Positions 1 to 64,000 of a DNA stretch of 64,000 bases are shown here, piece by piece. The position numbers were made by a program, and so were the translations under genes. The notes beneath the pieces were generated by a model. That model was not told the origin of the DNA and did no database searches. It saw only the letters and a program-made list of their open reading frames with translations. Position 1 is the stretch's first letter. Each line of letters starts with the position of its first letter. The stretch is from Caldilineales bacterium (GTDB lineage Bacteria > Chloroflexota > Anaerolineae > J102), in the NCBI GenBank assembly GCA_019695115.1, contig JAIBAP010000006.1, positions 1-64,000 on the forward strand, given 5' to 3'.

Positions 1-142
1 TCAGCCTACTTTGATGCCAGGTGTCGACTGCTCGGCCGAGCCGGCGTTTGCGCCCCTGCCTGGATTATGTGAGTTCCGCCTACTTTAACTCATCTCCCTC
101 TCTTCGGGAAACTTTGACGCCCACCCTTGGACACAGGGCGCC

Positions 143-167
143 TTTCGTTTTCGGGGCGTCTGTCATT
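143..167 (+). repeat. 25-bp repeat, copy of 35492-35516
   Basis: TTTCGTTTTCGGGGCGTCTG and the next five bases match 35492-35516 in reverse complement without a mismatch. Confidence 0.85.
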
Positions 168-230
168 ACTGCCGGTCGGGGCGATGACTTGTCGCGCTGA
201 GTCGCTGTCGGTAATTGGGCGAACAACGGG

Positions 231-236
231 TACAAT
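231..236 (+). promoter_or_regulatory. -10-like hexamer giving a probably leaderless transcript
   Basis: TACAAT lies 8 bases before the ATG at 245. If used, transcription would begin at or next to the start codon. No convincing -35 hexamer was seen. The first 214 bases of the window hold no gene I can support. Confidence 0.4.
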
Positions 237-244
237 ACTGGACG

Positions 245-2680
245 ATGACCCCCGCCCCATCTTCCCTCGCGCCACACACCCCGCCCCGTCCCTCGTCCCC
301 TGCGCCGCCGACCCTGCGACCAGCGACGAGGCCTGTCTCGCGCCCCGCCCTCATCCTCCTGCTCCTCATCCTCCTGCTCGCCGCCACCCTTCGCTTCTAT
401 CTCCTGGCCGGGCAGAGCTTCTGGGCCGACGAGGGCAACTCGGTTGTCCTGGCGGGTCGTAGCCCGGCAGAGATCATCACCGCCGCCGCCGCCGACATCC
501 ATCCCCCGGCCTATTACCTGCTGCTGGCGGGCTGGGGCCGCGTCTTCGGCCTGAGCGAGGCAGGCGCGCGCAGCCTGTCGGCCATCCTGGGCGTGGGGCT
601 GGCCGCCGTCCTCTTCCTCCTCGGCCTTTCTCTCCGCGGCGCCGGGCTGGGGCTGGCCGCCGCTTTCCTGGCTGCCGCCAATCCCTTTCTGGTCTACTAC
701 AGCCAGGAAGCGCGCATGTACGAACTCCTGGCCCTGTGCGCCGCCCTCACTGGTCTGGCCCTGGCCCTGTGGACCCGGCCCGACCGCCGCCGCCTGCCGG
801 CAGCGATCCTCTACAGCGCCTTCGCTGCCCTCGGCCTCTACACCCACTACGCCTTTCCCATCCACCTCCTCGCCCTCAACCTGGTCTTCGTCCTGTGGCT
901 GTGGCACAGCCGCCGCAGCCAGCAAGCGCCTGGCAAAACCATGCTCGGCTGGTCGGTCTCGCAGGCCATCCCGGCCCTGCTGTATGCGCCGTGGCTGCCC
1001 ATTGCCCTGCGCCAGCTGCGCACCTGGCCGGCGCCGGCCGTCTCGCTCGGCCCCGGCCAGGCCCTGACCGAAACCTTCCGGCTCTTCACCTGTGGGCCTA
1101 CCCCCTGTTCGGCGCCAGCCATCCTCTTGTTCATCTCGGCGTCGGTTGCGGTCGGGCTGCTGATCGCCGCCGTCCTGCCCTTTGTCCGCGCTCCTCATCG
1201 CCGTTTCGAGACCGCCCTGCCGCTGCTTTGGCTGCTGGCGCCGTTGGCGGCCATGCTCGTCTTTCGCATCTTCAGCCCCGTCTTCTTCAAATTCCTCCTC
1301 ATCGCCGCCCCGGCCTACCTGCTCTTGCTGGCGCTTGGCAACGACAGGATTGCAACCCTGATCGAAAGCCGCCTCAAGGTGACCAGAGCGCCAGGGCCGC
1401 GCCTTCTCCTCCGCCTGCCCTTCCTCCTCCTCCTCGTCCTCCCCGCCGTCCCCCCCCTCTCTCGTTACTACCACGACCCTGCCGTCGCCCGCGATGACTA
1501 CCGCGGCCTGGCCGCCTATCTGCGGGCGGTGGCCGGGGCCGAAGATGCCGTCATCTTGCTGGCGCCGGGGCAAGCCGATGTCTTCGGCCAGTACGAACAC
1601 GGCCCCGCCCCCGTCTATCCCCTGCCGCGCGCCCGTCCCCTCGACCCCGCCGCCACGCTGTCCGAGATCGACCGCATCCTCGCCGCCTCTGACCGGGTCT
1701 TCGCCATCTACTGGGCCAGCGAGCAGGCCGATCCCGACCGGCTGATCGAGCGTTATCTGGCCGCGCACGCCTTCGCAGCCTGGGACGCCTGGGTGGGCAA
1801 CCTGCGTTTCGTGGCCTATAGCGCCGAAGCCCCGCCCGCAATCCGGCCATTTTCCTCGCCCATCCCCGTTGGCGACGCCTTTGCCCTGGCCGGGATCGGC
1901 TTCAGCCCCGGCCCGGTGCAGCCCGGCGACATCGCCCGCGTCCTCCTGAACTGGCGTAGCCTGGCCGAGACCGGCGCCAACTACAAAGTCACCCTGCAAC
2001 TGCTCGACGCCGTTGGACAGGTGGCGGCGCAGGTCGATTCCGAACCGGTGGGCGGCGCTCGTCCCACCAGCAGCTGGCGCCCTGGCGACGAAATCACCGA
2101 CCCTTATGGCCTGGCCATCCCTCTCGCCACCCCGCCTGGCGGCCATCGCCTCATCCTGGCCGTCTATGACGCCGCCACCGGCAACCGCCTCCCCATCTTC
2201 GCCCCTGCCGGCGCCAGCGACCATCTGGAGGTGGGGACGATCCGCATCGACCCGCCGGCGGCAGCGCCACCCCTCGCCGTCCTTCCCATCAGCCATCGCG
2301 CCGCCGTCCCCGTTGGCCCCTTCACCTTCCTCGGCCATGACCGCTTCAAACAGGGCTTCGACCACGCCCCCGAGACGCCGCTGGCAGCGGGCGATTCCCT
2401 GCACCTGAACACCTGGTGGCGGGCCGACCAACCACCCGACGGCGATTACAGCTTCGAGTTGTTGCTCGATGACCGCACCCTGGGCCGTTTCCCCCTCGCC
2501 GGCCCGGCCTTCCCCACCGGCCTGTGGCAACCCGGCCAGCCCTGGCGTGGCGAGATCAGCCTCCCCCTCCCACCCGACCTGGCCACGGCAGGCAACCACA
2601 CCCTGGCCTTGCGCCTCCTCGCCCCATCCGGCCAGCCGCTTGGCCAGCCGATCCCCCTGCAACCGGCGATACGATACTGA
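245..2680 (+). CDS. GT39-like polytopic membrane glycosyltransferase with C-terminal beta-sandwich modules
   Basis: Predicted GT-C glycosyltransferase of the PMT/ArnT type, expected to move sugar from a polyprenyl-phosphate donor to an acceptor outside the membrane. After a Pro-rich N-terminus and the first membrane segment (about residues 36-53) comes WADEGNSV, with the Asp-Glu pair typical of the first extracytoplasmic loop. About ten further hydrophobic segments run to about residue 400. The rest is soluble and contains one clear and one weaker copy of a module also seen at the ends of the proteins at 4373-6112 and 6113-8389. The ATG at 245 is preferred over a TTG at 215 because a -10-like hexamer sits just before it. 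The length (811 aa) is long for GT39 because of the added soluble part. The acceptor is unknown. Confidence 0.75.
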   Translation: MTPAPSSLAPHTPPRPSSPAPPTLRPATRPVSRPALILLLLILLLAATLRFYLLAGQSFWADEGNSVVLAGRSPAEIITAAAADIHPPAYYLLLAGWGRVFGLSEAGARSLSAILGVGLAAVLFLLGLSLRGAGLGLAAAFLAAANPFLVYYSQEARMYELLALCAALTGLALALWTRPDRRRLPAAILYSAFAALGLYTHYAFPIHLLALNLVFVLWLWHSRRSQQAPGKTMLGWSVSQAIPALLYAPWLPIALRQLRTWPAPAVSLGPGQALTETFRLFTCGPTPCSAPAILLFISASVAVGLLIAAVLPFVRAPHRRFETALPLLWLLAPLAAMLVFRIFSPVFFKFLLIAAPAYLLLLALGNDRIATLIESRLKVTRAPGPRLLLRLPFLLLLVLPAVPPLSRYYHDPAVARDDYRGLAAYLRAVAGAEDAVILLAPGQADVFGQYEHGPAPVYPLPRARPLDPAATLSEIDRILAASDRVFAIYWASEQADPDRLIERYLAAHAFAAWDAWVGNLRFVAYSAEAPPAIRPFSSPIPVGDAFALAGIGFSPGPVQPGDIARVLLNWRSLAETGANYKVTLQLLDAVGQVAAQVDSEPVGGARPTSSWRPGDEITDPYGLAIPLATPPGGHRLILAVYDAATGNRLPIFAPAGASDHLEVGTIRIDPPAAAPPLAVLPISHRAAVPVGPFTFLGHDRFKQGFDHAPETPLAAGDSLHLNTWWRADQPPDGDYSFELLLDDRTLGRFPLAGPAFPTGLWQPGQPWRGEISLPLPPDLATAGNHTLALRLLAPSGQPLGQPIPLQPAIRY

Positions 2681-2737
2681 TTGCGGATTGCGGATTGCGG
2701 ATTGCGAAACGGATCGATGTAAGAGTTCACCTTGCCT

Positions 2738-2840
2738 GTCATTGCGAGGCCGTAGGCCGAAGCAATCCCCGACTTTCTCATGTGATTTCGGGATTGCTTC
2801 CTTCACTGTGTTCAGGACGGCTGTCGCCCCTCGCAATGAC
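2738..2840. repeat. Nested inverted-repeat element, MITE/REP-like
   Basis: Outer arms GTCATTGCGAGG (2738-2749) and CCTCGCAATGAC (2829-2840) are perfect complements. Inner arms GAAGCAATCCC (2759-2769) and GGGATTGCTTC (2790-2800) are also perfect. Elements beginning GTCATTGCGAG are common intergenic repeats in many bacteria. No coding region fits here. Confidence 0.7.
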
Positions 2841-2905
2841 AAAACGTGAACAGATACCGGATCGATCACGAATGGCACGAATGGACGAATGGCACGAATA
2901 GAGTC

Positions 2906-3063
2906 AGTAATCAGTAATCAGTAGTCAGTAACCAGTAACCAGTAACCAGTAACCAGTAACCAGTAACCAGTTACCAGTTACCAGTTACCAGTTACCAGTT
3001 ACCACCCGCCACCTGCGACCTGCGACCTGCCACGCCTTCACGGAACACGGAACACGGAACACG
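2906..3063. repeat. Three consecutive 7-bp repeat arrays
   Basis: About 13 units of the CAGTAAC/CAGTTAC type are followed by ACCTGCG units and then by CGGAACA units. The last array ends two bases before the ATG of the next gene. The whole 2681-3064 gap is explained by this array, the inverted-repeat element and short GGATTGC and CACGAATGG repeats. Confidence 0.9.
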
Positions 3064-3064
3064 C

Positions 3065-4345
3065 ATGCCCCGCAAAGCGCTCAAGCTCGCCCTCTTTGTC
3101 TTCTTCAATCTCGTCGTCGTCCTCGCCGCCATCGAGATCATCTTCCGATTGGCCGCACCCACGCCGGTCGAGCCGGCCGGCTGGTTCTGGAAAACACCCG
3201 ACCCCATCACCGGCTGGTCGCTCCAGCCGGGCGTCAGCGGCCGCAGCTACGACGAGAACTACGAGTACGATAGCCGGGTCGAGATCAACGGTCTGGGGCT
3301 GCGCAGCCCGGCGGGAATCGGCTACGACAAACCTGCAGGCGTCTACCGCATCCTCGTCCTCGGCGACTCCTTCGTCGAGGCCATGCAAGTGGAGATGGAG
3401 GACGCCTTCCACCAGCAGTTGGGGCAGATCCTGAACCAGGAGGGTCTGCGGGCCGAGGTCATCGCCGCCGGGGTGCAGGGCTGGGGCACCGACCAGGAAC
3501 TGCTGTGGCTGCGAGAAGAAGGCCGCCGCTATCAGCCGGATCTGGTCGTGTTGGCCTTCTACCCCCGCAACGACTTCATGAACAACCTCCGCCTGCTCGA
3601 AGCGGCCAACATGGGCGCCAACCTCAAGCCCTTCTTCCGCCTTCAGGATGGCCGGCTCGTCCTCGACGACTTCCCCTTCGACCCGGCCCAGGCGCCGCCG
3701 CCGCCGTCCGAGAACACCGTCGTCGCCGTCGAAGCCATCCCCCCCGGCCCACTCACCGGCCTGGGCGACTGGCTTCACCGCCATTCCGCCTTTTACCGTT
3801 GGGCCAACCCCCGCCTGCGCCTGGCCGCGCCCCGTCTGGCCGCCCGTCTGGCTCGCACCGGCATCATCCGCCCCGGCAAAGAAAGCGCCCTCGTCGCCCA
3901 AGGCCCGGAGTACGTCCCCCTGGTCTTCGGCGTTTACCAGACGCCGCCCGCCCCGGCATGGCAGGCCGCCTTCGATCTCACCGCCGCCCTGATCGAGGAG
4001 ATGCAGGCCGAGGCGCAAGGCATGGGCGCGGGCTTCGCCGTCGTCCTGGCCAACTCGCAAGAGGAAATCTACCCCGGCGAGTGGCAGCGCATCGAGGCCC
4101 GTTACCCGCGTATGCAAGGCAAGGACTGGTCGGTCGAGCAGCCCCGGCAAGAGGCGCTGCGCATCCTCGCCCAGGCCGGCATCCCCAGCCTCGATCTGGT
4201 TCCCATCTTCGTGGCCGCCGCCGCCGATGGCGCCCGCCTGCACTTCCCCATCAACGGCCATTGGAACGAGGCCGGACACCGTCTTGCCGCCGAAGCCCTG
4301 GCTGGGTTCCTGCACGAGCAGGGACTCCTACGCCAGGGGCAGTAA
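3065..4345 (+). CDS. SGNH/GDSL-like hydrolase, membrane anchored
   Basis: One N-terminal membrane segment (residues 9-26) is followed by an SGNH-type fold. LVLGDSFVEA carries the nucleophile serine (GDS at 100-102). YPRNDFMNN probably supplies the oxyanion Asn. A C-terminal NGHWNEAGH fits the His block, but Asn stands where the catalytic Asp of a DxxH motif is usual. Such proteins esterify or deacylate envelope polysaccharides, and the glycosyltransferases on both sides support a role in surface glycans. The start codon directly follows a 7-bp repeat array and no Shine-Dalgarno sequence is visible. The exact substrate is unknown; AlgX/DltD-like roles are possible. Confidence 0.7.
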   Translation: MPRKALKLALFVFFNLVVVLAAIEIIFRLAAPTPVEPAGWFWKTPDPITGWSLQPGVSGRSYDENYEYDSRVEINGLGLRSPAGIGYDKPAGVYRILVLGDSFVEAMQVEMEDAFHQQLGQILNQEGLRAEVIAAGVQGWGTDQELLWLREEGRRYQPDLVVLAFYPRNDFMNNLRLLEAANMGANLKPFFRLQDGRLVLDDFPFDPAQAPPPPSENTVVAVEAIPPGPLTGLGDWLHRHSAFYRWANPRLRLAAPRLAARLARTGIIRPGKESALVAQGPEYVPLVFGVYQTPPAPAWQAAFDLTAALIEEMQAEAQGMGAGFAVVLANSQEEIYPGEWQRIEARYPRMQGKDWSVEQPRQEALRILAQAGIPSLDLVPIFVAAAADGARLHFPINGHWNEAGHRLAAEALAGFLHEQGLLRQGQ

Positions 4346-4372
4346 GCCAGCCGCGGGCGGGCAACGCCGCCC

Positions 4373-6112
4373 CTATTCGAAACGGAGGCTGCCCAGCCGC
4401 ACGAACACACCGTCGGCGGACGGTTGCGCGGCCAACCACTCGCCCCGGAACGGTCTCACCCCCAGCCAAAGGGCGAATTCACCGCCGCTCGCCGGGTTGG
4501 GCGTCAGCGTGAACGTGTCGGCGATGACCTCCCCCGCCAGCCAGCGGTCGGTGCTGAAGCGACCCTGGGCCGGGCTATGGTCTCGCTCGGCCGCCAGCCA
4601 GCCATCTTGATGGACAAGGCGCACGACCGGGCGCAGATCCGCCGCCAGCGGCTGCCGCGCCCGCCAGAACAGCGTGATGGTCGCCGTTTCGCCAACGGCC
4701 AGGGGGTGGTCGGGCAGGGCGACGGCAACGAGATTGAAATCCTCGCCGAATGAGGCCAGGCTTTCGGCGGCGGTCAGGGAGGCGACGGCCGGCGGCGGCG
4801 CAAAGGCCGGGCGCAGCGCCAGCAGGAGGGCGGCCAGCCCGTAGCTCGTCATCACGATGATGCCTGCGGCCGCCAGTCGGCGGCGGGAGCGCAGCGCCTG
4901 GCCCCAACCGGCCAGCCCCACCCCCGCCCAGGCGCCCACGGCAGCGATCGCCGGCCACATGAGCCGCGCCTGGTCGGTGCCCAGGGCGATGGTCGAATAC
5001 TGCACGATCGAGGCTAGGGTCAGCAGGGGCGCCAGGGCGAGGAGCGCAACCGAGAAGCGCCAGCGATAGTCGGAAAGACGGCGACGCCAGAAGATCACGA
5101 TGCCGGCCAGCAAGAACAGGCTGACGGCAAGGGCGAGGAGATAGGCCCAGGGGGGCAAACGCACCTGGCCGATGGCGCCAAAACGCCCCCAGAAGTAGCC
5201 AAACAACCCTCTCGCCAGCCAGACCAGATCGGCAAAACCCAGCGGCGAGGTGCGCTGATCGACCGTGGCCCGCACCAAGTCCCAGCCCAGGGGATCGCCA
5301 TAGAGCCGCCAGTTGTGCACCAACCAGGGCGAGGCGACCAGTGTCCCTATCCCCAGGCTGATGGCCAGGTGGCCCAACCCAACCAGCCAGGCCCGCGCCC
5401 GCCGTCGTTCGGGCCAGAGTCCGCCCGCTGTGGCCAGGGCTGCCAGCGGCCACAGGGCCAGTGTCCCCACCTTCGACAGCAGCCCCAGCCCGAGAACCAG
5501 CCCCAGCCTGATGCTGCGGCCCAGGCCCGGTCCCCGCCAGATCATCGCCGCCATGATCACCAGGGCCAGGCTGCCAAAGGCGCCGGCGGCGTTGTCGTTG
5601 TTCACCGCCCCGCTGATGAACAGGAAGCCGGGCAGGGTGGCAAGAAAGGCGCCGGCAAGCAGGCCGGCCTCTGCCGCGCCTGCAAAGCAGTCACGACCAA
5701 GCCGCCACGCAGCCCAGACCGTGACCGCGCCCAGCAACACCGAAAGCAGCCTGCCCAGCCGCATCGCCAGCGCTCCCCCCTGCCAGGGCCATGCTTCCAC
5801 GGTGGTGTGGACGAAGAAGTTAGGCGGAGCGGCCGGGCCGAGAGGGAAGGCGTCGGGGTTGGAGCGCAGAAAATCGAAATCCATCCCCGTCCAAGCGGCC
5901 ACGGCGGCGACGGCGGCATGGTAGAGCGGCGGATGTTTGCCCTGGGTGATGGTGGGGCCTTGCGGCAGGCTGCGGTTCAGCGCCAGGTGGCGGGCATAGG
6001 CATAGTGGTCGGCCTCGTCAGGGGCCTCGCCCAAAGGCAATGACAGCGAATAGGCCGTTGCCAGGGCCAGGTAGAGGGCCAGGAGGAGGAGGAAGGATCG
6101 CCGCCCGCCCAT
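4373..6112 (-). CDS. GT39/DUF2142-like polytopic glycosyltransferase
   Basis: 579 aa integral membrane protein with about ten hydrophobic helices. The first loop holds GEAPDEADHYAYARHLA, with the acidic pair expected in GT-C enzymes, and KHPPLYHA resembles the donor-phosphate region of the PMT family. The last 120 residues are soluble and resemble the module in the neighbouring GT-C proteins (RWLAGEVIADTFTLTP). Its start abuts the stop of the upstream gene with no spacer, which indicates translational coupling in a two-gene operon. It converges on the SGNH hydrolase gene with a 27-bp gap. Donor and acceptor cannot be told from sequence. Confidence 0.7.
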   Translation of the reverse strand: MGGRRSFLLLLALYLALATAYSLSLPLGEAPDEADHYAYARHLALNRSLPQGPTITQGKHPPLYHAAVAAVAAWTGMDFDFLRSNPDAFPLGPAAPPNFFVHTTVEAWPWQGGALAMRLGRLLSVLLGAVTVWAAWRLGRDCFAGAAEAGLLAGAFLATLPGFLFISGAVNNDNAAGAFGSLALVIMAAMIWRGPGLGRSIRLGLVLGLGLLSKVGTLALWPLAALATAGGLWPERRRARAWLVGLGHLAISLGIGTLVASPWLVHNWRLYGDPLGWDLVRATVDQRTSPLGFADLVWLARGLFGYFWGRFGAIGQVRLPPWAYLLALAVSLFLLAGIVIFWRRRLSDYRWRFSVALLALAPLLTLASIVQYSTIALGTDQARLMWPAIAAVGAWAGVGLAGWGQALRSRRRLAAAGIIVMTSYGLAALLLALRPAFAPPPAVASLTAAESLASFGEDFNLVAVALPDHPLAVGETATITLFWRARQPLAADLRPVVRLVHQDGWLAAERDHSPAQGRFSTDRWLAGEVIADTFTLTPNPASGGEFALWLGVRPFRGEWLAAQPSADGVFVRLGSLRFE

Positions 6113-8389
6113 CTACTTTACCTCCACCGTCCCCAGTTCGATCCGGCCGTCGGCCGTGAGTGGCTCGACCGGCAGGTTGGCCGGGCCGGCGGCCGGGCCA
6201 GCGGCCGGGCCAGCGGCCGTCAGCTCGTACATCCCCACCTTCAAGCCGTAGTCGCCCGGCGCCACGCCCGTCGGCAGGGGGATGCGGTGGGTGTCGGCGA
6301 TGATCTCGCCGCGGCGCCAGCGGGTGGTGGGGGTGTAGCCGCCGACCGGGTCGCCATCGTGCTGAGCGATGACCTGGCCGCTGCCATCCAGCAGGTGGAC
6401 GAACACCTTGTAGTCCACACTGGTCTCGCGCAGGGCCAGCCAGTAGAGGGTCACATCCAGCGCCTCGGCCCCGCGTCCGGGTCGCGCCTCCCAGCCGATG
6501 ACCTGGGCGACATCCGCTATCTGGGCCTGGGCGGGCTGCGGGGCGCGGGTTTGGCGGCCGGCCCCCAGGCCGTTGAGCGCCAGGGCCAGGGCCAGGATCA
6601 GCAGCAGGAGGGCGGCGGCGCGCAGCATGCGGTTCTTCCTGCCCCAGCGCCAGGCCAGCCCCGCCCACAGCCCCGCCGATGCAAACGCAATCAGGGCGCC
6701 GGCACGCCGGGCAGGCGTCGAGCCGAAGCCCAGGGCGACCTGATGGCGGCCGGGCGGGATGTCCACCGTCACCAGGGCCAGTTCGCCGCTGGCATAGGTG
6801 GCGGCGGGGCGGTCATCGATGCGGGCGTTCCATCCCGGCTGATGGAATTGATGCAGACGCAACGACAGCGGCGCCGGCGTCTCGACCTCGAATTGCCAGC
6901 GATCCAGACCGACCGCAACCAGGCGCAGGCGCAGCGGCCCTGGCAGGGCGGGGCCATCGCTCGCGCCCTCGCGCCCGCGGCCAAGCGCCCATCGCTGCTC
7001 GCTCACCGCCGCCGGCAGGAATTCGCCCGTCCAGGTGGCGCCCACCTGCCCCAGGGCTGCATCTTCGTCCCACATTCGTTGCGGCGACCAGACCTCGCCG
7101 GCAGGTAAGTCCAGCGGTTGCAACGACAGCCGCCCCATGCCGGTGACGAGAGCCGCCACAGCGACCACGGCGACGACCAGCCCCGGCCGCAGGCGGGGCA
7201 GCAGCGGGATCAGCGCCGCCGCCGCCACGGCCAGGGCGACGGCGGTCAGGATCAGAAAGCGCCAGGGATATTGCAGTTGGCCCAGCACGGGCGTCAGAGG
7301 CCGCCAGAGCCAGAGCGAGGCGGTGGTGATCAGAAAGACGGTGACGGCGAAGAGGCCGAGATGGAAGGCGAGATGGGGCGTGTGCGCAGGCCGGGCGTCC
7401 CCTCGCCGGCGCCAGAGGAGCAGGAGCAAGACCACGAGCGGCAGGGTCGCCGCCAGCCAGCCCAGGGGATAGACGATGTAGCCGCCGGCGGGATAGAGGT
7501 AGGCCCACGACCGCTGCACCAGCGTCGCCAGGTCGAGCATGTGATGCTCGAAGCCGCGCGAGGCCCCTGCCGCCAACCCCACGCTGTTCCGCTCGACCAG
7601 CGCCGGCAGCCAATAGCCGGCGCTGAGTCCCAATGCCAGCGCCATCGACCCGCCGACCCCCGCCAGCAGTCGCCACTGCCTGCCGCTGGCGGCAAGCAGC
7701 AGGGCGTAGGCGAGTGCGACCGGCGCCATCAGCAGCGAACTGAGGTGGTGCACCAGGGCCAGCCCGGCCAAAGCAAGGCTTGCAGCCAGAAGCGGGGGGA
7801 GGGCGGCCGGCGATGGCAGGGGGCCGGTCGGCCGGCGGTCGGCAGCTTCGTTGGCGAAGGCGGCGGTATAGGCCCAGAGGATGAGCGGCGGGAAGACGAA
7901 GGCCAGGTGTTCGGGCAGGGCGCCGCGGATGGTGGCGTCGGCCAGATGATAGGGGAAGTAGGTGTAGACGGCGGCGGCAAGCAGCCCCGCCCACGGCCCC
8001 CAAAGCCGCCGGACATAGGCGAAGACGGCAAGCGCCGCCAGCAGGAAGCCGCACGCTATCGTGATCTCGGCGGCGGCGGCGGGCGAGAACCCCAACCTGC
8101 TCAGCAGCGCCCCCGGCCAATAGCCCGCCGGCGAGTAGAAGTTCAACACGGCCTGGCCGTAGCCAAAGCCGAACTGCGGAAACAGACGGGGGTGGAGCAC
8201 GCCCTGGCCCCAGGCCTCGGCCAGGGCCGCAAGACGGTAGACATGGAAGCGACCGTCATCGCTGGCCCAGAAACCCTGCCGCCACAGAGGCGCCAGCGCC
8301 GGCAAGGCCGCCACCAGCGCCAGGACAAGGGATGCCCGGCGTCGTCGAACGAGGGCTGCGGCTGGCGGCTTGGAAGGGTTTCGAATCAT
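6113..8389 (-). CDS. PTPS-related integral membrane protein, likely glycan assembly
   Basis: 758 aa. This is the large membrane family annotated as 6-pyruvoyl-tetrahydropterin synthase-related, which has a GT-C-like topology and no PTPS activity. A signal-anchor (about 21-40) precedes GFWASDDGRFHVYRL, and GYGQAVLNFYSP is typical of the family. Roughly 12 helices end near residue 600. The C-terminal soluble module (DYKVFVHLLDGSGQV, then GEIIADTH) recurs in the genes at 245 and 4373. Near the end a 12-bp repeat encodes AAGPAAGPAAGP. The gene lies first in an operon with the GT39-like gene and is transcribed away from the MBL hydrolase gene. Function is inferred from family and context. Confidence 0.7.
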   Translation of the reverse strand: MIRNPSKPPAAALVRRRRASLVLALVAALPALAPLWRQGFWASDDGRFHVYRLAALAEAWGQGVLHPRLFPQFGFGYGQAVLNFYSPAGYWPGALLSRLGFSPAAAAEITIACGFLLAALAVFAYVRRLWGPWAGLLAAAVYTYFPYHLADATIRGALPEHLAFVFPPLILWAYTAAFANEAADRRPTGPLPSPAALPPLLAASLALAGLALVHHLSSLLMAPVALAYALLLAASGRQWRLLAGVGGSMALALGLSAGYWLPALVERNSVGLAAGASRGFEHHMLDLATLVQRSWAYLYPAGGYIVYPLGWLAATLPLVVLLLLLWRRRGDARPAHTPHLAFHLGLFAVTVFLITTASLWLWRPLTPVLGQLQYPWRFLILTAVALAVAAAALIPLLPRLRPGLVVAVVAVAALVTGMGRLSLQPLDLPAGEVWSPQRMWDEDAALGQVGATWTGEFLPAAVSEQRWALGRGREGASDGPALPGPLRLRLVAVGLDRWQFEVETPAPLSLRLHQFHQPGWNARIDDRPAATYASGELALVTVDIPPGRHQVALGFGSTPARRAGALIAFASAGLWAGLAWRWGRKNRMLRAAALLLLILALALALNGLGAGRQTRAPQPAQAQIADVAQVIGWEARPGRGAEALDVTLYWLALRETSVDYKVFVHLLDGSGQVIAQHDGDPVGGYTPTTRWRRGEIIADTHRIPLPTGVAPGDYGLKVGMYELTAAGPAAGPAAGPANLPVEPLTADGRIELGTVEVK

Positions 8390-8390
8390 G

Positions 8391-8515
8391 GTGCGTGTTC
8401 CGTGTTCCGTGTTGCGTGTTCCGTGTTCCGTGAAGCGTAAGACGTGAGGGGTGAGGCGTGAAACGTGAGGCGTGTTCCGTGAAGCGTGGGGCGTGAGGGG
8501 TGAGGGGTAGTTCCG
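8391..8515. repeat. 7-bp repeat arrays of CGTGTTC and CGTGARG types
   Basis: Variants of CGTGTTC, CGTGAAG, CGTGAAA and CGTGAGG follow one another at a period of seven, immediately upstream of the minus-strand gene start at 8389. Confidence 0.85.
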
Positions 8516-8525
8516 TGGTCGGTCA

Positions 8526-8579
8526 TCTATAGCACAGCGGCTGTAACGGCGTCAAAAGCAAGGGCGTCTGTGCTATACT
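8526..8579. promoter_or_regulatory. Divergent promoter pair
   Basis: Plus strand: extended -10 TGTGCTATACT with TATACT at 8574-8579, serving the MBL gene; its -35 is weak. Minus strand: TTGACG (8550-8555), 18-bp spacer, TATAGA (8526-8531), also preceded by TGTGC, serving the gene at 6113-8389. The two promoters overlap, so each could interfere with the other. Confidence 0.55.
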
Positions 8580-8612
8580 TCGTTACCAAACCGCGTTTCT
8601 CCGAACTCAGCC

Positions 8613-9245
8613 ATGCAAATCCATCATCTCATCGTCGGCCTCCTCGAAGTCAACTGTTTTCTGCTCGTGGACGAGGCCAGCCACGAGGCCTTGCTCATCG
8701 ACCCCGGCGACGAGGCCGATGACATCCTCGACCGGGTCAGGCGCACCGCCGCGCGCCTGACCCGCATCACCAACACCCACGCCCATTTCGACCACGTCCT
8801 GGCCGTGCCGCAAGTGCAGGCCGCCACCGGCGCCACTTTCCACCTCCATCAGGACGAATTGCCCGTGTTGGGGTGGGCGGCCGAGGCCACCGCCGCCTGG
8901 TTGGGGCGCAAGTGGGGGCCGCCGCCGCCGGTGGATGGCTTTCTGGCGCCGGGGGAGGCTCTCCGCCTGGGCGAGACCGCCTTCGAGATCCGCCATGTCC
9001 CCGGCCACTCGCCTGGCTCGATCATCTTCATCGACCATGCCGGCCGCCGCGCCTGGGTGGGCGACACCGTCTTCGCCGGCAGCATCGGCCGCACCGACTT
9101 CCCCGGTTGCAGCTATCCGCAGCTCATCGCCGCCATCCACAGCCAGATCCTCACCCTGCCCGACGACTACACACTCTATCCCGGCCACGGCGCCTTCACC
9201 ACCGTCGGCCGCGAGCGCCGCACCAATCCCTATCTGGGGGCCTAG
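8613..9245 (+). CDS. MBL-fold metallo-hydrolase, glyoxalase II-like
   Basis: 210 aa, close to the usual size of the short glyoxalase-II-like family. Zinc ligands are visible in order: THAHFDH (HxHxDH), HVPGHSPGS, WVGDTVF and YPGHG. These enzymes hydrolyse thioesters such as S-lactoylglutathione or related thiol adducts; the real substrate is unknown. No Shine-Dalgarno sequence is obvious before the ATG. It is probably co-transcribed with the XdhC-like gene six bases downstream. Confidence 0.85.
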   Translation: MQIHHLIVGLLEVNCFLLVDEASHEALLIDPGDEADDILDRVRRTAARLTRITNTHAHFDHVLAVPQVQAATGATFHLHQDELPVLGWAAEATAAWLGRKWGPPPPVDGFLAPGEALRLGETAFEIRHVPGHSPGSIIFIDHAGRRAWVGDTVFAGSIGRTDFPGCSYPQLIAAIHSQILTLPDDYTLYPGHGAFTTVGRERRTNPYLGA

Positions 9246-9250
9246 GGTTT

Positions 9251-9994
9251 ATGTCCATCGCCTTGTTGGAGGCCCTGGCCGCATCGCTCCAGAACCAGGA
9301 ACCCGTAGCCCTGGCCAGGGTCATCCGCAGCCCTCGCCCTGAGCAGATAGGGGCCAGGGCCGTCATCTGGCTCGATCGCCCGCCGCAAGGCAGCCTGGGG
9401 TTGGGGGAGTTGGAAGCGCAGGCGCTGGGCGAGGCCGTAGCGTCTCTGGCCGAAGGCCGCCACCGACTGCTTCGCTACCCCGACCAGGGCATCGAGGTTT
9501 TCGTCGAAGTCCAGCAACGCCCGCCCCGCCTCTTGATCGTCGGCGCCGGCCACATCGCTGTGCCGCTGTGCGAGCTAGGCGCGCTGTGCGATTTCAGTGT
9601 CATCGTCATCGACGACCGGCCGCAGTTTGCCAACCGCAGCCGTTTCCCGCGCGCCGACAAAGTCATCGCCGCCGACATCCGCCAGACCGTAAGCGCCCTG
9701 GCCGCCGACTCCGAAACGTATGTCGTCCTGGTCACGCGCGGGCACAGCCTGGACGTGGAATGCCTGACCACCATCCTCGACCGGCCCCTCCCTTATATTG
9801 GCATGATCGGCTCGAAGCGCCGCGTGCGCGCCGTCTTCGACTTGCTGGAACGCGAACAGGGCATTGACCGCGCCCAACTGGAACGCGTCCATGCCCCCAT
9901 CGGCCTTGCCATCCGCGCCGAGACGCCCGCCGAGATCGCCGTCAGCATCATGGCCCAGATCATCGCCGTCCGGCGGGGCGGCCGCCAAGCGTAG
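9251..9994 (+). CDS. XdhC/CoxI-family protein
   Basis: 247 aa. The N-terminal XdhC_CoxI region is followed by a Rossmann-like XdhC C-terminal domain with VGAGHIAVPLCELG, a nucleotide-binding loop, and YIGMIGSKRR. In characterised members XdhC binds and sulfurates molybdenum cofactor for xanthine dehydrogenase-type enzymes. No molybdenum hydroxylase gene is present in the window, so its client must lie elsewhere. The ATG at 9251 lies six bases after the preceding stop codon. The stop lies six bases before the next gene, which suggests an operon. Confidence 0.85.
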   Translation: MSIALLEALAASLQNQEPVALARVIRSPRPEQIGARAVIWLDRPPQGSLGLGELEAQALGEAVASLAEGRHRLLRYPDQGIEVFVEVQQRPPRLLIVGAGHIAVPLCELGALCDFSVIVIDDRPQFANRSRFPRADKVIAADIRQTVSALAADSETYVVLVTRGHSLDVECLTTILDRPLPYIGMIGSKRRVRAVFDLLEREQGIDRAQLERVHAPIGLAIRAETPAEIAVSIMAQIIAVRRGGRQA

Positions 9995-10000
9995 GAACCT

Positions 10001-10831
10001 ATGCGCCGCCGGCGTCGTCTCTGGCCCCATGCTTTCCTGGTCTTGTTCGTCCTCATGGGCGGGCTGCAAGCCTGCCAGATCGAGGCCGACGAACCGGCGC
10101 CGCTGAATGCTGTCTGGATCATCGGCGACAGCATCACCCGCGGCCTCTATGCCAGCAACGAGGCCGCCATGTTCCGCCATCATGTCTTCACCGACCTTCA
10201 AGATCGTCGCCCCGGCCAAATCCGTCTGCTCTTCTGGGAGGGTATGTGCACCCTCGGCCGGCTGGAGGCGCGCTGGGAGCGGCTGGAACCACTGCCCCCG
10301 CCCACCATCCTCTTCATCGAACTGGGCGTCAACGACATCCTGCCCAGCCCGACCTGCGAACAAGTGCCCGAAGCCGAATGGCAGGCCCGCTACGGCGCCA
10401 TGCTCGACCGCTTCCGCCAGCTCGCACCCCAGGCCCAGATCATCGTCGGCACAACGCCCTGGGTGGGGTGGGACGACGAGCGCCGCGCGCGGGCGCAGCT
10501 CTACAACGGCTGGATCCGCCAGGAAGCCGAAGTGCGGGGCCTGGCTGTGGCCGATCTCTGGGCGGCTACGGTCGATCGGCCCGATGGCCTCTCCTCACCC
10601 GACCAGCCCAACCCTTTCCCGCCCGATTTTCATGGCGATGGCTTTCACCCCAACGACCTCGGCCACCAGCGCATCGCCGACGCCTTCCTGTCCGCCTACT
10701 ACTGGCACTACGCACGTGACGGACTCACCTACTTCCCGCTCATCGCCAGTGGGGACGCCGGCCGGGTTGCGGGCCGGGTTGCGGGCCGGGTTGCGGGCCG
10801 GGTTGCGGGCCGGGTTGCGAGCGCCAACTGA
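10001..10831 (+). CDS. SGNH/GDSL hydrolase lipoprotein with GRVA-repeat tail
   Basis: 276 aa. A basic N-terminus and hydrophobic stretch end in LQAC, a lipobox, so it should be lipid-anchored outside the membrane. SGNH blocks: IIGDSITRG (nucleophile Ser), ELGVNDI (block III Asn) and DGFHPNDLGH (catalytic Asp and His). The last residues are five GRVA units encoded by a 12-bp tandem repeat. The same repeat runs into the start region of the PBP1C gene. Acting next to PBP1C, it may deacetylate or deacylate peptidoglycan or a wall polymer; this is inference. Confidence 0.75.
   Translation: MRRRRRLWPHAFLVLFVLMGGLQACQIEADEPAPLNAVWIIGDSITRGLYASNEAAMFRHHVFTDLQDRRPGQIRLLFWEGMCTLGRLEARWERLEPLPPPTILFIELGVNDILPSPTCEQVPEAEWQARYGAMLDRFRQLAPQAQIIVGTTPWVGWDDERRARAQLYNGWIRQEAEVRGLAVADLWAATVDRPDGLSSPDQPNPFPPDFHGDGFHPNDLGHQRIADAFLSAYYWHYARDGLTYFPLIASGDAGRVAGRVAGRVAGRVAGRVASAN
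10761..10820. repeat. 12-bp minisatellite, five copies
   Basis: Five tandem copies of GCCGGGTTGCGG, the last ending in A. In one frame it encodes GRVA (lipoprotein tail). In the PBP1C frame it reads RAGL and offers one TTG per unit. Twelve bases keep both frames when copy number changes. Confidence 0.95.
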
Positions 10832-13412
10832 CGCGGCCAACGACCTGCCGCCCGCTCGCCGGCGTCGCGCCCGCCGCTGGCGAGTCTTGCTCTTGCCCGT
10901 CCTCCTGCTGGCGATGGGGATAGGTCTCGCCATCGTCTTCTTCGGCCCGCTGCCCGGCCTCGACCGCATGGCGGCCCCCGCCGCGCCCGCCACCCGTATC
11001 CTCGACCGCAACGGCCTGCTCCTCTACGAGATCGCCGACCCGGCGCGGGGCAACTATCAGCCCATCCCCCTCGACGAGATGCCGCCGGCCTGCCGCCAGG
11101 CCACCATCGCCACCGAAGACAAACGCTTCTACCAGCACCCCGGCGTCGACGTTCTCGCCATCCTGCGCGCGGCCTGGGCCGACTGGCGTCACGGCGCCGT
11201 CGTCCAGGGCGGCTCCACCCTCACCCAGCAACTCGCCCGGCTGCTGTTGCTGGACGAAAGCGAGCGCTACGAACGCAGTCTGCGCCGCAAACTGCGCGAA
11301 GCCCTGCTTGCCTGGCGCCTCGAACGCCGCCTGAGCAAAGACGAAATCCTGGCCCTCTATCTCAACAGCGTCTACTACGGGCATTTTGCCACCGGCATCG
11401 AGGCCGCCGCCCGTTCCTACTTCGGTCGCCCGGCCGCCGAGCTGGACCTGGCCCAATGCGCTCTCCTGGCCGGGCTGCCGCAGGCCCCGGTGGCCTACAA
11501 CCCGATCGAGAACCCCGACGCCGCCAGGGCCAGGCAACAGCAGGTGCTCGAACTCATGGTCGAGGCCGCTTATCTCGACCCCGACGAGGCCCGTCGCACT
11601 GCCGCCGAACCGCTTCATTTTGCCGCTTCGCCCTTTCCCATCGATGCCCCGCACTTCGTCTTCTACGTGCAGGGCCAGGTCGAACGGGCGATCGGCCGCG
11701 ACGACCTGGCCCGGGGCGACCTCCGCATCACCACCACCCTCGATCTGCCCCTGACCCAGGCGGCCGAGACCGCCATCCGCCGCCGCCTGGCCGAGATGAA
11801 CCGCCCCGGCCCTGACCTGCCCCTCCAACGCCGGGCCGAGAACGCCGCCCTCGTCGCCCTCGACCCGGCCAGCGGCGCCCTGCTTGCCTTCGTCGGCAGC
11901 CCCGATTACTTCGACGCCCGCATCTCCGGCGCCCTCGACGCCGCCCTCGTCTGGCGGCAACCCGGCTCCGCCCTCAAACCCCTCACCTACGCCGTCGCCC
12001 TCGACCCCGGCCTCAGCGCCGCCGCCGGACGCGACCCCTTCACCGCCGCCACCGTCCTGGCCGACGTCCCCTCCACCTTCATCACCCGCGAAGGCGACCC
12101 CTACCGTCCGCTCAACTACGACCAGTTGTTTCATGGCCCCGTCTCGGTGCGCGCCGCCCTGGCCAACTCCTACAACATCCCCGCTGTGCGCACCCTCGAC
12201 GCCATCGGCATCGACGCCCTGCTGGCCCAGGCCCGGCGCCATGGCATCACCACCTTCGGCGCCGCCGACCGTTACGGTCTGGCCCTGACCCTGGGTGGAG
12301 GCGAAGTCACGCTGCTAGAACTGACCGCCGCCTACGCCCCCTTCGCCCATGCCGGGCAGCCGGTCCAGCCTATCGCCATTGCCCGTATCGAAGACCGGGA
12401 CGGCCGCCTGCTGTTCGACGCCGGCCTGGACGGCCGGCCGGTCTACAACCCATCCGGCTGGAACCTGCCCACCGCCGTCGCTCTCCCGCCCGTGCTCGAC
12501 CCCCGCACCGCCGCCCTGATCACCGACATCCTCAGTGACAACGACGCCCGCGCCGCCAGTTTTGGCTTTTCTAGCCCGCTGCGGCTCGACCGCCCCGCCG
12601 CCGCCAAGACCGGCACCACCACCGACTGGCGCGACAACTGGACCATCGGCTACACCCCCGACCTGCTGGCCGGGGTGTGGGTGGGCAACGCCGACAACAC
12701 CCCCATGTACGGGGCCAGCGGCATCGACGGCGCCGCCCCCATCTGGCACGATTTCATGACCCTGGCCCACAAAGCCTTGCCCGTCCGTCCCTTCACTCGC
12801 CCTGCCGGTCTGGTCGAACGCGACATCTGCTCCCCCTCCGGCCTCCTGGCCTCGCCCGACTGTCCCCAGGTGCGGCGGGAGCTCTTCATCGCCGGCTCCG
12901 AACCGACCCGCATCGACGACCAATACCAGCGCATCGCCGTCGACCTGCGCACCGGCCAACCGGCCTCATCCGACACCCCAGCCACCGCCCTGGGCGAGCG
13001 GGTTGCCTGGGCCCCACCGTCGCTGCTGCGCGATTGGGCGCAGCAAGAGGGCCTCCTCCTGGCGCCCTCCACCCCATCGTCGCACCCAGGTTCGGCTCCG
13101 TCCTCTGCCCCTTCGCTGCCTTCAGGACAGGCTCTCCAACTCCTTAGCCCTGACCCCAACACCACCTATCTGCTCGACTCCCGTCTGCCGGCCGCGGCCC
13201 AGCGCCTGCAACTGGCCATCAGCTACAGCGGCGACGAGCCACTGACAGGGGTTGCCTATCTCGTCGATGGCGTCAGCGTGACCGTGGTGACGGCCTGGCC
13301 GTGGACGGCGTGGTGGGATCTCGAACGGGGGTCACATACGGTGCAGGCGGTGGGGAGCAGCGAGTCGCAAGCAACGATCCTTTCGCCGCTTGTGTCGTTC
13401 CAGGTGGAATAG
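10815..13412 (+). CDS. pbpC: Penicillin-binding protein 1C, bifunctional transglycosylase/transpeptidase
   Basis: 865 aa from the TTG at 10815. It polymerises and cross-links peptidoglycan outside the membrane. Basic residues and one membrane anchor (about residues 25-45) precede a GT51 transglycosylase domain with ATEDKRFYQHPGVD and GGSTLTQQLAR. The transpeptidase domain has PGSALKP (SxxK), NSYN (SxN) and AAKTGTT (KTG). A BiPBP_C beta domain closes the protein, which is the PBP1C arrangement. The start is uncertain: no ATG precedes the anchor, and every copy of the 12-bp repeat supplies an in-frame TTG. The gene overlaps the lipoprotein gene by 17 bp. A Ser/Pro linker near 13070-13130 contains a sequence like the CTTCAGGACAGGCTC intergenic repeat. 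Confidence 0.85.
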   Translation: MRAPTDAANDLPPARRRRARRWRVLLLPVLLLAMGIGLAIVFFGPLPGLDRMAAPAAPATRILDRNGLLLYEIADPARGNYQPIPLDEMPPACRQATIATEDKRFYQHPGVDVLAILRAAWADWRHGAVVQGGSTLTQQLARLLLLDESERYERSLRRKLREALLAWRLERRLSKDEILALYLNSVYYGHFATGIEAAARSYFGRPAAELDLAQCALLAGLPQAPVAYNPIENPDAARARQQQVLELMVEAAYLDPDEARRTAAEPLHFAASPFPIDAPHFVFYVQGQVERAIGRDDLARGDLRITTTLDLPLTQAAETAIRRRLAEMNRPGPDLPLQRRAENAALVALDPASGALLAFVGSPDYFDARISGALDAALVWRQPGSALKPLTYAVALDPGLSAAAGRDPFTAATVLADVPSTFITREGDPYRPLNYDQLFHGPVSVRAALANSYNIPAVRTLDAIGIDALLAQARRHGITTFGAADRYGLALTLGGGEVTLLELTAAYAPFAHAGQPVQPIAIARIEDRDGRLLFDAGLDGRPVYNPSGWNLPTAVALPPVLDPRTAALITDILSDNDARAASFGFSSPLRLDRPAAAKTGTTTDWRDNWTIGYTPDLLAGVWVGNADNTPMYGASGIDGAAPIWHDFMTLAHKALPVRPFTRPAGLVERDICSPSGLLASPDCPQVRRELFIAGSEPTRIDDQYQRIAVDLRTGQPASSDTPATALGERVAWAPPSLLRDWAQQEGLLLAPSTPSSHPGSAPSSAPSLPSGQALQLLSPDPNTTYLLDSRLPAAAQRLQLAISYSGDEPLTGVAYLVDGVSVTVVTAWPWTAWWDLERGSHTVQAVGSSESQATILSPLVSFQVE

Positions 13413-13437
13413 CTGACCGACCGAATTGGAGGCAGTC

Positions 13438-14376
13438 ATGAGCCAACCAGACCTCGACCGTCAGGGAGAGCGAGAGACACCGAACCTCGACCGTCAGGGA
13501 GAGACACTGAACCTCGACCGTCAGGGAGAGACACTGAACCTCGACCGTCAGGGAGAGACACTGAACCTCGACCGTCAGGGAGAGACACCGAACCTGGACC
13601 GTCAGGGAGAGACACCGAACCTGGACCGTCAGGGAGAGACACCGAACCTGGACCGTCAGGGAGAGACACCGAACCTGGACCGTCAGGGAGAGACACCGAA
13701 CCTCGACCGTCAGGGAGAGACACCGAACCTCGACCGTCAGGGAGAGACACCGAACCTCGACCGTCAGGGAGAGACACTGAACCTCGACCGTCAGGGAAAG
13801 GAAGAAGAGGCACATGCCCCCTCCCTAACGGTCGGGGTTCGGGATGAGTTTGGTGGGGGGCCGTTGGCCTATTTCATCACCTTTCGCACCTACGGAACCT
13901 GGCTTCATGGACATGATGCCGGATCAGTTGATCGCGAACATAACATGATCGGAACGCCAATGTTGCCTACGGATCCAGAACGCGAAGCCTACGAACGATC
14001 GTTGATGGATCAGCCGCCATATGCATTGGATGCAGCCAGACGTGATGTCGTTCTCGCCGCCATTCAGGAAGTCTGTCATCACCGCAACTGGGTGCTGCTG
14101 GCTGCGCATGTTCGGACAACCCATGCCCATGTGGTCGTGCAGGCTGTCGCAAAGCCAGAAAAAGTCATGAACGACTTCAAAGCATATGCTTCACGAAGTC
14201 TCAACCAGGTCGGATTCGAGAATTCCGAACGCAAACGATGGACCCGACACGGCAGCACGCTCTATCTCTGGAAACGCGACGAGGTAGTGGCAGCCATTCA
14301 CTACGTGGTTTATGAACAGGGTGTGCCGATGGCCGTATACGAGAACACCACTTGGGAAAATCGCGACCAACAATGA
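13438..14376 (+). CDS. RAYT-type (REP-associated) HUH/Y1 transposase with embedded repeat array
   Basis: Single-strand DNA transposase of the Y1/IS200-like group, RAYT branch. THAHVVV holds the HUH metal site and FKAYASRSL the likely catalytic Tyr. YFITFRTYGTWLHG is the typical opening of the family. The ATG at 13438 follows GGAGG at the right distance. Translation from there runs through 13 copies of a 27-bp repeat (NLDRQGETP) before the transposase domain. A TTG at 13864 would give the bare domain. No terminal IS inverted repeats were seen, which fits a domesticated, non-mobile RAYT. Its codon choice is less GC-biased than that of its neighbours. Confidence 0.8.
   Translation: MSQPDLDRQGERETPNLDRQGETLNLDRQGETLNLDRQGETLNLDRQGETPNLDRQGETPNLDRQGETPNLDRQGETPNLDRQGETPNLDRQGETPNLDRQGETPNLDRQGETLNLDRQGKEEEAHAPSLTVGVRDEFGGGPLAYFITFRTYGTWLHGHDAGSVDREHNMIGTPMLPTDPEREAYERSLMDQPPYALDAARRDVVLAAIQEVCHHRNWVLLAAHVRTTHAHVVVQAVAKPEKVMNDFKAYASRSLNQVGFENSERKRWTRHGSTLYLWKRDEVVAAIHYVVYEQGVPMAVYENTTWENRDQQ
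13451..13800. repeat. 27-bp direct repeat, 13 copies, REP-like
   Basis: The core GAACCTCGACCGTCAGGGAG repeats 13 times, with CTCGACC or CTGGACC variants grouped in blocks. The copies lie inside the open frame of the transposase. An inverted copy with two mismatches follows at 13821-13840. Confidence 0.95.
13821..13840 (-). repeat. Inverted copy of the 27-bp repeat core
   Basis: CTCCCTAACGGTCGGGGTTC is the reverse complement of the array core with two changes. Array plus inverted copy resembles a BIME next to a RAYT. Confidence 0.8.
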
Positions 14377-14523
14377 CATCTTGCTGATTTCATGGCGGCT
14401 GGCCCTCAACCTCTCCGAACCTCTGGGGCGCCTCAGCAAGAGGCTGACTGACCTCCGTCCTCCTGGCCATTGTCACCACTTTGTGCAAATTGTGACGAAA
14501 ATCATACACACCCTCGCCCGGTT

Positions 14524-14533
14524 GTGTCATACT
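14524..14533 (+). promoter_or_regulatory. Extended -10 candidate for gap
   Basis: TGTGTCATACT-like sequence (CATACT at 14528-14533) matches the extended -10 seen upstream of other genes here. Just upstream (14481-14496) TTGTGCAAATTGTGA resembles Rex half-sites in direct orientation, which is weak evidence for redox control. The rest of 14377-14661 holds nothing I recognise. Confidence 0.35.
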
Positions 14534-14661
14534 AACACGAAGCTGACAGAACCCACTTCGCCAGGCTTGCCAGAAACGTGCAGGCCGACTATCCTACCAG
14601 CTGGCAATTTGCCGGACAGAATACCCTGAACACAATCCCAATTCCCATAGGAGAACAAAAA

Positions 14662-15723
<1,062 letters not shown>

Positions 15724-15728
15724 CATAA

Positions 15729-15842
15729 GGGTAGACAAGTAGACAGGTAGACAAGTAGAAACAGTCAACAGTCAACAATCAACAATCAACAATCAACGAA
15801 GAACTTGCCACCTGCGACCTGCGACCTGCCTACTTGTCTACC
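15729..15842. repeat. Short tandem repeats between gap and pgk
   Basis: GTAGACAA-type 8-bp units, then CAACAGT/CAACAAT 7-bp units, then ACCTGCG units, ending about 20 bases before the pgk start. The CAAC-type array followed by CCACCTGCGACCTGCGA repeats the order seen at 2906-3063 and 57216-57541. Confidence 0.85.
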
Positions 15843-15861
15843 ATCCCCCCGGAGCAACCCC

Positions 15862-17037
15862 ATGCCAAAGAAAAGCATCCGTGATGTCGATCTCCGCGGC
15901 AAACGCGTGCTCATGCGCGTGGATTTCAATGTGCCGCTGGCGAACGGCGTCGTCACCGACGACAAGCGCATCCGCGCCGCCCTGCCCAGCATCCAGCATG
16001 TGCTCGATCAAGGCGCGGCGCTCATCCTGATGAGCCACCTGGGCCGGCCCAAAGGCAACGGTTTCGAGGCCGAGTTCAGCCTCAAACCCGCGGCCGACGC
16101 CCTGGCGAAACTCCTCGGCCGGCCGGTGCTCATGGCCCCCGACTGCATCGGCGACGATGTCGAAGCGATGGCCGCCTCGCTCAAGCCGGGCGATGTGCTC
16201 ATGCTCGAGAACACCCGCTTCCACAAAGGCGAGGAGAAGAACGACCTTAGCCTGGCCCAGCAAATGGCCGTCCTGGGCGATGTTTACGTCAACGACGCCT
16301 TCGGCTCGGCCCACCGCGCCCATGCCAGCACCGAGGCCATCGCTCAGTGCCTGCCCGGCGTCTGCGGCTTCTTGATGGAGCAGGAACTGGACTATCTCAG
16401 CCGCGCCACCGAGAACCCCGCCCGCCCCTACGTGGCCATCCTGGGCGGGGCCAAGATCAGCGACAAGATCGCCGTGGTCGAGAACATGCTGCGCAAGGCC
16501 GACGCCGTCATCATCGGCGGCGGCATGGCCAACACCTTCCTGGCCGCCAAAGGCTTTGCCATGCAAGATAGCCTGGTCGAGCCGGGCGCGATCGATACCG
16601 CCAGGGCCATCCTCGCCCAGGCCGGCGGCCGTTTGCTGCTGCCGGTCGATGCCGTCATCGCCGACAAATTCGAGGCCGAAGCCAACAGCCAGGTCGTCGA
16701 TGTCGACCAGGTGCCCCCCGGCTGGCGGATCATGGACATCGGCCCCAAGAGCATCGAAGCTTTTGCCGATGTGCTCAAAACCGCTAAGCTGGTGGTCTGG
16801 AACGGGCCGATGGGCGTGTTCGAGATGCCGAAATTCGCCGAAGGCACCTTTGCCATCGCCCGGCTGCTGGCCACGCTCGACGCCACCACCGTCATCGGCG
16901 GCGGCGATAGCGCCAGCGCCGTCAAGAAGGCCGGGGTGGCCAACAAGATGACGCACGTCTCCACCGGCGGCGGGGCCTCGCTCGAATTCCTGGAAGGCAA
17001 GACCCTGCCAGGCGTGGCCGTGCTCCAGGACGCCTGA
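15862..17037 (+). CDS. pgk: Phosphoglycerate kinase
   Basis: 391 aa, normal bacterial length. Transfers phosphate from 1,3-bisphosphoglycerate to [11 protein letters not shown] and SHLGRPKG bind substrate in the N-lobe, [13 protein letters not shown] is the PGK signature, and [13 protein letters not shown] lies in the nucleotide lobe. The ATG at 15862 has GGAG eight bases upstream. Follows gap and precedes a small zinc-ribbon-like gene and tpiA. Confidence 0.97.
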
Positions 17038-17045
17038 ATCGCCCC

Positions 17046-17336
17046 ATGAACCTCCTTCGCCGCCTCTTCTCCTCCTCCCCTGCCGCCGCCCCCGACCGCG
17101 GCTATCGGCTGCACGTTCGTTGTCGCCGCTGCGGTGAGGTGATCCCCGTCCGCATCAACCTGGACAATGACCTCTCGGTCGACTACGACTCCGGCGGCTA
17201 CAGCGTCCACAAAGTCATCGTCGGCAGCGGCCAGAATCGCTGTTTTCAGCGCATCGAGCTAGATTTGCGCTTTGATCCACAGAAAAAGCTGATTCATGAG
17301 GAAGTGGTGGGGGGAGAGGTGGTGCGTGAAACGTGA
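17046..17336 (+). CDS. Small conserved hypothetical protein with CxxC pair
   Basis: 96 aa, nine bases after pgk and co-directional with it. RCRRCGEVI gives one CxxC knuckle; a second pair is not visible, so this is at most half a zinc ribbon. The remainder is polar and beta-like, with no signal peptide. Its tight position between pgk and tpiA suggests it belongs to the glycolytic operon. I do not recognise a function. Confidence 0.6.
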   Translation: MNLLRRLFSSSPAAAPDRGYRLHVRCRRCGEVIPVRINLDNDLSVDYDSGGYSVHKVIVGSGQNRCFQRIELDLRFDPQKKLIHEEVVGGEVVRET

Positions 17337-17416
17337 TGCGTGATGCGTGAAACGTGATGCGTGAAACGTGATGCGTGAGAGTTCGTCTTCTAACCAATAC
17401 CCAATACCCAATAACC
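17325..17416. repeat. 7-bp repeats upstream of tpiA
   Basis: Units of GTGAAAC/GTGATGC are followed by CCAATAC units, ending about five bases before the tpiA ATG. The arrays overlap the last bases of the preceding coding sequence. Confidence 0.85.
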
Positions 17417-17420
17417 AACT

Positions 17421-18191
17421 ATGCGCAAACCAATCATTGCCGGCAACTGGAAGATGAACAAGACTATTGCCGAGGCGCTGGAGCTGGTGCGAGGCATCGA
17501 GGCCGGCGTCCGGGATGTCAGCGCGGTCGAGACCATCGTCTGCCCGCCCTTCCCCGCTCTGTTCCCGGTGGCCCAGGCGCTGGCCGGGACGGACGTGGGC
17601 GTGGGCGCCCAGGATGTCTACTTCGAGGAGAAAGGCGCCTTCACCGGCGAGGTGGCGGCAGGGATGCTGGCCGGACTGGTCAGCTACGGCATTATCGGCC
17701 ACTCCGAACGCCGCGCCTTCTTCGGCGAGACCGATGAGTGGGTGAACAAGAAGGCCAGGGCGCTGCTGGCTCACGGCATCACCCCCATCATCTGCGTGGG
17801 CGAGAGTCTGGAACAGAACCAACGCGGCGAGACCGATGCCTTCGTGGGCAGCCAGATGCGGGCGGCTCTGGCCGGGCTTAGCGCCGAACAGGTGGCGGGG
17901 CTGGTCATCGCCTACGAGCCGATCTGGGCGATCGGCACCGGCCTGACCGCAACCGCCGCCGACGCCAACCGCATCATCGGCGTCAGCATCCGCGGCGTCG
18001 TCGCCGATCTGTACGGCGAAGCCACGGCGCAGGCCATCCGCATCCAATACGGTGGCAGCGCCAACGCCAAGAATATCTACGACTTCATCCTCCAGCCTGA
18101 GATCGATGGCGCCCTGGTCGGCGGGGCCAGCCTGACCGCCGATTCGTTCGTCACGATGGTGAAAGAGACGGCCCGGGCAAGAGGATTCTGA
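17421..18191 (+). CDS. tpiA: Triosephosphate isomerase
   Basis: 256 aa. Interconverts dihydroxyacetone phosphate and glyceraldehyde 3-phosphate. AGNWKMN holds the Asn/Lys of the active site. IIGHSERR has the catalytic His and AYEPIWAIGTG the catalytic Glu with the start of loop 6. Length is normal. A 7-bp repeat array replaces any usual ribosome binding site. Confidence 0.97.
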   Translation: MRKPIIAGNWKMNKTIAEALELVRGIEAGVRDVSAVETIVCPPFPALFPVAQALAGTDVGVGAQDVYFEEKGAFTGEVAAGMLAGLVSYGIIGHSERRAFFGETDEWVNKKARALLAHGITPIICVGESLEQNQRGETDAFVGSQMRAALAGLSAEQVAGLVIAYEPIWAIGTGLTATAADANRIIGVSIRGVVADLYGEATAQAIRIQYGGSANAKNIYDFILQPEIDGALVGGASLTADSFVTMVKETARARGF

Positions 18192-18197
18192 ACGAGA

Positions 18198-18234
18198 GGT
18201 GCGCAGGTCGCGGCAAGCCTGCGGTCTGCGCACC
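18198..18234. terminator. Hairpin after tpiA
   Basis: GGTGCGCAG (18198-18206) pairs with CTGCGCACC (18226-18234). It lies between the tpiA stop and the next start and has no U-run, so it could be an attenuator or only an RNA structure. Confidence 0.4.
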
Positions 18235-18249
18235 GTTCTCACGACAGCC

Positions 18250-18996
18250 ATGTTCGGTTCGTGGGCGCCCCTGGTCTGGAGCCTGGCCCTGCTGGTCGCT
18301 TTGTGGCTGGCCAGTCGGCGACTGACCTACTATGTGCTGTCGTTGCTCTACATCCTGACGCGGAACCAGAACGTCGCCATCGGCATCTATGCCCTGCTCA
18401 TCCTGCCTGGCACGCTGCTGCACGAGGCCAGTCACTGGGCGATGGCCACGCTGGTGGGGGTGAGGACGGGACGATTCAGCATCCTGCCCAAGTTCACCGC
18501 CCAGCGCACGCTGCAGTTGGGCGCGGTGGATGTGCGCGGGGGCGGCCTCTGGCAACACACCCTGATCGGCCTGGCCCCCCTGCTGGCCGGCAGCTTCTTC
18601 ACCCTGTGGATCGCCATCTACCTGGTCGATGTCAGGCTGCTGGGTGCAGCCTGGCAGGCCGGGCGCTGGCAGGATGTGGGCGCGGCCCTGGCAGCGGGGC
18701 TGAATCAGGCCAACGCCGCCATCTTCATCTACCTGCTGTTCACCGTCAGCGATGCCATGTTCCTCAGCAGCAGCGACCGCGCCCCCCTGCAACGGATGGT
18801 GCTCTACCTGGCCCTTGTCTTGTTCGTCCTCTATCTGTTCGGCCTCGTCCCCGCCTTTCCGCCCCGGTGGGAGGCGCTGATGCAGGATGTGTTCCGGCTA
18901 TTCGCCTACGGTCTGGGGGTGGCGCTGGCCGTACACCTCAGCCTGTTGCTCCTCTTCGGCGCCTGCTTCCACGCCGTCCGACTCCTGCGGAGCTAA
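18250..18996 (+). CDS. M50-like integral membrane metalloprotease
   Basis: 248 aa, with about six hydrophobic segments. LLHEASHW carries an HExxH zinc motif (His58, Glu59, His62) inside a hydrophobic segment, as in site-2-protease relatives. A later LIGLAPLLAG may correspond to the membrane region near the third ligand, but no clear NPDG motif was found. The ATG at 18250 lies just after a hairpin. The substrate is unknown. It could also be an inactive M50-like membrane protein. Confidence 0.55.
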   Translation: MFGSWAPLVWSLALLVALWLASRRLTYYVLSLLYILTRNQNVAIGIYALLILPGTLLHEASHWAMATLVGVRTGRFSILPKFTAQRTLQLGAVDVRGGGLWQHTLIGLAPLLAGSFFTLWIAIYLVDVRLLGAAWQAGRWQDVGAALAAGLNQANAAIFIYLLFTVSDAMFLSSSDRAPLQRMVLYLALVLFVLYLFGLVPAFPPRWEALMQDVFRLFAYGLGVALAVHLSLLLLFGACFHAVRLLRS

Positions 18997-19006
18997 CCCA
19001 CTCAAG

Positions 19007-19040
19007 AGGTGCGACGCACTTCGCAAAGTGCGTCGCACCT
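19007..19040. terminator. Perfect 15-bp hairpin between convergent genes
   Basis: AGGTGCGACGCACTT (19007-19021) and its exact complement (19026-19040) flank a 4-base loop. It sits between the M50-like gene and trxA, which converge, and may act as a terminator in both directions although no U-run follows. Confidence 0.55.
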
Positions 19041-19052
19041 GAACGAGCCGTC

Positions 19053-19379
19053 TCAGGCCATATGCGGCTTGATCCTGCTCAGCAAGCGGTCCTTGGGTTG
19101 GTAGCCGACGATGCGCTCAACCGGTTTGCCGTCCTTGAACACGATCAGCGTGGGGATGCTGAACACGCCATAGGCCATGGCCGTACTGTTGTTCTCGTCG
19201 ACATCTAGCTTGGCTACGCTGAGCTTGCCATCGTATTCCTGCGCGATCTGGTCGAGCACGGGTGCGATCATCTTGCAGGGGCCGCACCACTCGGCCCAGA
19301 AATCGGTGATGACAGTGCCTGAGCTGTCCAGCACTTTCTGCTGAAAATCCTGGTCGGTGACGTGGAAGGGTTTTGCCAT
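19053..19379 (-). CDS. trxA: Thioredoxin
   Basis: 108 aa, standard length. Disulfide reductase of the cytoplasm, reduced by thioredoxin reductase. [10 protein letters not shown] is the active site and [12 protein letters not shown] contains the cis-Pro. The ATG is preceded on its strand by GAGGAG. Upstream is a 530-bp region without genes. Confidence 0.97.
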
Positions 19380-19559
19380 TGGGGGTTGCTCCTCGATGAA
19401 GGGTTGGGATGAGTGCGGGGGACGGGTCGCCGTGCTGGCGGCGACGCACAAACGTATGGATGGGCGATGCTGGCGCCTTCTTACCTCGCCTCCCTGCCGA
19501 CGCCCGCCTTCCGCACTTGAAGGCCTGGGTGAGCTATGGCGACCGCTTGCAGGTTCATT

Positions 19560-19587
19560 TTGTGATCACAAGCACCGCGGTTATAAT
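19560..19587 (+). promoter_or_regulatory. Sigma-70-like promoter, orphan
   Basis: TTGTGA (19560-19565), 16-bp spacer, TATAAT (19582-19587). The nearest plus-strand gene starts 326 bases downstream, so the transcript would have a long leader or be a small RNA. Apart from this and the promoter at 19853, region 19380-19912 holds no feature I recognise. Confidence 0.5.
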
Positions 19588-19852
19588 GCCATCGTTGCGG
19601 CAAGGGCGCACGACGCCCCCCGCCGCCCCCAACAGGCGACAGCCACCCTTCTCTCCTTCACGCCGGAGGCGCCTATTCCCAACCCTGCCATCGTCTTGCC
19701 CCCTATCGCGCCGTACCATCGCATGCTTCGACCCATTGGTGCAGCCTCCTAGACGGTTTTGGCACAGATGCCCGCCAGGCGGGGTCGGCCGGACGTAAAG
19801 GCCACGGCAGGCCCCGAGCCAGTAACTCGACCTCCCGGCGTCCGGCTCCGTT

Positions 19853-19879
19853 TTGGCGACCGCAAAGTTCTGCTAGAGT
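19853..19879 (+). promoter_or_regulatory. Candidate proximal promoter of the ABC ATPase gene
   Basis: TTGGCG (19853-19858), 15-bp spacer, TAGAGT (19874-19879), about 33 bases before the ATG at 19913, which has AAGGAG upstream. Confidence 0.35.
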
Positions 19880-19912
19880 CTGCGCTTTCGTACTCTCAAG
19901 GAGTCAAACTTC

Positions 19913-21019
<1,107 letters not shown>

Positions 21020-21038
21020 GATCGTTCGCCGCCAGATG

Positions 21039-21080
21039 CAAAAGGGGATGGGCGCTTTCGTCCATCCCCTTTTGTTTGTC
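21039..21080 (+). terminator. Intrinsic terminator after the ABC ATPase gene
   Basis: 13-bp stem CAAAAGGGGATGG (21039-21051) and complement (21062-21074) with a 10-base loop, then TTTGTC. Confidence 0.85.
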
Positions 21081-21084
21081 ACAC

Positions 21085-21118
21085 AGACCCTGAAGGTTCT
21101 AAGAAACCTTCGGGGTCT
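21085..21118. repeat. AGACCCTGAAGGTT hairpin, dispersed repeat
   Basis: AGACCCTGAAGGTT (21085-21098) pairs with 21105-21118 with one G-U position. Related hairpins occur at 51780-51816 and, less perfectly, near 46838-46861. It lies 20 bases before the iPGM gene start and could act on that mRNA leader. Confidence 0.6.
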
Positions 21119-21138
21119 TCGCAAAAAGGAGCAAGCAA

Positions 21139-22362
21139 ATGATCGACCACGCTGTTTATGCCGACCTGGCGCAAAAGAACAACAACAAAATCGTCCTTCT
21201 GGTGATGGACGGACTCGGCGGCCTGCCCCTGCAAGCGGGCGGCCTCACCGAACTGGAAAGCGCCCACACCCCTAACCTCGACCGTCTGGCCTCCGAGGGC
21301 AGCAGCGGCCGTTCCATCCCCGTGCGAGCGGGCGTCACGCCCGGCTCTGGCCCCGCCCACCTCAGCCTCTTCAGCTACGACCCCATCCGTTTTGAGATCG
21401 GGCGCGGCGTCCTGGAGGCGCTGGGGATCGGTTTCGACCTCGGCCCGGATGACCTGGCCGCCCGCGGCAACTTCGCCACCGCCAACAGCGAAGGCATCAT
21501 CACCGATCGTCGCGCCGGTCGCATCGGCAGCGATGAGTGCATCCGGCTGTGCGCCCTCTTGCAGGCCAACACCAGCCTGGCCGCAGACGGCTACCAGGTC
21601 TTCGTCGAACCGGTCAAAGAACACCGCTTCGCCCTCATTTTGCGCGGCCCTGGTTTGGGCGGCAAGCTGACCGAGACCGACCCCCTGGTGACGGGGAAAG
21701 CGCCGCTGCCGGTGGAGGATCACAGCGGCACGCCGGAGGGAGCACGGACGGCCGCCCTCCTGAACCAATGGGTGGCGCAGGCGCGAGGCGTCCTCGCTGC
21801 CGAGCCGCGCGCCAACTCGCTCAACCTGCGCGGCCTGGCCAGAGACCCCGGCCTGCCCCGCTTCCCCGATCTCTACAAGCTGCGCGCCGCCGCCATCGCC
21901 GTCTATCCGATGTACAAGGGCGTGGCCAGGCTGGTGGGGATGGACGTGATCGAGTTCGAGGGCGACCGCCCCCAGCACGAGATCGCCGCCCTGGCCCGTG
22001 TCTGGAACGACTACGATTTCTTCTTCATCCACATCAAGAAGACCGATAGCTACGGCGAGGACGGCAATTTCGACGCCAAAGCGCACGAGATCGAGGCCGT
22101 CGACGCCGTCATCCCCGACCTAGTGGCCCTCGGCCCCGGCGTCCTCATCGTCACCGGCGACCACAGCACCCCGGCCAAGCTGCGCAGCCACTCCTACCAT
22201 CCGGTCCCCACCCTCTTCTGGGGGGCGGACGTGATGCCCGATGGTGTGACTTCGTTCGGGGAACGAGCCGCCGAGCGCGGCGCCATGGGCCTCTTCCACG
22301 CCACCGAGATCATCCCCTGGGCCATGGGCTACGCCGGCCGGCTGGAGCGTTTCGGCGCTTGA
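21139..22362 (+). CDS. apgM: 2,3-bisphosphoglycerate-independent phosphoglycerate mutase, archaeal type
   Basis: 407 aa. Converts 3-phosphoglycerate to 2-phosphoglycerate through a phosphoserine enzyme. VLLVMDGLGGLP is the N-terminal metal site of the alkaline-phosphatase superfamily. TPGSGPAHLSLF contains the serine and fits the ApgM pattern rather than the 510-aa GpmI type. FFIHIKKTDSYGEDG and VTGDHSTP carry later metal ligands. AAGGAG precedes the ATG. It completes the lower glycolytic set after gap, pgk and tpiA. Confidence 0.93.
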   Translation: MIDHAVYADLAQKNNNKIVLLVMDGLGGLPLQAGGLTELESAHTPNLDRLASEGSSGRSIPVRAGVTPGSGPAHLSLFSYDPIRFEIGRGVLEALGIGFDLGPDDLAARGNFATANSEGIITDRRAGRIGSDECIRLCALLQANTSLAADGYQVFVEPVKEHRFALILRGPGLGGKLTETDPLVTGKAPLPVEDHSGTPEGARTAALLNQWVAQARGVLAAEPRANSLNLRGLARDPGLPRFPDLYKLRAAAIAVYPMYKGVARLVGMDVIEFEGDRPQHEIAALARVWNDYDFFFIHIKKTDSYGEDGNFDAKAHEIEAVDAVIPDLVALGPGVLIVTGDHSTPAKLRSHSYHPVPTLFWGADVMPDGVTSFGERAAERGAMGLFHATEIIPWAMGYAGRLERFGA

Positions 22363-22369
22363 GCTCACG

Positions 22370-22450
22370 CCAGGTGCAGCGCACACCGGGCAGATGCAGC
22401 CAACGCCCGGACGATGTGCGCTGCACCTGGCCGATGTGCGCTGCACCTGG
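22370..22450. repeat. Inverted repeat with duplicated right arm
   Basis: CCAGGTGCAGCGCAC (22370-22384) is complementary to two successive copies at 22416-22430 and 22436-22450, so two alternative hairpins can form after the iPGM stop. Confidence 0.75.
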
Positions 22451-22471
22451 CTGTCTGCCCCGGTCGGATGC

Positions 22472-22500
22472 TTGGCCCCTACGCCGGGCTGTGCTATGCT
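22472..22500 (+). promoter_or_regulatory. Promoter of the phosphatidylcholine synthase-like gene
   Basis: TTGGCC (22472-22477), 17-bp spacer, TATGCT (22495-22500) within TGTGCTATGCT, an extended -10 shared with several promoters in the window. Confidence 0.55.
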
Positions 22501-22550
22501 CCCGCCCTACCGTTTCGCCCCCCCTCCCCCACCCGATCGATCATCCCAAC

Positions 22551-23336
22551 ATGTCAGCCACTCTCCCCGCCAGTTCAGAATCCGTCTTCGCCGCCTCCCC
22601 TCGCCACCGCCTCGGCGTCTGGCTGCTTCATTTCATCACGGCCTGTGGCGGCGTCTTTGGCCTCTTTGCGCTCTACTTCGTCCACAGGCACGATTTCGTG
22701 ATGGCATTCTGGCTGATGGGGGGCGCCGTGGCCATCGATTCCTTCGATGGCACCCTGGCTCGCCGCTTGCGCACCCACGAGGTCAGCCACTGGTTGGATG
22801 GGGCGCTGTTGGATAACCTGGTCGATTTCACCACCTACGTCGTCGTCCCCGCCTTCTTCATGCTGGTCGGCCCCCTGCTGCCCGAAGCCTGGCGCTTGCC
22901 TGTGGCCGGCGTCGTCGTCCTGGCCTCGCTGTTTCAGTTTTCCCAGGTCGACGCCAAAACCGAAGACCACTTCTTCAAAGGTTTTCCCAGCTACTGGAAC
23001 ATCCTCGTCTTCTACCTTTTCGTCTGGGGCTTTGCGCCGGCCACGAACGCCATCATCACCCTGGTCCTGGCCACCCTGGTCTTCGTCCCGATCAAATACG
23101 CCTACCTTTCCCGGCCCGACCATCTCTTTGCCACCCGCGGACCCAAACTGCTGATGCTTGTCCTCACCGCCGCCTGGGGGCTAGCGACCCTGGCGCTGCT
23201 GATCCTGTATCCGCAAACGCCGACCCTGCTCGTCGTTCTCACGGCCGGATACTTCTTGCTCTACCTGGGCGTCAGCCTCTTCCGCACCTTTTCGCCCTTA
23301 CCGGCGGCCGCCATGGCGCGGGTGAGGAGGCGATGA
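22551..23336 (+). CDS. pcs: CDP-alcohol phosphatidyltransferase, phosphatidylcholine synthase-like
   Basis: 261 aa with about seven membrane helices. The CDP-alcohol motif DG-x2-AR-x12-G-x3-D-x3-D is present (FDGTLARR, then DGALLDNLVD). The 12-residue spacing and the downstream KTEDHFFKGFPSYWN are those I know from bacterial Pcs, which joins choline to CDP-diacylglycerol. It has its own promoter and converges on the PD40 lipoprotein gene. The start at 22551 is the first ATG after the promoter, and no clear Shine-Dalgarno is seen. A different head-group alcohol cannot be excluded. Confidence 0.78.
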   Translation: MSATLPASSESVFAASPRHRLGVWLLHFITACGGVFGLFALYFVHRHDFVMAFWLMGGAVAIDSFDGTLARRLRTHEVSHWLDGALLDNLVDFTTYVVVPAFFMLVGPLLPEAWRLPVAGVVVLASLFQFSQVDAKTEDHFFKGFPSYWNILVFYLFVWGFAPATNAIITLVLATLVFVPIKYAYLSRPDHLFATRGPKLLMLVLTAAWGLATLALLILYPQTPTLLVVLTAGYFLLYLGVSLFRTFSPLPAAAMARVRRR

Positions 23337-23351
23337 ATGCGCTCCTCACCT

Positions 23352-23411
23352 CTCGTAGTAACGACTTTAGTCGTTCTTGTGTGGGATAACGACTAAAGTC
23401 GTTACTACGAG
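23352..23411. terminator. Perfect 24-bp palindrome between convergent genes
   Basis: CTCGTAGTAACGACTTTAGT continues for 24 bases (23352-23375) and is exactly complementary to 23388-23411, with a 12-base loop. Its position between two converging genes suggests a bidirectional terminator or a dispersed palindromic repeat. Confidence 0.75.
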
Positions 23412-23432
23412 GGTGGTTTGTGATTTGGGGGG

Positions 23433-25187
23433 TTAGCCACCCCAATCAGCCACGCGTTCGTGGTTGAAGTCGTATTGGAAGTGGAGGCCAGAGAGGGCGG
23501 ACGGGGCAAAGGGTTGCTGGTTGTCGCCATCCGGCCCCATTTGCCATAGTTCCCAGCGCCCGCGGCGGTTGCTGAGGAAGAGCACCGTGCGGCCGTCGGG
23601 GCTGACTGTGGGGGCCACATTGTCGATGGGGACCGAACGGATGGCGGGGGGCTGCGTCAGGGCCAGCGCCTGCCCGCCGTCGGCAGTCCAGCGCCAGATA
23701 TTCCAGCTATCGCCATCGCGTTGGCTGCCAAAGAGATAACGACCATCCGGGCTGAAGCTCACGGCCCCATGCGGGCGGGCGTCGGCCAGGATTTGAACCG
23801 GTGGGGCGTCGCCGGTCGTCTGGGTGGCAGCCAGACCCGCTTTGTCGCCATAGATAACGGTTTGGTTGCCGGGGCGGATGGCAGGGGCGCGGGCCGAATC
23901 GCTTGTGGGCAGATTGCGGGCGCTGCCGGTGGCCAGATCGAGCCGCACCAGGGTGGTGAATTCCAGGTTGCTGAGCGGGAAATCGCCGATGCAGAAGCGG
24001 CCAAACGGCGTCTCGCGACACTCGCCACCCAAGACCTGCCGCAGCTCATCGTCGGTCAGACAGCCAAAGGGCGACTGACGGCACACCTTGCTCCCGGCTG
24101 ACTGCTCGAAAACGATGCTGCCGCCGTCGGCGCTCCAGGCTGGCGAACGGGCGCGGTTGGCCCCAAACACAATCCGCTCGCCGCTGCCGTCGCTGTCGAT
24201 TAGCCAGAGGCCGCGCGGCTCATCCCAGCGCGTAAAGGCCACTTGCCGGCCGTCCGGGCTGAAGGCGGGGTCGAGACCGCTGGTCAGGCGGCGGAGGCCG
24301 GAGCCATCACCGTTCATGATGTAGATGTCGCCGCCGCTGCGCTCCTGAAAGACGATGCGGCCCCGGCTGGCCGCGGTGGGCGGGCGAACTGCTGGCGTCG
24401 CCCCCACCTGTCCACCGGCTTGCAGATAGCGGGCGGCGGCCCAGCCGCGATCACCGGCTGCCGTCTGCACCTGCCACCAGGCGCCATCGGCGCTGCGGCC
24501 CAACACCTGTACTTGCTGCCCCTGCCTGAGCACGCCCTGCACCGGCTCATTGGCGCCTGGCCCGGCCCGCAAATTCAGACGGTCGGCCAGGACTGTGGCG
24601 GTTGTCGCGCCTTCGGCGGCTGGGGTGGCGCCGGCCGCGGGGGCGAGCCCCGGCTCGACGGGGGCCAGGTCGGCCAGATCGGTGAAGGCTGTGACAGCCG
24701 AGGCCCGCACCCAGCCGGAAATGGGGGGCTGAGCGGGGTCAGGTTGATAGAGGACGCGCAGCCAGGCGGCATCGTCGCTGCGGGCGATCAGCCCCAGCCG
24801 GGTTCCTGCCGGGGCCGAGGCAGTCACCTGGCCGCCCGGCGCGCTCGCCAGACCGACGCTGACGGCAGTGACATAGACGCCGGGCAGCAGCAAGGGGTTG
24901 GAGAGGTCGGGCGCGGGCGGCGGCGCGGGCGGGGTTGGGGTGGGTGTGGCCGTCTGCGGGCCTGGCTCAGGCGCGAGGGGCGCTGCGACCGTGACCGTGG
25001 CCAGGCCAGGGGCGCGCGTGGGCAGAGTCGGCAGGATGGGGATGGCAGCGGTGGTCGCCAGGCCGGAACCTGATCCCGCCGGCTCTCCCGCCCCGGCCCG
25101 GCATCCGGCCAGGAACAGAACGGCGACCAACGCCATGATCAGCCCGGCTCTGTTTCTGGACCGGCCGCCAGCAAATCGTTTAGTCAT
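23433..25187 (-). CDS. Lipoprotein with SH3b domains and PD40/TolB-like propeller repeats
   Basis: 584 aa. A signal sequence ends in FLAGC (lipobox), followed by a long Thr/Pro/Ala linker. Two bacterial SH3-like modules follow (one with GVYVTAVSVGLASAPGG, the second with DRLNLRAGPGANEPVQG). About five PD40 blades then begin near residue 290, with FSPDGRQVAFTRW, FSPDGRYLFGSQ and SPDGRTVLFLSNRRG. Extracytoplasmic binding or scaffolding is likely; no enzyme motif is visible. The preferred start is the ATG at 25187, because the alternative at 25229 adds basic residues before the signal. It follows the MacAB-like genes in the same direction, separated by repeats. Confidence 0.75.
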   Translation of the reverse strand: MTKRFAGGRSRNRAGLIMALVAVLFLAGCRAGAGEPAGSGSGLATTAAIPILPTLPTRAPGLATVTVAAPLAPEPGPQTATPTPTPPAPPPAPDLSNPLLLPGVYVTAVSVGLASAPGGQVTASAPAGTRLGLIARSDDAAWLRVLYQPDPAQPPISGWVRASAVTAFTDLADLAPVEPGLAPAAGATPAAEGATTATVLADRLNLRAGPGANEPVQGVLRQGQQVQVLGRSADGAWWQVQTAAGDRGWAAARYLQAGGQVGATPAVRPPTAASRGRIVFQERSGGDIYIMNGDGSGLRRLTSGLDPAFSPDGRQVAFTRWDEPRGLWLIDSDGSGERIVFGANRARSPAWSADGGSIVFEQSAGSKVCRQSPFGCLTDDELRQVLGGECRETPFGRFCIGDFPLSNLEFTTLVRLDLATGSARNLPTSDSARAPAIRPGNQTVIYGDKAGLAATQTTGDAPPVQILADARPHGAVSFSPDGRYLFGSQRDGDSWNIWRWTADGGQALALTQPPAIRSVPIDNVAPTVSPDGRTVLFLSNRRGRWELWQMGPDGDNQQPFAPSALSGLHFQYDFNHERVADWGG

Positions 25188-25212
25188 AACGTCAACCAGG
25201 AAAGATCGTTTC

Positions 25213-25283
25213 ACTCGCTTACGCCTCACGCTTTACGCCTCACCGACACGGAACACGGAACACGTTTCACGTTTCACGCCTCA
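25213..25283. repeat. 7-bp repeats (ACGCCTC, CGGAACA, CGTTTCA types)
   Basis: Heptamer units fill the gap between the permease stop and the lipoprotein start. Reverse-complement forms (GTGAAAC, GTGTTCC) occur at other sites. Confidence 0.8.
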
Positions 25284-25285
25284 CG

Positions 25286-26542
25286 TCATTCATAGCGCAG
25301 GGCATCGATGGGGTGCAGTTGCGAAGCGCGCAAGGCCGGGTAGATGCCAAAGAAGAGGCCGACGAGGGCGCTGAAACCGGTGGCCAGGAGTACGGCCTGC
25401 ATCGTGACGACCGCTTCCAGGTCTTCGGACAGGCCGGCCAGCGCCTGGGCGCCGACAAAACCCAGGATCATGCCAATGACGCCGCCGATGATGCTGAGCA
25501 CCATGGCCTCGACCAGGAATTGGGTGAGGATGTGGCGGCGCTTGGCCCCCACCGCCTTGCGCAGCCCGATCTCGCGCGTGCGTTCGGTGACGGAGACGAG
25601 CATGATATTCATGATCCCGATCCCGCCCACCAGCAGGCTGATGGCGGCGATGCCGCCCAGGAAGGTGGTGAGCACGCCGGTGATGCTGCCGAAGATGTCA
25701 AGGATGTCGGCCTGGTTGATGACCGTGAAGTCGTCGGCATCGAGATAGGTGATCGCATGGCGAGCGCGCAGAAGATCTTCGATCTGTCTGGCTACATCCT
25801 CCAGCTGCTCCTCGGCGCTCACTTTGACCATGACCAATGACAGCACGGGTTCACCGCTCTGGCTGCGCAGATTGGGAAACAGGCGTTTCTGGGCGGTTGT
25901 CAGTGGCGTGAAGATCTGGTTGTCGAAGCTGCCGAAACCGCCGCCGCCCTTTTCTTCCATCACCCCTATCACGCGGAAGGGGATGCCGTTGATCTTGATC
26001 GACTGACCAATGGGGTCTTCATCCTGGCTGAACAAGGACGCAGCCACCTTGCTGCCCAGGGCGACGACGCGGGCCTCGGCGGCCAGGTCATCGTCGTCGA
26101 TGAAACGCCCCTCGGCGGCCACGAAGTTGCGGACAGGGCCAAAAGCGGCGGTGGTGCCGGTGATGGTCGTGCGCAGACTGTTCTTCCCGCGCACCACATC
26201 GCCGCCGCCATCCAGTTCGGGCACAGCCGCAAGGACATCGGTCACTTGTAGAGGGTCGTTGATCGCCCGCCAATCGCCGGTGGTCAGGGGTTTGTCGGGG
26301 CGGTTGCGCCGCAGGCTGCCAGGGCCTTGCGCCTCATCCAGGTTGCCGGGGATGACGATCAAGAGGTTCGAGCCGGCGCTTTGCAGTTGCTCGGTCACCA
26401 GTTTTTGCACACCCTGACCCACGCTCATCAAGGCGATGACCGCGCCCACGCCGATGATGATGCCGAGCATGGTCAGGATCGAGCGCAATTTGTTGGCCGT
26501 CAGCGCCCGCAAGGCGATGCGGAAGGATTCAGTCAGGCTCAT
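25286..26542 (-). CDS. MacB-type ABC transporter permease
   Basis: 418 aa. One N-terminal helix (TMLGIIIGVGAVIALMSVG), a large extracytoplasmic MacB_PCD domain (about 45-280), then three C-terminal helices of the FtsX fold, with VGGIGIMNIMLVSVTERTRE typical of the family. Works as a mechanotransmission partner of the ATPase encoded just upstream, whose stop overlaps this start by four bases (ATGA). The set exports peptides, lipoproteins or drugs in known cases; the cargo here is unknown. Confidence 0.9.
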   Translation of the reverse strand: MSLTESFRIALRALTANKLRSILTMLGIIIGVGAVIALMSVGQGVQKLVTEQLQSAGSNLLIVIPGNLDEAQGPGSLRRNRPDKPLTTGDWRAINDPLQVTDVLAAVPELDGGGDVVRGKNSLRTTITGTTAAFGPVRNFVAAEGRFIDDDDLAAEARVVALGSKVAASLFSQDEDPIGQSIKINGIPFRVIGVMEEKGGGGFGSFDNQIFTPLTTAQKRLFPNLRSQSGEPVLSLVMVKVSAEEQLEDVARQIEDLLRARHAITYLDADDFTVINQADILDIFGSITGVLTTFLGGIAAISLLVGGIGIMNIMLVSVTERTREIGLRKAVGAKRRHILTQFLVEAMVLSIIGGVIGMILGFVGAQALAGLSEDLEAVVTMQAVLLATGFSALVGLFFGIYPALRASQLHPIDALRYE

Positions 26543-27366
26543 GGTTGCTCCTGCGCAGTCGCGACGGACGTCGCCGCAGTGGTCGTTACGTCGGCGGCGC
26601 CGTTCTCGATCAGATCACGCGCCCGGCGCACGTAGGCCGTCTCGCCGGCGCGACGCGGGTGTTTCACAGGGTTATCGCTGATGATCAAGCCATCCTGGAG
26701 GCGGATGATGCGCCGTGTGTGTTCGGCAATGTCCGGTTCGTGGGTGACGAAGATGATCGTGATCCCCTGCTGCTCGTTGAGCTCCTGGAAGATGTGCATG
26801 ATCTCGGCCCCGGATTTCGAATCCAGGTTGCCGGTCGGCTCATCGGCCAGGATGATGCTGGGGGCGTTGATGAGGGCGCGGGCGATGGCGACGCGCTGTT
26901 GTTGCCCGCCCGAAAGCTCGTTGGGGTGGTGATGCAGGCGGTCGCCCAGGCCCACGCGTTGCAGCGCCGCCGTAGACCGGGCGCGACGGTCGCGCGCCCC
27001 GGCATAGATGAGCGGCAGTTCGACATTGGCCAGGGCACTGGTGCGGGGCAGCAGGTTGAAGCTCTGGAACACGAAGCCGATCTTGCGGTTACGCACTTCG
27101 GCCAGCTGATCGTCGGTCATGTGCGCCACATCTTGGCCGTCCAGCCAGTAGTTGCCGCTGGTCGGCACGTCCAGGGCGCCCAACACATTCATCAGCGTCG
27201 ACTTGCCGGAGCCAGAAGGCCCCATGATCGCCACCATTTCGCCGGGCAGCACCCTGAGCGAGACGCCGTTGAGGGCGCGCACCTCCATTTCGCCCATCTG
27301 GTAAACTTTGGTCACATCTTTGATTTCGATCACCGGCTTGGGGGCCGGGGCTGTGCTATCGCTCAT
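26539..27366 (-). CDS. MacB/LolD-type ABC transporter ATPase
   Basis: 275 aa. GPSGSGKST is Walker A, LSGGQQQRVAIARAL the signature, and ILADEPTGNLDS Walker B. VGLRDRLHHHPNELSGG-type spacing and the short Q-loop FQSFNLLP match the MacB/LolD branch. The C-terminal tail (about 50 residues after the ATPase core, ending in TTAATSVATAQEQP) is Ala/Thr-rich and unlike typical family members. The ATG at 27366 is four bases after the adaptor stop, and the stop overlaps the permease start. Confidence 0.92.
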   Translation of the reverse strand: MSDSTAPAPKPVIEIKDVTKVYQMGEMEVRALNGVSLRVLPGEMVAIMGPSGSGKSTLMNVLGALDVPTSGNYWLDGQDVAHMTDDQLAEVRNRKIGFVFQSFNLLPRTSALANVELPLIYAGARDRRARSTAALQRVGLGDRLHHHPNELSGGQQQRVAIARALINAPSIILADEPTGNLDSKSGAEIMHIFQELNEQQGITIIFVTHEPDIAEHTRRIIRLQDGLIISDNPVKHPRRAGETAYVRRARDLIENGAADVTTTAATSVATAQEQP

Positions 27367-27370
27367 TGGC

Positions 27371-28813
27371 TCAACCACCTCCGCCGAAGAACTGCTGCCG
27401 GATGGCCTCGCCGGTGTCGGTGCGGCGCACGGCCAGTTGATCGCCAACGGCAACGCCGGACAGCACCTGGCTGAATTGCTCGTTGCGCAGGCCCACCGCG
27501 ATATCGGTTCGCTGCGGGATGCCGTCTACCAGTTTTTCGACATATGTCCCGCCCGTTTGCCGGTCGAGGCGCATGACCCGATTGGGCAAGAGCACCACCT
27601 TGCGCGCCTCTTCGGTGGTGATGGCCACCGTGGCGGTGAGGCCCGACCGGAGGGGCAGGTCGCTGGCATCGAGGTCGACGCGCACCAGATAGGTGACGAC
27701 GCCGCCGCCCGAAAGAGGATTGCCGCTGCCGGCAATGGGGGCGATGCGGCTCACGCGACCGGCCAGTTGGGCGTTGTCGAGGGCGTCGATGGTGATGTCG
27801 GCGGGCTGGCCGAGTTGGAGTTTGCCGATGTCGATCTCATCGACGTTGAGGTCGATGTGGTAGCCGCTGGGGTCGGTGAGGACGATGGCGGCGGCGCCGG
27901 GAGTGGGGATTTCGTTGGCGCGGACATTCACGGCGCCCACCACTCCGGCGATGGGGGCGACGATCTGGGCGTTTTTCAGCGCCAAAGCAGCCTGCTCGGC
28001 CGAAATGCGCGCCTGCTCGACCTGGGCCTGCAAGATCTCCAGGTCTTCGGCCGACAGACCGCGCTTCAGCTTCTCGACGCTGGCCTGGGCCTGAGCGACG
28101 GCGGCCTGGGCCTGGGCAATCTGGGCCAGGGCCGAGGCGCGCTGGCTGGCGGTGGCCGGGGCCAGGGCCGCCTCGACATTCGACTTGGCCACTTCGTACT
28201 GGATCGTCGCTTGCTGAAGCTGTACCGCTTGCGGCAACATGCCGGCGTTGGGCAGGTGGGCGATCTGATCATAGGCAGCTTGGGCCGCCTCTAGCGCCAC
28301 CCGCGCCTGCTCGCGCGCGGCCTCGGTCGATTTGCGTTGGGCGGCGGTGGCGCCCGCCAGCAGACCCTGATAGCCGGCCTGGGCTGCGGCCAGCCCGGCG
28401 CGCGCCGATTCCAGCCCGGCCTCGGCTGCGGCTAGATCGATCGCCTCGACCGGCTTCTGGGCTTGCGCCAGCCGCGCTTCGGCCAAGCGCAGACCTACCT
28501 CTGCCTGCCGTTGGGCCAGCAGCAGATCCTGGCTGTCGAGCCGGGCGAGCACCTGGCCCGCAGTCACCTGGTCGCCGGGTTGCACGTTCAACTCGGCCAC
28601 GGCGCCGCTGCTACGAAAGACGAGATTGACCTCGGCGGCCGCTTCGACCGAGCCGGTCGAGGTGACGGTGGCGGCAATATCACCCTCGCCGACGGTGTAG
28701 ATTTCATAATCGGGCGGTGGCGGTTCCTTTTCGGCCGCCGTTGCCTGATAGCCGACCCAGGAAAGGCCGCCGACAACGGCCAGGACAAGAAGAGCAATGA
28801 GAAGACGACGCAT
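27371..28813 (-). CDS. HlyD/MacA-like periplasmic adaptor
   Basis: 480 aa. An N-terminal membrane anchor (residues 4-20) is followed by a biotinyl-lipoyl-like half (VNLVFRSSGAVAELNVQPGD) and a long Ala/Gln-rich coiled coil (about 110-300) rich in AQAQ-type heptads. The second lipoyl half and a beta-barrel follow (IVAPIAGVVGAVNVRANEI). It links the ABC permease to the outside. In a Chloroflexota-type envelope a TolC partner is not expected, and none is present in the window. First gene of the adaptor-ATPase-permease operon. Confidence 0.88.
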   Translation of the reverse strand: MRRLLIALLVLAVVGGLSWVGYQATAAEKEPPPPDYEIYTVGEGDIAATVTSTGSVEAAAEVNLVFRSSGAVAELNVQPGDQVTAGQVLARLDSQDLLLAQRQAEVGLRLAEARLAQAQKPVEAIDLAAAEAGLESARAGLAAAQAGYQGLLAGATAAQRKSTEAAREQARVALEAAQAAYDQIAHLPNAGMLPQAVQLQQATIQYEVAKSNVEAALAPATASQRASALAQIAQAQAAVAQAQASVEKLKRGLSAEDLEILQAQVEQARISAEQAALALKNAQIVAPIAGVVGAVNVRANEIPTPGAAAIVLTDPSGYHIDLNVDEIDIGKLQLGQPADITIDALDNAQLAGRVSRIAPIAGSGNPLSGGGVVTYLVRVDLDASDLPLRSGLTATVAITTEEARKVVLLPNRVMRLDRQTGGTYVEKLVDGIPQRTDIAVGLRNEQFSQVLSGVAVGDQLAVRRTDTGEAIRQQFFGGGG

Positions 28814-28965
28814 GGTCAGTTAACCTCGAACGCAGCCCCGTGGCCGACTGTCGGCAGGGGGGCAAAGGGTGTGGAGTAGAAAAACATGCTCGAATTATGG
28901 ACAAAATCTGTGCAAAATGATGTTACCTGGCTTCCGCTGCCGCGCCGCCGCGGGCGGAGCCGGCA

Positions 28966-29715
28966 TCATCCGAGGCGGAAGGCGCCACCGAGGAGGGCCG
29001 GGAGCAGCCGCACCCCCAGGTTGATGACGACATAGGCCAGGGTGATGGCGAAGGCGCCGCCGCCGCCCATCCGCGCCACCAGGCGCAGAAGCAGATAGAC
29101 CAGCACCACATGCCAGAGGCCGAACAGATCGATCTGGCTGGCCAGGGCGAACAAGGGCCGCGTCTGATCCGCCGTGGCGTCGCCGGTTGCGAACCAGAAA
29201 GACAGGCCGGGATAGTGGATCAGGCTGCCAGCGATGGCGCTCCAGGCCGTCTGCAAGAAGCCGCGCAGGGCGAAGGGAAGCCATGTCCAGACGATGGCTG
29301 GCCAGAGTTTGCCGATCTTCACCTGGCCGCCGGCCAGCGAAGCGCCGAGATAGAGCACCAGGCTGGCCAGGCCCCAGGCGATCAGCAGCCCCAGGACGAT
29401 GGTGACGGCGCCGCTGCCGAAGAGGAAGGCGGGGGAGGTGACGCGCTCGATCATCGGCGCTGCCGCCGCCGCCTGTTCCGCCGACAGGGTGGCCATCTGC
29501 GCCTGCACTTGTTTGGCGGCCTCGGCGGCCGTCTCTTCCAGGGTCACGCCCAGGTAGGCGAAGGCCGAGAGCAGGGAGAGGAGGGCCGGCAGCCACCAGC
29601 TGCGCGGCTGCACCTCGCTCAGGCGGCGAAGCGCCTCGCCGGGAGCGGCAATGATGTCGATGAGAAGACGAAGGGTGTTGACCGGACGCAGGTCGGGGGT
29701 AATGGAGTTCGTCAT
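28966..29715 (-). CDS. YIP1-family membrane protein
   Basis: 249 aa, five or six hydrophobic helices. LLIDIIAAPGEALRRLSEV near the N-terminus and LAGGQVKIGKLWPAIVW are typical of bacterial YIP1 domain proteins, whose role is poorly known. The ATG at 29715 is chosen because upstream residues are not family-like. It lies 150 bp before the MacA-like gene in the same direction and may belong to its transcript. Confidence 0.7.
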   Translation of the reverse strand: MTNSITPDLRPVNTLRLLIDIIAAPGEALRRLSEVQPRSWWLPALLSLLSAFAYLGVTLEETAAEAAKQVQAQMATLSAEQAAAAAPMIERVTSPAFLFGSGAVTIVLGLLIAWGLASLVLYLGASLAGGQVKIGKLWPAIVWTWLPFALRGFLQTAWSAIAGSLIHYPGLSFWFATGDATADQTRPLFALASQIDLFGLWHVVLVYLLLRLVARMGGGGAFAITLAYVVINLGVRLLPALLGGAFRLG

Positions 29716-29780
29716 AAGTTGTTCTACGTTCGAGAAGCAAGGGGGTTGCGCAAAACGGGTTTTGTGCAACCAGGCCGGGT

Positions 29781-29809
29781 TTGGTTCGATCTGGCATTTG
29801 TGCTATGAT
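29781..29809 (+). promoter_or_regulatory. rex promoter
   Basis: TTGGTT (29781-29786), 17-bp spacer, TATGAT (29804-29809) in TGTGCTATGAT. TTTGTGCT (29797-29804) overlaps the -10 and is the complement of AGCACAAA at 29835-29842; TTTCACAA lies between them. These could be Rex half-sites, although the spacing is longer than in a standard Rex operator. Confidence 0.5.
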
Positions 29810-29911
29810 GAACTATGCCATATTTCACAATCTCAGCACAAACTTTGTTCTGATGGCGTCGACTGTGCGCAAGGCGCTTGTTGGCGCCGCCGCTGACCAG
29901 GAGTGAATGCT

Positions 29912-30556
29912 ATGTCTCGTCCCATTGTTCCCGACATCGTTGTCGGCCGCCTGCCCATCTACCTACGGGTGCTGAACCATCTCATTGCCGAAGGTCGTCA
30001 GATCACCTCATCGCAGGAGTTGGGCGACAGACTGGGCATCAGTTCGGCGCAAATCCGTAAAGACCTCTCCCATTTCGGTGAATTCGGCAAGCAAGGGACG
30101 GGCTACAACGTCGCCTATCTGCGCGATCAGTTGGCTGAAATCCTCAATGTCGATCGCGAGTGGCGGATGGTGCTGATCGGCGCCGGCGATTTAGGGCACG
30201 CGCTGGCGCACTATCATCGTTTTGCCGACAACGGTTTTCAGATCGTGGGTGTTTTCGACAGCGACCCGGCCAAGATCGGCTCGATGCTGGGTGCGTACCG
30301 GGTTCACGGCATGGAAGACCTGGAGCAGGTCGTCCGCTCGCAGGGCGTCGAGATCGCCATCATCGCCGTGCCCCCGGCTGCAGCCAGAGAAGTGGCGAGC
30401 GCGCTGATCGGGTTGGGCATCTCCTCGATCCTGAATTATGCACCCATCACCCTGACGACGCCAGCCAACGTCCATGTGCAATATGTCGATCCAGTGGCCC
30501 AACTTCAGCACATGGCCTACTACAGCCAGGAGGCAGGGCCGCCTCCGGGCCGCTAG
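29912..30556 (+). CDS. rex: Redox-sensing transcriptional repressor Rex
   Basis: 214 aa. Dimeric repressor that reads the NADH/NAD+ ratio. The N-terminal winged helix contains [18 protein letters not shown], a strong Rex signature, and the Rossmann domain has [15 protein letters not shown]. The C-terminal swapped helix is followed by a short Pro/Gly tail. An ATG at 29912 with AGGAG nine bases upstream is preferred to the GTG at 29903. Its own promoter region contains Rex-like half-sites, so autoregulation is plausible. Confidence 0.95.
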
Positions 30557-30566
30557 ACGAGGCCGG

Positions 30567-30616
30567 TTTTCCACCGGCAGGGGCGGTTTTCCACAGTTTT
30601 GGGCGGGTTTTCCACA
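30567..30616 (+). promoter_or_regulatory. Phased DnaA-box-like sites
   Basis: TTTTCCACC (30567-30575), TTTTCCACA (30587-30595) and TTTTCCACA (30608-30616), all in the same orientation and spaced 20 and 21 bases, about two helical turns. TTTTCCACA is a known DnaA-box variant (for example in cyanobacteria). They lie between the rex and dnaA stop codons. Confidence 0.55.
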
Positions 30617-30627
30617 GCCGGGCGCGC

Positions 30628-30654
30628 AAAAGGGACAGGCTAACAGCCTGTCCC
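30628..30654 (-). terminator. dnaA terminator
   Basis: Stem GGGACAGGCT (30632-30641) with AGCCTGTCCC (30645-30654) and a 3-base loop. On the minus strand it is followed by TTTT, fitting termination of dnaA. Confidence 0.75.
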
Positions 30655-30677
30655 TGGGTGTGAAGCGTGGCACAGCC

Positions 30678-32036
30678 CTATTGTCGCAGGCGCAGCCGCA
30701 CGCGCTCGACGCGGCCCCGCAGTTCGGCGTCTTCGTCCAGGCGCTGCGCCATCTTCTCGCAGCCGTGCATGGCGGTCGTGTGGTCGCGTCCGCCCAGAAA
30801 GTCGCCGATCTGGGGGAACGAGAGCTGGCAGACCTCGCGCATCAGGTACATCGCCGCCTGGCGGGGCACGACGACGTTGTGCGAGCGCCGCGGGCCGGTC
30901 AGCTCGACCAGCGCCACGCGAAACTCACTCGCCACTGCCTGCAAAACCGACTGTGGATCGCGATTGAGACAGACCTCGGTCTCGCTCAACGTCTCTTGCG
31001 CCAGCGAGAGATCGATGGGCCGGTGCACCAGGCGGGCGAAGGCGACGACGCGGTTGAGGGCGCCCTGTAACTCGCGCACATTGCTGCGGTTCTGCTCGGC
31101 GATGTAGCGGAGGACATCGTCGGCCACGGTCACTCCCATCCCAAACGCCTTGTCGCGCAAAATGGCAATGCGAAGCTCCAGATCGGGCGGCTGCAGATCG
31201 ATCGTCAGCCCGCCGGCAAAACGGGAGCGCAAGCGGTCGTCGAACTGTGGGAAGGATTGCGGCGGTCGATCGCTGGCGATGACCAGCTGTTTGTTGGTGG
31301 CGTAGAGGGTGTTGAAGGTATGAAAGACTTCGGTTTGAGTGCTTGGTTTGCCTTCGATGAACTGAACGTCATCGATCAGGAGGATATCGACCTCGCGGTA
31401 CTGTTGCCGAAAGGCAACATTTGATTTGGTGCGTATCGCTTCGATCAGGTCGTTGGTAAATGTTTCGGCCGTGACATAGCGAGAGGCATAGCCCGCACGA
31501 GCGGCGTGATTGCCGATGGCGTGAAGCAGGTGGGTCTTGCCCAGCCCCACGCCACCGTAGAGAAAAAGTGGGTTGTAGCGATTACCGGGTTCCTGTCCGA
31601 CGGCCTGGGCGGCGGCATAGGCAAAATGATTGCCGCTGCCGACGATGAAGCTGTCGAAGGTCATGGCGGCGTTGAGCGAAGAAGCAGACACGGGCGCAGG
31701 ACTGCGGTAGCGGCCGGCGTCGGTCTGCGGCTGCAACAGCGGCGGCTCGTCCGCGCTTTGGTCGGGCGCGGGCGCGGGGTCGGGACGAACCACGACGCGC
31801 AGATCGACCGAACGACCGCACAGACGCTGCAAACGTTGCTTGAGCATGCCCTTCATGCGTTGCTCAAGCCAGGCCTGGGCAAAGGCACTCTTGGCGGCGA
31901 TGATGAAGCAGCCATCCTCGTAGGCAAGCGCCTGCGTATCGCGCAGCCAGTTGTCGAAAACGGGTCGTTGCAGAGAAAGTTGCAGTTCACCCAACACGGC
32001 TTGCCAAATGATTTCTGGACGCTGAGCGAGATCCAT
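30678..32036 (-). CDS. dnaA: Chromosomal replication initiator DnaA
   Basis: 452 aa. Opens oriC in its ATP form. Domain I (about 1-75) is followed by a Pro-rich linker. The AAA+ domain contains GGVGLGKTHLLHAIGNH (Walker A) and ILLIDDVQF (Walker B). Domain IV ends with GGRDHTTAMHGCEKM, the DnaA signature that reads the box. The ATG at 32036 begins the conserved domain I; earlier in-frame codons give no family-like sequence. The gene points away from dnaN, whereas a dnaA-dnaN operon in one direction is more usual. Confidence 0.96.
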   Translation of the reverse strand: MDLAQRPEIIWQAVLGELQLSLQRPVFDNWLRDTQALAYEDGCFIIAAKSAFAQAWLEQRMKGMLKQRLQRLCGRSVDLRVVVRPDPAPAPDQSADEPPLLQPQTDAGRYRSPAPVSASSLNAAMTFDSFIVGSGNHFAYAAAQAVGQEPGNRYNPLFLYGGVGLGKTHLLHAIGNHAARAGYASRYVTAETFTNDLIEAIRTKSNVAFRQQYREVDILLIDDVQFIEGKPSTQTEVFHTFNTLYATNKQLVIASDRPPQSFPQFDDRLRSRFAGGLTIDLQPPDLELRIAILRDKAFGMGVTVADDVLRYIAEQNRSNVRELQGALNRVVAFARLVHRPIDLSLAQETLSETEVCLNRDPQSVLQAVASEFRVALVELTGPRRSHNVVVPRQAAMYLMREVCQLSFPQIGDFLGGRDHTTAMHGCEKMAQRLDEDAELRGRVERVRLRLRQ

Positions 32037-32723
32037 GGTGGCAAGTCCTGAGGTTGCCTGGAGAGGCGAGAAGATGCGCTCCAAAACAAGTGGGCCTGGG
32101 GGCCGGGAGAAGATGAGGGGACGACGATCGGAAAGAGGCAATACGAGACCGATGGCTGGCAGCGTGAATCGGCTTTCGATTCAGCCGGAGCCATAGATTA
32201 TGTTCGATGGTGGGGGCGCCTGTTAGTGGCGCCTGCCGCTTGCTGCTATCGACGCGCCTGAGCACAGCGGTTGAGCGCCCGCGCCGGCCGGTTCTTTCTG
32301 CAAGGAACGAATGCACCTGTCTGGCCGGACGTAGGCGGGATCATAGCAGAGGGCAGGGCAGGGTGCAATGCTTCGCACTGCAAGGCATTGGCTCACCACA
32401 TGCCTGTTATCGTCAAGCACAAAGCCGGCACGAAAGACGGGCATCCAACCAGGGCCTAGCATTAGTGGCCGAGGGTCGCGCTGGTACAAAATAGCCCGAC
32501 CCAGGCCGTGGTGGGGCGAGAAAGGCACGAGCATGGGTTTTAAGGTAGAGGTTAGGGGGCCTTAACCTGGCGTGATCAGATCTTAACGATGGCTGGCCGG
32601 GCGCCGATGACACCGCAAGACTTCAGCGGCCATTTCCTGGTTTGTGCATGGCTTTGGTATACTCATTCTCTCTTTTGTCGGGCTTCCTTATCCCCTTCAT
32701 CGTTTTTGTTCGGAGGTCATTCC
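32037..32723. other. dnaA-dnaN divergent intergenic region
   Basis: 687 bases without a supportable gene. I looked on both strands for TTATCCACA or TTTTCCACA and found none. It holds small inverted repeats (for example GAATCG/CGATTC near 32165) and the dnaN promoter. It is still a place to consider for oriC elements with divergent boxes. Confidence 0.5.
32658..32663 (+). promoter_or_regulatory. dnaN -10 element
   Basis: TATACT preceded by TTTGG; the -35 is weak. GGAGG at 32712-32716 precedes the GTG start. Confidence 0.4.
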
Positions 32724-33872
32724 GTGCGCATTTCCGTTTTGCAAGAAAACCTGGCGAAAGGACTCGCCATCGTCGCCCGTGCCGTGGCCACACGCAGCAC
32801 CTTGCCGGTATTGAGCAACATTCTGCTCGAAACCGATCAATCGCAGCTCAAACTCTCGGCCATGAATATGGAGATCGGGATCAACTGTTGGATCGGGGCG
32901 ATGATCGAGGAGGAGGGTGCGATTACGGTGCCGGCGCGCTTGCTCAGCGATTTCGTCGCTTCACTCCCCAAAGAGCGGATCGATATGGAACTGAATGTGC
33001 GCACACAGACGCTGCACCTGCGCTGCGCCCGCAACGAGGCCAACATCAAGGGCATCGACGCCTCCGAATTCCCGATCATCCCCACCTATCGCCGCGAGAC
33101 CGGCCTCCCGGCCACGGAACTGCCGCCCGACAAGTTCCGGCGCATGATCGACCAGGTGGCCTTTGCCGCCGCCAGCGACGAAAGCCGCCCCACCCTGACC
33201 GGCGTCTACACCCGGCTGGATGGCGAGAGGCTGCGGCTGGTGGCCACCGACGGCTTCCGGCTGGCCGTGCGCTCTACCCTGCTGGAAGAGCCGGCGCCGG
33301 CGGCCGTGGGGGTGATCGTGCCGGCGCGAGCCTTGACCGAGCTTTCGCGCATCCTCGGCGCTGTCGAATTGGGCGAGGACGACGGCGTGCAGGTGACGAT
33401 CACCGAGGCGCGCAACCAGATCATGTTCCATCTGCCCGGCGTCGACCTGGTCAGCCAACTGATCGAGGCGAACTTCCCCGACTACAACAAGATCGTCCCC
33501 TCCACCTATAACACCCGCGTCGTCGTCAACACGGCTGAGTTCCTCAAGGCCATGCGGCTGTCGTATCTCTTCGCCCGCGATGCCGCCAACATCGTGCGGC
33601 TGAGCGTCGTTCCCGGCGATCCGGGCAAGATCGTCCTCACAGCCACCAGCAACGAGATGGGCGACAACGAAGCCGAGGTCGATGCCCTGGTGGAGGGCGA
33701 GTCGGTGCAGGCGGCCTTCAACGCCAAGTTCATGATCGACGTCCTCTCGGTCGTGGAGACGCCCGAAGTCGTCTTCGAGGTCATCTCGGCCTCGCGCCCG
33801 GGCGTTGTCCGGCCAGTGGGGGCCGGCGAGGAAGAGTACGTGCATGTGATCATGCCGATGAGCCCCAAATGA
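32724..33872 (+). CDS. dnaN: DNA polymerase III beta subunit (sliding clamp)
   Basis: 382 aa, three clamp domains. MRISVLQENLAKGLAIVARA and TRSTLPVLSNILLE open domain 1; the protein ends in EEYVHVIMPMSPK, where the family has a VMPMR-like end. The GTG at 32724 has GGAGG seven bases upstream and starts the conserved sequence. Its stop overlaps the start of a lipoprotein gene (ATGA), suggesting translational coupling. Confidence 0.97.
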   Translation: MRISVLQENLAKGLAIVARAVATRSTLPVLSNILLETDQSQLKLSAMNMEIGINCWIGAMIEEEGAITVPARLLSDFVASLPKERIDMELNVRTQTLHLRCARNEANIKGIDASEFPIIPTYRRETGLPATELPPDKFRRMIDQVAFAAASDESRPTLTGVYTRLDGERLRLVATDGFRLAVRSTLLEEPAPAAVGVIVPARALTELSRILGAVELGEDDGVQVTITEARNQIMFHLPGVDLVSQLIEANFPDYNKIVPSTYNTRVVVNTAEFLKAMRLSYLFARDAANIVRLSVVPGDPGKIVLTATSNEMGDNEAEVDALVEGESVQAAFNAKFMIDVLSVVETPEVVFEVISASRPGVVRPVGAGEEEYVHVIMPMSPK

Positions 33873-35479
33873 AGACCCGACAGGGAGGCGGTGGACTGAC
33901 GATGCGACGCACTTTCTTGCGCGGCCTGTTGGCTGTCCTGTTGGCGGCGGCGCTGGGCGCCTGCGTCAGCTCGCTGCCCGTTGGATCACCGGCGCCCACC
34001 GTCGAGGCTCCTGCCGCGCCCCCCGCCGTCGAGCCGGCGACGCCAGCCGCCATCACCTCCACCCAGGTTTCGACCCTGACGATGCCGTTGGTGCAGAGCG
34101 GCGAGGCGATCACTGCCACCCAGACCATCACCGGGCCGGCCCCCGCCCCGCCTACCGAGTCGCCCCCGCCCGCCCTCCCCACCAGCGTCCTCACACCCGG
34201 CGCCGTGCGTGATATCGCCCTCGACTATGTGCGGGGCGCCTACCGGCTGACGCTGCCGGCCAACGCCGATTTCATCCCCGCCACCGTCGAGCTGGGGGCC
34301 GAGCTGGTGCAGGCCACGGCCGGCTTTGCCACCGGCCCCTGGCAACTCGTTGTCGGCGCCCCCTACCTGGTCGCCAGTCGCATGGTCAGTCCCGTCCTCC
34401 TGGCCAATGCCGGCAATGACACGCGTTGGTGGGGTGAGGTGGGAGACGATGGCATCGTCGTCACCGTGGTTTCGGCCCGGATGCCGCGCCCGCGCTCGCA
34501 GCAGGCTGACGGTTGGGTGGGGCGTGTCGTCAAGTTGCCGCCGGGGGCGCCGTTCGATGACTACTTCGCCGGCGAGGGGGGCAACCAACACGGCATCGAC
34601 AGCAACCGGGCCGACGTGCTGACCTTGTTGGAGAGTTTGACCGCTTATCAGGGGCGGGTGCGCGTGTTTGGCGAATTGCGTTTTGCCGCGCCCGACTACA
34701 ACGGCCGGCGTCTGCTGGCCCGTCGCATCGACCTGCTCGATCCGCCGCCTCTGGATGCCACGGACTCGGCCGCCACCCCAGGCGGCCAACCGGCCCCGGC
34801 CCTGCCTTCTCCCGCGCCCGGTGCATCCCCAGCCAACGCCTTTGGCCCCACGGGTGCGCTCTTCAGCCCGCTGCCCCGCACCGCCCTGAGCGAGCGAGTG
34901 CAAGTGGCGGGCGAGGTCGAGGGCGCGTTCGAGAACAAGGTGATCGTGCGGGTAGAGACCGAGGCCGGAGAGGTCTTGGGCGCGGTGGCGGTGGTCGTAG
35001 ATGCCGCCGAAATGGGCGACAAAGGCGGTTTCGCCGTCGAACTTCCCTTCCAGGACCCGCCTGCGGCTGCATCCGGGCGGGTGGCCATCTACAGCGAGAA
35101 TCCGGCCGATGGCAGCCTGAGCCTGCTGGCCTGGGTGAATGTGGCCCTGGCCGGGCCAACCGCGGGCAAGAGCGCCAGCATCACCGCCCCGGCGCCGGGG
35201 ACGCAGCTCGAAGGCTCAGTGCAGGTAGCCGGCACGGCGATGGGTATGAAGGACGAGACCATCCTGGTGCGGGTCGAGGACCTGGCAGGGACGGTCTTGG
35301 GTCAGGCGCGCAGCCGGGTGAGCGCGGCCGCTGCCGAGGCGGAGGGCGCCTGGCAGGTGAGGTTCAGCCTGCGCAAGCCCCGCACGGCCCGCCCTGGCCG
35401 CATTGCCGTCTACCGTCTCGACCCGGCCGACGACAGCACGACGCTGTTGGCGACGGTGGAGGTGATGTTGGCGAGATAG
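33869..35479 (+). CDS. Lipoprotein with two Gmad2-type Ig-like domains
   Basis: 536 aa. A signal sequence ends in LGAC, a lipobox, then comes a Pro/Thr/Ala linker. The middle region (about 110-300) is beta-rich and unassigned. Two C-terminal repeats resemble Gmad2 domains: one with VQVAGEVEGAFENKVIVRV and one with VQVAGTAMGMKDETILVRV. A start at 33902 (MRRTFLRG) is equally possible and would remove the overlap with dnaN. The two repeats are close relatives, consistent with internal duplication. Its function is unknown; Gmad2 domains are found in spore-germination and envelope proteins. Confidence 0.75.
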   Translation: MKTRQGGGGLTMRRTFLRGLLAVLLAAALGACVSSLPVGSPAPTVEAPAAPPAVEPATPAAITSTQVSTLTMPLVQSGEAITATQTITGPAPAPPTESPPPALPTSVLTPGAVRDIALDYVRGAYRLTLPANADFIPATVELGAELVQATAGFATGPWQLVVGAPYLVASRMVSPVLLANAGNDTRWWGEVGDDGIVVTVVSARMPRPRSQQADGWVGRVVKLPPGAPFDDYFAGEGGNQHGIDSNRADVLTLLESLTAYQGRVRVFGELRFAAPDYNGRRLLARRIDLLDPPPLDATDSAATPGGQPAPALPSPAPGASPANAFGPTGALFSPLPRTALSERVQVAGEVEGAFENKVIVRVETEAGEVLGAVAVVVDAAEMGDKGGFAVELPFQDPPAAASGRVAIYSENPADGSLSLLAWVNVALAGPTAGKSASITAPAPGTQLEGSVQVAGTAMGMKDETILVRVEDLAGTVLGQARSRVSAAAAEAEGAWQVRFSLRKPRTARPGRIAVYRLDPADDSTTLLATVEVMLAR

Positions 35480-35491
35480 TGACGTTGGTGA

Positions 35492-35516
35492 AATGACAGA
35501 CGCCCCGAAAACGAAA
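35492..35516 (-). repeat. 25-bp repeat, inverted copy of 143-167
   Basis: These 25 bases are the exact reverse complement of positions 143-167, more than 35 kb away. The flanks show weaker similarity. Confidence 0.85.
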
Positions 35517-35539
35517 TACACCCGTAGAGTGGGGGCCTT

Positions 35540-35585
35540 TTGATCCGATGTCATCTACCGAGTATAATACTCGCCAGATGACATC
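35540..35585 (+). promoter_or_regulatory. Strong promoter with nested dyad operators
   Basis: TTGATC (35540-35545), 17-bp spacer, TATAAT (35563-35568). The -10 lies in the centre of the palindrome GAGTATAATACTC. An outer dyad GATGTCATCT (35547-35556) and AGATGACATC (35576-35585) encloses it. This is the layout of a repressed promoter. Confidence 0.7.
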
Positions 35586-35602
35586 CTGGAGGTGGTCTTC
35601 TT

Positions 35603-37009
35603 ATGGCACAGTTTATCGGTCGTGAACGGGAGTTGGCGGCTTTGGAAGAGATGTGGGCGCGTCCAAACGCCCAATTCCTCGTCACCTATGGTCGCCGGCG
35701 CACAGGCAAGACCGCCCTGCTTCTACGTTTTGCCCAGGGGAAGCCCTATCTCTACTGGCCGGCCAGCCAGAGTTCGGCAACCTATCTGTTGCGCAGTTTC
35801 TCGCAGGCGCTCTGGAATCATGCCAATCCCTCCCTACCGGCGGCGGCTGATTTCACTTTTGGTCATTGGGAACAGGCCGTGCGCTTCGCCGGGGAACTGG
35901 CGACTCGCGACCGGCTTCTTCTCATCATCGATGAGTTCCCCTACCTGACTCGCGCGGATCCCAGCCTGCCTTCCCTACTCCAGAATGCCTGGGATCATCA
36001 GCTCAAAGAGAAGTCGCTTTTCCTGGCCATCACTGGCAGCCACATCGGCATGATGGAGAACACCGTGCTGTCCTATCGGGCGCCACTTTATGGCCGGGCG
36101 ACAGGCGTTTTGCAGGTAAAGCCCATGTCCCTTGCCGACGCCCGCCAATTCTTGCCCGCCTATAGCACGACGCAGGCAATGGAAGCCTACGCCATCCTTG
36201 GCGGCATCCCGGCCTATCTGGAACAGTTCGACGACAGCCGGCCGCTGGAACATAACATCCGCACGCGCATCCTGAGCCTGACCAGCTTCTTCTTGATCGA
36301 TCCGCTTTACCTGCTGAACGAGGCGCTGCACGAGCCGCGCAACTATCATGCCATTTGCGCTGCGATTGGGGTCGGGGCAAGACGCCCATCGGAGATCGCC
36401 AGCATGACTGGCCTGGAGCGCACCAACCTGCCCAAATACCTCAACACCCTGCAAACTCTGGGCTTTTTGGAACGGCGCCTGCCGGTGAGCTGGCGAGAGG
36501 GAACGGATGGGCGAGGCATCTATGTGATCAAGGATCACTATCTGCGCTTCTACTTCCGCTTCCTCCAGCCCTACCTGGCCGACCTGGAGCGTGGCAACCT
36601 GGTTGGGGTCATGAGCCGGATTACGAGCCAATTGCCGACCTATGTGGGTCGCTCACTGTTCGAGGAATTGTGCCAGGAATGGGTTCTGAACAAAGGCTTG
36701 CGAGGCGAGTTGCCTTTCCGTCCGGCCAGAGTGGGCGCCTATTGGGATGACAAGGTAGAGATCGATGTAACATCTGTCAGCCCTGGCGAGCGCGCTCTCC
36801 TGGTGGGTGAAGCCAAGTACACCGCGTCGCCTGTTGGAGAGGACGTTCTGGAGGGTTTGCGGGCCAAAACGCAGGCATTGGGCGTTCCCGCAGGCTGGCA
36901 GGTGCACGAGGCGATCTTCTCCCGATCAGGCTTCACTGCCAGCCTTCAAGCGCGCGCCGCCCAAGAGAGGGTGATCCTCGTGGATTTGGATCAGGTGGCG
37001 TCTGGCTGA
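35603..37009 (+). CDS. AAA+ ATPase with C-terminal DUF234/nuclease-like domain
   Basis: 468 aa. FIGRERELAALEEMW opens the ATPase; GRRRTGKTALLLRF is Walker A and LLLIIDEFPYL is Walker B. A winged-helix region follows (GARRPSEIASMTGLERTNLPKYLNTL). The C-terminal domain has DDKVEIDVTSV and LLVGEAKYT, a D-x(n)-ExK pattern like a PD-(D/E)xK nuclease fold. This is the archaeal-ATPase/DUF234 family, often linked with mobile or defence loci. The promoter dyads suggest repression by this protein's own winged helix or another factor. It stands alone with repeats at its 3' side. Confidence 0.8.
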   Translation: MAQFIGRERELAALEEMWARPNAQFLVTYGRRRTGKTALLLRFAQGKPYLYWPASQSSATYLLRSFSQALWNHANPSLPAAADFTFGHWEQAVRFAGELATRDRLLLIIDEFPYLTRADPSLPSLLQNAWDHQLKEKSLFLAITGSHIGMMENTVLSYRAPLYGRATGVLQVKPMSLADARQFLPAYSTTQAMEAYAILGGIPAYLEQFDDSRPLEHNIRTRILSLTSFFLIDPLYLLNEALHEPRNYHAICAAIGVGARRPSEIASMTGLERTNLPKYLNTLQTLGFLERRLPVSWREGTDGRGIYVIKDHYLRFYFRFLQPYLADLERGNLVGVMSRITSQLPTYVGRSLFEELCQEWVLNKGLRGELPFRPARVGAYWDDKVEIDVTSVSPGERALLVGEAKYTASPVGEDVLEGLRAKTQALGVPAGWQVHEAIFSRSGFTASLQARAAQERVILVDLDQVASG

Positions 37010-37040
37010 ACAATCTCAGGGCGTAACTACTCAGCCTCCG

Positions 37041-37107
37041 CCACGAATTTCACGAATTACACGAATGATCACGAGCAAAATTCGTCAAATTCGTGCAATT
37101 CGTGGCA
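37041..37107. repeat. CACGAATTACACGAAT-type inverted repeat
   Basis: CCACGAATTTCACGAATTAC on the left is loosely complementary to AAATTCGTGCAATTCGTGG on the right, around a central spacer. It lies between converging genes; shorter CACGAATGG runs occur at 2870-2900 and 57190-57206. Confidence 0.65.
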
Positions 37108-37134
37108 ACAATCCAGACAGGCTGAGCAGTTACC

Positions 37135-38370
37135 TCAGGGCAAAATTTCCCGGAATCGTCGCCGATAGTGAGCGGCGATGTGCGGCCAGCCGAAGCGGGT
37201 CTCGATCAGTTGGCGACTGGCCTGACCCATGCGTTGGGTGCGAGCGGGGTCGCGGGCAAGCTCCAGCATCGCCGCAGCCAGGGCCTGGGCATCGCCTTCG
37301 GGCGTGATCAGGCCGTTGACGCCCGGCTCCACCACCAGGGTGTTCCCGGCCGTATCACTGGCGATGATCGCTTTGCCGCAGGCCATAGCATCCAACACCG
37401 TCACACCCAAGCCGGTGGCCGGTTTGCGCACATTGGGCATCACCAGGGCGTCGCAGGCGTTGTAGTAGGCGGGCATTTGGTCGGTGGGGATGTTGCCCAC
37501 CCAGTGCAGGTTGGCCAGCCCCAACGTTTGGGCTAGTTCCTGCCACTCCTGCCAGAGGTCGCCCTCGCCGACGAGGATGGTGTGGCAATCTCGACCGGCC
37601 TCGCCCAGCCCGGCCAGGGCCTGCAACAGGATGTCGAAACCCTTCTTGTAAACCATGCGCCCCACCGCCAGGAAGACGACGGCGCCGGTGGGGATGCCCA
37701 GGCGTTGGCGGAGCGCAGCCACACCACTGGGGTCAGGCCGCAGCCGGTTGGGATCGACGCCATAGATGATCAATTCGAATTTGGCCGGGTTGGCGCCCAG
37801 TTCCTCCACGGCCACCTCGCGCAACACCTCGGCGTTGGCCGTGATCAACGATGCCTGTTCAAAAGCGAAGCGCACCATCCGCCGGAACAGGGGGTTCTGC
37901 CCGGCCACCAGGGCATCGCTGCCGGGGATGCTGACCACCAGCGGCAGGCCCAGGCGACGGCTGACGACGGCGGCGATGAAACCATTGGGCAAGGCCCAAT
38001 GGGCGTGTAACACTTCGAGTCGTTGTCGGCGGACGACCTGGAAAGTGGTCTGGATGCCGCGGGCGAAGAGCAGCGGGCTGAGGGCGTAGGTGTTCAGCCG
38101 CATGCGCACGTCGGCTTCCATCGTCCGCATGTAGCCCAGCTTGTGCGCACTCGCTGACCAGGCATAACGATAGAGGTGAAGCCTGGGATTGGCCCCGGCC
38201 AGGGCTTGCGGCTGATAGGCGGCGTCGAACGGCGCAATCACATGCACTTCGTCGCCTTGCCGGGCCAGTTCTTCGCACAGTTGCTGGATGAAATAGCCGG
38301 AGAAGTCGCCGTCGAAGCGCGGGTAGTTGTGGGTGAGGACGCCGAGACGCATATTCCACATTTCACTCAT
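37135..38370 (-). CDS. Glycosyltransferase family 4
   Basis: 411 aa, GT-B fold. The N-terminal half starts LGVLTHNYPRFDGDFSGYFI, with the acceptor-side Gly-rich loop. VGRMVYKKGFDILLQAL opens the donor half. KPATGLGVTVLDAMACGKAII contains the conserved E-x7-E region, but Gly/Val-Thr-Val-Leu-Asp replaces the usual E-G-x-G-x3-E, so the donor contact is modified. It starts inside the stop of the antiporter gene (ATGA overlap). Likely adds a hexose to a lipid-linked glycan. Confidence 0.85.
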   Translation of the reverse strand: MSEMWNMRLGVLTHNYPRFDGDFSGYFIQQLCEELARQGDEVHVIAPFDAAYQPQALAGANPRLHLYRYAWSASAHKLGYMRTMEADVRMRLNTYALSPLLFARGIQTTFQVVRRQRLEVLHAHWALPNGFIAAVVSRRLGLPLVVSIPGSDALVAGQNPLFRRMVRFAFEQASLITANAEVLREVAVEELGANPAKFELIIYGVDPNRLRPDPSGVAALRQRLGIPTGAVVFLAVGRMVYKKGFDILLQALAGLGEAGRDCHTILVGEGDLWQEWQELAQTLGLANLHWVGNIPTDQMPAYYNACDALVMPNVRKPATGLGVTVLDAMACGKAIIASDTAGNTLVVEPGVNGLITPEGDAQALAAAMLELARDPARTQRMGQASRQLIETRFGWPHIAAHYRRRFREILP

Positions 38371-39815
38371 AGTTCGAACTTTTCGACAACACTATCAAAA
38401 GATCCTTTGTCAGATAAGACTAATAACGTGTCATTATCTTGCAAAAAAGTCCCCCCGTTTGGCAACACAAAGTCGTTATCTCTGGCAATGAGAACTACAA
38501 GAAAGTTTTCAGGCAGTCCCAGCTGAAAAATGGCTTTGCCACTCATGCCAGAGTCAACCGGCACGGATATTTCTTTTAGTTCACTTTTCCACCCACCTAC
38601 AGGGACATACTCGATCGGATAAACCCGTTTCGGGACGATTGGTGCATCAACTCGCAGCCACCTGGCCATGCGCGGCAATGAAGTTCCCTGTAATAAGATG
38701 GAGGTTAACACAACAAAAAAGACTACATTGAAGATCAAATTCGCTTGTTGAACCTGGGCAAGCAATGGAAAGGTTGCCAGGATAATGGGGGCTGCCCCAC
38801 GCAGACCGACCCACGAAATGAAGATCTTTTCTCTCAGGTCGAGCGCGCTTGAGAAAAGGCTGACAAAAACGCTGATGGGGCGAGCGATCAACATCAAACA
38901 CCCGGCAATTAGCAAGCCAACACCTACGATTGGCACGAGGCGCGAAGGAAAAACAAGCAGGCCCAGCGTCAGGAACATGGTTATTTGCATAATCCATGCC
39001 AGGCCATCGTGAAAACGCAGAAGACTCTTGTGATGCAAGAAGTCTTGTTGTCCCAGAACAATAGCAGCCAAATAGACGGCCAAGAATCCACTACCGCCAA
39101 CCAAGTCCGCCAATCCAAAGGTCAGAAAAACTAGCGATAATGTCAGTACAGGATAAAGACCTTCATAACCAAGCTTTGAGCGATTGATTAAGAATGACAT
39201 TACCCTTCCCATAGCATATCCAACAATCGCGCCTACGAGCATTTGTTGGATGAACAAGCCGATAAGATCTAATACAGATGAATCCGGCAGTGTGATCAAC
39301 TGTATCAGGCCGATGGTAAGAAATATCGCCATTGGGTCATTGCTACCTGACTCAAGTTCGAGCAATGGTTTGAGTTTCCCCTTGAGACCGATGCCTTGCG
39401 AGCGTAGGACCGAAAATACAGCCGCTGCATCGGTAGATGAAACTATCGAGCCAAGTAGCATGCCTTCGAGGAAGGAAAAATCAAGAAGTATTATTGCGAA
39501 AAGCCCAACTACTACTGCGGTAATGAGAACTCCCAAAGTAGATAGAAGCAAACCCTCCTTGAGAACAGGGCGAACTTCCTTCCATTCTGTATCAAGCCCA
39601 CCTGAGAATAGGATTAGGACTAAGGCAATAATCCCTATGTATTGCGCAAGTGCAGGGTCATCAAAATAGATATCGCCAAAACCATCGGACCCGGCCAACA
39701 TTCCCAAGACGAGAAAAAGTAGGAGGGCGGGGACCCCAAAACGATCGGATATTTTGCTAACAAGCACACTTATCAGCAATAAGACGGAAGCGCCGATCAC
39801 TACATATTCGTTCAT
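38367..39815 (-). CDS. CPA1-type K+/H+ (or Na+/H+) antiporter, NhaP2-like
   Basis: 482 aa. Twelve or so helices (Na_H_Exchanger domain, residues 5-385), with VSSTDAAAVFSVLRSQG and ELESGSNDP as ion-pathway motifs. A C-terminal TrkA_C-like regulatory domain follows (ISVPVDSGMSGKAIFQL). This is the NhaP2/CvrA architecture. Its third-codon positions look clearly richer in A/T than those of its neighbours, hinting at acquisition by transfer. It is followed in the same direction by the GT4 gene. Confidence 0.88.
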   Translation of the reverse strand: MNEYVVIGASVLLLISVLVSKISDRFGVPALLLFLVLGMLAGSDGFGDIYFDDPALAQYIGIIALVLILFSGGLDTEWKEVRPVLKEGLLLSTLGVLITAVVVGLFAIILLDFSFLEGMLLGSIVSSTDAAAVFSVLRSQGIGLKGKLKPLLELESGSNDPMAIFLTIGLIQLITLPDSSVLDLIGLFIQQMLVGAIVGYAMGRVMSFLINRSKLGYEGLYPVLTLSLVFLTFGLADLVGGSGFLAVYLAAIVLGQQDFLHHKSLLRFHDGLAWIMQITMFLTLGLLVFPSRLVPIVGVGLLIAGCLMLIARPISVFVSLFSSALDLREKIFISWVGLRGAAPIILATFPLLAQVQQANLIFNVVFFVVLTSILLQGTSLPRMARWLRVDAPIVPKRVYPIEYVPVGGWKSELKEISVPVDSGMSGKAIFQLGLPENFLVVLIARDNDFVLPNGGTFLQDNDTLLVLSDKGSFDSVVEKFEL

Positions 39816-39860
39816 CGGGTATTCAAGTCAAGGGCGTGCGATAACGGTGCAAGGGGTGAG

Positions 39861-40859
39861 CTAACTTCCCAATCGGCTGACCTCCTGCTCTCCCAATTCA
39901 TTTGTCTCCTTGTCCACATGCCGGCCCATCTCTCGATCCACTTCTCCCAACCGTTCTTCCATCTCGCTCAGGCGGTCGCCCTGGGCGACGATGAGTTCGG
40001 CCAGGAAGCCGACCAGGAAGAAGAGTAGCCCGGCCAGGGCCAGGAAGAGGGCGGCCCAGAAGACCGGCCGTTTCTGCGTCTGTTCTTGGAAGAACCAGAG
40101 ATAGGTCAGGAAGAGGGTGGTGAAGCCGGCGATGGCGAAGGAGGTCAGGCCGAGGCCGCCGAAGAAGCGCATGGGCCGCGAGCTGAACGTGAGCAAGAAG
40201 CGGATGACGATGACATCGAGCAGCGAGATAGGGATGCGGCTGAAGCCAAAATGCGAGCGCCCGGCCTTGCGCGGATACCAGTTCGTCGGCGTCTCACCCA
40301 CCCGAAAACCCTGATCGGCGGCGATGTGGAGCAGGAAGCGGTGCCAGTCCGAGCGCAAGGGCGGCAAGGCGGCGATGACCTCGCGGCGAAAGCCCTTGAT
40401 CCAGTTGGCATCGTGGACGCGCACGGTGAACAGACGCCGGCTGACGACGTTGTAGATGCCGGAGGCGAGTTGTTTGCCGTCGTCGCGGCCCTGCCGCCAG
40501 CCCGAAACCACGTCGTAGCCCTCCAGCAGCTTGTGATAGAGCTTGGGCACATCCTCGGCCGGGTCCGATTCCAGGTCGGCGGGGAGGAAGAGGATGTAAT
40601 CGCCCTGGGCGGCGCGGAAGCCAGAGCGCAGGGCGGCGGTGAGGCCGCGGTTACGGCGGTGGCGGATGAGACGCAGCCAGGGATATGCGGCCTGCAGGCT
40701 CGCTGCCTGATCTCCCGTCCCATCCGTGCTGCCATCATCCACCAACACCAATTCGCCCGCCACCCCCAGGGCAGCAAAGGCCTGGGCCGTACGGGCGACT
40801 AATTCGTCGATGTTCTCGGCTTCGTTGTGGGCCGGGATGAGGACGGAGAGGGTGGGCAT
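39861..40859 (-). CDS. Glycosyltransferase family 2 with membrane tail (DPM1/GtrB-like)
   Basis: 332 aa. SVLIPAHNEAENIDEL starts the GT-A fold, VDDGSTDGT holds the donor Asp, and PADLESDP is the metal-site region. HDANWIKGFRRE is usual in this branch. Two helices near the C-terminus (about 230-255 and 265-290) anchor it, with a charged coiled-coil tail. Such enzymes make polyprenyl-phosphate sugars, the donors needed by GT-C proteins like those at 245-8389. Confidence 0.88.
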   Translation of the reverse strand: MPTLSVLIPAHNEAENIDELVARTAQAFAALGVAGELVLVDDGSTDGTGDQAASLQAAYPWLRLIRHRRNRGLTAALRSGFRAAQGDYILFLPADLESDPAEDVPKLYHKLLEGYDVVSGWRQGRDDGKQLASGIYNVVSRRLFTVRVHDANWIKGFRREVIAALPPLRSDWHRFLLHIAADQGFRVGETPTNWYPRKAGRSHFGFSRIPISLLDVIVIRFLLTFSSRPMRFFGGLGLTSFAIAGFTTLFLTYLWFFQEQTQKRPVFWAALFLALAGLLFFLVGFLAELIVAQGDRLSEMEERLGEVDREMGRHVDKETNELGEQEVSRLGS

Positions 40860-40877
40860 GGGGGGGCAGGGGGCAGT

Positions 40878-40956
40878 AGTCAGTGGGCAGTGTTGCGTGT
40901 TGCGTGTTGCGTGGGGCGTGGGGCGTGTTGCGTGTTGCGTGGGGCGTGTCGTTGGT
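40878..40956. repeat. 7-bp repeats (CGTGTTG and CGTGGGG types)
   Basis: TTGCGTG and GGGCGTG units alternate upstream of the GT2 gene. The rest of 40860-41046 contains nothing recognised. Confidence 0.8.
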
Positions 40957-41046
40957 TTACGTCTCAGGGTGGGGCGGGGGAGCGGCTTCGCCGGGAATGA
41001 AGGCCATCGTCAGGTCCAGGCCGGTTGCCCTGATGCGGGCGCCAGC

Positions 41047-42144
41047 CTAGAGGGCGGCCCGGATGGTGGCGACCACTTCATCCTGCTGCTCGTCGGTCAT
41101 TTCGGCGTAGAGCGGGAGGGTGAGGACGTCGCCGGCGGCCTGTTCGGAGATGGGGAAGCTGCCGGGTTCGAGTTCGAGGTGGCGGTAGGCTGGTTGCAGG
41201 TGGAGGGGGATGGGGTAGTGGACGCCGGCGCCGATCCCGGCGGCTTGCAGGGCCTTGAGCAGTTCGTCGCGCCTGGCGGTGCGGATGACGTAGCAGTGGT
41301 AAACCGGCTCGGTTTCGGCCAGGTGGTGGGGGGTGACAAGCGGTAAGTCGGCCAGCAGTTCATCGTAGCGGGCGGCCAGCCGGCGGCGACCGGCGTTCCA
41401 CTCGTCCAGATGCGGCAGTTTGGCCGACAAGATGGCGGCCTGGATGCCGTCGAGACGGTGGCCATAGCCCAGTTCGGCGTGTTCGTATTTGGTGGTGCGG
41501 CCGTGGTCGCGCAACGAGTGCACGCGCGCGGCCAGGTGGTCGTCGTCGGTGAGGACGGCGCCGCCATCGCCATAGCAGCCCAGGTTTTTGCTGGGGTAGA
41601 ACGAGAAGCAGGCGGCGTCGCCCAGGCTGCCGGCGCGCTTGCCTTTGTAGCGGCTGCCGTGGGCCTGGGCGGCGTCTTCGATCACCAACAGCTGGCGCCG
41701 TTTGGCGATGGCGTCGATGGCAGCCATGTCGGCGGGCTGGCCGAACAGATGCACAGGCATGATCGCCCTGGTGTAGGGCGTCAGGGCGGCTTCGATGCGG
41801 GCGGGGTCGATGTTGTAGGTGACGGGGTCGATGTCGACGAAGACGGGACGGGCGCCGGTCTGCGAGATGGCCTCGCCGGTGGCGAAGAAGGTGAAGGGGG
41901 TGGTGATGACCTCGTCGCCGGGGCCGATGCCGTAGCCGGCCAGGGTGAGGAAGAGGGCCGAGGTGCCGCTGGAAACGCCCAGCGCGTGTTTGACGCCGCA
42001 GTAGTCGGCGAAGGCTTGCTCGAAGTCCGACACTTCTTTGCCCATGATGAAGGCGGTGTTTTCGATCACGCGCGTGATGGCGGCGTCGATGGTCGGACGG
42101 ATGGTCTCGTATTGAGCTTTGAGATCGACAAGTTGAATGGACAT
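41047..42144 (-). CDS. DegT/DnrJ/EryC1/StrS aminotransferase
   Basis: 365 aa PLP enzyme that aminates keto-sugar nucleotides. CFSFYPSKNLGCYGDGGA contains the Schiff-base Lys. The start IQLVDLKAQYETIRPTID and DDAAQAHGSRYKG-type centre (here VIEDAAQAHGSRYKGK) are standard. The gene shares the strand with the nearby glycosyltransferases, so it probably makes an amino sugar for a surface glycan. The substrate is not readable from sequence. Confidence 0.92.
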   Translation of the reverse strand: MSIQLVDLKAQYETIRPTIDAAITRVIENTAFIMGKEVSDFEQAFADYCGVKHALGVSSGTSALFLTLAGYGIGPGDEVITTPFTFFATGEAISQTGARPVFVDIDPVTYNIDPARIEAALTPYTRAIMPVHLFGQPADMAAIDAIAKRRQLLVIEDAAQAHGSRYKGKRAGSLGDAACFSFYPSKNLGCYGDGGAVLTDDDHLAARVHSLRDHGRTTKYEHAELGYGHRLDGIQAAILSAKLPHLDEWNAGRRRLAARYDELLADLPLVTPHHLAETEPVYHCYVIRTARRDELLKALQAAGIGAGVHYPIPLHLQPAYRHLELEPGSFPISEQAAGDVLTLPLYAEMTDEQQDEVVATIRAAL

Positions 42145-42240
42145 GAAAAAACCTCGCGGTACAAATGAAGATGCTGCCCTGTCAGGAGCAGCATCTTGCA
42201 GAGAGCGGGCGCTGAATGCCGTTTTTTAGGGAGAGGGCGA

Positions 42241-43569
42241 CTATCCGGGCGCCGGGGCGGGGGCCAATCGGGAGGGAGGGCGTTCGTTCAGGCCGTCGAG
42301 CCGGCCCTCCAGGTCGGCGATCTTGCGCAGGTGGAAGTCGATCTCGTTTTGGAGGGAGAGCGGGACAGTGAGGCCGTAGTTGGCGGCCTGGACCTCGAGC
42401 CGCGCCAGATTGACACGGAATGTCTGCAATTGTTGCTGCCAGAAGGCCTTTTCTTGTTGGTGGCCGGTCGAAGCGACTTCCTTGACCAGTGAATCGGCGA
42501 TCTCGGCATCGTCGATGGGCAGGGAGTCGGCACGGGTTTGCAGCCATTGCGCAAAGAAGGTGTTGCCAATGCCAACCTGACCATCGCTGATGCGAGTATA
42601 CCCCAGGCGGGTGAGGGCGTAAAGATAGAGATGGGCGTCGGCAGGGCGCAGGTGGAGGGCCGCTGCCAGCCCGGCCTCGTCTCTGGCCCGGCCGGGGTCG
42701 TCGGAAGCCAGGTGCAGGAGGATGCAGCGTTCGCTTGGGGAGAGGTGTTTGTAGGTGATCTCCCAGAGGCCGTTCAGGGTGGCGTCGGTTTGCAGGTCGT
42801 GTTCGTCGGGATGGCGGAGGCTGTTGTTTTCTTGATAGAGCTTGCGGCACAGCCACTGGACGAGATAGGGGTGGTGGTTGGTATGATACTGGATGACGGC
42901 GAGGGTTTTGGCGTCGACATCGACGCGCTGGCCCTGCGATTGGCGGATGAGTGCCTCCGACTCCACCGGCTCCATCCCCGACAGGTTGCGGGGCGAGAAG
43001 TCCTGGAGGAACGAGGAGGTGAGCCAGTGCTGGGTGAGCGTCTGGATGCGGGAGAAGACTTTGGTCGAGGTGAGCACCACGCGCAGGTTCGGCTGGCGCT
43101 GGAAGACGAGACGCAGCCGCCGCAGGATCATGTCCTGATCTGCGCCGATGGTGAGCAGGGCCTCTGGCTCGTCGATGAGGAGCAGGATCTGGCGGTTGTG
43201 GGCGGCGGCGGCCAGCGAGACGGTCTGGAGGGCCTGGCGAAAGTCCTGGTTGGCGAGGGCGTTGACCTCGACGCCGATTTCGTGCAGGGCCGACGCCCGC
43301 TCCTCCAGGCTGTAGTTCAGTTCGCTGTTGAGGTCATCGGCGCTCTGGCAGGCTTGCATGTCCCAATAGAGGGGCACGAATTCGGGGCCGGCGTCGGCCA
43401 TGAGTTGGCGCAAGAGCGAGGTTTTGCCCACGCGCCGGGTGCCAACCACCCATAGCTGGCGGTTGGGGTCGTAGAGGAGGTTGAAGCGCAGGCCGATGTG
43501 GCCGTAGTAGGCGGCGCCATTGACCCAGCTGCCGACGACATAAGGGTTGTGATGGGGGGACAGGGGCAT
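42241..43569 (-). CDS. Stand-alone P-loop ATPase of the NPYV-G family
   Basis: 442 aa. HHNPYVVGSWVNGAAYYG is followed by VVGTRRVGKTSLLRQL (Walker A, residues 43-51) and ILLLIDEPEALL (Walker B). A winged-helix-like region (about 290-370) follows, with SPSERCILLHLASD. A C-terminal coiled coil (about 375-430) ends in a Pro/Ala tail. It looks like a STAND/AAA-like regulator (AAA_35 type). The ATG at 43569 has AGGAG upstream. It lies 56 bp after the propeller-NTPase gene, whose NTPase half has the same NPYV-G start, so the two are likely paralogues in one operon. Confidence 0.7.
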   Translation of the reverse strand: MPLSPHHNPYVVGSWVNGAAYYGHIGLRFNLLYDPNRQLWVVGTRRVGKTSLLRQLMADAGPEFVPLYWDMQACQSADDLNSELNYSLEERASALHEIGVEVNALANQDFRQALQTVSLAAAAHNRQILLLIDEPEALLTIGADQDMILRRLRLVFQRQPNLRVVLTSTKVFSRIQTLTQHWLTSSFLQDFSPRNLSGMEPVESEALIRQSQGQRVDVDAKTLAVIQYHTNHHPYLVQWLCRKLYQENNSLRHPDEHDLQTDATLNGLWEITYKHLSPSERCILLHLASDDPGRARDEAGLAAALHLRPADAHLYLYALTRLGYTRISDGQVGIGNTFFAQWLQTRADSLPIDDAEIADSLVKEVASTGHQQEKAFWQQQLQTFRVNLARLEVQAANYGLTVPLSLQNEIDFHLRKIADLEGRLDGLNERPPSRLAPAPAPG

Positions 43570-43625
43570 CGTGAGCACTCCTGGGGGTGTGGAGTGGCGG
43601 GGGAGATAGAGAGGGGAGGCTGGAA

Positions 43626-46600
43626 TCAGGTTTTTTCTGCTTGCATAATGCGTTCGTAGGCCCGCTGGACGTCGCTCATCTGGATGCGCTGACGTTTGTC
43701 GTCGAGCATGCAGTTGACGGCTTCGAGGCAGATCTGTTGGATGCGGTGCGGGCGGCCCTGGCTCTGGGCAAAGACATAGTGGATGGCGTCTTTGTCCCAG
43801 CGATAGAATTTGGTCACCGGCTCGCGCATCAGGCGTTCGGCTTCGGGGCGGTCGAAGGGGGGCATTTGCATCTCGATGAACATGTTGTACCACGGCGACT
43901 CGACCCGATCCCAGGCTTTGCTGATGTTGACGCCGGCAACGACGACGCCCACGTTTTGGGCAAAGGTGTCTTGCAGGATACGGCGGAACTGCTGTTGGGT
44001 CAGCGTGTTGTAGGTGTTCATGATGTCGGCTTCATCCAGCAGGAGGATGAGCCGCGGCTGTTGGCCGAAATGCTGGCGCAAGTGGTCGAGCAGGGTGCGC
44101 AGGTCGCGGCGGAAATGACGATCTTCGTAGGCTTCGCCGCTGTCGAGATGCGAGTAGAAGAGGTCCTGGCTGCTCGGCAGGTCGGGCAACTGGTGCTGCA
44201 CGGCATCGAGGGCGGCCTCCATCAGGCGGTGGAAAAACTGCGACTCCGGTGTGCCTTCGAGATCGACGAAGATGGGCAGGAAGCGGTAGCCGCCGTCCAC
44301 TTTGCCATCCAATCGCTGCAAAAGCTGGTAAAGCAGCGATGTCTTGCCGATGCGCCGTTCGCCGTGGATCATGACGCTGTTTTTGTGCAGCGTCGATTCG
44401 ATTTCGCGCAGGACTTGCGTCCGGCCATAGAACATCGTCTCTTCGCGGATCGGGCTGCCGGCGACATAGGGGTTGAAGCGACGTTCGACCGCGTGGCGCG
44501 TCATGGCTTGCCGCGCCAGGGTGCTCCAGACGGCATAGGCGCCCAGGGCGGCCAGGGCGCCCAGGATGGAGACGATCACGAAGACGATTTCTGCCCGCAC
44601 CTGACCGACAACAGGCAACTGAATCGTCAACGGACGGCGTTTCACGACCAGTTGCAGGTTGACGGGCGCCGAGTAGTTCAGCCCGCCATCGCGTCCCTGC
44701 ACCTCGAAGGTGTAGACGCCTTCGGGCAGAGGGGGATAGGTGACGAGCGGGCGGCGCGTGGGCTGCCAGTCGGCGTCGTAGCCGGCCAGCCGGTAGAGAT
44801 AGAATAGCTCTTCGGTAGCCGTCAGCAGGTCGCGGCCTTCCCATTCGATGCGGATGGCGGCGTCGGGCGAGGCCTCGGCCCGCTGGTCGATGGGTGCGAC
44901 GCCGTTGAGGGTGGTGACGCCGACGCTGGGCGGCGTGCGGTCGGGCGAGAACTGCGCCAGCCCTTCGGCAGCGGCCAGATAGAGGCCATCGTTGCCATCC
45001 GGATGCAAAGCCTTGACCCGGCCAATGTTCAACCCGTTGGCCACACTGAAGTTCTGCCAGGAGCGGCCATCGAACTGGCTGAGGCCGCTGACGGTGCCAA
45101 ACCAGACGCGCGAGCTGGCCGGATCGGCCCACACGGCGTCGAGGCCCGGCGCCAACAAGCCCTCGCGGGGGGTGAAGGTGGTCCAGACGCCATTCTTCAG
45201 CCTGCTGGCGCCCTCGCCCCAGACCGCAAACCACAGGCTCCCATCCTGGCCCTCAGAGACGGCGTTGACATCAAGCCCTGCCAGGCCATCCGCGGGCGTG
45301 AAGCTTTGCCAGGTCCCGTTTTCCAGCATGGATACGCCTGCTTCGGTCGTAACCCAAAGCCGGCCGCGGCTGTCGGCCAGCAAGTCCTGCACCTTGTCGG
45401 AGATCAACCCCTCCCCAGGGGTGACATGCTGCCAGTCGGCCCCGTCCCAACGATCGAGGCCGCGGCCATAGACGCCGAACCACATGGCTCCATCGGGCGT
45501 CTGCGTGATGGCGGAAACATTGTTGCCGCTGAGTCCGTCGTCGCTGGTCAGGCGATCGACCCGCCTGCTGCCGGGATCGACGCGGATGGCGCCGCCATTA
45601 CTAGCGCCGAACCACACGGCGCCGTCGGCATCGATGAAGGCGGTCTCGATGAAAGATAGGTTGGGAAAAGCAGGGAAACCGACATCCTGGGGATGCTGCC
45701 AGCGATTGTCGGCGAAGACATGGACGCCATCGCCGAAAGAACCGACCCACAAACGCCCCACCCCATCCTTGACGATGGCTTCGATGCGAGCGGTTGGGGC
45801 GCCATCTTGCCGGCGCCACAGGCGCCAGCTTTGGGGATCGAAGCGGGTGATGCCGGCGACCGTGCCAAACCAATAGACGCCGTCCTGGTCGCGGGAAATG
45901 CTGGTGACGAAATTGGCCGCCAGGCCATCCTCGATCGTGAACCTTTCCCAGGTCCCTGCGCGCCAGTGGGCGATGCCACCCCCGTTCTCGCCCACCCAGA
46001 GGTCGTCGTGATCGATCTCGACCAGGGCCAGGACGCTGCTACTCGGCAGATTATTTACTTCGTGTAGCCATTCGGCGCCGGTAGCGGACAGATGGGCGAT
46101 GCCCTCACCGTCGACGCTCACCCACAGGTCGCCATCCTGGCTTGGCGCCAGGACGCTGATGGTCGTCGTGATCGCCTGACCATTGTGCAAGAGGGGTTGG
46201 GACTGCCATGCCTGCCCATCCCAGCGGTAGAGTGACGAGCCGCCGGCCAGCCAGATGCGGTCTTGGCTGTCTACGGCCAGCGCTGAGATGGTGGCGGACG
46301 GGCTTGCCGCCATTTGCTCCCATGTCTGGCTCTGGCCGCGGCGACGAAAGAGGCCGGTGCTGCTGGCGGCGAGGAGGTCGCCGGCGCTGGTTTGGGCCAG
46401 AGCAACGAAGGCCGTCGCCGCCAGCCCGTCGTCTTCGCCCTGCAACGTCCAGGCTCCGTCGTGCAGTTGCGCCACCCCTCGCGCCGTCGTCGCCCAGAGG
46501 TCGCCCTGCCCATCCACCAACAGCGATTTCACCGCTCCCTGGGGCAGGCCCTCCGCCTGGCCAAACGACTGCCAGGCGCCATCGAAACGCAAAATGCCGC

Positions 46601-46802
46601 GATCGGTGCCAAACCAGAGCGCGGCATCGCCAGTCTGTGCGGATGAAAAGAACCAGTTGCCTATGGCGCCGTCGAACTGATCGAACGTGCGCCAGGCGTC
46701 GAGATAGCTTTGGGCTTGCGCCGAGCGGGATACAACCGCAATGCCCAGACAAACAGCCAAACAGAAAGCAAGGGAGAAAATGGGGGAAAAGTGCTTTCTC
46801 AT
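43626..46802 (-). CDS. Membrane sensor: 14-blade propeller + Y_Y_Y + TM + P-loop NTPase
   Basis: 1058 aa. Signal peptide (about 1-31, ending AQA), then about 14 Reg_prop blades to about residue 630 (ALWFGTDRGILRFDG, RLWVGSFGDGVHVF, SLWFAVWGEGASRL), enough for two seven-bladed propellers. A Y_Y_Y-like domain (about 650-735) and one membrane helix (about 742-765) follow. In hybrid two-component sensors a histidine kinase comes next. Here residues 774-1058 start NPYVAGSPIREETMFYGR and contain GERRIGKTSLLYQL (Walker A) and ILLLDEADIM (Walker B). No H-box was found. The propeller should sense a ligand outside and the NTPase act inside. The ATG at 46802 is chosen over an upstream TTG. Confidence 0.8.
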   Translation of the reverse strand: MRKHFSPIFSLAFCLAVCLGIAVVSRSAQAQSYLDAWRTFDQFDGAIGNWFFSSAQTGDAALWFGTDRGILRFDGAWQSFGQAEGLPQGAVKSLLVDGQGDLWATTARGVAQLHDGAWTLQGEDDGLAATAFVALAQTSAGDLLAASSTGLFRRRGQSQTWEQMAASPSATISALAVDSQDRIWLAGGSSLYRWDGQAWQSQPLLHNGQAITTTISVLAPSQDGDLWVSVDGEGIAHLSATGAEWLHEVNNLPSSSVLALVEIDHDDLWVGENGGGIAHWRAGTWERFTIEDGLAANFVTSISRDQDGVYWFGTVAGITRFDPQSWRLWRRQDGAPTARIEAIVKDGVGRLWVGSFGDGVHVFADNRWQHPQDVGFPAFPNLSFIETAFIDADGAVWFGASNGGAIRVDPGSRRVDRLTSDDGLSGNNVSAITQTPDGAMWFGVYGRGLDRWDGADWQHVTPGEGLISDKVQDLLADSRGRLWVTTEAGVSMLENGTWQSFTPADGLAGLDVNAVSEGQDGSLWFAVWGEGASRLKNGVWTTFTPREGLLAPGLDAVWADPASSRVWFGTVSGLSQFDGRSWQNFSVANGLNIGRVKALHPDGNDGLYLAAAEGLAQFSPDRTPPSVGVTTLNGVAPIDQRAEASPDAAIRIEWEGRDLLTATEELFYLYRLAGYDADWQPTRRPLVTYPPLPEGVYTFEVQGRDGGLNYSAPVNLQLVVKRRPLTIQLPVVGQVRAEIVFVIVSILGALAALGAYAVWSTLARQAMTRHAVERRFNPYVAGSPIREETMFYGRTQVLREIESTLHKNSVMIHGERRIGKTSLLYQLLQRLDGKVDGGYRFLPIFVDLEGTPESQFFHRLMEAALDAVQHQLPDLPSSQDLFYSHLDSGEAYEDRHFRRDLRTLLDHLRQHFGQQPRLILLLDEADIMNTYNTLTQQQFRRILQDTFAQNVGVVVAGVNISKAWDRVESPWYNMFIEMQMPPFDRPEAERLMREPVTKFYRWDKDAIHYVFAQSQGRPHRIQQICLEAVNCMLDDKRQRIQMSDVQRAYERIMQAEKT

Positions 46803-46837
46803 GAGTATGGTATTGGTTATCAAGCAAAGTCCCCAAA

Positions 46838-46861
46838 GGGTTGTGCTAACCTTTAGGGTCT
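46838..46861 (-). repeat. Imperfect CCCTAAAGGTT hairpin in leader
   Basis: On the minus strand CCCTAAAGGTT and AACCCTTTGGG can pair imperfectly around GAGCAC-like bases. It lies in the leader of the propeller-NTPase gene and is related to the hairpins at 21085 and 51780. Confidence 0.5.
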
Positions 46862-46905
46862 GAACTGCTGCTCATCTTGTCGGGCAGGAGTTCGGTTGCA
46901 CGATA

Positions 46906-46934
46906 ACTATAGCAACGTACAGAATGATTGTCAA
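46906..46934 (-). promoter_or_regulatory. Consensus promoter of the propeller-NTPase gene
   Basis: On the minus strand TTGACA (46934-46929), 17-bp spacer, TATAGT (46911-46906). This is one of the best sigma-70 matches in the window. The leader is about 95 bases. Confidence 0.75.
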
Positions 46935-47068
46935 GCCCCAAGCAATACCAACACCAGTTAGTCCACTTCGTTCTCGATTCGATGTATTAGGCGGGCTTAG
47001 AAACGCGATGTGCGATGTGTTATGCGCGGCGTGAGAAAGGCGCGATGAGATCAAACGGTAGCGCAAAA

Positions 47069-47263
47069 CGTGAAGCGTGAAACGTGAAGCGTGAAACGTG
47101 AAGCGTGAAGCGTGAAACGTGAAGCGTGAAGCGTGAAACGTGAAGCGTGAAGCGTGAAACGTGAAACGTGAAGCGTGAAGCGTGAAGCGTGAAGCGTGAA
47201 GCGTGAAGCGTGAAACGTGAAGCGTGAAGCGTGAAACGTGAAGCGTGAAGCGTGAAACGTGAG
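47069..47263. repeat. Long CGTGAAG/CGTGAAA heptamer array
   Basis: About 27 complete units at strict period seven, with A or G at the last position in an irregular order. With the related array at 47382-47448 it explains most of the 46935-47481 gap. Confidence 0.95.
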
Positions 47264-47381
47264 AAAATGTTGGCGATTTTCACGTTTCATGATCGGACTT
47301 CCCCCCCATGAACCTCCCCAAGCGCCAAAGGCGGAAAAATATCGGCGCCCCCGCCCCCCCGCGCCCCACTCCTCACGCCTC

Positions 47382-47448
47382 ACGTTTCACACCTCACGCC
47401 CCACGGAACACGCCCCACGGAACACGCCCCACGGAACACGGAACACGC
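47382..47448. repeat. 7-bp repeats (ACGCCTC, ACGGAAC, GCCCCAC types)
   Basis: Heptamers run toward the 3' end of the gene at 47482; complement-type units of the array at 47069-47263 appear here on the opposite strand. Confidence 0.85.
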
Positions 47449-47481
47449 AACACCCCCCCACCCCGTTGCTCTGCAAACCGT

Positions 47482-48210
47482 TCAGCTATCGTAACGTGAA
47501 TCTTCCAGTCGTTTGCGCAGCTTTTCGGCTTCGGTCTGGGCGGCGGGCAGGCTGGGCGTTTGCGGCCCCTCGAGCCAGCGCGCTTCGGCTTGTTCCAGGT
47601 CGCCGCGGCTGGCCGGGCTGACCCGGTTCCAGCGGCCGCAGTGGGGGCAGCGGTCGTACTTGGCGTTGAGGAGGTTGGGCGCCCACCAGTGCATGCCAAA
47701 CGGCCGCCCGCAGTTCGGGCAGACGGCCGCGCCCCAAATGCCATAGCGCCGCACCCGCCCCCTGTCGCGACGCCACGAGATCAGCGTCCCCAGGACGACG
47801 AAGACCAGGGCCAGGAGGATGAGCGGCAAGGCGATGCGCAAACCCGCGTTCCAGCTTTCGCTTTCGGCTACGAAGACGCTTTCGACGACATTAGAGGTCA
47901 ATTGCTTGCCGCTCGCTGTCTGGCCGCTGGCGTGCAGACGGTGGGGGCCGAGGGCGAAGGCGTCGGTGTTGAATTGGTAACGCCAGGGCGATTGAGCGTC
48001 GGCGCCGACGAGTTGGTCGTCGATGAAGAATTGCACCGCCACCAGGTCTTCTGGCCCCTTGACATGAAAGCTGAAGGTTCCCTGGATGCGCCCGTTGAAG
48101 CCGCCATAGCCCCAGTCGCGACTGAGGCTCAGGGTCAGTTCGGTTGCCTGCCCCGAGACAGGGGCGACCAGGAGCAGAGAGAGCAGGAGGGCGAGGAGGA
48201 AGCGGGGCAT
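47482..48210 (-). CDS. Membrane protein: signal peptide, Ig-like domain, TM, zinc ribbon
   Basis: 242 aa. Signal peptide (1-20), then a beta-sandwich like a bacterial Ig/cadherin-type domain (about 25-115). One membrane helix follows (IALPLILLALVFVVLGTLI). The cytoplasmic part holds VCPNCGRPFGMHW and YDRCPHCGRWNRV, a four-Cys zinc ribbon. The C-terminus is a charged helix. The architecture suggests a single-pass protein with an outside binding domain and an inside metal module. I do not recognise a function. The ATG at 48210 is chosen; an upstream TTG is possible. Confidence 0.65.
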   Translation of the reverse strand: MPRFLLALLLSLLLVAPVSGQATELTLSLSRDWGYGGFNGRIQGTFSFHVKGPEDLVAVQFFIDDQLVGADAQSPWRYQFNTDAFALGPHRLHASGQTASGKQLTSNVVESVFVAESESWNAGLRIALPLILLALVFVVLGTLISWRRDRGRVRRYGIWGAAVCPNCGRPFGMHWWAPNLLNAKYDRCPHCGRWNRVSPASRGDLEQAEARWLEGPQTPSLPAAQTEAEKLRKRLEDSRYDS

Positions 48211-48212
48211 AA

Positions 48213-48272
48213 GCAGAATCAACAGTCAACAATCAACAATCAACAATCAACAATCAACGGTCAGCGGTCAAT
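48213..48272. repeat. CAACAAT/CGGTCAG-type 7-bp array
   Basis: CAACAGT, CAACAAT and CGGTCAG units at period seven upstream of the zinc-ribbon membrane protein. Confidence 0.85.
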
Positions 48273-48351
48273 GGCGAGTGGCGCGCTCATGGCGGTCGCT
48301 GATGGCCAGATGGCGGCCTGCAGGCGGCTGGCCTGGCAGAAGTCGGCCGCC

Positions 48352-48552
48352 TCACATCTCCGGCTGCTCCTCGTCGCACCATTTGCAGTCCAGCGTAAAG
48401 CCCAAGAAGCTCGCCCGGCCTTCCTCGCTCAGCACCCAGGGCCGAAAGGTGAGCGGCGGCTCGTGGCGCACATGCTGCCCGTGTCCGCAGGCCAGCAGCG
48501 CCACCCAGTCGCCGATTTCGTCTTGTTGCCAGCCGGTGATGGGTTGTTTCAT
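48352..48552 (-). CDS. DUF3565 protein
   Basis: 66 aa. ITGWQQDEIGDWVALLACGHGQHVRH and FTLDCKWC match DUF3565, a small cytosolic family with conserved Cys and His residues that probably bind metal. Full length for the family. The leader just upstream on its strand is an almost pure pyrimidine run from the G-rich element at 48556, so no Shine-Dalgarno is visible. Confidence 0.85.
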   Translation of the reverse strand: MKQPITGWQQDEIGDWVALLACGHGQHVRHEPPLTFRPWVLSEEGRASFLGFTLDCKWCDEEQPEM

Positions 48553-48555
48553 GGA

Positions 48556-48632
48556 GAGGGGGAGGGAGGGAGGGGGAGACGCAGGGAGGGGGAGGCGGAG
48601 GGAGGGGGAGGCGGAGGGACGCAGGGACGTAG
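48556..48632. repeat. G-rich purine element with quadruplex potential
   Basis: GGGGGAGGGAGGGAGGGGG (48558-48576) fits the four-tract G-quadruplex pattern and is followed by GGGGGAGGCGGA and GGGACGCAGGG units. A second copy, GAGACGGAGGGACGCAGGG, lies at 49107-49125. Confidence 0.8.
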
Positions 48633-48746
48633 GGAAAGGTAGTAGACGAGTAGATACGGTGAGAGATGAGGCCGGTCGAGTTTAGTGGGTCGTCGAGGGA
48701 GGCTGGAAGTGGGTCGCGCCCCGGCTTGATGGCTCGATGGAAGTGG

Positions 48747-48775
48747 TTGACTTCGTTTCAAGAATTCTCTAGAAT
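48747..48775 (+). promoter_or_regulatory. hicB promoter
   Basis: TTGACT (48747-48752), 17-bp spacer, TAGAAT (48770-48775), close to consensus. Confidence 0.65.
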
Positions 48776-48836
48776 GCACACAAGTGATGCGGAGTTCGCG
48801 GTTATTTTCTCGATTTCGACTTGCACGGTGCAGACA

Positions 48837-48995
48837 ATGAAACTCAGAGTCATCGTTCACGAGGCCGAAGAAGGCGGTTACTGGGCCGAAGTGCCCGCCA
48901 TTCCTGGCTGCGCCACTCAGGGCGATAGCTTCGAAGAGTTGTTGGCGAATCTTTACGAAGCGATCGAGGGCTGTCTGGCTGTCGATGTCGAATAG
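48837..48995 (+). CDS. hicB: HicB-type antitoxin, short
   Basis: 52 aa. VIVHEAEEGGYWAEVPAIPG is the N-terminal HicB fold and GDSFEELLANLYEAIEGCL the following helix. Many HicB antitoxins go on for a DNA-binding domain, missing here. The ATG has no Shine-Dalgarno. It precedes a remnant of hicA in a different frame, so the pair is no longer functional as a toxin-antitoxin module, although the antitoxin could still be made. Confidence 0.75.
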   Translation: MKLRVIVHEAEEGGYWAEVPAIPGCATQGDSFEELLANLYEAIEGCLAVDVE

Positions 48996-49093
48996 CGCGT
49001 ATATCTGTGCCCATACACGGCAATGAGCCGCTCAAAATCGGTCTACTAAAGCATTTGTTGAAAACCGCAGGGATCGAAGAGGGTGAGATTTAG
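48995..49093 (+). pseudogene. hicA: hicA toxin remnant (C-terminal 30 codons)
   Basis: Reading from 49001, RISVPIHGNEPLKIGLL and then LLKTAGIEEGEI is the typical C-terminal end of HicA, with TAG at 49091-49093. The first half, including the start, catalytic His and dsRBD-like fold, is absent. It directly follows the hicB stop, so the middle of the hicBA pair has been deleted. Confidence 0.75.
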
Positions 49094-49493
49094 GCAGGGG
49101 GGGAGACGGAGGGACGCAGGGAGGGGGATAGAGATCGAACAACTTATCGCTACTGACCACAGAAATCTCTTCTACCAGCGATTGAGCAATGATCAAACGA
49201 TCGAAAGGATCGCGATGATGGAACGGCAGGTTCACAACCTTTGCAGTGTGGGACACAGAGATGGGTAAGAGCACGAAGTCATTGGTCAGCAACTGGTCAT
49301 ACCAACACGTTGCAAACGACGCTGGCAGTGCATATTTCCCCAGGCTGATTTTGATGGCAATCTCCCAAAGGCTTGCCGGACTGACGAAGACCACCGTATC
49401 GATGGCAACAATGTTTTTCCGGGCTTTTTTACTCAAGCGAGGATCATCCAACACAAACCAAAGCAATGTCTGCGTATCCAACAAGAGATTCAT
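49032..49493 (-). CDS. vapC: VapC-type PIN-domain toxin with foreign C-terminus
   Basis: 153 aa. NLLLDTQTLLWFVLDD supplies the first acidic residue, SLWEIAIK the second, DPFDRLIIAQ the third and VSSDKLFDLY the fourth region, so the PIN nuclease core is intact. It should cut tRNA or rRNA when unbound. Normal PIN proteins end a few residues after the last block, whereas here reading continues through PPPCVPPSPPLP from a G-rich repeat and antisense to the hicA remnant. It overlaps vapB by four bases (ATGA). Confidence 0.8.
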   Translation of the reverse strand: MNLLLDTQTLLWFVLDDPRLSKKARKNIVAIDTVVFVSPASLWEIAIKISLGKYALPASFATCWYDQLLTNDFVLLPISVSHTAKVVNLPFHHRDPFDRLIIAQSLVEEISVVSSDKLFDLYPPPCVPPSPPLPKSHPLRSLRFSTNALVDRF

Positions 49494-49714
49494 GGCATGT
49501 ACGCCTCGAAATCCTTCAGATGTTCGTCATCTTCGGACACGATTTTGAGGATTCCTTTGGCGCTGCCAGGGCGCCGTTGTTTCTTGGCTGGTTCCGCCTG
49601 TTCTGGCAGCAGCACGAGCAGACGGGCAGATTTGCCGTAGGCGTGTCGAAACTCTACTGGCAATGAGATGCGCCCGTTAGTGTCAATCTGTGTTTCGAAT
49701 TCTATAGCTTGCAT
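49490..49714 (-). CDS. vapB: AbrB/MazE-like antitoxin (VapB)
   Basis: 74 aa. MQAIEFETQIDTNGRISLP begins a swapped-hairpin AbrB fold. The middle is charged and the end (EHLKDFEAYMP) resembles the DUF2281-type tail that binds toxin. GGAGG precedes the ATG. It is first in the two-gene operon with vapC and should repress the promoter upstream. Confidence 0.78.
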   Translation of the reverse strand: MQAIEFETQIDTNGRISLPVEFRHAYGKSARLLVLLPEQAEPAKKQRRPGSAKGILKIVSEDDEHLKDFEAYMP

Positions 49715-49735
49715 AATGCCTCCACATAGCTCTGG

Positions 49736-49764
49736 ATTCTAGCGCCCTCTCTTTGGCAGCGCAA
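49736..49764 (-). promoter_or_regulatory. vapBC promoter
   Basis: Minus strand TTGCGC (49764-49759), 17-bp spacer, TAGAAT (49741-49736). Confidence 0.55.
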
Positions 49765-50065
49765 ATCGCCCGGGCGACGGCGGCGGTTGCAGCGGGGAAG
49801 CGGTTTGTGTTTTTGTGCCGGCCGCCGGTGGCTAGAAGCCGCCCGGCCAGGGTATAGAAGCCTCGTTGAGGCTGAGTAATCCAGTCCCGGCGTATCGTTC
49901 TGAGTTTGTCGCAGGAGCCTTCCAACCCCGCCGTGTCGCCCAATCAGCACCCAGTCCCGGTCTATCCACACTGACACAAGCATCCTAACCTGCCTCCCGC
50001 CCCCTGCCCTCTACCCGCGCTCACCTCGCCACAGGCGCATCCGCCATCCGTGACTACGAGAATGA
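49765..50065. other. Region without a recognised gene
   Basis: Short open frames exist on the minus strand, but none has family-like sequence or a credible start. It includes CAGTCCCGG repeats (near 49880 and 49951). Confidence 0.5.
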
Positions 50066-50098
50066 GGAGAGCGCCGCCAACAGTTGGCGACGCTCTCC
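50066..50098 (-). terminator. Hairpin after the cytochrome gene
   Basis: GGAGAGCGCCGCCAAC (50066-50081) pairs with 50083-50098, with one mismatch and a single-base loop. It is a likely terminator region for the minus-strand cytochrome gene, although there is no strong U-run. Confidence 0.5.
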
Positions 50099-50106
50099 GG
50101 GTGGTC

Positions 50107-50499
50107 TTAGTTTTTGTGGATGGTGCGGATGTAGGCGATGATGTCCAGCAACTGCTCATCGGTCAAGGCCGGGTTGCCACCTTTGGGAGGCATGGCCACG
50201 CCGGTGGTGTTGGCCGGGTCGCTGGTGTCGCGGCCTTTCTTGACGAACTCCAGCAGTTGGTCATCGGCTAGACCGGCGATGAACGTGCTGGTGGTCATGT
50301 CCTTGCCCAGGCCGGTCACGCCTTCGCCTTTGGGGCCGTGGCAGGCAGCACAAGTGGTTCCGAACAACTCCTGGCCTTTGGTGGCGTCACCCTTTGCCAC
50401 AGCCACTGGTTCGCTGGCGTTGCCGCCGCCGCCGCCACAGGCGGCGATCAAGAGGGCCGCCAGGGCCAGAAGCAGGACGATGATGGTGATTTTACGCAT
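50107..50499 (-). CDS. Class I cytochrome c lipoprotein
   Basis: 130 aa. The signal ends in LIAAC (lipobox) and is followed by a GGGGG stretch. CAACH is the haem c site and VAMPPKGG gives the distal Met. It should carry electrons on the outer face of the membrane. AAGGAG precedes the ATG. No oxidase or reductase genes are next to it; a cupin and a ferredoxin gene lie upstream on the same strand. Confidence 0.92.
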   Translation of the reverse strand: MRKITIIVLLLALAALLIAACGGGGGNASEPVAVAKGDATKGQELFGTTCAACHGPKGEGVTGLGKDMTTSTFIAGLADDQLLEFVKKGRDTSDPANTTGVAMPPKGGNPALTDEQLLDIIAYIRTIHKN

Positions 50500-50520
50500 T
50501 GTGTTTTCTCCTTATGGAAA

Positions 50521-50648
50521 TTGGATTTGAGATGTGAGGCGTGAAACGTGAGGCGTGAGGCGTGAGGCGTGAGGTGTGAGGTGTGTTCCGTGTTCCGTGT
50601 TCCGTGGGGCGGAAGGCTTGAGGCGTGTTTCGTGTTCCGTGGGGCGGA
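50521..50648. repeat. 7-bp repeats upstream of the cytochrome gene
   Basis: CGTGAGG, GTGAAAC, CGTGTTC and related units at period seven between the cupin and cytochrome genes. Confidence 0.85.
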
Positions 50649-50661
50649 GGGGCGTACTGGT

Positions 50662-51054
50662 TCAGGAATAGAATAGGCCCAGTCGCTTGCGAATGGCCCG
50701 GCCGACGAGCTTGCCCAGGTGCCGGGGATAGATGCGCTGCTGGTAGGTGACGCGCACCGTCCAGGGCGCGTCGCCGTCATTGCGCATGCTGTGCTCGATG
50801 CCGGCCGGGATGAAGACGCACTTGCCCACTTCGCCCGACACCGGCCGACCATCGACGATGAATGTGCCCTGCCCGCCAATGACATCGAACAGTTCGTGGG
50901 CGTTTTCGTGGCGATGGGGGGAGATGAGGGCGCCGGGCGGCAGCACCACCAGGTCGGCCGTCGTTTCCTCGTGGCGATAGAGGTTGACATGATGCACGCC
51001 ATAGAGGTGCGGCGGCTGGTAGGATTTGATGTTGAGTTGGCCGAAGTCTTCCAT
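50662..51054 (-). CDS. Cupin-domain protein
   Basis: 130 aa. VLPPGALISPHRHENAHELFDVI supplies motif 1 metal ligands (two His and a later Glu/His), and GKCVFIPAGIEHSM motif 2 with a His. A single-domain cupin. The C-terminus (LGKLVGRAIRKRLGLFYS) is basic. The metal and substrate are not readable; sugar or sensor roles are possible. Confidence 0.8.
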   Translation of the reverse strand: MEDFGQLNIKSYQPPHLYGVHHVNLYRHEETTADLVVLPPGALISPHRHENAHELFDVIGGQGTFIVDGRPVSGEVGKCVFIPAGIEHSMRNDGDAPWTVRVTYQQRIYPRHLGKLVGRAIRKRLGLFYS

Positions 51055-51068
51055 GGGGCGGGGATCAG

Positions 51069-51152
51069 TAATCAGTTATCAGTGGTCAGTGGTCAGGGGG
51101 CTGCAGTTCCAAGTTGATTGTTGACCGTTGATTGTTGACTGTTGATGGTTAG
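51069..51152. repeat. 7-bp repeats (ATCAGTA/CAGTGGT and GATTGTT types)
   Basis: CAGT-type and TTGATTGT-type heptamers follow the ferredoxin gene; the ferredoxin reading frame runs into them. Confidence 0.85.
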
Positions 51153-51395
51153 CAGGTAGTGCGGATCATCAGCAGGCAGGTGGTGGGCTGGAGCAAGCAG
51201 GATCAGAAAGGGCAGGGCGATGGCGTTGACCGGGCAGACATCCTCGCAGGCCGTGCAGTAGGTGCAAAGGTCGGGATAGCGCAGATAGGCCTTCTCGTGG
51301 GCCTGATCCAGGGCATGGGTTGGGCAGATGTCCACACAGCGCCGGCAGCCGGTACATAGATTCTGATCGATGGAGGGCAATGGGTCTGGATTCAT
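51093..51395 (-). CDS. Ferredoxin, 2x[4Fe-4S], with repeat-encoded tail
   Basis: 100 aa. CTGCRRCVDICP and CTYCTACEDVCP are two CxxCxxCxxxCP clusters, each able to hold a [4Fe-4S] centre. A hydrophobic stretch follows (ALPFLILLAPAHHL). The last 20 or so residues (LTINSQQSTVNNQLG) are read from a heptamer array, so the natural end may be near residue 80. The ATG at 51395 is preferred. Electron partner unknown. Confidence 0.82.
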   Translation of the reverse strand: MNPDPLPSIDQNLCTGCRRCVDICPTHALDQAHEKAYLRYPDLCTYCTACEDVCPVNAIALPFLILLAPAHHLPADDPHYLLTINSQQSTVNNQLGTAAP

Positions 51396-51531
51396 GATCA
51401 AGCCTGTCCTGCAGCCAGGCGCGCTTTCGCCCACCGGGTGAGACCGATCATGGCACAAATCGAGGGCGAACGCTGCGACTTTAGTCACATCCGGGCGGGA
51501 ATTTTCGAAATTCGGCCCACGTTGCAGGCGT

Positions 51532-51561
51532 TTGCGTCGCCGCTGGGCCTTGTGCTATAGT
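51532..51561 (+). promoter_or_regulatory. Promoter of the SAM-riboswitch operon
   Basis: TTGCGT (51532-51537), 18-bp spacer, TATAGT (51556-51561) in TGTGCTATAGT. Confidence 0.55.
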
Positions 51562-51613
51562 CCCGCCCGCAGCGAATCCAATAGATGCGCCGGTTGCACC
51601 CAACCGGCGGAGT

Positions 51614-51716
51614 CTTCTTATCCAGAGAGGCGGAGGGCCCGGCCCGATGAAGCCTCGGCAACCAGGATGACCATCCCAGGTGCCAATGCCGGCAGATTTT
51701 TCTGGACGATGAGAGG
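51614..51716 (+). ncRNA. SAM-I riboswitch (S-box)
   Basis: CTTCTTATCCAGAGAGGCGG starts P1 and the kink-turn side, CCCGATGAAGCCTCGGCAACC is the conserved core, and AGGTGCCAATGCCGGC follows. GATGAGAGG (51708-51716) pairs with 51614-51622 to close P1 with G-U pairs. When SAM binds, transcription is expected to stop at the terminator just downstream. Confidence 0.92.
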
Positions 51717-51733
51717 GCGCACCCAGCCAGCCG

Positions 51734-51760
51734 CGGGCCTCTTGTCGAGGCCCGTTTTTG
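51734..51760 (+). terminator. Riboswitch expression-platform terminator
   Basis: CGGGCCTC (51734-51741) and GAGGCCCG (51747-51754) form the stem, followed by TTTTTG. Confidence 0.85.
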
Positions 51761-51779
51761 TTTGATCAGACCCTTTCGA

Positions 51780-51816
51780 CCAGACCCTAAAGGTTTTCAA
51801 AACCTTTAGGGTCTGG
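51780..51816. repeat. Near-perfect 37-bp palindrome (CCCTAAAGGTTTT)
   Basis: CCAGACCCTAAAGGTTTT (51780-51797) and its exact complement (51799-51816) flank one base. It lies between the riboswitch terminator and the gene start. Related to hairpins at 21085-21118 and 46838-46861. Confidence 0.8.
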
Positions 51817-51844
51817 CATCCACCCCTCAAGGTTCCCCACCATC

Positions 51845-53032
51845 ATGCCAACCGGCCCCAGCACACGGGCGCTTCATGCCGGCGCCACTCGCGACCACGC
51901 CCACCACAGCCTCACCCCGCCCATCGTTCAGGCGGCCACCTACACCTTCGCCGACACCGCCGACCTGATCGAATTCATGGACGAGCGCATGTTCGTCGAA
52001 AAGCCGGTGCGCCAGGACTACGGCCGCTACGGCAACCCGACGGTGCGGGCGGTGGAGGCGCGGCTGGCGGCGTTGGAGGGCGGCGATGACGCCATCCTGC
52101 TCAGCTCAGGCATGGCCGCAGTCACCACCGCCCTACTGATCCTGCTTTCGGCCGGCGACCATCTCATCATCACCTCCGACAGCTACCACCGCACCCGCAC
52201 CTTCGCCAACCGTGTGCTGCATCGCTTTGGCATCAACTGCACCTCGGTGGCGCCCGGCGATCTGGCCGCCATCGAGGCCAGCATCCACCCCAACACCCGC
52301 CTCATCGTCTCCGAGACGCCCACCAATCCCTTTTTGCGCTGCCTCGATCTGGCGGTGCTGGCCGAGATCGGGCGGCGCCGAGGGGTGCGGACACTGATCG
52401 ACAGCACCTTCGCCACCCCGCTCAACCAGCGGCCGTTGGAACTGGGCATCGACCTGGTCATCCACAGCGCCACCAAGTACCTGGCCGGGCACAACGACCT
52501 TATGGCCGGGGTGATCGTGGGCCGCGGCGGGCTGACCGTGCCGCTGCGCGAGGCGCAATCGATGTTCGGGGCGGTGCTGGACCCGGCCACAGCCTTCCAG
52601 GTGGGGCGGGGCTTGCAGACGCTGGGGCTGCGGGTCGCGCGGCAGAACGCCAACGGTCTGGCCATCGCCCGCTATCTGGAAAGCCACCCCAAGATCCGGC
52701 GCGTCTGGTATCCCGGCCTGGAATCGCACCCCGACCATGCCATCGCCTGCCGCCAAATGAGCGGCTTTGGCGGCGTGGTCAGCTTCGAGATCGAAGGCGA
52801 TGGCGCCGCCGCCGGCCGCTTCATTGACGCCCTGCGCCTGCCCCACATCGCGCCCTCGTTGGGCGGCGTCGACAGCCTGATCGAGCAGCCGGCCCTGATG
52901 TCCTATTACGACACTGACCCCGAAATCCGCCTGGGATTGGGCATCCGCGACGAGTTGGTGCGCTTTGCCATCGGCATCGAGGAGGCGGAGGATTTGATTG
53001 CGGATTTGGAGCAGGGGTTGGCGCGGGTGTGA
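51845..53032 (+). CDS. metB: Cystathionine gamma-synthase family PLP enzyme
   Basis: 395 aa, Cys/Met metabolism PLP family. [19 protein letters not shown] and LSSGMAAVT are N-terminal landmarks. [16 protein letters not shown] contains the Schiff-base Lys. The SAM-I riboswitch upstream shows that it belongs to methionine or sulfur supply and is shut off by SAM. Cystathionine gamma-synthase, O-acetylhomoserine sulfhydrylase and gamma-lyase activities cannot be separated by sequence alone. The gene symbol is a family-level choice. Confidence 0.8.
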
Positions 53033-53133
53033 GGGAAGAACTATGGCAAGGCCTTGCCGCCTTGCCACATCCTTTATATGATCTCACCAACTCCTGCCAT
53101 ACCTGCATTGGCAAGTGAAGTTCCAAGCGATAG

Positions 53134-55764
53134 TTAACGTCTGTGTTGAACTGATGGAAACCACAGGGATGGTTCCTGTCCATCCGGACGCCACGCCCAG
53201 AGTTCGAGACCGTAAGTCGGGCTGTAAGCACTGAAATAAAGGGCTGAAGAGGTCGAGATCAGAGCAAGGGGTGAGCTTGAGTACTGTCGAAGGTACAGAT
53301 CATTCAGGAGACGGGTGCCTTCTGTCGTGCCATCACTTGTCCAGAGTTCATAACCAGTCTCCTCTGCGCCCGCGGCAAAGTAGAAGGCTCCATCGAAAGC
53401 TATGGTCCTTGTTGGATTAGATCCCAGCGGCCCTGGACTGATATCCTTGAGAATAGAAGTTCCCGGGCCGGTACCGTCGCTTTTCCAGATCTCATATCCA
53501 TAAAGCGAGTGAAAAGCGCTGAATACCAGGGTATCTCCAACATACGCGAAATTGCGCGGTTCGAGCGGAGCGTCCGGCCCGGAGGCCACTACTACCGTAT
53601 TCGCTTCTGTCCCGTCACTCCGCCATAGAACCGCGCCAACCTCATTTTGGTCACCCGCCGAAACAATAAGTGTGCCCGCGAAGTCAAAAAAGGCGCGAGG
53701 GAAGCTGCTATCCTTGCCGGGTCTTAAGTCCTTGACCAGCTTTGTGCCATCCTTTGTGCCATCGCTATGCCACAGCTCATAACCGTACTCTTCGCTGTAG
53801 CCCACAAAGAACAACTGACTACCGACGGCCAAAGGCGGGGGACCCCCAACATATCCACCTTCTGCTATAGCCTTTATCAAGACCGTGCCTAACTCCGTGC
53901 CATCGCTTCGCCACAAACCGGCGCCATTGATAGGGTCATTCGCCCAAAAAAACAAGGTACCTTCGACATCCGTTAAGTTCCATGGTAAAGAATGCCAGCT
54001 GCCCGGGTTGATATCCTTGACGAGGATCGTGCCGGCTTCTGTGCCGTCTGTCTTCCAAAGCTCGCGACCCGTTGAAGGTTGCTCTGCATCGAAGAACACC
54101 TGGTTCCCCACTGCCGTAAGGTCTCTTGGTTCATAAAGGGCGAAGTCCTTGATCAGGTATGGAGTTTCCGTTACTTGATCGATGGCCCAGATAGCATTTT
54201 GGACAACGAAATAGGGCTTTGTTCCCGCAATAACCATTTCCTTGGCCATGGATGGCAGATCAAGGCGCTTGGGCGCGGCGGTGCCCTCCGTTTGCCATAT
54301 TCCAGGTTGATTCTGTAAGTCACTATGAACCTGGAAAAACAACACAGCATCTGATGCGACTATACCGGAAGCCCCAGAACTGCCAGGATCAAGTCTAATG
54401 CCTCGTACAGGGCGCGTGCCCGCTTCCGATCCGTCACTGACCCACAGATCGCGTTTGTAATCAACCATGGCTGAGAAAAACACCTTTTCACCACTGGCTT
54501 CTAATTCCCGGGGACCCGAACCACCGCCCGGCCAAATGTCTTTCACCAATACTGTGCCCTCCTCGGTGCCGTCACTCTTCCACAATTCAGAAGACGTGCT
54601 TGGAGCATAAGCAGAGAAGAACAGAGCTTCACTCGTTGGGGTCAAACCGGTTGGTGAACTATCTCCACCCGGATTGATGTTTTTGACCATGTAAGTGCCC
54701 GCCTCACTGCCATCACTCCTCCACAATTCTTGGCCAATACCAAAACCAGTGCTGCCGGCCGAGAAGAACAGTAGACCTTTGAATTCCGTGAACTCACGAA
54801 TGTTCGAACCGAAACTGCCTCCAATGTTTTTCACCAATGTGGTTCCCTCAATGGTGCCATCGCTTTTCCACAACTCGCCAGCCGGATCAAAGGTAGCTAT
54901 GAAAACTTGACTTCCCACTCGCTGTAATTCGTGGACATCACCAAAGAATGTTCGCAAGAGAATGGTGCCAGCGTCTGTACCATCGCTAACCCACAGTGTG
55001 CGCTTTCCCACCACGAAAAACACCCTGTTTTCCATTGAAATCAACATCTCGGGTTCAGAACTTGGTGCACCTGGGGAGACATCCTTCACCAGAAAAGTTT
55101 CATCAGGAGTTCCATCACTCCGCCACAGCTCAACACCGTGCGTCCCGTCGTTCGCACTGAAGTACAGAATCCCGGCGGCATTCACGAGATGGGAGGGAGA
55201 AGAGAAGGAAAAGCCCGGACGAATGTCCTTCACCTGAAACGTTCCCGACGCGGTGCCATCGCTTCGCCATAGTTCTCGACCCGATGTGGCAGTCGAACCA
55301 CTGAAATACAGCGTGCTGTTTGCCACGGTGAGTTCATCCGGATCCAAATCGTAGAAATCATGGACGATAGTCACCGGCCTTGTGCCCGGGATTGTGCCAT
55401 CACTCACCCATAATTGCCTCCCTGTGCTGGTTGTGTAGGCGCTAAAGAAAACGCTGCCATTGAACATGGTAAAGTCATCAGGGCTGGAATGATTAGGCCC
55501 TGGATCGATATCCTCAATCATGCGTGTCTGGGTCGCCGAACCATCACTTATCCACAATTCCTTGCCGCTACTACTTTCGTAGCCGCGAAAGAAGACAACA
55601 TCATCCAGCGCGAAGATGGATTCGGGTGCCAGTTCGGATCGTCTCGGGATTTGATTCAGGTCGGCCACCAGAAACGGGACAGGTGGATAAGCCCGGACGG
55701 AAACAACGCAAACTAAACCAACACAAGCAAACACTAACAGAACCCCTGCAAGCCTGGAGCGCAT
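53134..55764 (-). CDS. Secreted ELWxxDGT-repeat protein
   Basis: 876 aa. Signal peptide (1-25), then about 16 copies of ELW-x2-SDGT-type motifs (ELWRSDGTASGT, ELWKSDGTEEGT, QLWVSDGTIPGT) in units of about 46 residues. This makes a repetitive beta-propeller or beta-solenoid without a visible enzyme. One blade is degenerate (GIWQTEGT). The base composition looks clearly less GC-rich than that of its neighbours. Such proteins are exported surface or matrix components in several phyla. Stands alone between the met gene and a DUF697 gene. Confidence 0.85.
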   Translation of the reverse strand: MRSRLAGVLLVFACVGLVCVVSVRAYPPVPFLVADLNQIPRRSELAPESIFALDDVVFFRGYESSSGKELWISDGSATQTRMIEDIDPGPNHSSPDDFTMFNGSVFFSAYTTSTGRQLWVSDGTIPGTRPVTIVHDFYDLDPDELTVANSTLYFSGSTATSGRELWRSDGTASGTFQVKDIRPGFSFSSPSHLVNAAGILYFSANDGTHGVELWRSDGTPDETFLVKDVSPGAPSSEPEMLISMENRVFFVVGKRTLWVSDGTDAGTILLRTFFGDVHELQRVGSQVFIATFDPAGELWKSDGTIEGTTLVKNIGGSFGSNIREFTEFKGLLFFSAGSTGFGIGQELWRSDGSEAGTYMVKNINPGGDSSPTGLTPTSEALFFSAYAPSTSSELWKSDGTEEGTVLVKDIWPGGGSGPRELEASGEKVFFSAMVDYKRDLWVSDGSEAGTRPVRGIRLDPGSSGASGIVASDAVLFFQVHSDLQNQPGIWQTEGTAAPKRLDLPSMAKEMVIAGTKPYFVVQNAIWAIDQVTETPYLIKDFALYEPRDLTAVGNQVFFDAEQPSTGRELWKTDGTEAGTILVKDINPGSWHSLPWNLTDVEGTLFFWANDPINGAGLWRSDGTELGTVLIKAIAEGGYVGGPPPLAVGSQLFFVGYSEEYGYELWHSDGTKDGTKLVKDLRPGKDSSFPRAFFDFAGTLIVSAGDQNEVGAVLWRSDGTEANTVVVASGPDAPLEPRNFAYVGDTLVFSAFHSLYGYEIWKSDGTGPGTSILKDISPGPLGSNPTRTIAFDGAFYFAAGAEETGYELWTSDGTTEGTRLLNDLYLRQYSSSPLALISTSSALYFSAYSPTYGLELWAWRPDGQEPSLWFPSVQHRR

Positions 55765-55989
55765 ATCAATTCCTACCGGTTAGCGAAGAACGATATTCCT
55801 TCGAAAAACGAAATCCTTCCAGAATTAAACCATCACCAAAGCTACCTTGTCCAGTCAAATCGATGCCAAGATGTCCATAGTTTCGCGGCAACGGCCAGAC
55901 GAAAACCGCACGGTGGTGGGCTTTCTCCAAGCCAGTAGAAAGAACCCCATGGGACGCGTTAATTCTTGGCAAGAGGTCTATCCGCCTCG
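55765..55989. other. AT-richer intergenic stretch
   Basis: An open frame on the minus strand runs through this region, but it has no family-like sequence or good start. Nothing supported. Confidence 0.4.
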
Positions 55990-57147
55990 CTATCCGTGAA
56001 TCGGTTCCACCAACCCAAACCCACAATGCGGGCAGAAACGCTGCCTTCGTCCCACCTTCTTCTGGCAGTTGGGGCAGCGCCGGGCCAAACGCCGCGGCGC
56101 CGGCAGGGAGGGCCGGCCCTCCCTGGGCCGCGGCTTGGGCAGGAAAGCCGCGGCGCGGGCCTTGCCTTCGGCCAGGGCTTCGGCATACAGCGCCTTCATG
56201 CGCGCGGACGATAGCTCAGTCCCATGCGCATACCAGTTGTAGACGGCATGCCCCGTGACATAGGTGCCGGCATAGGCGATGGCGATCTTGGGGACCAGCC
56301 CGACGCCGGGGATGAAACCGACCAGGGTGCGGGCCACCTGCCGCCAGATGAACCCGGCCCCCACCACGCCCACCACCGGCCCCACCAACTCCCGCGCCGT
56401 GCCGTTGTGCCCCAGCGCCAGTGCCAACCTGTAGCTCAGCAAGACCTGGTTCTTGGTCAGCACCACCATATCCGCCACCGAGAGCGGGAGGCCCAGGACA
56501 GGCATCAGCTCGGCCACGCCCGTGCCGGCAGCAAAGCTGGCATTGGCGTAGCAACTCTCATTGATCAGGCGAATGGATACGGTCGGGCGCAGGGCGGGCA
56601 GGTGATGCGCCAGGGCCACGTGCCGGTCGGGGAAAAGCCGCAGGAGCGCCGGGATCAGTTCGGCTTCCAGCGGCTGGGTGGCGGCGGCATCCACCACTAC
56701 GTCGGCGTCCGCCTGCCAAAAGCGGCGGTCGGCAGGCGGCGCGCCTGTGCTATGGCGCGGCAAGATATGGGCAACAACGATGGGCAGATTGGCTTTGGCC
56801 GCCCGCAGGCGTTCGATGACCTGCTGCTCGTTGCTTACGTCCGCCCGGTCGGCAGGAACCACCACCAGCGCCAGGTCGGCGCCGCCGGCTTCGGCCAGGG
56901 CTTCATCGCTGGCAGGCAACGGATAGGCCCACAGTGTCTGCCCTTGCGCCGTACTCAGCGCGGGATGGGTTTCCAGACGCTGTTTGTAGGGGTCGGTGCG
57001 CAACACATCCGCCAGCCAGTACATCGCCTCCTTGTCGCTGCCGATCAGGGCCAGACGAAAAGGCGTCTGTACTTGCTGGCGGATGGCCCCAGCGTCGATC
57101 TCGGTGATGGTGGACCAGATGACGCTGAGTAGGTTAGCCCGACTCAT
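55990..57147 (-). CDS. DUF697 membrane-associated protein with C-terminal zinc ribbon
   Basis: 385 aa. Residues about 28-180 resemble a degenerate GTPase: FRLALIGSDKEAM replaces a P-loop and LALVVVPADRADVS sits like a G3/G4 region, but GKS/T is absent. DUF697 follows (about 185-320), with hydrophobic helices (LVGPVVGVVGAGFIWRQVA). The tail ends in RCPNCQKKVGRRQRFCPHCG, a four-Cys zinc ribbon. An ancestral GTPase may have been reused as a non-hydrolysing sensor or scaffold; that is inference. Confidence 0.72.
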   Translation of the reverse strand: MSRANLLSVIWSTITEIDAGAIRQQVQTPFRLALIGSDKEAMYWLADVLRTDPYKQRLETHPALSTAQGQTLWAYPLPASDEALAEAGGADLALVVVPADRADVSNEQQVIERLRAAKANLPIVVAHILPRHSTGAPPADRRFWQADADVVVDAAATQPLEAELIPALLRLFPDRHVALAHHLPALRPTVSIRLINESCYANASFAAGTGVAELMPVLGLPLSVADMVVLTKNQVLLSYRLALALGHNGTARELVGPVVGVVGAGFIWRQVARTLVGFIPGVGLVPKIAIAYAGTYVTGHAVYNWYAHGTELSSARMKALYAEALAEGKARAAAFLPKPRPREGRPSLPAPRRLARRCPNCQKKVGRRQRFCPHCGFGLVEPIHG

Positions 57148-57215
57148 GGGTTAGGAATTGCGAAATTCGGATTGCGAAATGGATCGATCACGAATGGCAC
57201 GAATGGAGCCAGTTA

Positions 57216-57541
57216 TCAGTCGTCAGTCGTCAGTCGTCAGTCATCAGTCATCAGTCATCAGTCATCAGTCATCAGTCATCAGTCATCAGTTACCACCTGC
57301 GACCTGCGATCCTTCGTTTCACTCAGGACAAGCTCTGCGACCTGCGATCCTTCGTTTCACTCAGGACAAGCTCTGCGACTTGCGACTTGCGACCTGCCAC
57401 TTGCGACTTGCGACCTGCCACTTGCGACCTGCCACTTGCGACCTGCCACTTGCGACTTGCGACTTGCCACTTGCGACTTGCCACTTGCGATCCTTCGTTT
57501 CACTCAGGACAGGCTCTGCGACCTGCCACTTGCGACTTGTG
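57216..57541. repeat. Heptamer arrays with interspersed 33-bp units
   Basis: CAGTCRT units, then ACCTGCG/ACTTGCG units. A 33-bp unit beginning GATCCTTCGTTTCACTCAGG occurs at 57308-57340, 57346-57378 and 57489-57521. The remainder of 57148-57544 is heptameric, with no gene. Confidence 0.9.
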
Positions 57542-57544
57542 ACC

Positions 57545-59812
57545 TCAATACCGCCGATCGCGTCGCTCTGGGCGGTCGCCGCGCCCGCCATCGCGCCCGC
57601 TATCGCGGCGGCCACGGTCTGGGCCGCCGCGGTCGGAACCACCGCGGTCGGGGCCACTGCGGCGGTCGCGACCCTTGCGGTCGCGCTCCATCGCTTCTTC
57701 GGCGGTCAGGCCCTCTAGCACGGCCTGGCGGCTGAGGCGAATCTTGCCGGTTTCGCCTTCGATGTCGATCACCATGACCGTGATCTCGTCGCCCATCTGC
57801 ACCACATCCTCCACCTTGCCCACGCGGTAGTCGGCCAGTTGCGAGATGTGCACCATGCCATCGATGCCGGGCAGGATCTCGACGAAGCAGCCGTAGGCCT
57901 CGATGCGCACCACTTTGCCGGTGTAGATGGCGCCGATCTTGGCGCTGGCGGTCATGGCATTGATCTCTTCTAATGCCTTCTCGGCTTCGACGCCGCCGGC
58001 GACGAACACCGTGCCGTCTTCTTCGATATCGATCTTGACCTTGTAATCGGCCTGCAAGCGGCGCACGTTCTTGCCGCCGGGGCCGATGATCTTGCCGATC
58101 TTTTCGGGGTCGATGCGGGTGCTGAGGATGCGCGGGGCATGCTTCGACAGGCTGGGCCGCGGCTCCGGCAGGACATCCAACATCTTGCCCAGGATGAACA
58201 TGCGGCCTTCACGGGCCTGAGACAGGGCGTTTTCCAGCAGGTTGTAGCTCAAGCCCTTGATCTTGATGTCCATCTGCAGGGCGGTGATGCCCTTCTCACT
58301 ACCGGCGACCTTGAAATCCATGTCGCCCAGGTGGTCTTCCATGCCCTGGATGTCAGACAGCACCACAAAACGGCTGCCGGGCTGGGTCACGTCGCCTTCG
58401 CTGATCAGGCCCATAGCGATGCCCGCCACCGGCGCCGAGATCGGCACCCCGGCATCCATCAGGGCCAGGGTGCTGCCGCAGACCGAGGCCATCGAAGTCG
58501 AGCCGTTGGAGGCCAGACACTCGGACACCAGCCGCAGCGTGTAGGGGAAGGCTTCCTGGCTGGGGATCACCGGCTCCAGCGCTCGCTCGGCCAGGGCGCC
58601 GTGCCCGATCTCGCGGCGCTTGGGGCCGCGGCTGGGCCAGGTCTCGCCGGTCGAGAAGGGCGGGAAGTTGTAGTGGTGCAGATAGCGTTTGGTGTCTTCG
58701 GGCAGCAGGCTGTCCAGGGTCTGCGCCTCGCTGGGCGCGCCCAGGGTGGCGATGGTGAGGATCTGCGTCTCGCCGCGGGTGAACAGCCCGGTGCCGTGCG
58801 TGCGGGGCAGGACATTGACCGCGCAGGAGATGGGGCGGATCTGCTGCGGGTTGCGGCCGTCGGGGCGTTCGCCCGTATCGAGGATGCGGGTGCGCACGGC
58901 CTTCTTGAGGACGCTCTCGAAGACGGTGTTCATGTCCAGGGCCGAATACGATTCGCCCAATTGGGCCACCATCTCGGCCCGCACGGCATCCAGGGCGGCG
59001 GCGCGCGCTTCTTTGCCCATGGCGGCGCCGATGATCTCGTGGACGCGGGTTTTGACCAGGTCGGTGACGGCTGCGACGCTCTCCGGCGCCGGTTCGTAAA
59101 TGGAGACCGAGCGTTTGGCCTTGCCCACGGCCGCCCGCATCTCGTGCTGCAATTGGATCGAAGCCTGCAAGGCGGCGTGGCCGACGCGCATCGCTTCCAG
59201 CATCATGAACTCGGGCAGTTCGTTGGCCCCGGCCTCGACCATGAGGATGCCATCGGCCGTGCCGCCCAGCCGCAGGTCGAGCAGGCTGCGCGCCATCTGC
59301 GAGAAGCTGGGGTTGATGACGTATTGGTTATCGACATAGCCCACGCGCACCGCGCCCACCGGCCCGTCCCAGGGGATGTCGGAGATCATCAGCGCCGCCG
59401 AGGCGGCGTTGATGGCCAGGATGTCGAGCGGGTTCTCGTCGTCGGCGCTGAGGGCGGTGCAGATGATCTGCACTTCGTTGCGAAAGCCGTCCGAGAACAG
59501 GGGGCGGAGGGGGCGGTCGATGAGGCGGCTGGTGAGGATGGCCTCGGAGGTGGGGCGACCCTCGCGGCGGAAGAAACTGCCGGGGATGCGGCCAGCCGCA
59601 TAAAGTCGCTCCTCGAAGTCGACGCTGAGGGGGAAGAAATCGGCTTCGGCTTTGGCGGTGCTGGAGGCCGTGGCCGTGGCCAGCACGACCGATTCGCCTG
59701 ACGAGGCCACGACGGCGCCGCCGGCCAGCTTGGCCAGATCGCCGGTTTCGAAGGACACGGTCTTGTCGCCAATGACCGTGCTGAAGAGATTGGATTGTCG
59801 ATAGCTATTCAT
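57545..59812 (-). CDS. pnp: Polynucleotide phosphorylase
   Basis: 755 aa. 3'-to-5' phosphorolytic exoribonuclease, trimeric. Two RNase PH cores with an all-alpha region between them ([12 protein letters not shown] and RPLFSDGF in the first, [14 protein letters not shown] and [17 protein letters not shown] in the second). A KH domain ([13 protein letters not shown]) and an S1 domain ([21 protein letters not shown]) follow, with a C-terminal Arg/Gly/Asp-rich tail. It lies downstream of rpsO as in many bacteria, but a strong terminator stands between them. Confidence 0.97.
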
Positions 59813-60130
59813 GAGCTTGCCTTGTGTGATGATTGCCCCCGTCAGATGCAGCTGCCCAATGGCTTTGGGCGGAGCGGCCGGGCCGAAACGAAGCGTTCAT
59901 GGCCCGCGCCCTGCCGCCGTTCACCCTGCCATCGGCCGGCTGTTGCCCTCCCTACACAAGGCCAGGGACTGGAAACTGCGTCGCACCAGGGCGGTGCGGC
60001 GCACTTGCCAATTCCTGCTCCTTGTCGTCGTCGAGAAGGGCGCGGCGCCGGTGATAGATGGCTGGCCGGCAGCGCAGGCGATGGGAGCCTGGTTGGATGA
60101 CGAAAGGGAAAGATGAGGTTGTTTGCAGAT
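59813..60130. other. pnp leader region
   Basis: No supportable gene. On the minus strand a hairpin of the GTGCGCCGCACC/GGTGCGAC type (near 59985-60003) could matter for pnp mRNA control. No clear promoter was recognised. Confidence 0.35.
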
Positions 60131-60176
60131 AAAAGAAACGAGCAGAGGCTCCGTTTTGGTCGCCTCTACTCGTTTC
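60131..60176 (-). terminator. rpsO terminator
   Basis: Minus-strand stem of 15 bases (60176-60162 with 60149-60135; one non-Watson-Crick position) and T-run TTTT (60134-60131). Confidence 0.8.
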
Positions 60177-60193
60177 CCTTCTCTGCGTCGAGA

Positions 60194-60463
60194 TTACTTC
60201 CGCAGACCCAGTCGCTGGATCAGCTCCTGGTAACGTTGATTGTCCTTGTTTTTGAGATAAGCCAGGTGGCGGCGGCGTTGCCCGACCAGCTTGAGCAAAC
60301 CCCGGCGTGAGGCTTCGTCCTGTTTGTGCAGCTTCAGATGGTCGATCAGTTGGTTGATGCGGTTGGTCAGGAGGGCCACCTGGACTTCGGGCGAGCCGGT
60401 GTCCTGGGCGTGGAGATGGTACTGCTGAATGATCGCTTGCTTCTCGGCAACACTGAGTGACAC
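60194..60463 (-). CDS. rpsO: 30S ribosomal protein S15
   Basis: 89 aa, exact family length. [19 protein letters not shown] and [20 protein letters not shown] are S15 signatures; it binds 16S rRNA and helps assemble the platform. A GTG start with AAGGAG nine bases upstream is chosen. The pnp gene follows after a terminator. Confidence 0.97.
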
Positions 60464-60684
60464 GGAAAAGATTCTCCTTTGCAGAGCCGGAACATCGCTG
60501 GCCGTTCGCCGGGCGCATGTTCCAGCCGAAGATAAGTTGTAACCACCAGGTCGGTGTAAAGGTCTTTTGGGGCCAGTCAGAAATGATACCACGAAACCCG
60601 AAGCGAACCCAAATCAGGGATTCGATGCGGAAGATCACCCGATCTTCCGCATCGAATCCCCGCCGCCTCCGGCCTGGGCGGCTT

Positions 60685-62508
60685 TCAGATGCGCCCGAAC
60701 TGCTTCTCCAACTGGGCGGCGCTGAAATGGAGGACGGTGGGCCGGCCGTGCGGGCAGGTGCGGGGGTTGGCGCAGGCTTCCAGCTGGCGCAGCAACTCGC
60801 GCTGCTCGGCCAGCGAGAGCACCTGCCCGGCCTTGATCGCCAGGCGCTTGCAGATGATCTTGACCAGCTCATCCTCGCAGCCCTGCCCCACCAGATCATC
60901 ATACTGGCCCAGGTTTTCGGCCACCTCTTGCAACAATCGCTGCGGGTCTTGCCGGCCCATGAAGGCGGGGACGGCGCGCAGCAGATAGCTCCCGGCCCCG
61001 AACGGCTCGATCTCGAAGCCGCTCTGCTGCAAGGTGGGCAGGTGGTCGGCGATGAGACCCGCCAGTTGGCCGCCCATTTCGATGGGCAGGGGTTCCAGGA
61101 GTTGTTGGCGGGGCACCGGCCGGCGCTCGGCTTCGACGATCTGTTCGTAGAGGATGCGTTCGTGGGCGGCGTGTTGGTCGATCAAGAAGAGGCCGCCGGG
61201 GCCTTCGGCCACCAGCCAGGCGGCAGCCACCTGGCCGACGGGTCGCAGGGGCGGGAGGGCGGCGGGGGCAAAGGAGGCGGGGACGACGGGCGGCGCCGGG
61301 TCGAGGGCGTCCTCCTGCCCGGCGAGGATGGGGGCGTCGTCGGGCGCCAGGCTGTGGCGGTAGAGGTCCATGGCCATCTGCCCGCGAGGGGCGTCGGGCT
61401 GGCCAGCCTGGACGAGGGCGTCGCGGCGCTGCGCCCAGCCGGGCTGGGCGGCCCAACCGGGTTGGGCGGCCCAACCGGCCGGAGCTGATGGCGTCAGGCT
61501 GGCGACGGGGGCGGCGTCGACCAGGGTGCGGTGCACGGCCCGCTGCACGGCGCGGAAGATGAGCGAGGCGTCGCGGAAGCGGACTTCGGCTTTGGCCGGG
61601 TGGACGTTGACATCCACCTGTTCGGGCGGGAGGGTGACGAAGACGAGGGCCAGGGGGAAGCGGTCGCCGGGGAGGAGGGTGTGGTAGGCCTGGATGACGG
61701 CGAAGGTGAGGTTGCGGTCCTGGATGGCGCGGCGATTGACGAAGATCTCGATGGCGCTGCGGTTGGCGCGGTGGAGGCTGGGTTCGCTGATGAAGCCGCC
61801 CACCTGGATGCCGGGCGCGGCCGGGTCATCGTCGGGCAGGATGGCCAGCATCTGGCGGGCGATGGCGGCGTCGAAGACCTTGATCAGCACCTGGGCGGGG
61901 TCGCCATTGCCCGGCGACTGGAAGACCAGTCGGCCCTCGGCCAGGTAGCTGAAGCGGACGTGCGGGTAGGCCAGGGCGTAGCGGCTGACGATGCGGGAGA
62001 TGTGCCCGGCCTCGGTGGCGTCGGAGCGGAGGAATTTGAGCCGGGCGGGGGTGTTCCAGAACAGGTGCTCGACGCTGATGCTGGTTCCGGGGGGCGAGCC
62101 GATGGCGCGCTCGCCGGCCAGCCGGCCGCCTTCCAGCCGCAACTCGATGCCGGCGGCCTCGGCGGCGGCGCGGGTGACGAGTGTGAACTGGCTGACGGCG
62201 CTGATGGCGGCCAGGGCTTCGCCGCGGAAGCCGAGGGTGGCGATGTGTTCCAGGTCGTCGGCGCTTTGGAGTTTGCTGGTGGCGTGGCGCTGGACGGCCA
62301 GGGCGGCTTCGGCGGCGGGGATGCCGCTGCCGTTGTCGATGACGCGCACCAGCCCCCGCCCGCCCTCGCGCGCTTCCACCCGGATGTCGGTGGCGCCGGC
62401 GTCCAGGCTGTTCTCGATCAGTTCTTTGGCGACGGAGGCAGGGCGCTCGACGACTTCGCCAGCGGCGATTTTGTCGGCGACGTCAGGGGCGAGGAGGCGG
62501 ATGGGCAT
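60685..62508 (-). CDS. mutL: DNA mismatch repair protein MutL
   Basis: 607 aa. N-terminal GHKL ATPase: ELIENSLDAGATDI, IDNGSGI and LGFRGEAL. The C-terminal domain has DQHAAHERILYE (the DQHAx2Ex4E endonuclease motif) and TCPHGRP, both found in MutL proteins that nick DNA themselves. This fits bacteria without MutH. The linker contains WAAQPG repeats from an 18-bp tandem unit (61431-61480). A TATAAT lies nine bases upstream of the ATG, so the mRNA is probably leaderless. No mutS is in the window. Confidence 0.97.
   Translation of the reverse strand: MPIRLLAPDVADKIAAGEVVERPASVAKELIENSLDAGATDIRVEAREGGRGLVRVIDNGSGIPAAEAALAVQRHATSKLQSADDLEHIATLGFRGEALAAISAVSQFTLVTRAAAEAAGIELRLEGGRLAGERAIGSPPGTSISVEHLFWNTPARLKFLRSDATEAGHISRIVSRYALAYPHVRFSYLAEGRLVFQSPGNGDPAQVLIKVFDAAIARQMLAILPDDDPAAPGIQVGGFISEPSLHRANRSAIEIFVNRRAIQDRNLTFAVIQAYHTLLPGDRFPLALVFVTLPPEQVDVNVHPAKAEVRFRDASLIFRAVQRAVHRTLVDAAPVASLTPSAPAGWAAQPGWAAQPGWAQRRDALVQAGQPDAPRGQMAMDLYRHSLAPDDAPILAGQEDALDPAPPVVPASFAPAALPPLRPVGQVAAAWLVAEGPGGLFLIDQHAAHERILYEQIVEAERRPVPRQQLLEPLPIEMGGQLAGLIADHLPTLQQSGFEIEPFGAGSYLLRAVPAFMGRQDPQRLLQEVAENLGQYDDLVGQGCEDELVKIICKRLAIKAGQVLSLAEQRELLRQLEACANPRTCPHGRPTVLHFSAAQLEKQFGRI
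61431..61480. repeat. 18-bp tandem repeat in the mutL linker
   Basis: About two and a half copies of a unit encoding WAAQPG. Copy changes keep frame. Confidence 0.75.
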
Positions 62509-62516
62509 GGGGGGGG

Positions 62517-62522
62517 ATTATA
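62517..62522 (-). promoter_or_regulatory. mutL -10 element
   Basis: Minus strand TATAAT in ATGCTATAAT, ending nine bases from the ATG, consistent with a leaderless or near-leaderless transcript. No good -35 was found. Confidence 0.5.
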
Positions 62523-62559
62523 GCATGGGCGGGGCCCCTGCTCACATCCCAACAAAGAT

Positions 62560-62604
62560 TTGATCTGGAGCAATTTCTGGCTACAATATAGCCAGAAATT
62601 GCTC
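62560..62604 (+). promoter_or_regulatory. Toxin-antitoxin promoter covered by a perfect dyad
   Basis: TTGATC (62560-62565), 16-bp spacer, TACAAT (62582-62587). GAGCAATTTCTGGCTA (62568-62583) is exactly complementary to 62589-62604 with a 5-base loop, so an operator covers the spacer, the -10 and the start region. Confidence 0.8.
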
Positions 62605-62642
62605 GTTGACGACACTCACTTCACCCCGGAGGAGACAGCATC

Positions 62643-62966
62643 TTGCGTTATGAAATCATCTTTGCTCCACAAGCCGAAGAAGACTTGCTAGACTTGCGCG
62701 CCAATGAGCGCGGTGAAGTCTTGGATGCTATCGAGACTCATCTCCGCTACGAACCAGAAAAAGTCAGCAAGAGCCGTATCAAGCGCTTGGAGGGGCTTGA
62801 ATGGCCGCAGTATCGGCTACGGATCGGTGATATTCGAGCGTTTTACGATGTGTTCTATGTTCGTGCGGGCGGTGTTGTTGAGATACTTGTCGTTCGAGAG
62901 AAAACCGAAGCTATGAAATGGCTTGCAGACTATGGGAGAAAGACGGATGATTCAGATTCCGCTTAA
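62643..62966 (+). CDS. RelE/ParE-family toxin
   Basis: 107 aa. YEIIFAPQAEEDLLDL, LEGLEWPQYRLRIGDIRAFY and VVEILVVREKTEAM follow the RelE/ParE fold, with the Arg-rich strand likely near the active site. It probably cuts ribosome-bound mRNA or blocks gyrase. TTG is the start, as GGAGGAG lies nine bases upstream and no in-frame ATG is near. Toxin precedes antitoxin, the reverse of classic relBE. Confidence 0.85.
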   Translation: MRYEIIFAPQAEEDLLDLRANERGEVLDAIETHLRYEPEKVSKSRIKRLEGLEWPQYRLRIGDIRAFYDVFYVRAGGVVEILVVREKTEAMKWLADYGRKTDDSDSA

Positions 62967-63231
62967 CCAAGTGAAAGATGACCTCTCACGCTACTTGCGG
63001 ATGGCCGAAAAAGAGGATGTCATTATCACCCGCCATGGCATCCCCGCTGGCGTCTTGATCGGTTTCGAGGATCCAGAAGCCTGGTGGGAGGAGTTGCTGT
63101 TGCGTGATCCGCGTTTCAGCGCGCGGGTGGCTCAGGCGCGCAGCAGTCTACGCGCTGGGCAGGGCATTAGCATCGAGCGGTTGCGCGAGAAGCACAACAT
63201 CCAGCCGGAGACGGCCAGGGTGGAGGAGTAA
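62947..63231 (+). CDS. Phd/YefM-type antitoxin
   Basis: 94 aa. IPLNQVKDDLSRYLRMAEKEDVIITRHGIPAGVLIG is a Phd/YefM N-terminal DNA-binding fold. The acidic C-terminal half (about 50-94) should wrap the toxin. The ATG at 62947 overlaps the toxin stop by 20 bases, which couples translation. Binds the dyad upstream, probably with the toxin. Confidence 0.8.
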   Translation: MIQIPLNQVKDDLSRYLRMAEKEDVIITRHGIPAGVLIGFEDPEAWWEELLLRDPRFSARVAQARSSLRAGQGISIERLREKHNIQPETARVEE

Positions 63232-63260
63232 AGAGTGACTGCTACCGCCAGCAGGAAACC

Positions 63261-63554
63261 TTGGATCGGATTTTCCAAATGCCTGTGCCGACCTCCCTGG
63301 AATGGCGCGATATCGAGGCGCTCTTTCTTGTGTTAGGCGCACGCACGGTGGAAGGAAGCGGCTCACGCGTACGTTTCGAGTTGATGGGCGTAGATGACCG
63401 GCTGGACTACGGCGAAACGCGCTGGGTCACGCTCGGCGTGTTGCACGGGAAAGTGGTGGTCATCGTGCCTACCGAAAGTGAAGACGAGATTCATGTCATT
63501 TCCATGCGTGAGGCCGACAAAGATGAGCAACTCCTATTCTTCCGCAACCTCTGA
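63261..63554 (+). CDS. HicA-BrnT chimeric toxin candidate
   Basis: 97 aa from TTG (AGGA upstream); an ATG at 63279 is possible. Residues about 8-40 (SLEWRDIEALFLVLGA, then GSGSRVRFELMGV) resemble HicA. The part after it (DDRLDYGETRWVTLG, then VVVIVPTESEDEIHVISMRE and LLFFRNL) resembles the second half of BrnT. The HicA catalytic His-containing end and the BrnT beginning are both absent. The gene is next to a BrnA-like antitoxin, which fits the BrnT half. Function may be BrnT-like or lost. Recombination between two toxin genes would explain it. Confidence 0.6.
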   Translation: MDRIFQMPVPTSLEWRDIEALFLVLGARTVEGSGSRVRFELMGVDDRLDYGETRWVTLGVLHGKVVVIVPTESEDEIHVISMREADKDEQLLFFRNL

Positions 63555-63834
63555 CGAGATCGAGATGGACGATTACCCCAAGGTCACGCAAGCTGACCTG
63601 GATCGGGCGACCTTTCGCGTCAACCTCAAGCCCACCCCGCGTAAACGGCGCGTGACCATGTTGCTGGACACCGGTTTGGTGGAGTACTTCAAAGCACAAG
63701 CTGGCGAACGTGGCTATCAAACCTTGATCAACGAAACTCTCCGACAAGCTGTGGAAGGTGACGAGCTGGAAGAAAGGCTACGACGCATTATTCGCGAGGA
63801 AATCCAGCGCGAGGCTGTGTTGGCAGGGGCGTAA
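63523..63834 (+). CDS. BrnA-type antitoxin
   Basis: 103 aa. YPKVTQADLDRATFRV begins the BrnA-like part; VTMLLDTGLVEYFKAQAGERGYQTLINETLRQ is a ribbon-helix-helix typical of BrnA. The ATG at 63523 overlaps the toxin by 32 bases; ATG 63565 would start 11 bases after the toxin. Expected to repress the operon together with the toxin. Confidence 0.75.
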   Translation: MSNSYSSATSDEIEMDDYPKVTQADLDRATFRVNLKPTPRKRRVTMLLDTGLVEYFKAQAGERGYQTLINETLRQAVEGDELEERLRRIIREEIQREAVLAGA

Positions 63835-63837
63835 CTG

Positions 63838-64000
63838 ACAGTTCCCAAACAGTCACGTCGTTTGGTTGCGGGAATGCCGCAGGTAAGGTGGCACGGTTCG
63901 CCGTCATGGGCGGCGTTCGTCGCTTTTTGGGGCCTGCAACTTGCGCCCCTATCCACTCAACACCCTGGTTTCTCCCGTCCAAAGGGGTGCACCTGACCCT
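63838..64000. other. Window end, no gene recognised
   Basis: No family-like frame. It ends before the next feature can be seen. Confidence 0.4.

Follow-up and report, generated by a model that had tools for sequence, protein, structure and literature searches.

A beta-propeller sensor fused to a STAND-type ATPase and encoded beside a soluble partner ATPase: a candidate transmembrane relay in Chloroflexota

Organisation of the locus

The window analysed here is the whole 64,000-nucleotide stretch at the start of contig JAIBAP010000006.1 from a Caldilineales bacterium. Two neighbouring genes on its minus strand encode an extracytoplasmic sensor joined to an ATPase (gene 1) and a soluble ATPase (gene 2), with gene 2 lying downstream of gene 1 across a gap of 56 bp (43570-43625). 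Further downstream, on the same strand, follow an aminotransferase gene, two glycosyltransferase genes and an exchanger gene. The features are:

46906..46934, minus strand: sigma-70-like promoter, TTGACA-17-TATAGT with TG ahead of the -10 box, 11 of 12 consensus positions matched
43626..46802, minus strand: gene 1, sensor-ATPase of 1058 aa, ATG at 46802
46713..46802, minus strand: signal peptide, residues about 1-30 (model helix 7-27; AQA before the mature end)
44928..46712, minus strand: two seven-bladed Reg_prop beta-propellers, 14 blades, residues 31-625 (Pfam, model, blade motifs, Foldseek)
44643..44927, minus strand: Y_Y_Y domain, residues 626-720 (Pfam PF07495 and model)
44532..44594, minus strand: single transmembrane helix, residues 737-757 (AlphaFold2 model; basic residues after it)
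43629..44477, minus strand: cytosolic STAND-type ATPase of gene 1, residues 776-1058 (Pfam, model, alignment)
42241..43569, minus strand: gene 2, soluble partner STAND ATPase of 442 aa
42286..42495, minus strand: C-terminal helical hairpin module of gene 2, residues 359-428 (model, alignments)
41047..42144, minus strand: DegT/DnrJ/EryC1 sugar aminotransferase, 96 bp past gene 2 (Pfam E 1e-132)
39861..40859, minus strand: family 2 glycosyltransferase (GT2), probable operon member
38367..39815, minus strand: Na+/H+ exchanger with TrkA_C, probable operon member
37135..38370, minus strand: glycosyltransferase group 1/family 4 (GT4), probable operon member

When the coordinates were re-derived, the placement of the two genes and of the gap given in a preliminary description of this DNA proved correct, and the near-consensus promoter that it had placed ahead of gene 1 was recovered; the consensus scan returned two promoter-type sites in the scanned region, against 0.8 expected. 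The full-length architecture of gene 1 was found again in dozens of species and is therefore not a product of chance, which rules out a gene-fusion artefact.

The sensor half of gene 1 is of the HTCS type

The AlphaFold2 model of the gene 1 product (pLDDT 86), from which the signal helix and the transmembrane helix were read, also contains the propellers, the Y_Y_Y domain and the ATPase. Both Reg_prop (E 2.3e-33) and Y_Y_Y (E 7.2e-9) passed their Pfam cut-offs. Fourteen blade-core motifs, spaced by about 42 residues (at approximately 63, 103, 142, 183, 226, 269, 311, 352, 397, 441, 483, 526, 567 and 607), have matching strands in the model; most were found by a script pattern and the remainder by eye at the same spacing. 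Pfam, model and motif count thus agree with the signal peptide, about 14 Reg_prop blades, Y_Y_Y-like domain and single membrane helix described previously. Gene 1 is the only carrier of Reg_prop or Y_Y_Y in this genome at the thresholds used.

The best Foldseek matches of the sensor half were the Bacteroides hybrid sensors (HTCS) BT4663 (E 1e-43), BT3049 and BT4673, with PorZ more distant (E 2e-25). As in these HTCS proteins, the extracytoplasmic part of gene 1 consists of two seven-bladed propellers followed by Y_Y_Y, after which comes a transmembrane helix; the alignments span some 770 columns at about 20% identity. PorZ likewise has a double propeller with a C-terminal beta domain and binds glycan (PMC8545088), and the NCBIfam match to it was weak; unlike gene 1, it is a surface protein without an ATPase. 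Considering that BT4663 binds disaccharides (PMC5121618) and that PorZ binds anionic LPS as part of a secretion pathway (PMC8545088), a glycan ligand is likely for gene 1 as well. It would probably belong to the cell envelope or come from the surroundings.

The systems differ in what the sensor is attached to: the output of the Bacteroides HTCS is a histidine kinase with a receiver, whereas in the Chloroflexota pair a STAND ATPase and its partner ATPase take that place. The earlier statement that such a propeller/Y_Y_Y part normally feeds hybrid kinases holds as far as the kinship with HTCS goes, but other outputs have been reported too, namely GGDEF for Reg_prop sensors (PMC6637768) and a DNA-binding domain for transmembrane transcription regulators with Y_Y_Y (PMC10269533), so that an output other than a kinase has precedents. 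In both of these the output differs from the ATPase pair found here, and searches of an open-access collection, outside which most subscription papers fall, returned no report of Reg_prop combined with STAND.

Among the 42 Chloroflexota propeller relatives scanned, all contained Reg_prop and none a kinase or receiver domain, and, unlike hybrid two-component systems, neither they nor gene 1 unite a histidine kinase with a receiver and an HTH output in one chain. A kinase domain hidden in gene 1 was accordingly rejected by the domain scans. Y_Y_Y passed E 1e-3 in 9 of the 42, indicating that this domain diverges.

Both ATPases are STAND-type and carry intact motifs

Searching the C-terminal region of gene 1 with HMMs, as had been proposed, gave AAA_16, AAA_22 and nSTAND1 at or above the curated Pfam cut-offs; gene 2 passed the cut-off for AAA_22. 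Neither gene contains a histidine-kinase or receiver domain according to Pfam, so that this refuting finding named in the preliminary description did not come about. In gene 1, Walker A lies at residues 814-821, Walker B at 919-924 and a candidate Arg finger at R940; the corresponding elements of gene 2 are at 43-50, 129-134 and R153. The gene 2 model (pLDDT 91) comprises an AAA+ core, a helical domain, a winged helix and the long helical hairpin, with no membrane helix; in the models, the gene 1 ATPase stops after the nucleotide-binding domain (NBD) and the helical domain, so that the winged helix of gene 2 has no counterpart in it.

The fold of gene 2 is nearest to the archaeal STAND-like ATPases 2qen and 2fna, and then to ORC/Cdc6, CED-4, Apaf-1, plant NLRs and MalT (8bob), which places it in the STAND/ORC group by fold; a PDB sequence search with the ATPase domain returned chance matches only. 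Walker A, a Walker B of the form hhhhDE, GxP in the helical domain and a related fold, by which the STAND class is recognised, were all found. Across 84 pairs, every sequence of both ATPases has GKT in Walker A and DE in Walker B; the shared arginine at the finger position is conserved in 100% of the gene 1 family (R940) and 90% of the gene 2 family (R153), and the GxP proline in 100% and 96%, respectively. nSTAND1 matched 18 of 45 partners in Pfam. The lack of histidine-kinase and receiver domains in the relatives and the fold of the partner bear out the earlier suggestion that a STAND-type switch stands in place of a kinase.

The partner ends in a hairpin module that recurs in the genome

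The hairpin ends the Chloroflexota partners aligned. Pfam contains no family for it, and its identification with a known Pfam domain was thereby rejected. It occurs on four other contigs of the same genome, giving five copies in total, and its carriers include one SIR2-like protein and one protein that adjoins a NACHT-FGE protein. An effector-associated domain (EAD) would be a small non-enzymatic module present several times in a genome, with one copy on an effector and another on a core component; for the hairpin, five copies and a SIR2-like carrier were observed, and we read it as a putative adaptor.

Two of the regions concerned can be described separately. The NACHT-FGE protein lies at 4526-8434 (minus strand) of locus L063, and its neighbour ends in a hairpin of the gene 2 type. 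A cluster on contig C94 of genome G000 (L064, L236), which looks like a conflict island, encodes a Ser/Thr kinase with a forkhead-associated-like end, two ATPases, an nSTAND1-like membrane protein and a SIR2-like protein with the hairpin.

The two genes are inherited together

Co-occurrence in relatives, on which the preliminary description had made its proposal depend, is strong. In a survey of 298 genomes of the class, with orthologue score cut-offs set by eye on the listed bit scores, 50 genomes had both genes, 2 gene 1 only, 6 gene 2 only and 240 neither (Fisher p 2e-47 for joint presence and absence, phylogeny ignored). A scan of named genomes and further regions yielded 84 loci with both genes, and gene 2 lies directly downstream in 79 of these; the two are divergent in four, all gammaproteobacterial, and far apart in one. 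In a joint tree, the two ATPases form separate clades (167 of 168 tips, support 0.994) and are thus old paralogues that have been inherited together. Pairwise distances of the two proteins correlate with r 0.95-0.96, a congruence that linkage alone could produce. In family f1 the pair is single-copy, present in most genomes and vertical-looking in its divergence, and in genus g4 of this family the two genes are on different contigs. Where the genes are separated, both are usually still retained.

Two departures from the pattern were observed. Genome G199, from the same genus as the window and 98% complete, has neither gene, which suggests joint loss. In two genomes of family f16, partner ATPases at L062 (1495-2838, plus strand) and L082 (2813-4201, minus strand) occur without a detectable sensor-ATPase, and their Walker B carries DH or DN, not the otherwise invariant DE.

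Sensors and outputs are exchanged between lineages

The pairing was seen in three phyla, Chloroflexota, Acidobacteriota and Gammaproteobacteria, with differing sensors and outputs. A cultured strain, Sulfidibacter corallicola, also has the pair (L221). Outside the membrane, the relatives from the latter two (n=27; ATPase identity about 35-43%) have mainly TPR and, ahead of the transmembrane helix, a beta-rich stretch; among the families listed for them there was no histidine-kinase or response-regulator domain. At one locus (L075) GAF domains take the place of the propeller sensor, and at another (L068) two copies of the hairpin module form the outside part.

The partners vary as well. A Ser/Thr kinase (Pkinase, with HRD and DFG intact) is present in 6 of 45, including some from Acidobacteriota, and an OmpR-type DNA-binding domain (Trans_reg_C) in 4 of 45, from Gammaproteobacteria. 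TPR sensors and kinase or OmpR-type partners in these lineages lead us to read the pair as a sensor-ATPase/output-ATPase relay; against this reading, Chloroflexota partners carry neither a kinase nor a DNA-binding domain. The preliminary description had missed the age and cross-phylum spread of the pair, the swapping of sensors and outputs from one lineage to another, and the glycan-biosynthesis neighbourhood in which it usually sits in Chloroflexota.

Glycan-biosynthesis genes adjoin the pair in most Chloroflexota loci

Among the best PDB matches of the aminotransferase were WbpE and QdtB, with similar scores; a strict assignment to WbpE was rejected, since QdtB and QdtC score equally or better. 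Glycan-biosynthesis genes do lie beside the pair, as expected of a member of a WbpE/QdtB-like sugar-nucleotide operon. In 24 non-redundant Chloroflexota loci with enough sequence, DegT lay within 1.5 kb in 15 and GT2 within 5 kb in 17, while the genome of the window has only five full-length DegT matches. Upstream of the pair, several families have genes for a Gfo/Idh/MocA dehydrogenase and for a hexapeptide acyltransferase, as is typical of 3-acetamido-sugar nucleotides. Within the same survey, part of the Caldilineaceae had no glycan genes beside the pair, so the context is not universal. In genus f1/g4, gene 2 remains beside DegT and gene 1 is elsewhere. Since the Chloroflexota pair lies mostly beside an aminotransferase and glycosyltransferases, its signal probably concerns a cell-surface glycan.

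At six f1/g4 loci (L091, L093, L095, L097, L111, L113), an immune-inhibitor-A-like MAM protein precedes the partner ATPase, at the place of the sensor gene.

Relationship to known tandem and single STAND systems

For the ATPases, the closest published parallel is the nSTAND2 group of two-gene conflict operons, predicted to act against invaders (Kaur et al. 2021, PMC8195603), in which one NTPase is eroded, GT4 or HEPN effectors occur, and a hetero-multimer with an Arg finger has been proposed. As in these operons, two STAND NTPase genes adjoin each other, and the partner family aligns with nSTAND2-type partners (hhalign E 4.6e-34) over 331 columns that take in the winged helix as well as the NBD and the helical domain. 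nSTAND2 itself matched 5 of 45 partners at 1e-3, and gene 2 gave no match to that model at E up to 1. In contrast to those operons, the Walker motifs are intact in both ATPases and a transmembrane sensor is present, and domain scans of gene 1, gene 2, the 42 relatives and the 45 partners found no GT4 or HEPN effector domain. Two intact sites, the transmembrane sensor and the lack of an effector together mark the pair as a related variant and not as a member of the nSTAND2 operons as defined. The class also contains more distantly related tandem pairs, in which a large protein with WD40, HEAT, TPR or TCAD9 parts is accompanied by a second ATPase; the latter is in several cases of the nSTAND2 type and once carries EAD7.

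MalT and other STAND regulators have the same switch of NBD, helical domain and winged helix. Unlike MalT, a single soluble protein, the pair has an extracytoplasmic sensor and divides its switch between two proteins.

Proposed relay and alternative explanations

Domain anatomy, motif conservation, co-occurrence, adjacency, congruent divergence and the replacement of sensors and outputs were all observed, and on this basis we favour, with some reserve, a two-protein transmembrane system in which a sensor-ATPase and an output-ATPase relay an outside, probably glycan, signal. The propellers and Y_Y_Y would bind the ligand outside the membrane, and the resulting change would pass through the single membrane helix to the attached ATPase, which would switch its nucleotide state and engage the soluble partner. 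The two may then form a mixed oligomer, as the preliminary description had suggested and as we also consider a plausible hypothesis. The partner would carry the output, by way of the adaptor hairpin in Chloroflexota, the Ser/Thr kinase in some Acidobacteriota or the OmpR-type domain in Gammaproteobacteria. In the lineage of the window, the likely target would be surface-glycan synthesis, encoded by the genes downstream on the same strand. Taken together, this points to transmembrane signalling without histidine phosphotransfer. The separated genes of f1/g4 and the six genomes with gene 2 alone count against such a relay, as do the divergence of Y_Y_Y and the Caldilineaceae that have no glycan genes next to the pair.

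Three other explanations were weighed. The pair could be an ATP-driven conflict system for defence or cell death, its sensor detecting an invader or damage and its STAND proteins triggering an effector recruited through the hairpin. The distant tandem relatives, nSTAND2 proteins with EAD7, TCAD9 or WD40 partners that belong to a published class of predicted systems (PMC8195603), speak for this, as do the hairpins on the SIR2-like protein and on the neighbour of the NACHT-FGE protein in the same genome. Neither gene has an effector domain, however, the sensor faces outside, a PADLOC anti-phage search gave weak partial matches only, and the single-copy, widespread and vertical-looking pair of f1 is unlike patchy, mobile conflict loci; we therefore regard a conflict role as unlikely. 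We are similarly doubtful that the ATPases perform mechanical or assembly work for polymerising or exporting glycans, a scheme in which the propeller would check the glycan and nothing would be relayed to gene expression or kinases. The adjoining aminotransferase, glycosyltransferases, dehydrogenase and acyltransferase would suit such a machine, and so would the LPS-binding fold relative PorZ in its secretion pathway (PMC8545088), but the fold is that of switches and ORC rather than of known export motors, and kinase- or OmpR-fused partners, as well as relatives outside a glycan neighbourhood, fit signalling better. Finally, genes 1 and 2 could be functionally independent, given that linkage can preserve adjacency and that the genes are on different contigs in f1/g4. 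The usual retention of both genes where they are separated, a joint distribution that is far from random in a test ignoring phylogeny, and the recurrence of the pairing in three phyla with different sensors and outputs make this highly improbable.

Beyond the relay itself, we put forward, as a tentative proposal that we consider somewhat less likely than not, an undescribed signalling class in Chloroflexota, Acidobacteriota and Gammaproteobacteria. In it a sensor-ATPase would stand for the histidine kinase and an output-ATPase for the response regulator, lineages would differ through swaps of sensors (propeller/Y_Y_Y, TPR) and of outputs (kinase, OmpR-type, hairpin), and the origin would lie in immunity-related tandem STAND systems. 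The STAND ATPases, to which immune switches of animals and plants belong, have mostly been described as single-protein regulators or as cytosolic switches in immunity and cell death. A pair with an outside sensor on one member and a kinase or DNA-binding output on the other would be an ATPase-based counterpart of two-component systems and, if the relay is real, would show immunity-like switches turning into receptors. A tandem with two intact active sites also makes the hetero-oligomeric switching proposed for tandem STAND pairs directly testable.

Other features of the window

Upstream of the pair, short intergenic arrays of 7-bp repeats occupy 47069-47262, 47402-47458, 48217-48258 and 50534-50585, the longest consisting of 27.7 copies of CGTGAAG at 91% identity. 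Among them, a small HicB-like ORF (48666-48995, plus strand) lies beside a PIN-like ORF (49032-49493, minus strand); as read from their translations, the two are perhaps a toxin-antitoxin-type pair.
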